Shown: positions 1 to 35,760 of the stretch, in pieces
Position numbering within the stretch: position 1 is the stretch's first letter
How the letters are laid out: each line of letters begins with the position of its first letter
Assembly (NCBI GenBank): GCA_031264145.1
Contig: JAISEK010000039.1
Location: 1-35,760 of the forward strand
Reading direction: 5' to 3'
Origin: Deltaproteobacteria bacterium
GTDB taxonomy: Bacteria > Desulfobacterota > Desulfarculia > Adiutricales > Adiutricaceae
Length of the DNA stretch: 35,760 nucleotides
Made by a program: the position numbers and the translations under genes
The notes under the pieces: model-generated
Databases searched by the model: none
What the model was told of the DNA's origin: nothing
The model's input: the letters and a program-made list of their open reading frames with translations, nothing else

Positions 1-81
1 GCGGGGGGGGGGGTGTTGCCGCCCCCGGGGCGCCCCGCCCCCCCCCCGCCCCCCACGCCGGTCTCTAGAACCTTGAAACAT
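1..81. other. Low-complexity G/C runs at the window edge
   Basis: The first ~60 bases are almost only G and C in long homopolymer runs and lie just beyond the 3' end of the pilus-tip gene. I see no hairpin followed by a T run, so no terminator can be called for the pilus operon here. The runs could be real GC-rich intergenic DNA or degraded sequence at a contig end. Confidence 0.5.
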
Positions 82-3000
82 TTATTCATTGATTTCGGGA
101 GAGAGACCGATGACCATGGACTCCTTGGACAAGGTAAAGCCTGTATTAAGAGCCTCACGCCAGGAAATAACCGTGTTGCCTATTCCCTTGTCTTTCGCCA
201 CCGAGACATCGGTGATGCTGCCGCCCAGGGAAGTCCTGGCGGTGACTGAACTGTCGGTTATGTAGAAGATCGCCTCCGTCGCCAGATCATCGCCGACCAG
301 AGTTCCCCCGATGACCTGATTTTCAGGGTCTATCGGGGCTGAACCGGGATTATCCGGCGCGGCGGAGAAGGCCGAGTAGAGAGACGGATGCGGAAGACCC
401 GTGTAGGTATCCAGCAGGTACATGTAGCTTTTCCCAAGATCCCCGCAGAAGCTGGTCACGCTGTTAGGCTCGAAGGTGGTAAAGGCCAGCAGGGAGGTCC
501 CGTTGCCAAGTCCGGTTATCTTGGGCTGGGTTATGGATATCTCGAAATTGTCGGCGGAGCCAGGTTGGATGATCTTGCCGACATCCAGCTGGCGTTTGTA
601 GCCGATGAACTTGTTGCCCAGGACCGCGTCTGACAGCAGGTTATAGTTTATGGTCCCGCCTATGCCCAGTGAGAGCCCGGCCTGGGTCTTCACTCCCGTG
701 ACGATGCCGCTTTTATAGACCGAGGCCCCGGTGAGATCGGCGAGCTTGCTGATTTGCGGGGTCCTGTCGGTATAGGTCATGTTACCGTCGCTGTCCAGCT
801 CTTCCTTGACCCCGTAGAGATACTGCAGGTGGTTTTCGCGGCAGGCCGGGGTGGTGACGGCGGCGCAGGGGGTCAGATCCTGGATGCCCCAGAGCCGTCC
901 GGTGGCGAATATGACCCAGAGGTTCCCCCTGGAGTCATAGGTGGAGTTGACCGCGCCGGTGACCGGACGATCTGTTGATATGAAACGTTTCAGGGTCCAG
1001 GAACTCGGGCGCAACGGCTGGGAAGTGAGGGGATCGGTCATCACCAGCCTGTAGACGGCCCCGCTGTCGATGCAGGTCGACTCGACACGGCTGATCGTGA
1101 GGCCATAGTAGACGACGTTGTCATTCCAGGTGCCGGTCCGGCTGTTGCGCTGGGGCAGAGGGATAAAATTATCGGTAAAGAAACTATTCGCCTCGGGGAC
1201 GACCAAGTCATCGCCCGTGTTAAACTCGGCGCCTGTGGCGGCGTCAAGGACTATCAGCCTGGCCTGCTGGTCGCTGTAGCCGTCATAGGGCGAATGCTGT
1301 CCATACACGACCTGGCCGTTGCCCGAGAAGGAATCGGTTTTGGGGCCGCTGGGAATGACCACGTACCATTCGCCTTCGGAGGTCACCACGGAAGGGGTGC
1401 CGACGCTCAAGCCGATTTCCTCGGAACTGTAACGCCACAGGAACTTGGGCTCGGCCTCGGGATCGGTCACGTCGAGACAGAACAGCTCCGAGTAGTACCT
1501 CTGGGTCTCGGCAGAATCAGGATTGGGGATTGGTCTTCCTCCCAGCCGCAGACCCCCGATGAGAATGGTACGCCACTCGCCATCAATCTTTACGTCGGCG
1601 AGAAGCGGCTTCATGTCCACGTAGTAGGAATGGACGTAGTCGGGATCGGGCAGCCACTGCAGATGGGGGAGAACCGAAGTCGGGATGTAGGCCCAGACCT
1701 CCGCCCCCAAGTCGTGGTTGACGGCATCACCCTGGGCATAACCCACCATGCCCTCGGTGAGGGAACCGTAGAAGCCCAAATTGATGGCGTGGAATATGCC
1801 GTCGTTGCTCCCGACGTACACCATCTGTCTTCTGCCGCCCTGGGTGGATCTGAAGGTTCCGTAGGTGTAGTCGCCGTAGATGGTGTCATAATTGAAGGCC
1901 GGCGGTCCCACGATAATCGGTTTTGAGTTGATGATGTCGGCAAGCCGCCAGACGACTGGGGAAGAGCTGGAACCCCAGGGGTTGGCGATTGTCCTGGAAC
2001 GCCAGCCTGGGACTTCGGCGCCCTGAACGTACTCGACCAGCTTCTTGGTGTACGCGGCCTTGGTGTTGGGGGTAGCCGGCACCGTAGGCAGGTGATCGCG
2101 GTAGTTGTCGTGGAGCATCTGCTTTTGCAGTACCGCCAGGGAACTGTCGGAGGTGTTAAAGAGAGGCAGCCTTCCATTCGAGTCGGGCTCGCCAAAGTAA
2201 ATCCGCCTCCTGCCCTCGGTTTTTGTGGCCGGGGAGCCGTAGCTGCGGCTTCCCGAGAGGAGTCTGGTTCCGCCCGGGTCAAGCTCGGCCAGCCAGCGGC
2301 CGGTGTCCCAGACGCTTTTGATCCTGTGGATGTTGGCCGGGCTGTCAAGGACCTCGGGATTGTTGTCGCCAAACGGATCGGTACAGCGGCTGACCGTGGA
2401 GGAGGTGTAGCAGTCGGGAAGGATGGCCGGCGGATTGTTGGGATTGTTAAAGGTCAGTATGTTGTCCCCCTCGCCGTCAAGGGTCGACAGCTTGAGCTTG
2501 TGATCCCCGTTGGAGTCTTCGCGAAGGTTCCCGTACTTATCGACGAATAACCCGTAGACGGTCCCGACCCAGCGGACTTTCTGCGAGTCGTCGTCAGGGT
2601 TGGTGTACTCGGGGTAGTAGGCCGTCTGGACGGAAATGCCTCCGCCCAAGACTGAATTAACGGAGGCCGAGGTAGCCGTGCCGGTCGAGATTGACCGGGC
2701 TATCGACCTGAAGGCTTCGGTCAATTTGTCCGGGAGCTCGGCGATATTGGTGGCCTGGAAATAGTTTTTGGGCTCGCCGGCTTCATTCTCCCATTCGCCC
2801 GGATCAGGGACGCCGTTATTGTTGCTGTCCTTGAACCCGCCGTATTTCGCGGCCATCCACATGGGATTTTGGAGAACCTCGTTATTTGAGCCAGAGGCCG
2901 AAAAACTGAAGGTCCTTATCTGCGTGCTGGTATTGGGGTTTGTTTTGCACGGGGAAGGGCCATTCGTATAGGCGCAACCTGGGGGGGTCAGGAAATTGGA

Positions 3001-5517
3001 GGCCGGCGGGGCGCCAAGATTGAGATCCAGATAGGTCCCGTCATGGGTGGTCCCGCTGATGGTGTAGCCAAGGCCGTGGCTTCCTCCGGATGCGGTACGG
3101 TGGAGTTTGGAGAAAACGGCGACGCCGGAGACCGTTATGTCGTTCAGGTCGACCATGTCATCCATGGTCAGGACGTTAGTTGGGTTTTGGATGAAATAAT
3201 AATTAGCTCCTTTGTTCCTTAACTCACCGGACACGTAGTTGGCGTTGCCGGCGAGGGTGTTCAGGTTTGACGCCGAGCGAAATTTTGCGTTGGTACTGCT
3301 GTCTGTCAGGAGGACGACCTTGTATTCCACCACCATGTCCATTTCCCAGTCATCGCCCATGCCGAAGTCGGAGAAATTGACCTGTATGGTGAAGCTTATG
3401 GGCAGTCCGTTTTTGTCCGTTTCCATGTCGGTCAGGAAATAGTTCAGGAAGCTCAAAATTTTGTCGCAGGCGTTGTAGAGACCGCTTGAACACCGGTTGG
3501 TGGTGTTAAGCGGGAGCACCGACACCTGGCGGCCGTCCTTGAGATCGAGCTTAAGCTCGGGAAAGGCGGCGCTCATGGTCACGGAGTAGATGTCGACGGG
3601 CATCTTGTTGGCCGTGCGGCTCATGTTATGGGTATGGGCGTAGTAGGCCGCCGCAGCCACGGCATAGGTCCCCTTGTAGGATGGCCCCATCGGGCAAAGG
3701 CCCTTGACGTTGTCCAGGCTGGTGATGGTCTTGGGCGAACAGTCGTCGGTGTCTGACTTGGCCACGAAATATTTCTTCGAGCCCCCGATGCCCTCCGTCT
3801 TCGTGATGGCGTTCAGATAGGGGGCGACGCTGAACTGCTTCGGCAGATCCGCGTTGACCACTCCCGGCATCAGATCGTAGGAGTTCAAGTCGTTGCTGCC
3901 GGAGATGTCATCCCCGTCGAAGCTGGTATCGATGTCGCTTATGAGCATGACGACGGGCTTGGAGCATTCGGACGGGTCCGGCCTGGCGTTCCAGTTTGTC
4001 AAGGAATTTGCTGTCAAGAGCTTGTTGATGGGGCTCATCAGGTAAGGGGACTCCGCATAGGTGGCCCCTGAACGGTCGCCGTTCTCGCCCGAGGAGAAGG
4101 CGCTGGTGGGCGCTTTTTTCCCGACCAGGTAACGGATCGACTCAAAGAGCATCTCGCCCATCGGGTTGCCCCAGGAATTGAGGTCGTGATAAAGGATGGC
4201 GCCATTGCCCCCCTCGTAGTTGTAGACCCATCGGCCGGAAATCTGCAGCTTGTCAAAGGCCCACATCAGGCCATTGCTTTTGAACTGGCCGGTCGCCGGG
4301 TTGATGGAATTGGTCAGGGAGGCCACGTGGTTCCGGATTATCCCGCCCTTGGCCCGCAAGCTGTCGTTGAAACCCCCGGTCATCAGGCCAAACCGCATCT
4401 TGCCGTTCCCGCCGTATTCCTGGAGAAGGCCGGTGGGCTTGTAGGCCTGGTTGGGGGCGTCGCCGTAGAGGGTACATTGCTCGCCTGGGGCCACGGCTTT
4501 GTCGCTGGCTTCATCCTTGGAGCAGACCTTTACGGTGACTCGCCAGGACTTGACGTTGCCGTCGGTCAGGCATCCTTCTGGGGCGTTGGGGACGGGCCGG
4601 GACTGCATGATCCAGTCCCAGTAATGGCCGGCCAGACCGCGGCCTGTGCAGGAAGGGGAGTTGCTGGCGTTGGGGTAGAACTGGAGAACCGGAAAGATGT
4701 CGCCATCGGCCGCGCTGGCCGATCCCCTCGGATCCCACGGGCCGTACTTGCTGCGATCGCGCGTCCTGGCGAAATAATGGGCACTGTTGTTGTTCGGCTT
4801 GGCGAAGGGCGTGAATTTCGTGATGTCGAAGTAGACGTTGAAGGGGGTGCGGTTCCAGGCGTTGTCGGCCATGACCTCGGTCCCCCAGATGGAGGCGTCA
4901 TGGGGCACGAAGGAGGGCTCCAGGAAGGTATCCGTGGCCGTGTCCACGACCCTCGAGCCTCCGTACAGGATCTTCCTGACGACGTCCATGCGGCTGGAGA
5001 CTATGAAATTCAGCCAGTTGCCGCTGAAGGTCTTTTTATTGCTGGATTTCACGTTCCGGCAGATGCCATGTTTGGATCTGTACGACGGGATGTAGGCCTT
5101 CAGGCCGGAAGGGCGGCTGCTGTCTATGGTCGCCTGGGAATCATCGGGGACGGTGGGGCCGGCCCTGTGGAAATACCTGTTGTTCTCCGTCGAGCGGTGG
5201 TTCGAGCCGCCCTCCGGCCCGGTGTGGACATAACAGGAGTCAGGATCAAAGTAGCCGATATAGGTGGCGTTGGGGTTAAAGCCGGTATCGAGGCGCCCAT
5301 CGCCGTCAATGTCGACGATCAACCCGGCATAGCCCTGGTAGAACATCTTGAGGTCTTTGGAGACGTCCAGCAGAACCTCCGGGACGGTCACGCCCGTGGC
5401 GGTAAAGGGCTGAGTCTCGTAGTTTTCCCTGAGGGGCGGGTCTTCCCCGAAGAGCGGGGAAGCGGCCTGAAGGAAAACGGCTAGGGCCATAATTGCCAGA
5501 ATCTTTCTTCTAGTCAT
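82..5517 (-). CDS. pilY1: PilY1-like type IV pilus tip adhesin / assembly protein
   Basis: Large secreted protein of 1811 residues expected at the tip of type IV pili, where PilY1 proteins promote pilus extension, adhesion and surface sensing. Residues 1-24 form a signal peptide (basic start, then a hydrophobic stretch ending near LFG-ED). The C-terminal half carries the PilC/PilY beta-propeller signature: VYVGSNDGIFHA near residue 1239, followed by EVWAYIP and a VDMKPLLADV strand. Calcium-loop-like motifs are visible: DIDGDGRLD near residue 69, DSNNNGVPD near 900 and DSNGDHK near 1000. These resemble the EF-hand-like loop that controls PilY1 in Pseudomonas. The N-terminal half has a VMLISDIDTSFDGDD stretch that may belong to a VWA-like fold, but this is uncertain. 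The ATG follows a GAGG box. It is the last gene of the five-gene operon, and its C-terminus (SWREALN near the end) looks complete. Confidence 0.93.
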   Translation of the reverse strand: MTRRKILAIMALAVFLQAASPLFGEDPPLRENYETQPFTATGVTVPEVLLDVSKDLKMFYQGYAGLIVDIDGDGRLDTGFNPNATYIGYFDPDSCYVHTGPEGGSNHRSTENNRYFHRAGPTVPDDSQATIDSSRPSGLKAYIPSYRSKHGICRNVKSSNKKTFSGNWLNFIVSSRMDVVRKILYGGSRVVDTATDTFLEPSFVPHDASIWGTEVMADNAWNRTPFNVYFDITKFTPFAKPNNNSAHYFARTRDRSKYGPWDPRGSASAADGDIFPVLQFYPNASNSPSCTGRGLAGHYWDWIMQSRPVPNAPEGCLTDGNVKSWRVTVKVCSKDEASDKAVAPGEQCTLYGDAPNQAYKPTGLLQEYGGNGKMRFGLMTGGFNDSLRAKGGIIRNHVASLTNSINPATGQFKSNGLMWAFDKLQISGRWVYNYEGGNGAILYHDLNSWGNPMGEMLFESIRYLVGKKAPTSAFSSGENGDRSGATYAESPYLMSPINKLLTANSLTNWNARPDPSECSKPVVMLISDIDTSFDGDDISGSNDLNSYDLMPGVVNADLPKQFSVAPYLNAITKTEGIGGSKKYFVAKSDTDDCSPKTITSLDNVKGLCPMGPSYKGTYAVAAAAYYAHTHNMSRTANKMPVDIYSVTMSAAFPELKLDLKDGRQVSVLPLNTTNRCSSGLYNACDKILSFLNYFLTDMETDKNGLPISFTIQVNFSDFGMGDDWEMDMVVEYKVVLLTDSSTNAKFRSASNLNTLAGNANYVSGELRNKGANYYFIQNPTNVLTMDDMVDLNDITVSGVAVFSKLHRTASGGSHGLGYTISGTTHDGTYLDLNLGAPPASNFLTPPGCAYTNGPSPCKTNPNTSTQIRTFSFSASGSNNEVLQNPMWMAAKYGGFKDSNNNGVPDPGEWENEAGEPKNYFQATNIAELPDKLTEAFRSIARSISTGTATSASVNSVLGGGISVQTAYYPEYTNPDDDSQKVRWVGTVYGLFVDKYGNLREDSNGDHKLKLSTLDGEGDNILTFNNPNNPPAILPDCYTSSTVSRCTDPFGDNNPEVLDSPANIHRIKSVWDTGRWLAELDPGGTRLLSGSRSYGSPATKTEGRRRIYFGEPDSNGRLPLFNTSDSSLAVLQKQMLHDNYRDHLPTVPATPNTKAAYTKKLVEYVQGAEVPGWRSRTIANPWGSSSSPVVWRLADIINSKPIIVGPPAFNYDTIYGDYTYGTFRSTQGGRRQMVYVGSNDGIFHAINLGFYGSLTEGMVGYAQGDAVNHDLGAEVWAYIPTSVLPHLQWLPDPDYVHSYYVDMKPLLADVKIDGEWRTILIGGLRLGGRPIPNPDSAETQRYYSELFCLDVTDPEAEPKFLWRYSSEEIGLSVGTPSVVTSEGEWYVVIPSGPKTDSFSGNGQVVYGQHSPYDGYSDQQARLIVLDAATGAEFNTGDDLVVPEANSFFTDNFIPLPQRNSRTGTWNDNVVYYGLTISRVESTCIDSGAVYRLVMTDPLTSQPLRPSSWTLKRFISTDRPVTGAVNSTYDSRGNLWVIFATGRLWGIQDLTPCAAVTTPACRENHLQYLYGVKEELDSDGNMTYTDRTPQISKLADLTGASVYKSGIVTGVKTQAGLSLGIGGTINYNLLSDAVLGNKFIGYKRQLDVGKIIQPGSADNFEISITQPKITGLGNGTSLLAFTTFEPNSVTSFCGDLGKSYMYLLDTYTGLPHPSLYSAFSAAPDNPGSAPIDPENQVIGGTLVGDDLATEAIFYITDSSVTARTSLGGSITDVSVAKDKGIGNTVISWREALNTGFTLSKESMVIGLSPEINE

Positions 5518-5555
5518 GACGGACCTCGAAAATATAAAATTTAAAAATAGTGCGA

Positions 5556-6194
5556 TTATAATAATTCACGATAAATGGAAGTTATTATCGAATGAGGATC
5601 ATCGAAATCAGCATTGATGCTCATAGGAGTGGCGTTGATGGTTATGACCAGATTGACCTGGACTCCTGTGCCGCTTGAGAAGTCATACTTGCCGCCCACC
5701 CCAAGGGAATACCCTTCCGCGATTGGTTCCTTGATCTCCATGTTGACGATTGCCATGGCGACCACCTTTCCGCCAACCTTGAAGACGATATGCGGCGGAT
5801 GGAGAGGATCGTAGCTGAGGGCCTCCAGGTAACGCTGTAGAAAGTCGAAATCAGCGGATTCCTTTTGCAGGTTGGCCAGGCTAAAGCGGTCATTGTCGAT
5901 TTCCACGGTCAGCGGGAATTGGGGGCCAGGCGAGGAGGTCAGTATTGCGGCCGGGTCGCCGAGTTCTGGATGAAGGATGATCCGTGAAAGCAACGTGGCG
6001 ATCCGCTCCGAGGAATCCGCCGTGTTGAAGGCCTCGCGGCCGATTCTGTTGTTTCCTGAAATGGAGAGCTCGACCAGGCTGTTGGAGATCAAGACGAAAC
6101 CCATCATGGCGATAAGCACTAGAATAGCCAGGGCATAAACTAAAATCGTACCATCGGACATCTTTGCTTGTTGTTTTTCATTTGAAGAAATCAT
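5556..6194 (-). CDS. pilX: PilX-like minor pilus assembly protein
   Basis: A 212-residue protein with one hydrophobic helix at about residues 15-38. It is followed by SLVELSISGNNRIGREAFNTADSSER, split here as SLVELSISGNN and AFNTADSSER, which fits the PilX N-terminal family (helix, then an A-x-x-A-D-S-x-x-R block). PilX proteins are minor pilins that prime pilus assembly with PilV, PilW, FimT/FimU and PilY1. The usual Gly-Phe-Thr-Leu-x-Glu cleavage motif is absent; the helix is preceded by SDGTILVY, so processing is less certain than for its neighbours. The rest is a globular domain with no recognised motif. It lies 38 bp upstream of the pilY1-like gene and 59 bp downstream of the pilV-like gene, with an AGGTG box before the ATG. 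Confidence 0.8.
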   Translation of the reverse strand: MISSNEKQQAKMSDGTILVYALAILVLIAMMGFVLISNSLVELSISGNNRIGREAFNTADSSERIATLLSRIILHPELGDPAAILTSSPGPQFPLTVEIDNDRFSLANLQKESADFDFLQRYLEALSYDPLHPPHIVFKVGGKVVAMAIVNMEIKEPIAEGYSLGVGGKYDFSSGTGVQVNLVITINATPMSINADFDDPHSIITSIYRELL

Positions 6195-6253
6195 AGCGCA
6201 CCTAAATCTATAAATTAGAAATTATTAATAGAAAATATATATTATTATATTTA

Positions 6254-6712
6254 TCAAAAAGAAAAAGTTGTAATGGCACCGCTATAAGTTATCTTATGCG
6301 GACCAGTCCTATCGAACCAGCTGACTTCTATTTCAAGTTGATGACTAAAAGATGTAGGTGTTTTGGGAAAGATCTTGACTAATCTGGAAAAGATGAAGTT
6401 ATCGCAGCCAGGTGGGGTGCAGACCTGGCCCAGACGGTTGATATTGCTGGTTTTAACCACGGGATTGTTATTCGCCTCGAAGGTCAGCTCGGCGAAGGTG
6501 AGGGACTTCAGCCGTTCCATCTCGGATTCAGCCAGAAATGTGGCCACGGTATTGTTGTCAGCGAAATTAAAGGTCTTAAGCGAGACGATGAGCGATCTGG
6601 AGGCAGCTAGACAACCGAAAGCCAAGATAAAAACTGTTATGAAGACTTCAACCAATGTAAAGCCATCAAGTAGATGATTTTTTATGCCTTTACTTGTAGA
6701 TAAATGTTGCAT
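6254..6712 (-). CDS. pilV: PilV-like minor pilin (type IV prepilin)
   Basis: A 152-residue prepilin with a class III signal: a 17-residue leader ending in Gly, then FTLVE, so cleavage is expected at G17/F18 and the conserved Glu falls at mature position +5. A ~20-residue hydrophobic helix follows, then AESEMERLKSLTF, a helix continuation often seen in PilV/GspI-type minor pilins. A Cys pair (QVCTPPGCDNF) could form a disulfide loop. The ATG has a GAGG box six bases upstream. It sits between the fimT-like and pilX-like genes, and 136 bp of AT-rich DNA separates it from the fimT-like gene, so a second internal promoter is possible but none was identified. PilV identity rests on motif and gene order; another minor-pilin name would fit the motif alone. 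Confidence 0.85.
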   Translation of the reverse strand: MQHLSTSKGIKNHLLDGFTLVEVFITVFILAFGCLAASRSLIVSLKTFNFADNNTVATFLAESEMERLKSLTFAELTFEANNNPVVKTSNINRLGQVCTPPGCDNFIFSRLVKIFPKTPTSFSHQLEIEVSWFDRTGPHKITYSGAITTFSF

Positions 6713-6848
6713 GGCCAGCCTCTAATGCTATATTATAACTTATTATGCAAATAAATCAATTATATTAATGGTTAAATGATCAAACATAATGCTAACCGCA
6801 TATATATCAGTTAAGGTGGCTATAGAATTAGCCTTCGCCAGCTATAAC

Positions 6849-7439
6849 TTAAACGTTTGGCCGGATACTAGTTTGTTCGAGGAAGATTCGTCCAGCGTCG
6901 TTGCTCACCGAGATCTGCCAGCCAGGGGTCAACTGGCCGGTATCGGCGCCGGCAATGTGGAAAAAGAGGGCAAACGGCCTCGGATCGGAGTAGACGCGGC
7001 TGTCAGGCATAAATATGGTCCAGTATTTGCCGGCATATGAGGCGCTGCCGTCATACGTGGATGGTGTCGGCGTCTTCGCGGCCATCACGTCGGGATGTAG
7101 CTCATGGTCACCGTTCGGGACAGAGCGCCAGTCCGTTACCTCTGCCCCCGTGTAGGAGGCTATCTGGGTATTGACCAAACAGGCGTCGTTCACGGCCTTG
7201 GCGCAATCCAGGACGACCCTGACCGGCTTCTGGCTGGTAGCTGCCAGCAGTCTGGCCTTTTGCAGCAGACCGTCATAGACTTTCGCCTCGGCCCTGACCC
7301 TATATCTGGGAATATAGCGGCTCAGGCCGGCATAGGTAATCCCGGCCAGTATCGCGATGACGGCCATGCCGACTATCAGCTCAAGCAAAGAAAAGCCGGC
7401 CGATCCTTTCCCGACACAAGTCTTGGCAGAAATCGTCAT
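6849..7439 (-). CDS. fimT: FimT/GspH-family minor pseudopilin
   Basis: A 196-residue prepilin with the motif G15/FSLLE (Glu at mature +5) and a hydrophobic helix reading LIVGMAVIAILAGI. The downstream region has the GspH/FimT pattern: a long amphipathic helix with AKVYDGLLQKARLLAATSQ, then a beta-rich domain containing VRVVLDC and a second Cys 11 residues later (ACLVN). The ATG overlaps the stop codon of the upstream pilW-like gene in an ATGA junction, so the two are translationally coupled. FimT/FimU proteins are minor pilins that join PilV-PilW-PilX at the pilus tip; some FimT proteins bind DNA during uptake, but I see nothing here that decides this. Confidence 0.87.
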   Translation of the reverse strand: MTISAKTCVGKGSAGFSLLELIVGMAVIAILAGITYAGLSRYIPRYRVRAEAKVYDGLLQKARLLAATSQKPVRVVLDCAKAVNDACLVNTQIASYTGAEVTDWRSVPNGDHELHPDVMAAKTPTPSTYDGSASYAGKYWTIFMPDSRVYSDPRPFALFFHIAGADTGQLTPGWQISVSNDAGRIFLEQTSIRPNV

Positions 7440-8566
7440 TGTTGATAGTTCCTTAGAAAAATCAGTTCGGACAAGGTGTTGCGTCTGTTTCCGTCAGGAG
7501 TCGTCCCGGCGGAACGGTTATATAAGGCAGGACGGACGGCCCGCAGCTCTGGATCGTCATATCTCGATCGGGAGGTCAGGGCCAGGGCGACGGCCTTTAC
7601 GGATTCGGTCCGAAGCCTGTCCGAGCTCATCAGCGGCTCTTCAGTCACGCGCTCCAGATCGACCACATCATGATCAAAGAAATAAAAAAGCTGCATGTCC
7701 TCAATGTTGTTGGCCACAACTGCTGACTTGGTGGGTACATTGTCATAGGCGGTCCGTCCATGATCGTGGTAAATGGCCATAAGCCGGCTATTTGCTTCAT
7801 CTATATAGTATGTTATCAGAGCAATATCTCTGAAATTATAGACAGTGGAACCAGGAACCGTAAAGCTTGAGGGTATCCCGGAAGAAGGGGTGAAACGGCC
7901 GTCGGTGACAAATTCAATGATCCCTGATGCCTCCGTAAAATCCTTGACTTCCAGGATGATCGAGTCGGAGTTGTTGACTATGGCGATTATGTCGCCTTTG
8001 GCCATGGTGCCGGGAATTATCTCATCCCTTAGAGTCATCACGTTGTAGGCATAATCCGCGACTACCCCTATGGGGGAAGCGAACTCGAGCTCGGACTTGA
8101 AGATTGTGACGCTGTCGGGACGGTCAGGCCCGCCATCAATCCCGTAGATGACCCTGAATCCGGGGTCGGAGCTGTCAGGATTCTTGAACCAGCCGGAGGT
8201 GGCGTTGACATAGGGCACGCCGCTGCCGTTCACGGCCATCTGGGCTGGGACATAGGCCTGGATGAGCTGCGTGCTGTTGCCTAGGATATAGAAGCCGTTA
8301 CCGGCGGAGCGCAGGTCACGGCCGAGAATGTACAAGGCCGCCCTGAGGTTCTGCTGCTGCTGGATGTATGACTCTTCCCTGAGGTAATTGGCTGAGTTGA
8401 GCCGATAGATGGAGAAGCAGATGCCGGCGACAATCATGGACAGGACCGTGACGATAAGCAACTCTACCAGGGTCAGCCCCTCTCTGAACGAGCTGGAAGA
8501 CCTGATCAAGGGCAGTCTGGCCGGCTGTAGTCTAATTTTTAGGGGTGTATTAATATTAATTTTCAC
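7436..8566 (-). CDS. pilW: PilW-like minor pilin
   Basis: A 376-residue prepilin with an unusually long leader of 30 residues ending in Gly, then LTLVE (Glu at mature +5) and the hydrophobic helix LLIVTVLSMIVAGICFSIY. The following segment, with QQNLRAALYILGRDLRSAGNG, is a classic PilW/GspJ-type feature. The remainder is a globular beta-rich domain. The start is a GTG preceded by an AAGGGA box; a later start would shorten the leader. This is the first gene of the operon, and its stop overlaps the next ATG by four bases. PilW is a tip-complex minor pilin working with PilV, PilX, FimT/FimU and PilY1. No major pilin or assembly ATPase is in the window, so the main pilus machinery must be elsewhere. 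Confidence 0.87.
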   Translation of the reverse strand: MKININTPLKIRLQPARLPLIRSSSSFREGLTLVELLIVTVLSMIVAGICFSIYRLNSANYLREESYIQQQQNLRAALYILGRDLRSAGNGFYILGNSTQLIQAYVPAQMAVNGSGVPYVNATSGWFKNPDSSDPGFRVIYGIDGGPDRPDSVTIFKSELEFASPIGVVADYAYNVMTLRDEIIPGTMAKGDIIAIVNNSDSIILEVKDFTEASGIIEFVTDGRFTPSSGIPSSFTVPGSTVYNFRDIALITYYIDEANSRLMAIYHDHGRTAYDNVPTKSAVVANNIEDMQLFYFFDHDVVDLERVTEEPLMSSDRLRTESVKAVALALTSRSRYDDPELRAVRPALYNRSAGTTPDGNRRNTLSELIFLRNYQQ

Positions 8567-9590
8567 TATATTCCCTTAAAAATTCCTTTAAAATGTAATC
8601 TCATTTAGGAAAGGCCATTCAACAGGAATTCCAAGCCTTGCTCGCCGGTCACTGGCGTCTCCGATCTCTGCGTGGCGGAACCTTGATGAATTTTTAATTC
8701 CTAAGAGACGAAAATAATTACATAATAATCAGTTAATAATCAAGATTGCCTTGAATCAGTCCGAGAAAAAGTCTTTTAATAATATATTAAATAAATTATC
8801 AATAATTAAACATAAGACTGAAAAAAATTATATAGATTTAAGTTGCAAAAAAATTTTTTCAGAGTTTGATTGTTCAAAAAATTATATTTTTTCTGTCATC
8901 AGGATATATATTATTTATTTCTCTATAAAATAAATAATATATAAACAATTCATTATTTTTAAATATAGTTAAAATATAAATCTAAGAAAAAACGGCAACT
9001 TCATACTCACAAGGTGCCATATCGTCAAATAGGAAAAAACAACATTTACTTGGCTTTGCCGTGGCCAGAATGCTTTTGAGCCATCACCGAGGCACTGTCC
9101 CGCTATCCCGATATTGACATCTTTACCGGCTTACAAGGACGCCGCCCCCCAACCCATTGGGAGGCGGCGGCAAAAACCTGTCCCCTCGAAACCAGGAATC
9201 TCTGTGGAAAAAATTTCTATCCAGAAGGCGTTAAAAGTATAAAAATATTTTTTAGGCTAAAATATAGATATCTCTAATTTAGATATGCATTATAAAGCAA
9301 AAATTTCTTTAATAATAAATCAAGAACTCCATTTTTAATGGATCCATGACAGCAAACGTAGACTAACAATGCAAGATCAAGGCCAAACCTGGCCAGGCCG
9401 ATTATACGGGATAACCACGACGACGCCGGTCCTGGCGGTTTCCTTCCTGGAAGCCATGGGGCAAAAAAAAGAGCAGCGGCTCCAAGCGAAAGGCCATTTT
9501 CCGATAACCGCGGTTGGGCCTAAGGGTAGTTTTTGGGGCGCTTTGGGTCAGGGGGCAGCCCCCGGTCTGGCTCAGTTAGTATAATGCAAT
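8567..9590. other. AT-rich gene-poor region upstream of the pilus operon
   Basis: About 1 kb without a credible gene. Positions 8690-9000 and 9225-9345 are extremely AT-rich. A 60-codon open frame at 8751-8933 on the plus strand is made of AT-rich low-complexity codons and has no clear ribosome site, so I do not call it. The stretch 9000-9190 is of normal composition and contains a strong hairpin, listed separately. The promoter of the minus-strand pilus operon should lie at the left end, but I could not find a convincing -35/-10 pair or sigma-54 site. A TATAAT hexamer occurs at 9580-9585 on the plus strand without a matching -35. Confidence 0.5.
9141..9168. repeat. 12-bp inverted repeat (hairpin) without a T tract
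   Basis: GCCGCCCCCCAA and TTGGGAGGCGGC form a 12-bp stem with one mismatch around a CCCA loop. Neither strand has a T run after the stem (plus strand continues GGCAAAAA), so this is not a standard intrinsic terminator. It stands alone in an otherwise AT-rich region. It could be a REP-like element, an RNA structural element or a relic of one. Confidence 0.5.
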
Positions 9591-10226
9591 AATTATGCCA
9601 TATCTATGCCGGTAAGGCCCATGGGGCCGCTGCATGGGTGGGGGGAATGCCCTGCCGAATTCTGGAATGGGGAACGACATGACGCAGCGCCGCATGACCC
9701 CAGAAGGCCATCGGCAGGCCGCAGCGGACGGGGGACGGTAGAACGGCCCCGGGATGGCATGCCCTTCTGCGGCCCCTTAGCCTGGGGCATCCTCAATCGC
9801 CAGGTCAGGAAACATAGGAGGCTGGCCCCGGCCACCCCAGGCGAGACGGCCTGGCCGGCCTACTATTGGCCCCCAAGCCCATTGGCCGGGCCAGACAAGC
9901 CCGCCGTCTCGGCCCCGTCCTTGGCCTCCCCTCCGCCCTGGGCGCGCATGGGCCGCTGGCCGGCCAGCCTCGTCGTCCTGGGCCAGGCCCTGGGGCGGTG
10001 ATTCGCCGCCCCGGGGCCCCCAAGGCCATGCCGGGGCACCGGCCATCTTGGCCTGGGGGAGTGGCCCAAGCTACCGTGAGATTTTCCCTTTATTCTCAGG
10101 TGCTCGAACTCTTTGGGGACTTTTGAGTAGGATTTGTGGCTGGGAAGTGGCCAGTTGCCGTGGAAATGGAAATATCAAGCCTATACGATAAGTTGCGGGG
10201 AGAAATAACTGATATAAAAGTCAATT
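9591..10226. other. GC-rich region of unknown content
   Basis: The composition changes abruptly from AT-rich to very GC-rich at about 9590 and stays so until about 10080. Several overlapping open frames exist on both strands, as expected for GC-rich DNA. None has a recognisable domain, and their proteins are dominated by Pro, Gly, Arg and Ala. GGCC-containing palindromes are frequent. I looked for RNase P RNA, tmRNA, SRP RNA and tRNA signatures and saw none. It may be decayed coding sequence or a structured non-coding region. Confidence 0.4.
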
Positions 10227-10255
10227 TTGCAATGCAAAAATAAAATAGGTAAAAT
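10227..10255 (+). promoter_or_regulatory. Sigma-70-type promoter for the BvgS-like kinase
   Basis: TTGCAA (4/6 to TTGACA), a 17-bp spacer, then TAAAAT (5/6 to TATAAT), in AT-rich DNA directly upstream of the kinase gene. The predicted start of transcription, near 10262, is only about 9 bases before the upstream in-frame TTG at 10271. That favours the ATG at 10325 as the translation start, giving a leader of about 63 bases. Confidence 0.55.
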
Positions 10256-10324
10256 ATATGCGGTGATAGGTTGGCCAAAGCCAAAACATTTGGCTGTCTG
10301 GCTTGCCCAGTTCTGGTGAGTGCG

Positions 10325-13300
10325 ATGGATTTTAAGGCATTGAGAGTTAAGCGGTCGGCCATGGCTCTGGGCCTCCTGGGCCTGGCCGTCGTGCTGGCCG
10401 TCCTGGGCCGGGCCAGCCTGAGGCCGGCGGGCTCGCTGTGGGACGACGGGAGGCCGGAGGTCGAGGAGTTCATCGGCGACTTCCGGAAGATCCCCGGGGT
10501 CACTGACGCCGAGATAGCGGCCATAGAGGGCCTCGGAAAGAGGAGCATATCCTTCGGGACCCAGTACAGCGGGGAGGCCTTCGCGGCCAAGGACGGCCAA
10601 AAGGGGGGCTTCCTCATAAATCTGGCCGCGGCCTTGTCGGGCATGCTGGGCCTGGACATCAGGCATGAGTTCATGCCCCGTGGAGAGCTGGAGGAGGCCC
10701 TGGCCGACGGGCGCCTGGATTTGGCCTGCGAGGTGAGGCTCGACCAGGGGGGCGTCCTGACGCACACCGAGAGCCCCATCTTCAAGCGCCAGATCATGGT
10801 CTTTCGCCGCAAGGGTGATGGGCCGGTCAACTCCTACTTCCCGCTGCAGGACAGCGGGCTGCGGTATGGGTTCCTCCACGACTCGGCGGTGCGGGGGCTC
10901 GTGGTCGGCTCGACCGTCCAGAAAGTGGAGTCCGTCGTCTTCCGGGACAACGAGTCGGCCGTGGAGGCCCTGGAGGAGGGGAGGATCGACGCCTTTTTCG
11001 ACGAGGCTCCGGCGATCGTCTTCTTCAAGCCCCACAACGGGATCGAGGGCCAAAGCTACTTTCCGCCGATAAACACCTCCCAGTTCCTGGCCACCGCCGA
11101 CCCGAGCCTGGCCCCGGTCATAAGCGTGGTCCAGAAGTTCCTGAACGCCGGCGGCACCGAGTACCTGTTCGGGCTCTATGACCGCAGCCGGGTCGAGAAC
11201 CGGAGGACATTCTTCGAGGACGACCTGGACCAGGAACAGAGGATATTCCTGGACCATCTTAGGCTTTCCAAGAAACCCATCAAGGCGTCCATCAAGTCGG
11301 CCAACTACCCGGAAAGCTTCTACAACCACCGCAGCGAACGCTTCGAGGGCGTGGCCCTGGACGTCATGGACAGGCTGGAGTCAATCCTGGGGGTCGGGTT
11401 CGAGATAATAAGCCAGCCCGGCGACGACGAGGAGAAGGCGCGTGACCTCCTGAGGACCGACCAGGCCGACGTCCTGGCCAGCGTCAACTACTTCGAGGAG
11501 GACTCCAGCGACGTGATAATGGGCAGCAAGGCCCTGAGCTACGACCGCTACGCCCTGATTTCCCTGCAGGAGGAGCCGGACCTGCAGCTGAGCCAGATAG
11601 CCTACGTGAGGGTGGGCCTCGTCAGCGGTCTCCAGTACTCGAGGGTTTACTGGATGTGGTTTCCAGAGGCCAGGAACGTGACCACCTTCGGGACCATGGA
11701 GGAGGCCCTGCAGGCCCTCAGGAAGGACAAGGTCGACTACGTCATGGCCTCCCGCAACTTCCTCCTGAACCTGACGAACTTCCAGGAGGAGCCCGGCTTC
11801 AAGCTGGCCCTGGTCTTCGAGGAGGATGTCCCCTCTGGCTTCTGCTACGTCTCGGGCGACTACATGCTCCGCTCGCTCCTGGACGAGGCCATGACCTACA
11901 TAGACCTGAAGCAGATCCAGGCCCAGTGGAACAGCCGCATGTTCGACTACCACTCGAAGTTCGTCAAGGACATAATGCCACTGCTGTGCCTGTTCTCCTT
12001 CCTCCTGCTGGTCGGGATACTGGCCCTGATGCGCATGAACGTCAATAACAGGCGTCTCAACAGGAACCTGGGTCAGCTGGTGGACGAGAGGACCAGGGAA
12101 CTTCTGGCCACCCAGGTGGAGCTGGTCAGCGAGAAGCAGTTTTTGAGCAAGATCCTTGACTCATGCCCGGTCAGCCTAATAATAACGAGGGACGACGAAA
12201 TCATCTTCATCAATCCCTTCGCCAGGAGCTTTTTCGGGAAAAGCGTGGGCGATGGCTGGTCTGACTGCTTCCTGGACAAGGAGGCCGACAGGGAATACCT
12301 GGACGTCATCTCCAGGGGCGGGGAGGTCAACTGGAAGCCGGTAAGCCTAATCAAGGCCAACGGGGAAATCTGCGAGGCCCTCCTGAACTGCTTTTTGGGC
12401 GACTACCTCGGCCACAGGTCCTACATGAACTGGCTGACGGACGTGACCGAGCTCAGGAGGAACGCGACCGAGCTGGCCCTGGCCAGGGAACTGGCCGAGA
12501 AGAACTCCAAGGCCAAGAGCGAGCTGCTGGCCAACATGAGCCACGAGATAAGGACGCCCATGAACGCCATCCTGGGCCTGACCCAGCTGACGCTGCAGAC
12601 GGCCGTGAGCGATGTCCAGAGGGACTACCTGGAAAAGACAATCGACGCGACTACCTCGCTTCTGGGCATAATCAACGACATCCTCGACTTCTCCAAGATA
12701 GAGGCCGGGAAAATCTCGATGGAGGCCATCCCCTTCCGGCTGGACAGGATGCTGGACAAGACCATCAACCTCTTCGTGTTCAAGGCCAGGGAGAAGGGGA
12801 TCGAGCTGATCGTCTACGTTGATCCGAAGACGCCGGCCTTCATAATTGGCGATCCTCTGAGGCTAGGCCAGGTCATAAACAACCTTCTTGGGAACGCCAT
12901 GAAGTTCACCGAGAAGGGGAGCGTCAGGCTAGAGATTGGGACCCAGGCCAAGAACAAGGACAAGATCACCCTGAGGTTTAGGGTCATCGACACTGGCATC
13001 GGCCTCAGCGAGGAGCAGAGGGGCAAGCTGTTCAGCGCCTTCAGCCAGGCCGACTCCTCCTTCACCAGGCGCTACGGCGGCACGGGCCTGGGGCTCTCCA
13101 TAAGCAAGGGCCTGGTGGAGCTGATGAACGGGCAGATCTGGGTCATGGGGGAGCTGGGCAGGGGCTGCGAGTTTGGCTTCACGGCCGTCTTCGGCTGGGA
13201 CGGCGACGAGGTCTGCGGGCAGGAGGTGGCCGCCTTGAGGGAGACCAGGGCCCTGGCCGTGGACGACTACCGGCCGGCCCTGGACGTCCTTTCCAGGTAC

Positions 13301-14077
13301 CTCGGGGAACTTGGGCTCAGGGTCCGGGAGGCCTGGAGCGGGGAGGAGGCCCTGGGGCTCCTGGCCGGCGAGGACAGGGAGGAATTCGATCTGGCCATCA
13401 TCGACTCGGGCGGCCCGGGCCTTGACGGGCTGGCCGTGGCCCGGGCCGTCGCCGGTGAGGGGTTCATCGGGAAAAGGCCCAAGGTCATCCTGGCCGTCAA
13501 CGGGGATGGCGGCGAGTTCCAGGACGGGGCCAGGCTGGCAGGCGTGGACAAGGTCCTGCCCAAGCCCCTGACCCAGAGGTCCCTGGCCGAGGCCCTGGCC
13601 GAGGTCCTGGGACTCCAGGGCGCTCGCGGCGCGACCAGGGCCAGGGAAAAGAGGGGCCAGGAGGAAATGGCCCAGGTCGCCCACCTCAAGGGGGCCAGGA
13701 TCCTTTTGGCCGAGGACAACGAGATCAACCAGCTGGTGGCCACCAGGCTCCTCAAGAACGCCGGCCTCGAGGTCGACGTGGCCCAGAACGGGCAGCAGGC
13801 GCTGACGATGGTCCAGGATGGCGGCTACGACCTGGTCCTCATGGACATCCAGATGCCGGAGATGGACGGCATCACGGCCGCCAAGGCCATCAGGGAGCTG
13901 CCCGGCCTCGAGGGCCTCCCGATCGTCGCCATGACCGCCCACGCCATGATCGGGGACAGGGAGGAGAGCCTGGCCGCCGGCATGAACGACCACATCACCA
14001 AGCCCATCGACCTGAGGGAGCTCTTCAAGGCCCTGGGCCGCTGGATCCGCGCGCCAGGGGCCGGGATGGCCGGCTAG
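10325..14077 (+). CDS. BvgS-like hybrid sensor histidine kinase with two periplasmic solute-binding domains
   Basis: A 1250-residue membrane sensor kinase. Order: N-terminal membrane anchor (about residues 13-28), two tandem type-3 solute-binding (SBP_bac_3) domains (about 55-270 and 300-540) in the periplasm, a second membrane helix near 550-568 (LLCLFSFLLLVGILALM), a PAS domain (about 610-710), HisKA with [13 protein letters not shown] (His near 740), HATPase_c with N box (NNLLGNAMKF), DTGIGL and GGTGLGLS, then two receivers. The last receiver (about 1125-1240) is canonical, with AEDN, LMDIQMPEMDG and ITKP. The first (about 975-1095) keeps IIDSG but has an Ala-Val where the conserved Thr/Ser should be, so it looks degenerate. 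No HPt domain follows, so phosphate must pass to a separate HPt protein. Small amino-acid-like or ionic ligands are typical for the family; the ligand here is unknown. The ATG at 10325 has GGTGAG four bases upstream; an upstream TTG at 10271 is less likely. Confidence 0.93.
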   Translation: MDFKALRVKRSAMALGLLGLAVVLAVLGRASLRPAGSLWDDGRPEVEEFIGDFRKIPGVTDAEIAAIEGLGKRSISFGTQYSGEAFAAKDGQKGGFLINLAAALSGMLGLDIRHEFMPRGELEEALADGRLDLACEVRLDQGGVLTHTESPIFKRQIMVFRRKGDGPVNSYFPLQDSGLRYGFLHDSAVRGLVVGSTVQKVESVVFRDNESAVEALEEGRIDAFFDEAPAIVFFKPHNGIEGQSYFPPINTSQFLATADPSLAPVISVVQKFLNAGGTEYLFGLYDRSRVENRRTFFEDDLDQEQRIFLDHLRLSKKPIKASIKSANYPESFYNHRSERFEGVALDVMDRLESILGVGFEIISQPGDDEEKARDLLRTDQADVLASVNYFEEDSSDVIMGSKALSYDRYALISLQEEPDLQLSQIAYVRVGLVSGLQYSRVYWMWFPEARNVTTFGTMEEALQALRKDKVDYVMASRNFLLNLTNFQEEPGFKLALVFEEDVPSGFCYVSGDYMLRSLLDEAMTYIDLKQIQAQWNSRMFDYHSKFVKDIMPLLCLFSFLLLVGILALMRMNVNNRRLNRNLGQLVDERTRELLATQVELVSEKQFLSKILDSCPVSLIITRDDEIIFINPFARSFFGKSVGDGWSDCFLDKEADREYLDVISRGGEVNWKPVSLIKANGEICEALLNCFLGDYLGHRSYMNWLTDVTELRRNATELALARELAEKNSKAKSELLANMSHEIRTPMNAILGLTQLTLQTAVSDVQRDYLEKTIDATTSLLGIINDILDFSKIEAGKISMEAIPFRLDRMLDKTINLFVFKAREKGIELIVYVDPKTPAFIIGDPLRLGQVINNLLGNAMKFTEKGSVRLEIGTQAKNKDKITLRFRVIDTGIGLSEEQRGKLFSAFSQADSSFTRRYGGTGLGLSISKGLVELMNGQIWVMGELGRGCEFGFTAVFGWDGDEVCGQEVAALRETRALAVDDYRPALDVLSRYLGELGLRVREAWSGEEALGLLAGEDREEFDLAIIDSGGPGLDGLAVARAVAGEGFIGKRPKVILAVNGDGGEFQDGARLAGVDKVLPKPLTQRSLAEALAEVLGLQGARGATRAREKRGQEEMAQVAHLKGARILLAEDNEINQLVATRLLKNAGLEVDVAQNGQQALTMVQDGGYDLVLMDIQMPEMDGITAAKAIRELPGLEGLPIVAMTAHAMIGDREESLAAGMNDHITKPIDLRELFKALGRWIRAPGAGMAG

Positions 14078-15390
14078 TCCCCGTCAGGGTAGAGTGGGCC
14101 GCGGTTGATGGCCTTGGCCCCGATGTCCTTGCGGTAGTGGGCCCCCTTGAAGCTTATGGCCTCGACGCCCCTGTAGGCCCTATCGATGGCCATGGGCAGA
14201 TCGTCCCCCAGGGCCGTGACCCCCAGGACCCGCCCGCCGCTGGAAAAGGCGGTCTCCACCCAGGCCTGGCCGTCGGCCGAGGTGGCCCTGCGGGGCTCCC
14301 TGCTGACGGCGGCCTCGAAGACGGTGACCCCGGGGAGGGCCGCGGCCTCCCCCAGGCCAGAGATGGCCTCGCCAGCGGAGAAGGGCCCCGGGTAGCCGGC
14401 CGAGCTCATGACCACGCAGACCGAGGGGCGTTCGTCCCAATCGAGCGAGACCTCGTGCAGGGTGCCGTTGGCCGCGGCTAGGAGGGTGCCGGCCAGATCG
14501 CCCTTGAGGCGGGGCATAAGGGCCTGGGTCTCCGGATCGCCGAAGCGGGCGTTGAACTCCAGGAGCTTGGGCCCGCTCAGGGAGACCATGAGGCCGGCGT
14601 AGAGAAGGCCGCAGAAGGGGGTGCCCTCGGCGGCCAGGCCAGCCACGGCCGGGCGCATGATGGTCTCCATGATGATGCTCTCCAGCCGCGGGCTGACCAG
14701 CGGGGCGGGAGAATAGGCCCCCATGCCCCCGGTGTTGGGCCCCCGGTCCCCGTCGAAGATGGCCTTGTGGTCCTGGGCCGACGGGAGCGGCAGGACGGTC
14801 TGGCCATCGGTCAGGACGAAGAAGCTGACCTCCTCGCCGGCCAGGTATTCCTCGACTATGATCCGGCTGGCCGCCTCCAGGGTGGCCAGGGAGGTCAGGG
14901 CCTCCTGGGCCCTGGCCAGATTGCCGCAGACGTGGACGCCCTTGCCGGCGGCCAGGCCGTCGGCCTTGATGACGATGGGGTACGAGACGTCCCTGATGTA
15001 GGACCTGGCCTCGGCCGGATCGAAAAACACGGCGTAGCTGGCCGTGGGCAGGTTGTGGCGGATCATGAAGTCCTTGGCGAAGACCTTGGAGCCCTCTATC
15101 CTGGCCGCCTCGGCCGAGGGGCCGAAGACGGCCAGCCCCTGGGCCCTCAGGGCGTCGGCCAGGCCCAGCACCAGGGGCAGCTCCGGCCCTATGACCGTGA
15201 GGTCCGGCTGCATGTCCCTGGCCAGGGCCGTGAGGCCAGCGACGTCGTCGGCGGCCACTGGCTTGACCTCGCCCAGTTCGGCCAGGGCCGAGCTGCCGGG
15301 GGCGGACATCAGGGAGACCTTGGGGTTCTTGCGGAGCTGCCAGGCCAGGGCGTGCTCGCGCCCCCCGGAGCCGATCAGGAGAATTCTCAT
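14074..15390 (-). CDS. purD: Phosphoribosylamine-glycine ligase (GARS)
   Basis: Catalyses the second step of de novo purine synthesis: ATP-dependent joining of glycine to 5-phosphoribosylamine to give GAR, in the cytoplasm. The 438-residue product is near the usual ~420-430. Visible family motifs: the N-terminal nucleotide-binding-like start MRILLIGSGGREHALAW; the ATP-grasp segment VIKADGLAAGKGV; QDHKAIFDGDRGPNTGGMGAYSP, seen here as the HKAIFDGDRGPNTGGMGAY block; and the metal/ATP-binding LEFNARFGDPETQ. The start is the ATG at 15390, because the protein begins with the conserved MRILLIGSGG. An in-frame upstream extension to 15462 adds 24 residues unlike the family. It follows alaS by 61 bp on the same strand and may be co-transcribed. 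Its stop codon overlaps that of the convergent kinase gene. Confidence 0.97.
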   Translation of the reverse strand: MRILLIGSGGREHALAWQLRKNPKVSLMSAPGSSALAELGEVKPVAADDVAGLTALARDMQPDLTVIGPELPLVLGLADALRAQGLAVFGPSAEAARIEGSKVFAKDFMIRHNLPTASYAVFFDPAEARSYIRDVSYPIVIKADGLAAGKGVHVCGNLARAQEALTSLATLEAASRIIVEEYLAGEEVSFFVLTDGQTVLPLPSAQDHKAIFDGDRGPNTGGMGAYSPAPLVSPRLESIIMETIMRPAVAGLAAEGTPFCGLLYAGLMVSLSGPKLLEFNARFGDPETQALMPRLKGDLAGTLLAAANGTLHEVSLDWDERPSVCVVMSSAGYPGPFSAGEAISGLGEAAALPGVTVFEAAVSREPRRATSADGQAWVETAFSSGGRVLGVTALGDDLPMAIDRAYRGVEAISFKGAHYRKDIGAKAINRGPLYPDGD

Positions 15391-15451
15391 AAAAAAGCAC
15401 CATATTTGGGAGCCATAGGGCTGTGTCTTAATGCCGTTGGAAAGGCGGGCC

Positions 15452-18124
<2,673 letters not shown>

Positions 18125-18602
18125 CTTCCGGCCAGTGGGCCTCGGGCCTCAGCCCGAGGGGGAAAGGCCCTCTCCTCTTTCGGGGGAAGGGGGCCGGGTG
18201 AAATGAACCTTGCGGTCCCGATCGAAGCCGCTCTCGGTGATGTCGCCGTACGGCGTCGTGCCACGGCCAGTTTCGCGCTTGCCCCGTCGCCGGTCCGCAA
18301 CATCAAGGGGGCAGTGCCCAAGGAGGCATCCTGCCGCCGGTCCCTTGGCCAAGGGCAACGTAGCGGGTGGGGTACCGCCTTTCATGGCCAGGCCTGGTTT
18401 TTGCTGGCCCCGCCCCCAGGAAGGGGCAGCAGACGGGATCGTTCCGGTCTGGCGATCGGTTCCGGGGTTGGGCCCCGGCCGCCGGCCCAGGGCCGGGGAC
18501 CATGAGACGGGGGATGATAGCCGAGGACATTATAGCCGAAAAAAAGGACCAGGGAAGGAGGAATCGCCGCCCCCTCACGACGGACGGCTGGGCGGGCGGG
18601 AC
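18125..18602. other. alaS leader and recA-alaS spacer
   Basis: About 480 bp of GC-rich DNA between alaS and the recA terminator, with no recognisable gene. On the alaS-sense strand a perfect hairpin (CTCGGGC and GCCCGAG around a 4-base loop, 18141-18158) ends about 16 bases before the first alaS ATG, and more GC-rich inverted segments lie at 18165-18200 and 18455-18500. Because a strong terminator follows recA, alaS needs its own promoter here, but I could not identify a convincing one in this GC-rich stretch. Confidence 0.45.
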
Positions 18603-18631
18603 AAAAAAGGAGCGGCCGGCTAGGCCGCTCC
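18603..18631 (-). terminator. Intrinsic terminator after recA
   Basis: Perfect 9-bp stem GGAGCGGCC / GGCCGCTCC with a 5-base loop, followed on the minus strand by six T residues (18608-18603). It ends recA transcription 46 bp after its stop codon and separates recA from alaS. Confidence 0.9.
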
Positions 18632-18677
18632 AGACAGGGATATGGTGCGGAAACCAGGGGGTGGCGTCCCGCCAGGC

Positions 18678-19856
18678 CTACTCGGCCGGGGCCTGGGATG
18701 CGGGCGTGGGCGGGATCTCGTCCGCGGAATCGTCCTTTATGGCGCTGATGGCCTCGGAGACCCTGTCGGCCAGGAGCCCATAGGCCCCCTTGAGCTTGGC
18801 CTCGATGCTGTCGGCCACCTCGGGGTTGTCCATCAGGAAGCGGCGGGAGTTCTCCTTGCCGTTGCCGAGCCTCTCGCCCTCGTACGAGAACCAGGCCCCG
18901 CTCTTCTCCACGACGTCCATGACCACGCCCAGGTCGATCAGCTCGCCCTCGCGGGAGATGCCCCGGCCGTAGAGGATCTCGAAGGTGGCCTCCTTGAAGG
19001 GCGGGGCGATCTTGTTCTTGACGACCTTGACCCTCACCTGGGAGCCGACGCGGGCGTCGTCGGCTCCCTTGACGAAGCCGTAGCGGCGGATCTCCAGCCT
19101 CTGGGTGGCGTAGAACTTCAGGGCCTGGCCGCCGGTGGTCACCTCTGGGGAGCCGTAGGCCATGGGCCCGATCTTCATGCGGACCTGGTTGATGAAGATG
19201 ACCGAGGTCATGGAGCGGTGGATGGCCCCGGTGAGCTTCCTGAGGGCCTGGCTCATGAGGCGGGCGTGCAGGCCCACGTGGGCGTCGCCCATGTCCCCCA
19301 GGATCTCGGCCTCGGGCACCAGGGCGGCCACGGAGTCGATGACTATCAGGTCCACGGCCCCGCTACGCACCAGGATCTCGGCGATGTCCAGGGCCTGCTC
19401 GCCATGGTCGGGCTGGCTGATCAGTAGCTCGTCGGTCTTGACCCCCAGGCGGCGCGCGTAGGACACGTCCAGGGCGTGCTCGGCGTCGATGTAGGCGGCC
19501 ACGCCGGCCTGGCCCTGGGCGTTCTTCTGCTTCTGGGTCTCGGCCACGATGTGGAGGGCCAGCGTGGTCTTGCCGCTGGACTCCGGGCCGTAGATCTCGA
19601 CAATCCGGCCGCGGGGGATGCCGCCCACGCCCAGGGCGGCGTCCAGGCTGATGGAGCCGGAGGGGATGACCGGGACGGCCTCGTGCTCCTCCCCGCCGAG
19701 CTTCATGATCGAGCCCTTGCCGAAACTCTTCTCGATCTGGCCCAGGGCGGTCTCCAGGGCCTTGAGCCTGGCCTCCTCTGGGGTAAGGGGCTTTTCCTTT
19801 TCCTTCTTCGTCGTCGTGGTTTTGGCGTCCTTGTCTTTCTCTGTGGCTTTGGCCAT
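18678..19856 (-). CDS. recA: Recombinase A
   Basis: DNA strand-exchange ATPase and co-protease for LexA in the SOS response. The 392-residue product has the core RecA motifs: [10 protein letters not shown], the Walker [29 protein letters not shown], the Walker [13 protein letters not shown], the DNA-binding loop L1 region with [18 protein letters not shown], and L2/[11 protein letters not shown] with [11 protein letters not shown]. It is longer than the common ~350 residues because of a ~25-residue Lys/Thr/Glu-rich N-terminal extension and an acidic, Pro/Ala-rich C-terminal tail ([18 protein letters not shown]). The ATG is preceded by a GAGGA box at good spacing. The long upstream gap has a candidate promoter and an operator-like palindrome. 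No recX follows; alaS is next after a terminator. Confidence 0.99.
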
Positions 19857-20089
19857 TTAGTTCCTCGTTGCTGGTTGGTTGCCTGGCCGGGATGGTCTTC
19901 CCGGCCCTCCGGTCTGGGGCCAGGTCCTTTCCAGGGTTCCCTGGCCGCTGGCGGCGAAGGCTCGCTATGGAGTTTCTTCCCGGCCCACCGCATCCGCCGC
20001 CAAAAGCAGTCCCGGCCCAGGCCATGGTTGGCCTGGGGGTGTTTGGCGTCCAAAGATTTTGGGTGGACCCAGGGGGTAAGTTACCATCC

Positions 20090-20107
20090 CTTGTGTTTTA
20101 AGACAAG
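20090..20107. promoter_or_regulatory. Imperfect 18-bp palindrome, candidate operator upstream of recA
   Basis: CTTGTGTTTTAAGACAAG has 7 of 9 symmetric positions, with CTTGT and ACAAG as arms. On the minus strand it overlaps a weak promoter-like arrangement (TTGTCT, 17-bp spacer, TAACTT) that would read into recA. recA is normally repressed by LexA, so this is a candidate SOS box, but the sequence does not match a LexA consensus that I can name for this group. Confidence 0.25.
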
Positions 20108-20233
20108 ACCTTTCGCAATGGCATACCAAAAAACCACTCCGACCGTCCAGGCGGGCGTACCCCTGCCCAAGCGAGAGGTCTCGTCTTCATGCAAGCAAGA
20201 TTTTTATCGCCCTATTTTCTATTGATCAAAAGC

Positions 20234-20262
20234 GATATATTTATTTTTTTAACTTAAGTCAA
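20234..20262 (-). promoter_or_regulatory. Sigma-70-type promoter reading towards recA
   Basis: On the minus strand TTGACT (5/6), a 17-bp spacer, then TATATC (4/6), in AT-rich DNA. The expected transcript would have a ~370-base leader before the recA ATG, so it might instead serve an unannotated RNA, with a nearer promoter for recA. Confidence 0.4.
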
Positions 20263-20560
20263 CTAATAGACCAAAATATACTATAAAATTATCCAATAGA
20301 TTTGTGTTACTAAAATGCGAATATTAAGGTCAGTAGCTGGGGTCATGGCCTTGAGGCCGGCTCCAGCATGGACTTCCCCCCCCGAAGCCACATTGGCAGC
20401 CCTGTCGCCGATAACCGGATCATGGACTCAATCACTCCACCGTCAGTCTTAACCGATGGCCAAAGCGCCCGCCGAAGGATCAGAATGAATCTATTGATTT
20501 TTCATTTGTAGCAGCGCATACTATCGATTAGCGGGACACCTTCTGGAAGGAGATGCGAGA

Positions 20561-20810
20561 ATGTCATTCGATACAGCAAAAATTATTTCAAAGGTGGCAG
20601 GTAATTTTGCCGATTGACATCCGTCAGAAATTGAAATTGAAGGTAGGCTACCGCATGGCCTTGGTCCTATGCAAACGGCCGCATCATTTTGATGAACCCA
20701 GTCATTTGATGATGCCGCAAAACCTATGGAAAACCCTAAAGTGGCCAGTCATGGCATCCATAACCGGTGCTTTGATTTATCGGAACTCAAGGGACATGGT
20801 TTTTGCATGA
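20561..20810 (+). pseudogene. Frameshifted AbrB/SpoVT-type antitoxin-like gene
   Basis: The ATG at 20561 has an excellent GGAAGGAG box eight bases upstream and starts MSFDTAKIISK, but this frame stops after 18 residues. The next frame continues at once with QVILPIDIRQKLKLKVGYR. Skipping one base in 20593-20597 joins them as SKGQVILPIDIRQKLKLKVG, the hallmark of the AbrB/SpoVT swapped-hairpin DNA-binding domain found in VapB/MazE-like antitoxins. The second frame stays open to 20810, but after about 35 residues the sequence is unlike an antitoxin tail. Another frame has DLSELKGHGF near 20775, which may mark a second frameshift. No toxin gene follows before the DUF1638 gene. Most likely a dead toxin-antitoxin relic; a sequencing error at the GGTGG run is possible. 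Confidence 0.6.
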
Positions 20811-20932
20811 CCATCAGGTTTGGGCGGTCTTTCAGGGTGTTGATGCGCTGTTGGATTTTTTCTGGCTATGATTTATTTAACGTATAAGCCTGGCCCAAGA
20901 CGTCCGGGCCAATTTTTGTCGGAGGTAAGGCA

Positions 20933-21610
20933 ATGGATTTTGACGGATTAGGGTTGGTTGCCTGCGACGTTCTCCGAACAGAGTTCGAGACGGCCCTGGC
21001 CGGTCGGCCGGTCAAGGCAAAGTTTCTGGAGTACTCCCTGCACAGTACCCCCAGCCTCATGGGCGGACGCATCCTAGAGGCCATGGCCGAGCTCAGGGAC
21101 CAGGGAGCCGAGCGGGTGGTCCTGGGCTACGGTCTCTGCTCAAACGGCGTGGTCGGGGTCGGCGGCGAGGGCGGCCTGGTCATGCCCCGCTGCCATGACT
21201 GCATCGCCATGCTCCTGGGCTCGCCCAAGCGCTATTTCGAGATGTTCAGGAAATTTCCTGGGACCTACTTCCTGACCGAGGGCTGGGTCCGCAACCATGG
21301 GGATCCCCTCTCGTCGGTGGAGATCAAGTACACGCCCAGGATGGGCGAGAAGAAGGCCATGAGGGGCATGTCCCTGGAGTTGGCCAACTACAAGTCCTTC
21401 TGTTTCGTCGACAACGGGGTCGGGGACCGCGAGGCGGTCAAGGCCAGGACCAAGGAGAACTGTCTGGCTTTTGGCAAGGAGTATCTGGAACTCGAAAGCG
21501 ATGTCGGCTACTTCACGGCCCTCCTGGAGGGTCCCCATCCAGGAGACGATTTCCTGGTCCTGCCGGCCGGGCAGAGCATCAGGAACGATTACTTTTACCA
21601 GATCATATAG
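20933..21610 (+). CDS. DUF1638 family protein
   Basis: A soluble 225-residue protein of the DUF1638 family. The family pattern is clear: VACDVLRTEFE near the start, LEYSLHSTPSLM, then VLGYGLCSNGVVG near residues 63-75 and LVMPRCHDCIAMLLGS near 82-97, then GTYFLTEGWV. Conserved Cys and His residues in these motifs suggest a metal or cofactor site. From memory, the family occurs in methanogens, acetogens and sulfate reducers, sometimes near corrinoid methyltransferase genes; no such gene is nearby here. The biochemical function is unknown. The ATG has a GGAGG box about seven bases upstream. The gene stands alone, with a strong terminator right after it, so it is probably monocistronic. Confidence 0.85.
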   Translation: MDFDGLGLVACDVLRTEFETALAGRPVKAKFLEYSLHSTPSLMGGRILEAMAELRDQGAERVVLGYGLCSNGVVGVGGEGGLVMPRCHDCIAMLLGSPKRYFEMFRKFPGTYFLTEGWVRNHGDPLSSVEIKYTPRMGEKKAMRGMSLELANYKSFCFVDNGVGDREAVKARTKENCLAFGKEYLELESDVGYFTALLEGPHPGDDFLVLPAGQSIRNDYFYQII

Positions 21611-21622
21611 GAACGCCCGCTG

Positions 21623-21661
21623 GCCAAGGGCCGCCACCCTGTGGCGGCCCTTGGCGTTTTT
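21623..21661 (+). terminator. Intrinsic terminator after the DUF1638 gene
   Basis: A perfect 15-bp stem (GCCAAGGGCCGCCAC and GTGGCGGCCCTTGGC) with a 3-base CCT loop, followed by GTTTTT. It starts 12 bp after the stop codon. Confidence 0.95.
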
Positions 21662-21938
21662 CGGGATATGCCATTATTTGGCCAAAATAACCAGTCTTCC
21701 CGCCGGCATGGCCGGACAGACCGCCGATGACGGGAGCGGCCATGGGGATTGGGGCAGCCACGTGGCCCGTTGTCGGCAATTTAAAAGGGGTACCCAATTG
21801 GGGCACCCCTCAGAAACGTCTTGTAAATCAAAGTTGTCTTAGCGGGCCTGCAAAGTCACACGGCAGCGACTAGGCGAAAATGTAGATTTTATTACGCCGT
21901 CAAAAATATTGCTAGGATATGCGCACTGCTGCCGGAGG

Positions 21939-22454
21939 CTACATCCCAAGCCGCAGGCGGTAGGGGAAGTAGTCGCCACGCCTGATGCGGTGGGTCTTCA
22001 TGACCAGGGCCTCGTTGGTGCCGGTGTGGAAGATGAGCCGTCGCCCCTTGACGCCGCCCACGTCCTCGGAGACGACCCTTATGCCGCTCTTTTTGAGGAT
22101 TTTCCTGGCCATCTTGACGTTCTTGACCCCGGTGCTGCCCCATTTGCCGTCCTGGACCTCGCCCCCGCCGAAGATCTGGGCCTCCAGGTCCTCTGGCCGG
22201 CTGCCCAGGCGCCGAAGCTTGTTTATGAGGGCCGGGATGGCCACGTCGCCGTAGTCGTTGGAGGCCGAGCCGAAGAATCCGCTCTTGGGATACAGGAAGT
22301 GGTTCATGCCGCCGATCTTGAGCCGGCGATCATGTAGGCACACGGCCACGCAGGTGCCCAGCACGGCGGAGACCATGGCCTGCTCGGCGCAGGAGAAGAT
22401 CTGGCCAGGGATCAGGTGGTAGCGGTAGACCTCGACGGCGCGGTTTGTAGTCAT
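21939..22454 (-). CDS. cheD: Chemoreceptor glutamine deamidase CheD
   Basis: Deamidates specific glutamines on chemotaxis receptors and, in Bacillus/Thermotoga-type systems, interacts with CheC. The 171-residue product has the family motifs: SAVLGTCVAVCLHD with the catalytic Cys at residue 35, and GGMNHFLYP with the catalytic His at 52. This 17-residue spacing matches Thermotoga CheD (Cys27, His44). A Ser stands at 29, where Thermotoga has Thr21. Further motifs are DYGDVAIPALI, AQIFGGG, and the C-terminal VGGVKGRRLIFHTGTNEALVMK. No other chemotaxis genes are in the window, so it is an orphan cheD. It has its own promoter about 160 bases upstream. No terminator was seen downstream. Confidence 0.95.
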   Translation of the reverse strand: MTTNRAVEVYRYHLIPGQIFSCAEQAMVSAVLGTCVAVCLHDRRLKIGGMNHFLYPKSGFFGSASNDYGDVAIPALINKLRRLGSRPEDLEAQIFGGGEVQDGKWGSTGVKNVKMARKILKKSGIRVVSEDVGGVKGRRLIFHTGTNEALVMKTHRIRRGDYFPYRLRLGM

Positions 22455-22622
22455 AAATCCAACCCAGTGAGAGTCCCGGCCATGGCCGAGAGCTGGACTG
22501 TTGTCTGGTTTCGCGGGGCCAAAGGGCCCATGGCAGGCCCAACTGCTTGGATTCCCTGGGGTTTTTTCGGGGCCTCAGGGCCGGTGGGGCCATCGTGGCA
22601 ATATCTTGTGCCCACCAAATCC

Positions 22623-22651
22623 AATATAGCAAATCCGGGATGGTATTGCAA
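22623..22651 (-). promoter_or_regulatory. Sigma-70-type extended -10 promoter for cheD
   Basis: On the minus strand TTGCAA (4/6), a 17-bp spacer ending in TGC, then TATATT (5/6), so an extended -10 element is present. Transcription should start near 22615, giving a leader of about 160 bases before cheD. The same TTGCAA -35 and 17-bp spacing are seen upstream of the BvgS-like kinase. Confidence 0.6.
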
Positions 22652-23163
22652 GTATAATTTAAGCTTATTTTATAGATTAACTTCTCAATTTTTTTCTTCT
22701 TGCCTTTGAAGCCAAAAATTATGATCGCTTGGACTAGCCATTCCATTTTTGGCCGCAATCTTAGATCAATTGTAGAGCCAGCTAGATATTGATTCTTGGT
22801 TTGATATCTATTCCTGATATTTTGCGAGGAATAGACTCGTAATTCTCAGGTCTTATGATGCAAATCTAGTTCATGACTAGCGGCCCGGGACGCTAGCTTG
22901 AATAAGAAGACGCTAAATCCTTGCCCGAATTAAAGCTATATATCGATTTCTGGCCATAAACTTGCGTCTATAGACCGAAAAGCCATCGGGGGGCCGGCCA
23001 AGGGGCTTCTCTTTGGCGCCCACGGCCAACACGGTCTCGGCAAGCCGTTAGGGAGCCCTAGCCTGGCACTGCGGAACTTAATCTCCTGGGGAGTCAAGTC
23101 TTCCAGACAGGGGCAGGGGGGGGCGGTGGGTGGGGTGGGTATATGGTAATGGGTATTGGCGTG
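22652..23163. other. Intergenic region between divergent cheD and hybrid kinase promoters
   Basis: About 500 bp with no credible gene. 22655-22950 is AT-rich and featureless. 22975-23100 is GC-rich. An open frame of about 80 codons on the minus strand here is Pro-rich, has no recognisable domain, and would begin inside the kinase promoter region. A G-tract cluster follows and is listed separately. Confidence 0.45.
23110..23139 (+). repeat. G-tract cluster (potential G-quadruplex)
   Basis: Five runs of three or more G, including one run of eight, lie within 30 bases, separated by one to four bases. This satisfies the usual G-quadruplex pattern on the plus strand. It sits about 25-55 bp upstream of the -35 of the hybrid kinase promoter. 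Confidence 0.5.
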
Positions 23164-23192
23164 GTGAAAAAAAATAGTCAATATGCTATAAT
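23164..23192 (+). promoter_or_regulatory. Strong extended -10 promoter for the PAS hybrid kinase
   Basis: GTGAAA (4/6), a 17-bp spacer, then a perfect TATAAT preceded by TGC (extended -10). This is the best promoter match in the window. The transcript would start near 23199. Confidence 0.65.
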
Positions 23193-23498
23193 CTGCACAT
23201 GGGTTTAGTTTGCGCTATATGTCGCAATTTTCTACTAAAGCTTGCCGAAAATCACTAGAATCTATAGCTTTACTGGACAGGGCCTGGTTCTGCGGGAATC
23301 GGCCTTTGGCCTATGCCCGTTCGAGGCTAACGGTCGGTAGGCCATGGGTCGTCCGATATTTTTCTCCCTGGTCCTCACGGGGCGGCTCGGTCCGGGACCA
23401 TCCCGGCCAGCTGCCTTGTGGGAGGGGATTCCATCGGGAGCACGGTTTCCCGGACCGCAGCGAAAGGAACGGCTTGCCAGTGGCAGGCCACGAGGGGT
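23193..23498 (+). other. Long 5' leader of the PAS hybrid kinase gene
   Basis: About 300 bases lie between the promoter and the chosen ATG. It is AT-rich at first, then GC-rich from about 23278. The kinase frame is open from a GTG at 23418, so part of this stretch may be coding if that start is used. No known riboswitch motif was recognised. Confidence 0.4.
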
Positions 23499-26381
23499 AT
23501 GGTTTTGAGAGAAAACCACGTCAACCAGGGTGGCCAGGCAGTGGCCGGCGGGCTGGAGACGGCCGCGCAGGCAGGGCCAGAGGGCACCGGGTCAAGCGGC
23601 CTGGATCCGCCCGGCACAGGGGACTCGTCGATTGGGGCCAAGGTCCAGGCCCTGGCCGAGGCCAGGCAAGCCCTGGGCGTCCCTCCCGATCGCTCCGAGC
23701 TGGAGATCAAGGGCAACTACTTCGCCCTCCTCCTGGAGCACAGCCCCAACATCCTGATCATGCTGGACGGGCAGGGCCGCTTCGTCTACGCCACCGAGTC
23801 CTTCCTCAAGCAGGCCCGCATCGGAGGATTTGAGAGGCTGGCCGGCCTCTCCTTCAAGGAGGTCTTTCCGGGCCCGGATCTCGAGGTCCTCAAGGAACTG
23901 CTGGACATCGCCCTGGAGGAGGGCGGCTCTATGTGCGCTGCCGTCAACACCGGCTGGGACAGCGTTTTTTGCCAGCGGCCCTGTCCGGAGATGAGCTACG
24001 AGATCCACATGAACCCTCTCCTGGACAAGGTGACCGGGGAGATCTCAGGGGTGATGATCATCTGCTCGGACGTGACCGAGGTCCTGAGATCCAAGGAGCA
24101 GGCCGAGCGGGCCAACCGGACCAAGAGCTCGTTTCTGGCCAACATGAGCCACGAGATAAGGACGCCCATGAACGCCATCATCGGCATGGCCGAGCTGGCG
24201 CTGAGGGAGGAAATCTCGCCGGCGGCGACCGAGATGATCCAGAGCATCAAGAGCGCCGGCAAAAACCTCCTGTCGATAATAAACGACATCCTGGACTTCA
24301 CCAAGATAGAGTCCGGCAAGCTTGAGATCGTCGAGGCCGACTACCTTTTCAGCTCCCTCATCCAGGACGTGGTCGGCATCATCAGGACCAGGATCACCGA
24401 AAAGCCCATAGATCTCTTCGTCTACGTCGATCCCCTGATGCCCAACCGCATCAGGGGCGACGAGGTCCGCATCCGCCAGATCCTCCTGAACCTACTGTCA
24501 AACGCCGTCAAGTATACCAAGGAGGGCCACGTCAGGCTCTCCGTGACCCACTGCCAGGAGAGCGGCAGGGACGTATTTTCCTTCGAGGTGGCCGACACGG
24601 GCATCGGCATCAGGCCGGAAAACATGAAGGACCTCTTCTCGGACTTCTCCCAGTTCGACAAGGCGGCCAACAAGGGCATCGAGGGGACCGGCCTGGGCCT
24701 GGCCATCACCCGCAACCTGGCCCGGCTCATGAAGGGCGAGGTCAAGGCCACGAGTGCCTACGGAAAGGGCAGCGTCTTCACGGCCGTTATCCCCCAGACG
24801 GTGACCGACCGGACACCCTACATAAGCGTCAAGGATCCCGAGGGCAAGAGGCTCCTGGTCTACGAGCCCAGGGAGGCCTTCGCCGAGAGCCTCATGGCCT
24901 CCCTGCGCGGCCTTGGCCTGGGCCGGGTCAACCTGGTGAGCGACCCGGTCTCCTTCAACCAGGAACTGGGCAGTGCCGAATACAACTACATCTTCGCACC
25001 CAGCTCCTTCTACTCCCAGGCGCAGCACGTCCTGGCCGCCCAGACTGGCGGTCAGGACGGTGGCAAGAAGGCCAAGCTGGTGTTGATGGCCGAGAGGGGG
25101 GACATCCTGGGCCAGGAGAGCCAGAGCACGGTCTTCATGCCCATCTTTGGCCTGACGCTGGCCTCAATACTGAATGACCAGGAGGTTGCCGCCAGCCTTG
25201 CGGGCGGCCGGGTGGCGGCCCAGACCCGCTTCACGGCCCCCGGGGCCAGGATCCTGGTGGTCGATGACATCATCACCAACCTTAAGGTGGCCGCCGGCCT
25301 GATGATGCCCTACGGGGTGACGGTGGATATCTGCGAGACTGGTCAGGAGGCCCTCAAGCTGGTCGCGAAGAACCACTACGACGTCATCTTCATGGACCAC
25401 ATGATGCCAGGCATGGACGGGCTTGAGGCAACGGCGGCCATCAGGAATTTGCCGGAGGGGGGCGACCTGCCCATAGTGGCCCTGACGGCCAACGCCATCT
25501 CGGGGGTGAGGGAGATGTTTTTGGCCAACGGCCTCAACGACTTCCTCTCCAAGCCCATTGATCCCCTGAAGCTGGAGTCCATGCTCTTCAAGTGGATCCC
25601 CAAGGAAAAGCATGTCCGGCAGTTCCAGCAGGTCAAGGCTCAGGACGTTCTGAAGGTGCCTCCCCAGGAGTCGCGGGACGGCCTGATGGCCATCGAGGTG
25701 GAGGGCCCGGCCGGTGCTGATAATGCCGCCCGGCCAGACCTTGGGCCTGGATACGAGGAGGATGAGGATGACCAGGCGGTGGCCATTCTTGCCTGCGAGG
25801 TTCCGGGGGTCAACCTGGCCGAGGGGCTGGAAAGGCTGGCCGGCGACGTCGGGCTCTACGTCGAGGTCATCGAGGCCTTCGTCCGTTTCACCCCCAAGGT
25901 ACTGGACCAGGTCAGGGGCGGGCCCACGTCCGAAAATCTTCGGGACTACGCCGTGGCCGTCCATGGGATAAAGGGCAGTTGCTTCAACATCGGGGCCCAG
26001 GACGTGGGCGTCCTGGCCGAGGCCCAGGAGCAGGCGGCCAAGGCCGGGAGGCTGGACGAGGCCCTGGCCGGCCATCGGAACTTCGTGGAGTCTGCCGACG
26101 GGCTTATGAGTTCGTTTAGGGGACTATTGATGAAGATGGCCGTCAACGGGGAGGGCGAGGCCGCCCTGGCCAGGTCGGCGGCTCCCCCTGCCGATGTGCT
26201 CAAGGACATTTACCGGGCCTCGGCCAACTTCGACATACAGGCCATGGACGATCTGGTTGGGAAGCTTGAGGCCCAGGAGTACGACCAGGGCGGGGAGCTG
26301 GTGGCCTGGCTCAGGGAACAGATAGACAACCTCGAGTACGACAGCATCACCCAAAGGCTTGCCGTGGAGTTGGGCATGTGA
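23499..26381 (+). CDS. Cytoplasmic PAS hybrid sensor histidine kinase with pseudo-receiver, receiver and HPt domains
   Basis: A 960-residue kinase with no membrane segment, so it should sense an intracellular signal through its PAS domain (about residues 73-200; [22 protein letters not shown], seen as [13 protein letters not shown]). Then HisKA with [16 protein letters not shown] (His near 218), HATPase_c with [15 protein letters not shown] and GTGLGLA, a pseudo-receiver (about 447-557) that lacks the phospho-acceptor Asp, a canonical receiver (about 583-700, [19 protein letters not shown]), and an HPt domain (about 768-877) with [12 protein letters not shown], His near 822. A helical tail of about 80 residues follows. 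All steps of a phosphorelay up to HPt are present; no output regulator is adjacent. The start is uncertain: ATG 23499 (GAGGGG one base upstream, very close) or GTG 23418 (no ribosome site), which would add 27 residues. Confidence 0.93.
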
Positions 26382-26450
26382 CCGGGGATGTGCCTTCCCA
26401 GGGTCTAGGGTAAGCTCGTGACGCTTCCTGTCTCCGGGCCAAGGGGGTCC

Positions 26451-26786
26451 CTAGCGGCTCCTGCCGGAGCGGCGGCCTGCCCGGTCGTAGTAGCTGGCGT
26501 TGCCCAGGGAGTCGGCCCTGCTCCTGCCGGTGCGGCGGCCTGTCCGGTCATAGTAGCTGGCGTTGCCCGTTGTCTCGCTGCGGGTGTCCTCTGGCGAAGG
26601 TCGCGCCTTGTGGCCGCGGAGGCTTTGGTTGTCCGCCGTGCCCTTGCTGGCGTCTCCGGTGGAGTTGCGACAGGTTGTCCGGTCGTGGGTTTTTTTCTCG
26701 CAGCTGAGGTCATCGGCCAGGGCCGAGACGCCCAGGCCGAGGCAGACGGCCAGGGCCATGACGGCAATGATGGTCATCTTGTTCAT
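26451..26786 (-). CDS. Small secreted protein with a tandem YYDRxGRRxGRSR repeat
   Basis: A 111-residue protein with a clear signal peptide (residues 1-24, ending SALA-DD). The mature part is short and polar. Near the start it has two Cys (SCEKKTHDRTTC) that could form a disulfide. At the end it has two copies of GNASYYDRTGRRTGRSR, 21 residues apart, the second ending at the C-terminus. Similar Tyr-Asp-Arg-x-Gly-Arg repeats occur in other small exported bacterial proteins that I cannot name with confidence. Function is unknown; the basic Arg-rich repeats suggest binding to a polyanion or to the envelope. It is convergent with the PAS hybrid kinase and divergent from the HD-GYP operon. The ribosome site is weak and A-rich. 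Confidence 0.75.
   Translation of the reverse strand: MNKMTIIAVMALAVCLGLGVSALADDLSCEKKTHDRTTCRNSTGDASKGTADNQSLRGHKARPSPEDTRSETTGNASYYDRTGRRTGRSRADSLGNASYYDRAGRRSGRSR
26458..26568 (-). repeat. Two copies of a ~48-bp repeat with 63-bp period inside the small secreted gene
   Basis: Copies at 26458-26505 and 26521-26568 differ at only a few positions (for example GGAGCGG versus GGTGCGG, and CGTAG versus CATAG). They encode the two GNASYYDR repeats. Substitutions are partly silent, which suggests the protein repeat is maintained. Confidence 0.8.
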
Positions 26787-27095
26787 TTTTTATCTTAATT
26801 TCGTCTGTAAGGCCTTTTTTGGTTTTTTACCTTGAATTAATTTTATTTTGTTTTTATATACGTATTTTATTTTTCATATTGGTGAATATATTTCTAACTT
26901 TTAGATATTAATCTGAATTGCTGTCACAATGAATTCATGGATCACATGTCCCTTTGGCCATAAAATATCTCTAGAGCCGGCCAAAAGCAAGACGCCTACC
27001 CGAGATCCCCTGGCCCTGGGCGTCTCCGGGCCGGTTCTTCCGGGCGGTCCCGGCCTGGACGGAGGGCTCTGTGGTCGCCTTCTGGGCTGGGGCGA
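26787..27095. other. Divergent intergenic region, AT-rich then GC-rich
   Basis: 26787-26960 is strongly AT-rich and should hold the promoters for the small secreted gene (minus) and the HD-GYP operon (plus). I could not find a pair of hexamers with acceptable spacing. 26990-27090 is GC-rich, with self-complementary CCGGG/CCCGG segments, and forms the leader of the HD-GYP gene. Confidence 0.4.
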
Positions 27096-28190
27096 ATGAA
27101 AGTGCCCCAATCCAGCCCCAAGGGCCAGGCCGGCCAGGGGATACCCCTTCCCAAGGTCCTGGTGGTCGACGACAACCTGGCCAACCTCTCGTACATAGGT
27201 TCCCAGCTGTCCAGCCAGTACGGCGTCCTCATGGCCAAGTCCGGCCAGCAGGCCCTGGCCATCGCCTCCCGCAACCAGCCCGACTTGATTCTTCTGGACA
27301 TCGACATGCCTGGGATGGACGGCTTCGAGACCATGGCCAGGCTCCAGGACAGCGACTCCCTGCGTCGGATCCCAGTCATATACCTGACGGCCAACCATGA
27401 CCTTGAGATAGAGCTCAAGGGCCTGGACTCCGGGGCCAAGGACTTCGTCACCAAGCCCTTCCAGCGCGACATAATCATCCACCGTATAAACCTGCAGCTT
27501 AGGATGGCCAAGTACCAGCACCTGCTGGAGGAGACGGTCAAGGAGCTGGAGGACAGCATGGTCGCCTCCTTCTCCGGCCTCATCGAGTGCCGGGACGGCA
27601 ACACCGGTGGCCATGTCCTTAGGACCAAGAGGTACGTCTCCATCCTGGGCGGGCTGGCCATCGACAAGGGCCTCTTCCCCGACTCCCTGAACACCAGGGA
27701 GCTGGGTCTCATGGCCCGGGCCGCCCCGCTCCACGACATCGGCAAGATCGGCATCTCGGATGACATCCTCCTAAAGGAGGGGCGGTTCCATGACGACGAG
27801 TTCGAGATGATGAAGAGGCACACGACAATCGGGGCCGAGATCATCGACCATATGTACCGCAAGGCTCCCACCCAGCACTACCTGGCCTACGGCAAGAAGA
27901 TTGCCCTGAGCCACCACGAGATGTACAACGGGCAGGGCTACCCCGAGGGCCTGGCCGGGGAGGACATCCCCCTGTGCAGCCGCATCCTGGCCGTGGCCGA
28001 CGTCTACGACGCCCTGGTCGAGGAGCGCATCTACCGGCCGGCCTTGAGCCACAAGTCCGCGGTGCGCATAATCAGGGACGGCCGGGGCACGATCTTCGAC
28101 CCCGTCCTGGTCGACGTGTTCCTGGACAACGATTCTCTTTTCGCCTCCAAGGACAGGGGCGGCAGGAAGGTCCTCCAAGCCTTCCAATAG
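27096..28190 (+). CDS. Response regulator with HD-GYP cyclic-di-GMP phosphodiesterase domain
   Basis: A 364-residue two-domain regulator. The receiver (about residues 19-135) has VVDDN, the phospho-acceptor Asp in LLDIDMPGMDG near residue 68, a Thr in IYLTAN and Lys in TKP, so it is complete. A helical linker of about 20 residues leads to the HD-GYP domain (about 160-345) with GGHVLRTK, HDIGKIGI near 213, HTTIGAEI, and HHEMYNGQGYPEGL near 273. HD-GYP proteins hydrolyse c-di-GMP to pGpG or GMP at a two- or three-iron centre; the metal ligands I can read are intact. The third motif is GQGYP rather than the more usual GTGYP. It heads a plus-strand cluster and is followed after 42 bp by a paralogue. 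The cognate kinase is not adjacent; either hybrid kinase in the window could act through an HPt. Confidence 0.95.
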   Translation: MKVPQSSPKGQAGQGIPLPKVLVVDDNLANLSYIGSQLSSQYGVLMAKSGQQALAIASRNQPDLILLDIDMPGMDGFETMARLQDSDSLRRIPVIYLTANHDLEIELKGLDSGAKDFVTKPFQRDIIIHRINLQLRMAKYQHLLEETVKELEDSMVASFSGLIECRDGNTGGHVLRTKRYVSILGGLAIDKGLFPDSLNTRELGLMARAAPLHDIGKIGISDDILLKEGRFHDDEFEMMKRHTTIGAEIIDHMYRKAPTQHYLAYGKKIALSHHEMYNGQGYPEGLAGEDIPLCSRILAVADVYDALVEERIYRPALSHKSAVRIIRDGRGTIFDPVLVDVFLDNDSLFASKDRGGRKVLQAFQ

Positions 28191-28232
28191 GGGTTCCGGG
28201 GCCGGCTGGCCGGGCCCATGTGTGGGGCGGGC

Positions 28233-29258
28233 ATGAGCAGAATTCTGATAGTCGATGACAACCTGGCCACCCTCAGGTCCATCGGGGCCCAGCTGGGCGA
28301 CCGCTTCGAGGTTAGGCTGGCCAAGAGTTCCCGGCAGGCCCTGGCCATGGCCGAGAGCCAAAGGCCAGACTTGGTCCTCCTGGAGATTGAGCTCCAGGAC
28401 CTGGACGGCTTCCAGACCATGAACCTTATGCGCAAGAGGCCGGCCCTGGCCAGGGTTCCGGTCATCTTCCTGTCGGCCTCCCGCGATCCGGAGATGGAGT
28501 CCAGGGCCCTGGCGCAGGGGGCGGTCGATTTCATCTCCAAGCCAGTGGAGAGGCGGCTCCTAAGGAACCGCCTGGACCTGCACCTGAGGCTTTCGGCCTA
28601 CCAGGCCGGGCTGGAGCACACCATCCGGGACCTTGAGGACGTCATCGTCACCTCCTTCTCGGAGCTGGTCGAATGCCGCGACGAGCATACCGGCGGCCAT
28701 GTCCAAAGGACCAAGACCTACACCAAGGTCCTGGGCCAGGCCATCCTGGACCGGGACGTATATCCAGGCCAGCTGGATCCCCGGCGGCTGGATCTCCTTT
28801 CCCGGGCCGCCCCCCTCCACGACATCGGGAAGATCGGCATAAGCGATCTCCTTTTGATGAAGAGGGGCAAGCTGACGGCCGAGGAATACGAGACGGTCAA
28901 GCTCCACACCACCATCGGGGCCGACGTCCTGAGATCCATCTACGAGAGCACCCCGACGCAGACCTACCTCAGGTTCGCAATAGCCATAGCCGAGGGCCAC
29001 CACGAGCGCTTCGACGGACAGGGATACCCCCACGGCCAGGCCGGCCTGGAGATCGATCTGTCCAACCGGATCATGAGCGTGGTCAACGTCTACGATTCCC
29101 TGGTCACCGACCGCAGCTACCGGCCGGCCTTCAGCCACGAAAAGGCCATCGAGCTGGTCCTGGCGGGCAGGGGGACCGAGTTCGATCCAGCCATCATCGA
29201 CGTCTTCAAGGAGGTCTGCCACCAGTTCGGGGCGGTCAAGGACCTGACATTCCGCTAG
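28233..29258 (+). CDS. HD-GYP response-regulator paralogue with Asp-to-Glu receiver
   Basis: A 341-residue paralogue of the preceding gene (same architecture, many identical segments such as RAAPLHDIGKIGIS and HTTIGADV). In the receiver the acidic pair VDDN and Lys in SKP are kept, but the phospho-acceptor position reads LLEIELQDLDG, so Asp is replaced by Glu near residue 50. Glu at this place often mimics a permanently phosphorylated state. The HD-GYP domain keeps HDIGKIGI (near 196) and HHERFDGQGYPHG (near 256), so c-di-GMP hydrolysis is probably intact. The start at 28233 gives MSRILIVDDN and has a G-rich box upstream; ATG 28218 would add five residues. It probably arose by tandem duplication, followed by loss of phosphorylation control. 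Confidence 0.93.
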   Translation: MSRILIVDDNLATLRSIGAQLGDRFEVRLAKSSRQALAMAESQRPDLVLLEIELQDLDGFQTMNLMRKRPALARVPVIFLSASRDPEMESRALAQGAVDFISKPVERRLLRNRLDLHLRLSAYQAGLEHTIRDLEDVIVTSFSELVECRDEHTGGHVQRTKTYTKVLGQAILDRDVYPGQLDPRRLDLLSRAAPLHDIGKIGISDLLLMKRGKLTAEEYETVKLHTTIGADVLRSIYESTPTQTYLRFAIAIAEGHHERFDGQGYPHGQAGLEIDLSNRIMSVVNVYDSLVTDRSYRPAFSHEKAIELVLAGRGTEFDPAIIDVFKEVCHQFGAVKDLTFR

Positions 29259-29470
29259 TGAGGGCCCAGGGGCCCGAAGGGTTTCTTTACAACAACTGTC
29301 TAGGAAATTATAATAAGCCTGTCAAGTTCGGAGGCCGCGCCGCCGGCAGCCCAGGCCTCCCCTCCTTCGCCCAAGATGGCCCCGCCAGACCCGGAAGATT
29401 CATTTTCTATAGCCTGGCTTGGAAAGGCCTGGTCCCTTCGTGGGGCCTGGAACGCCTTATGGAGAAATTT

Positions 29471-29866
29471 ATGGCTGATGAGAATCTGACGGAGGGCGCT
29501 GGCCAGCCGGCCCAGCTGCCCGAGGGCATTTACCTGGAAACCAAGAAGAACATTATCGGCACCGGCAGCACGGCCAAGGTGGCGGAGTATCGTAATTTTT
29601 GGGCCACGCTGAGAGTAAGCGAGCTGGTCATGGAGATGGTCCTTCTCGACGACGCTTTCGGGTTGACAGGCATCAAGGAGAAGTTTCCCACCGAGGTCGT
29701 CTCCGGCCCCAACTGGCTGTACGTCGAGCAGGGGGAGAAGAAGTACCGCCAGCTCAAGCAGAAGCTGGAACGGATGCAGGCCCCGCCGGCCGCCTCCAAG
29801 TCAGGGGCGGGCAAGCCGTCCGCCTCTTCCCAGGGGTCCAAGAAGACCGGCTGGTGGACCAAGTAG
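29471..29866 (+). CDS. Hypothetical protein, 131 residues
   Basis: I do not recognise the family. The ATG at 29471 (MADENLTEG) has GGAG six bases upstream; an ATG at 29459 lacks a box. Residues 20-85 look like a small folded domain (IYLETKKNIIGTGSTAKVAEY then FWATLRVSELVMEMVLLDD and WLYVEQGEKKYRQLKQKLERM, here cited in part). The last ~35 residues are low-complexity Ala/Ser/Gly/Lys and probably disordered. No signal peptide or membrane segment. It is followed after 11 bp by another small gene and then an M23 peptidase gene, so the three are probably one operon. The 212-bp gap from the HD-GYP gene leaves room for a promoter. Confidence 0.7.
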   Translation: MADENLTEGAGQPAQLPEGIYLETKKNIIGTGSTAKVAEYRNFWATLRVSELVMEMVLLDDAFGLTGIKEKFPTEVVSGPNWLYVEQGEKKYRQLKQKLERMQAPPAASKSGAGKPSASSQGSKKTGWWTK

Positions 29867-29877
29867 CCGGAAGGCCA

Positions 29878-30147
29878 ATGATGCCGCAGCACAGACACGA
29901 ATTCGTGGAGACCTGGACCGGCCCCCTGGCCCAGGGCTTCGACCGAGAGACCGACCTGGCCACTCTGGCCGTGTACCTCCAGAAGCTTTCCGACGACGAC
30001 CTCCTGGAGATCCTTCTCCCCAGGCTCAGCGGCGGGGAACTGGAAGAGTTCTTCAGGCTGGTCTCGGTCACCCTAAAGCGCCACCTGAGCGATGTCGAGT
30101 ATCACGATCTATTTCTTAAGGAGTCGCCGTCCCAGTCCCGCGACTGA
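29878..30147 (+). CDS. Hypothetical small acidic helical protein, 89 residues
   Basis: Not recognised. It begins with two adjacent ATGs; GGAAGG lies three bases from the first and six from the second, so the second (29881) may be the true start. The sequence is rich in Leu, Glu and Asp with helical periodicity (DLATLAVYLQKLSDDDLLEI, then LSGGELEEFFRLVSVTLKR) and lacks membrane segments, so it is probably a compact helical cytoplasmic protein. It is 11 bp downstream of the 131-residue gene and closely upstream of the M23 peptidase gene, which supports an operon. Confidence 0.7.
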   Translation: MMPQHRHEFVETWTGPLAQGFDRETDLATLAVYLQKLSDDDLLEILLPRLSGGELEEFFRLVSVTLKRHLSDVEYHDLFLKESPSQSRD

Positions 30148-30210
30148 TCCGGCCACTCCGTGATATTCTCCTGGCCGCCGATGGCCTTTTTTCGGTCCGG
30201 GGTCAGGCCC

Positions 30211-31128
30211 ATGGCGGTGGTTATGGCCAGAATCTCCCTTGGCGTCCTCCTTTTCTCCCTCCTCTCCTGTCTTGCCATCTTCGCCCCTGGCTGCCGGGCC
30301 GACTTCCCGCCCCCCGAGGTCACCGAGCCCGGCATCGTCGTCCTGCCGGAGCCGCTGGACCGCGGGGCCCCGGGCAGGGTCCTGGTATCCGGCCTTGACC
30401 CAGGGTCCACCGTCTCCGGGTCCTTCGACGGGAAGCCCATCTTCTTTTTCGCGCACAAGGGGAACCTGGTCGGCCTCTTCGGGGCCGACATCATGATCGA
30501 GCCGGGCGGCCATCCCCTGTCGGTCCAATGGGGACCGGACCCAGGCCAGCGCCGGACCATCACGGTCACGGTCAAGGACAAGTCCTACGGCGTCAGGGAC
30601 ATAAAGGTCCCCCAGAGCCAGGTGGATCTCTCGCCCTCCGACCTGGCCAGGACACAAAGGGAACGGGAGCAGACGACCAGGGCCCTGGGCACCCAAAGCC
30701 CGCTGAGGCTCTGGAGCGGCGAGTTCATCGAGCCCGTCCCCGGCCGCATAAACAGCTCCTTTGGCCGGCAGACCAGGCTAAACGGCGTCCTCAACGCCCG
30801 GCCCCACGCCGGGGCTGACTACCTAGTGGCCGAGGGCACCCCGGTCAAGGCCCCTGCCGACGGCAAGGTCATCCTTGCCGGCGACCACTTCTTTGCCGGC
30901 AACTCCGTCTACGTTGACCACGGCCAGGGCCTTATCAGCATGTTCTTCCACCTTTCGAGGATTGACGCCCTCGAGGGCCAGGAGATAAAGAAGGGCGATG
31001 TCCTGGGCTTGGTCGGCAAGACCGGAAGGGTCACCGGTGCCCACCTCCACTACGGGCTCTACATAAACGGGGCCCGGATCGATCCCCCTGTCTTCAGGCA
31101 GATGACCGCCTCCCTGTACGCCGACTGA
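30211..31128 (+). CDS. M23-family murein endopeptidase (LytM/NlpD-like), exported
   Basis: A 305-residue exported zinc endopeptidase or regulator of cell-wall cleavage. The N-terminus is a signal sequence (MAVVMARISLGVLLFSLLSCLAIFAPGC). The APGC could be a weak lipobox, so it may be a lipoprotein, but the motif is imperfect. A beta-rich middle region precedes the C-terminal M23 domain (about residues 170-290). This has SSFGRQTRLNGV, the zinc ligands His and Asp in PHAGADYLV near 198-202, and the GAHLHYGLY motif near 277 with the HxH pair. Catalytic residues look intact, so it is likely an active peptidase rather than an EnvC/NlpD-type activator. The start is uncertain: GTG 30160, ATG 30181, ATG 30211 and ATG 30223 are all in frame. 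The shorter starts give a better signal peptide. Confidence 0.9.
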   Translation: MAVVMARISLGVLLFSLLSCLAIFAPGCRADFPPPEVTEPGIVVLPEPLDRGAPGRVLVSGLDPGSTVSGSFDGKPIFFFAHKGNLVGLFGADIMIEPGGHPLSVQWGPDPGQRRTITVTVKDKSYGVRDIKVPQSQVDLSPSDLARTQREREQTTRALGTQSPLRLWSGEFIEPVPGRINSSFGRQTRLNGVLNARPHAGADYLVAEGTPVKAPADGKVILAGDHFFAGNSVYVDHGQGLISMFFHLSRIDALEGQEIKKGDVLGLVGKTGRVTGAHLHYGLYINGARIDPPVFRQMTASLYAD

Positions 31129-31329
31129 CGGATACCGACACCCCCCCTCCCGGCCGCCCCGGGCCACGTTCATTCATTCCACGCTGGTGCGGCCAGCCCG
31201 CTTGCAGAACGGTTTTGTGGCATCTGAGATTGTAGGGAAGTGGTAGAGTATAGGCTAGGGGAGGCAGATTTTAGTTGCCTCCCTTGGTAGTACTTTTACT
31301 GTATTCTTCCTTCTCCAGCTTCTGCGCCG
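31129..31329. other. Boundary between the GC-rich chromosome and the restriction island
   Basis: After the peptidase gene the sequence changes within about 100 bp from GC-rich to a more balanced composition. No direct repeat, tRNA or attachment site could be seen on this side. A G/C-rich inverted stretch near 31150-31165 is too weak to call a terminator. Confidence 0.35.
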
Positions 31330-31445
31330 TATAGTTCCAAGCCACAGTTTTGCCCCTATCAGAAATTTCATGGTTCCGTGTACAGATCGATGATGCGCTC
31401 GCTGTAGACGCTGCGATCCATGACCATTTTGATCTTTTTGTACCC
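31330..31445 (-). pseudogene. Transposase fragment, IS4/IS1634-like (relic)
   Basis: On the minus strand one frame reads KIKMVMDRSVYSERIIDLY and the next frame then reads MKFLIGAKLWL. Together these match the IS1634-type (IS4 superfamily) pattern: VMDRGFYS, then a short helix, then FLIGAK, around the second catalytic Asp. A frameshift or short deletion separates the halves, and both ends of the gene are missing, so it cannot be functional. It lies just downstream of hsdR at the edge of the low-GC island, as expected for insertion-sequence debris. The assignment rests on a short motif. Confidence 0.45.
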
Positions 31446-31451
31446 TAAATG

Positions 31452-31499
31452 TCATTCAAGAACGAAATTCGAGATTTCGCCGATGACTCGATTTTTCAT
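31452..31499 (-). pseudogene. Start of a gene truncated after hsdR (15 codons)
   Basis: Directly after the hsdR stop there is an AGGAG box, six bases, then an ATG that begins MKNRVIGEISNFVLE followed by a stop. The well-placed ribosome site suggests this was the start of a further gene in the restriction operon. The transposase relic begins a few bases later, so the gene was probably interrupted by an insertion and then lost. The product family cannot be identified from 15 residues. Confidence 0.4.
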
Positions 31500-31509
31500 G
31501 ACCTGCTCC

Positions 31510-34419
31510 TCAGTAGTACATCTTGATGTATTTGTACGCCTTGTTGAAGAGTTCCTGATCTTTGATTTTGTATTTGACCCATACGACGCTGCGTAGAGCT
31601 TGCGTGACTTCCTGGCGTCCGGTTGTCGTGTCCTGCCAGCCGTCGAAGCGCACTATTTTCACGATACCGTCGATGTCATTCACGATCCGCTCCACGATGA
31701 CCGGCGTGTTGGGATTCTTCACGCTTTTGAACAGTTCGGTCAATGCGGCCTTCCCTTTGTCTATTTCTGGATCAGGCACGTTTTCTTTTTCCGCTTGTGC
31801 GGCCTCCTTCGCGAGTTCGAGCAGCGTTTTCAGAAATTCTATGCTGGTTATCAATCCTTGGGCGTGTTTTTCCCGCAAATCTTCAAGGTGTTCTCCCAGT
31901 TTGATGAATCGAGGGTCCTGATTGTGCTTGAGGATACGGGCGATCAAGTTGATTTCAAGCGTCTTCGCGGCGGTATCCTTGGCGTGTTTGTTTTCAAAGT
32001 AGGTGTCGATTATGTCCGCGTCCAGCCGAAGGATTTCCGTGTCGGCCGGGAGAGGATCGGCGGTGATGTTCTGATGCACAAGCTCAATGGTTTTAGCCCC
32101 CAACGCCGCCCAAATTAAAGCACCGCGGTTGTCGGTGGGCTTCACGGATTCATAGACTTTCGTCAGCCAGAGGTAGTCTGACTTATACGGAGCGAGGAAC
32201 ACGTCAGGAGAAAGGGCCTCCCACGCCCGGTTCAAAACTTTGTAATCCGCGCCGAAAGCGTCTTTTGTCTCGTTGGTCGGAAGGCATTCCTGCGCGGCCA
32301 TCAGTCCTTCCCAGCCCTCCACCGTCCGGTCCACGCCATTGAAATAGGACAGGCACTTATTCAAAAGCTTGGGGAGTTCCTTCTTGACCTCCGCGATATT
32401 CGTGATGACCTGCTGGACGTTTTTCTCGTCGAAGTCCAGAGCGCGGGCCACGTCGTCGAATATGCCGATGTAGTCCACGATGAGCCCGTGAGATTTCGTT
32501 TGTCCGTAGAGGCGGTTTGTGCGACAAATAGCTTGCAGCAAGGTGTGGTCTCTCATGGGCTTGTCCAAGTACATCGCTTGAAGGATCGGCGCGTCGAAGC
32601 CGGTAAGCAATTTCGATGTCACAATGACCAATTTGAGCGGGCTGTCCTGCTCACGGAAATAATCGAGAAGCCTTCCTTCCTCATCGCGATCGCGCCGGTA
32701 CGCCTTATATTTGCCCTCTTTGTCGTTGTTGGTATCCATCACAATAGTGGACGCTTCTTCCCCAAGCAAAGCGTCCAACTCTTTTTTATACATCAGACAG
32801 CATTCGCGGTCGTAGCAAACGACCTGTCCCTTGAAGCCGTTTGGCTCGATTTTCTCCTTGTAATGTTTAGCGATGTGCTCACAGACTGTTTTGACGCGCT
32901 TCGGAGCTTTCATGATGGATTCCATTTTCACGCGCCGAACGAGTTCCGTTTTTTCGTCTTCATCCAAGCTGTCCGTCATTTCCTTAAAGGCTTCGTCAAC
33001 GATTTCCTGATTGACGTGCAATTCCACCGGCACGGCCTCGAAGTGCAAAGGCAGCGTCGCGTTGTCGCGGATGGAATCGGAAAAAGAATAGCGGCTCATG
33101 TACCCGGTTCTGTCTTCCAATGCGCCGAATGTGAAGAACGTGTTTTTATCCGTGCGATTGATCGGCGTTCCTGTCAGTCCGAAAAAGAAGGCGTTCGGCA
33201 GGGCCGCCCGCATTTTTTCGCCGAGGTTGCCTTCCTGGGTCCTGTGCGCTTCGTCCACCATGAGTATGATGTTGTCGCGGGCGTTGAGCACCCCGTCCAC
33301 TTCTCCAAACTTGTAGATGGTCGTAATCAGAATTTTCCTCATGTCGCCCTTGAAGAAAGCGATCAAGGCTTCTTTGCTCGTGGCACTTTCCAAGTTTGGG
33401 ATGTCTGATGCGTTGAAAGTGGCGGTGATTTGCGTTTCCAAGTCGATGCGGTCGTCCACTATCACCACCGTCGGGTTCTTGAGTTCAGGGGCCATCCTAA
33501 GTTTTTGAGCCGCAAACACCATGAGAAGCGATTTTCCGCTGCCTTGAAAATGCCAGATCAAGCCTTTCTTGGGATAACCCGTTATCACGCGCTCGACAAT
33601 GAGATTTGCGCCCTCGAATTGTTGATAGCGGCAAATGACTTTGTATTTACGATATTTTTTATCTGTCGCAAAGATCGTGAAGAACTGAAAAATGTCCATG
33701 ATGATTTCTGGCTTCATCATTGCGGCGACGCTTCGGTTCACATCGACGAGCGTGCCTTCATTTTTGTTCTCCGGCGTATGCCAAGGACCCCAAAGGTTGA
33801 TGGGCATCCTCACCGCTCCATAGCGGAACATTTTGCCTTCAGTAGCGAAATTGAATACGTTCGAGACGAACATTTGAGGGACGCTTTTTTCGTAAGCAGC
33901 GATGTCCCCGGCTCCATCCATCCAAGTGATCGCGTTCCGCACAGGGGTTTTCAGTTCTCCAACGGAAATCGGGAAGCCGTTGACGAGCAAAACGATGTCG
34001 AACCGTTTGCCGCCGTCGTCTCTGGGGAAGACCCATTGATTGGTGACGACGTATTCGTTCATCGTCAAGTTGTCTTTCGTTCCTGTTCCAAAAAAGCGGA
34101 TGGGGATCATGCGCCCGTCCCGCCCGAAGGGATAGGAATTGTTCTCGAAGATCAGTTTTTTGAAGACTTCGTTTTGATGTACGAGGTTTTCCGGGCGGAC
34201 AGAAAAAATCACCGTGCGCAGTTTGTAAATCACCTCATCGGCGCGGCCGGGGTCCTCCGCGATTTCCGGGTTCAGGCGGATGAGCGCGGCCCGTATCATA
34301 GGCTCGACCATGACGTCTGAATGGGAACGCGGAAGCTCCTCGGCTGGAATGTACTTCCAGCCGTTTTTGCTGATGGTTTCAATCAGCATTTTCTCCACGG
34401 TGTTGTCTTCGTTGAACAT
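31510..34419 (-). CDS. hsdR: Type I restriction enzyme R subunit
   Basis: The 969-residue motor and nuclease subunit of a type I restriction-modification complex; it translocates DNA and cuts far from the unmethylated recognition site. The N-terminal PD-(D/E)xK nuclease reads RFDIVLLVNG (Asp near 138) and VGELKTP (Glu and Lys near 155). The helicase has Walker A HFQGSGKSLL near 296, the DEAH box MVDEAHRT near 388, FGLTGTPI, and the arginine-finger motif LLQAICRTNRLYG. The C-terminal region is typical of the family. The start is the ATG at 34419 (MFNEDNTVEK), because it has GGAGG eight bases upstream and matches the family start; an in-frame ATG 12 codons earlier has no such support. It overlaps the end of the GNAT-HsdS gene by 41 bp. 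All motifs look intact. Composition is less GC-rich than the chromosome. Confidence 0.97.
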   Translation of the reverse strand: MFNEDNTVEKMLIETISKNGWKYIPAEELPRSHSDVMVEPMIRAALIRLNPEIAEDPGRADEVIYKLRTVIFSVRPENLVHQNEVFKKLIFENNSYPFGRDGRMIPIRFFGTGTKDNLTMNEYVVTNQWVFPRDDGGKRFDIVLLVNGFPISVGELKTPVRNAITWMDGAGDIAAYEKSVPQMFVSNVFNFATEGKMFRYGAVRMPINLWGPWHTPENKNEGTLVDVNRSVAAMMKPEIIMDIFQFFTIFATDKKYRKYKVICRYQQFEGANLIVERVITGYPKKGLIWHFQGSGKSLLMVFAAQKLRMAPELKNPTVVIVDDRIDLETQITATFNASDIPNLESATSKEALIAFFKGDMRKILITTIYKFGEVDGVLNARDNIILMVDEAHRTQEGNLGEKMRAALPNAFFFGLTGTPINRTDKNTFFTFGALEDRTGYMSRYSFSDSIRDNATLPLHFEAVPVELHVNQEIVDEAFKEMTDSLDEDEKTELVRRVKMESIMKAPKRVKTVCEHIAKHYKEKIEPNGFKGQVVCYDRECCLMYKKELDALLGEEASTIVMDTNNDKEGKYKAYRRDRDEEGRLLDYFREQDSPLKLVIVTSKLLTGFDAPILQAMYLDKPMRDHTLLQAICRTNRLYGQTKSHGLIVDYIGIFDDVARALDFDEKNVQQVITNIAEVKKELPKLLNKCLSYFNGVDRTVEGWEGLMAAQECLPTNETKDAFGADYKVLNRAWEALSPDVFLAPYKSDYLWLTKVYESVKPTDNRGALIWAALGAKTIELVHQNITADPLPADTEILRLDADIIDTYFENKHAKDTAAKTLEINLIARILKHNQDPRFIKLGEHLEDLREKHAQGLITSIEFLKTLLELAKEAAQAEKENVPDPEIDKGKAALTELFKSVKNPNTPVIVERIVNDIDGIVKIVRFDGWQDTTTGRQEVTQALRSVVWVKYKIKDQELFNKAYKYIKMYY

Positions 34420-35011
34420 CTCCGTCGCCTCCAATGGCACAGCGCAAGTTTTCATTTAGTATAGCGGATTCTTTGACGAGAGTCTCAGCCACAAACTTTG
34501 ATTTGTCGGCCTGTTCAACAAACGCCGCGAAGCGGGTTTGTAGGTCCAGAGGAGAGACAATAACTTCCAGATTGGCGATCATTCCGGTATTCAGATTCAT
34601 CATCGTAACGCCAACGGCCTTGTTTTCTAATATTGTTCGCATTGCATCCGAAGATATGATTCTATGAGAAATCCTAAAACCGTTTTTCTGGTAAAACTTT
34701 AGTATCCAAGGGCTGTCGCCTGTCTCCACAAGCATGGTTGCATACTTGCCTTTGTAATACGAAAAGATGTGACTCAAAAGTTTGTTTCCATACCCTTTGC
34801 CATGCCATTTTTCATAAGTGGCAATATTTTTTAGCTCACAAATGTCGTCGCTTTCTCGCGTAACTACGCAAACACTTTTCAAGTCACCGTCGTATAAGGC
34901 AAAAAGCTCGCCTCGTTCTAAATATTTGTCTATCATTGATTCTTGTTCATCAGCCAACAAGAGCAAATCCAGAAATTGTTTCTTGTTTTCGTCAATCCTT
35001 TTTATCTCCAA
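34379..35011 (-). CDS. GNAT acetyltransferase fused to an HsdS C-terminal segment
   Basis: A 210-residue chimera. Residues 1-118 are a GNAT-fold N-acetyltransferase: LLLLADEQESMIDKYLERGE, cited in part, FALYDGDLKSVCVV, then the acetyl-CoA pyrophosphate-binding loop HGKGYGNKLL near residue 71, and SPWILKFYQKNGF near 102-112. After GFRISHRI the sequence switches to ILENKAVGVTMMNLNTGMI, then LEVIVSPLDLQTRFAAFVEQ and ADKSKF. This is the end of a type I specificity subunit (last piece of a target-recognition domain plus the conserved coiled coil). The switch is near 34640-34660. The start is taken as TTG at 35011 (LEIKRIDE), because GNAT relatives begin MEIKRI, with GGTGG seven bases upstream. A TTG at 35035 is an alternative. 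The gene lies 51 bp after hsdS and overlaps hsdR by 41 bp. Substrate unknown. Confidence 0.8.
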   Translation of the reverse strand: MEIKRIDENKKQFLDLLLLADEQESMIDKYLERGELFALYDGDLKSVCVVTRESDDICELKNIATYEKWHGKGYGNKLLSHIFSYYKGKYATMLVETGDSPWILKFYQKNGFRISHRIISSDAMRTILENKAVGVTMMNLNTGMIANLEVIVSPLDLQTRFAAFVEQADKSKFVAETLVKESAILNENLRCAIGGDGDVQRRQHRGENAD

Positions 35012-35062
35012 GATATACCACCCAATAAGCCACAAAAAAAATAAACTCCGACCCCGAAGTGG

Positions 35063-35760
35063 TCAGGCCTCGCTACCGAGTCGTTCTTTCAGGATGGATT
35101 TGTAGGCTGCTTCCAATTCATCGAGCGTTCGTTGGAGTGCAAACTTTGATTTATCGGCGGCTTCATATATCGCGGCAAGACGTTTTTGTGCCTTTTGCGT
35201 TGGCATCGGAATAGGTATTTGCCGCAAATCTCCGATGTTAATTCCTTTGACCGCAACTCCTCTTATCAACTCCTGTATCTTGTGCTGTAACAGTGGAGTT
35301 TCAAGGATTCCACGGACAAACACTTTGACGACATCAGGCTTGATTGATAGCCTCGCCGTGTCTTGCGTTATATTAGCTCCTTCGAGTGAATCAGGAACCT
35401 CCGCTAACCGCCCAACAGTGCCTCTTATTGATATGAGCAAATCGCCCGGTAGAAGCCTTGAACGTTTGTAATTAGCGTCTATCTCTGGCGATGTCAGTAG
35501 CAAAGCAGACTGGTCAATGTAGCCGTTAGGAAAGTCTTTGACCTTAACAACTGGTACTCCATCTTCGCATCCCGTCCCTGGCTTCAATATCCCATAAGTA
35601 ATTGGCCTGTCCTGAGTGATAAGGTCGTTAAGAGGAATGCAATCTCCACTATCGAAACACTTTTCAGCCTCCCCCACAAATTGCGATTTGATCAGTGCGT
35701 CTGTCATTGAGAGCAGTTTTTTATAGGCGCGGCGTGTGGTCTCTGCCGCCCAAAGGAGGT
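35063..35760 (-). CDS. hsdS: Type I restriction specificity subunit (partial at the window edge)
   Basis: The C-terminal 232 residues of HsdS, which recognises the DNA target for both methylation and restriction. The frame is open to the window edge; the in-frame Met at 35707 lies inside the conserved central region (RRAYKKLLSMTDALIKSQF) and is not the start. Then comes a target-recognition domain (IPLNDLITQDRPITYGILKPG, cited in part; GVPVVKVKDFPNGYID; RLLPGDLLISIRGTVGRLA; ITQDTARLSI; VAVKGINIGDLRQIPIPMP) and the second conserved coiled coil with AADKSKFALQRTLDELEAAYKSIL. The first recognition domain and hsdM should lie beyond the edge. The protein end looks complete, so the extra HsdS tail on the next gene is a second, separate copy. 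Confidence 0.92.
   Translation of the reverse strand, partial: LLWAAETTRRAYKKLLSMTDALIKSQFVGEAEKCFDSGDCIPLNDLITQDRPITYGILKPGTGCEDGVPVVKVKDFPNGYIDQSALLLTSPEIDANYKRSRLLPGDLLISIRGTVGRLAEVPDSLEGANITQDTARLSIKPDVVKVFVRGILETPLLQHKIQELIRGVAVKGINIGDLRQIPIPMPTQKAQKRLAAIYEAADKSKFALQRTLDELEAAYKSILKERLGSEA

Follow-up and report, generated by a model that had tools for sequence, protein, structure and literature searches.

Conserved Asp/Asn pairs of REC-HD-GYP response regulators suggest a two-subunit phosphodiesterase with a catalytically weakened partner

Two adjacent genes in a deltaproteobacterial genome encode response regulators of the same architecture, and the second carries a glutamate where the first has its phospho-acceptor aspartate, which raises the question of what the second protein does beside the first. 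We analyzed this locus in a window of 35,760 nucleotides (assembly GCA_031264145.1, contig JAISEK010000039.1, the whole stretch of DNA considered here) from a 4.01 Mb draft genome of the Adiutricaceae. An initial annotation had proposed that the glutamate mimics phosphoaspartate and renders copy 2 constitutively active, the pair setting a basal and an inducible rate of c-di-GMP degradation or acting as a heterodimer. The features of the locus are the following.

23418..26381, plus strand: hybrid histidine kinase (PAS-HisKA-HATPase-REC-Hpt), from Pfam and from orthologues with 53-61% identity in L040, L042, L045, and L046
27096..28190, plus strand: copy 1, canonical REC-HD-GYP protein of the Asp type (open reading frame, Pfam, complete residue set)
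27297..27299, plus strand: GAC codon of the phospho-acceptor Asp, copy 1
27999..28001, plus strand: GAC codon of the Asp at the PmGH D305 position, copy 1 (alignment to PmGH)
28233..29258 (alternative start 28218), plus strand: copy 2, REC-HD-GYP protein with Asn at the D305 position (open reading frame, Pfam, AlphaFold model)
28242..28574, plus strand: receiver domain, copy 2 (Pfam PF00072, residues 9-119)
28383..28385, plus strand: GAG codon of the Glu at the phospho-acceptor position, copy 2
28656..29195, plus strand: HD-GYP domain, copy 2 (Pfam PF13487, residues 147-326)
29085..29087, plus strand: AAC codon of the Asn at the metal ligand position PmGH D305, copy 2 (alignment to PmGH)

Each copy has a Response_reg domain followed by an HD_5 domain in Pfam, and HD_5, the GYP motif, and PDB matches agree in placing the locus in the HD-GYP family. 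The domain order, the fold, and the HD, HH, and GYP motifs are those of REC-HD-GYP response regulators of the RpfG/PA4781 type and, for the HD-GYP domain, of PmGH. The genes lie 27-42 bases apart, depending on whether copy 2 starts at 28233 or at an in-frame ATG at 28218. c-di-GMP is a plausible nucleotide for the system because the genome itself has seven GGDEF matches; an Rfam search of the window found no c-di-GMP riboswitch near the locus. Also in the window, on the minus strand, are a small putative secreted protein (26451-26786) with a signal-like N terminus and repeats of NASYYDR(T/A)GRR(T/S)GRSR, and a large protein (31510-34455) that, judged from reading only, resembles a type I restriction R subunit.

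The metal site separates the two copies. Copy 1 has the receiver Asp and all ligands of the H...HD...H...HH...D set, whereas copy 2 lacks the last of them: where PmGH (PDB entry 4mcw) has ligand D305, the aligned residue of copy 1 is Asp (VADVYDAL) and that of copy 2 is Asn (VVNVYDSL). The initial annotation, which described the metal ligands of copy 2 as kept, had missed this substitution. Neither copy falls in the trinuclear (E/D-T-G) subgroup, which is defined by Glu or Asp at PmGH position 185 (PMC4159591); the third-metal ligand E185 is replaced by Asn in copy 1 and by His in copy 2. The Asn of copy 2, the absence of E185 from both copies, and the Asp/Asn pairing set the locus apart from RpfG, PA4781, and PmGH.

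With a metal ligand absent, copy 2 is probably a poor enzyme. In PmGH, the D305A substitution leaves hydrolysis markedly lower and still detectable, and Ala at H189, H221, D222, H250, H276, or H277 essentially abolishes activity (PMC4159591). Bd1817 of Bdellovibrio, which shares the Asn at the last metal Asp, binds two irons and does not hydrolyze c-di-GMP; its GYP motif is degraded, whereas copy 2 keeps GYP (PMC8177086). We found no description of a paired active partner for Bd1817. Together, these data make weak or absent catalysis by copy 2 more probable than constitutive activity. The AlphaFold model of copy 2 (mean pLDDT 94.3, pTM 0.82) has PA4781 and PmGH as its best PDB matches, with a TMt of 0.91 to PA4781 (4r8z), and includes a long inter-domain helix (residues 112-155) equivalent to that of PmGH.

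The Asn is conserved. It occupies the D305 position in all eight copy-2 orthologues, the window included. In an extended search we found 61 tandem REC-HD-GYP pairs (related sequences), each made up of one Asn and one Asp member, and one further tandem pair that is Glu/Asp at this position; no Asp/Asp or Asn/Asn tandem appeared among the homologues of that search. The Asn gene is upstream in 52 of the 61 pairs and downstream in 9, the window type among them. Overall, the D305 residue is Asn in 64 of 66 non-Asp copies (Glu and Ser in the rest) and Asp in 62/62 paired partners. More distant homologues (L098-L159) all have Asp, with Asn in 0/62; they are 62 of the 80 loci of a named-genome search whose patterns left the D305 site out. 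These counts indicate that Asn at this position is not due to chance and that it, and not the Glu, is the conserved feature of copy 2. For a single origin of the Asn, the AU test gave p=0.237, and a larger tree requires two changes.

Such pairs were found in the window's family, a Treponema family, Synergistaceae, and Desulfovibrionaceae. Strong matches to either type occurred in 52/200 genomes of the Treponema family, 9/83 of Synergistaceae, and 6/288 of Desulfovibrionaceae; a class-wide search confined them to the window's family, and a Clostridiales MAG was the sole genome with a match among 299 sampled genomes of its phylum. Among the named carriers, which bear termite sample codes, Gx485 and Kf353 derive from Glyptotermes and Kalotermes (PMC11707648) and Nt197P3 comes from a termite gut metagenome (PMC9386147); the Adiutricaceae were described from termites (PMC9137090). 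A search of the open-licence literature returned no description of such active/pseudo HD-GYP pairs, and the Asp/Asn enzyme pair is a conserved feature of termite-gut bacteria of several phyla that is apparently new to the literature. A binning artefact is an unlikely source of the cross-phylum pairs, as one is found in a genome assembled as a single contig of 3,855,671 bases (G290, L241) and many others lie on long contigs.

The search also brought up degenerate or unusual sites. The Asn copy L083:3950-5071 is interrupted by one in-frame TAG, which may reflect pseudogenization or an error in the assembly. An unpaired clade of the window's family (L072-L077), possibly of degenerate HD-GYP regulators, has Gly, Ala, or Lys in place of metal ligand H189. 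Gln replaces metal ligand H277 (HQE for HHE) in 18/98 unpaired REC-HD-GYP proteins from Acidovorax, Pseudomonas, and others (L093, L097-L100, L103, L104, L106, L111, L121, L126, L127, L130-L132, L141, L147, and L148); this may relate to the glutamine associated with cGAMP preference in PmxA.

Most Asn copies retain H189, H221, D222, H250, H276, H277, K225, Y285, R314, and the GYP motif; with six of seven ligands, GYP, and R314 mostly kept, some activity may remain. Their dN/dS values, about 0.07-0.16 where measurable and near those of their partners, denote strong purifying selection and show that the Asn copies are functional and maintained. The Asp partners are more uniform, as 62/62 retain the acceptor Asp and H189, H221, D222, H250, H276, and H277, with one outlier at K225/D183. 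Further loss of H189, H221, or D183 was seen in 7/66 Asn-type copies versus 1/62 partners (Fisher p=0.06; the sequences are not independent), one of the seven being H221F in the sister species G003. These extra losses would suit a partner whose catalysis is dispensable.

The same observations bear on the strongest of the other readings, a division of labor in which the Asn site has acquired another substrate or step (for instance conversion of pGpG to GMP, or cleavage of a different cyclic dinucleotide), the pair then acting on successive or on different nucleotides. Retention of the site from H189 to R314 and the purifying selection would fit such a role, and pGpG is the preferred substrate of PA4781 (PMC8177086), to which copy 2 is structurally closest. 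We nevertheless consider this unlikely, since Bd1817 is inactive with the same Asn, some Asn copies persist despite loss of H221 or H189, and no link leads from the Asn to any substrate.

How closely the two types belong together can be seen from their linkage. Three Synergistaceae proteins of 705-727 amino acids (L178, L187 = L085:3681-5819, and L191) join them as REC-HD-GYP(Asn)-REC-HD-GYP(Asp) in a single open frame. Overall, a degenerate copy accompanies an intact one in the 61 pairs and the three fusions. The fusions point to association of the two types and not to the interaction surface used. The heterodimer foreseen by the initial annotation draws support from this tandem linkage and the fusions; its alternative of basal and inducible rates set through the Glu is improbable, given the Asn at D305 and the orthologues described below. 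It is also improbable, against near-obligate linkage and fusion to the Asp type, that copy 2 serves as a stand-alone nucleotide receptor without pairing to copy 1, even though the Desulfovibrio protein DvhD, whose HD-GYP domain lacks metal ligands, acts as a receptor for c-di-GMP (PMC13090378) and ranks among the best fold matches of copy 2, and although in G003 the Asn gene stands apart from its Asp partner, which therefore need not adjoin it.

A hybrid kinase usually accompanies the pairs. In L040, L042, L045, and L046, an orthologue of the window's kinase immediately precedes the pair or its Asp copy. In other phyla, most pairs have a related hybrid kinase no more than about 3 kb away, encoded in two cases on the opposite strand; around pairs L241, L254, and L089, none was present within the stretch read. 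The kinase at 23418-26381 is the probable cognate kinase of the pair. Elsewhere in the window, 10271-14077 encodes another large hybrid kinase-like protein, similar in its kinase and receiver parts to the kinase adjoining the pairs.

We then return to the Glu of copy 2. The substitution is real, GAG standing where copy 1 has GAC, and the remaining receiver residues are kept as annotated: VDDN with its acidic pair, the Lys, and Ser in place of Thr. Copy 1 has the acceptor Asp of a phosphorylatable receiver; copy 2 has the receiver fold with the residue for phosphotransfer absent, as in pseudo-receivers, in which the acceptor Asp is most often replaced by Glu (PMC12632262), so that the Glu alone is unremarkable. 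The acceptor region reads LLDIDMPGMDG in copy 1 and LLEIELQDLDG in copy 2, and the change of MPGMDG to LQDLDG, overlooked initially, is a sign that receiver drift goes past the single acceptor residue.

The orthologues bear this out. In the eight genomes with a copy-2 orthologue (the window and relatives of its genome), the acceptor is Asp in five, all from other genera, Glu in the window, and Gly in two sister species (L040 and L041). Asp in the orthologues is an outcome that the initial annotation had named as refuting its reading. The Gly-bearing species have Gln or Trp at other receiver residues: in L041 the receiver Lys is Trp, with Phe for the His of the HD motif, and in L040 one residue of the acidic pair is gone. 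The three congeneric Asn copies form one clade (support 100/100), and their identity to those of other genera is 51.6% in REC and 64.3% in HD-GYP; for copy 1, the same comparison gives 65.7% and 70.2%. Among all pairs, the acceptor is lost in 4/66 Asn-type copies versus 0/62 Asp partners (p=0.12; related sequences), and, one Desulfovibrionaceae MAG aside, these losses are limited to the window's genus. That MAG, from a termite gut, encodes an Asn copy (L082:4978-6027) with Glu at the acceptor and with D308 and D183 lost; this Glu apparently arose independently of the window's.

Judged by these alignments, the receiver of copy 2 in the window's genus is no longer phosphorylatable and is drifting, the Glu being one of two outcomes and confined, within the genus (Glu, Gly, Gly), to the window's species. 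Glu as a conserved phosphomimic is thereby ruled out. That the Glu makes copy 2 constitutively active, with copy 1 inducible, is improbable: Glu is phosphomimetic in some receivers (PMC12632262), copy 2 keeps the acidic pair, Ser, and Lys, and the Glu of L082 may mean that such an effect operates in some Asn subunits, but the Asn at D305, the Asp or Gly of the orthologues, and a receiver that in this lineage diverges faster than the HD-GYP domain all argue against it.

We therefore favor, with a probability of roughly 0.6, the reading that an active phosphodiesterase forms a heterodimer with a regulatory partner of weakened catalysis, and that in this genus the partner's receiver has become a pseudo-receiver. 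Copies 1 and 2 would be two subunits of one signaling unit. Copy 1 would be a working cyclic dinucleotide phosphodiesterase; copy 2 would derive from an ancient duplicate in which the last metal ligand became Asn, and would fold, probably still hold metal and bind nucleotide, and hydrolyze poorly. As the regulatory subunit, it would use its inter-domain helix and HD-GYP domain to pair with copy 1; PmGH dimerizes via its long inter-domain helix (PMC4159591). The neighboring hybrid kinase would phosphorylate the receivers, both of which should be phosphorylatable in most relatives. With the acceptor of the Asn subunit lost in the window's genus, only copy 1 should receive the signal there, the receiver of copy 2 being fixed in its state.

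Parts of this arrangement have counterparts in known systems. DvhD of Desulfovibrio vulgaris, inferred to be of the same phylum as the window, likewise uses an HD-GYP domain for regulation and not hydrolysis; unlike copy 2, this membrane PAS protein has lost most ligands (SQ stands in place of HD) and is not paired with an active copy (PMC13090378). In copy 2 the receiver follows the pseudo-receivers in its change of Asp to Glu. In the HD-[HD-GYP] phosphodiesterases such as V-cGAP3, a degenerate HD domain precedes an active HD-GYP domain in one chain. The V-cGAP3 structure (5z7c) is among the PDB matches, and the order of its modules is that of the fused chains; here, unlike there, a receiver goes with each module, six of the seven ligands persist in the degenerate one, and the modules are mostly separate genes. 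The HD-GYP response regulator itself is thus known, and what appears to be new is the near-obligate pairing of an active with a pseudo form.

Pseudoenzyme partners are well known among eukaryotic kinases and phosphatases. It is about evenly balanced whether the pairs represent a dedicated class of two-subunit HD-GYP phosphodiesterase under the control of a hybrid kinase, with an Asp catalytic and an Asn pseudo-catalytic subunit, spread between phyla in the termite gut, sometimes fused, and losing phosphorylation of the pseudo-subunit's receiver in one genus. If this is true, HD-GYP dimers may be asymmetric by design, with hydrolysis assigned to one subunit and control to the other. The natural series of pairs with both receivers intact, pairs with one lost, and fused chains would make the role of each subunit's phosphorylation testable. 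The number of HD-GYP genes in a genome would not equal the number of active enzymes, and the pairs point to exchange of a signaling cassette between unrelated bacteria of the termite gut.
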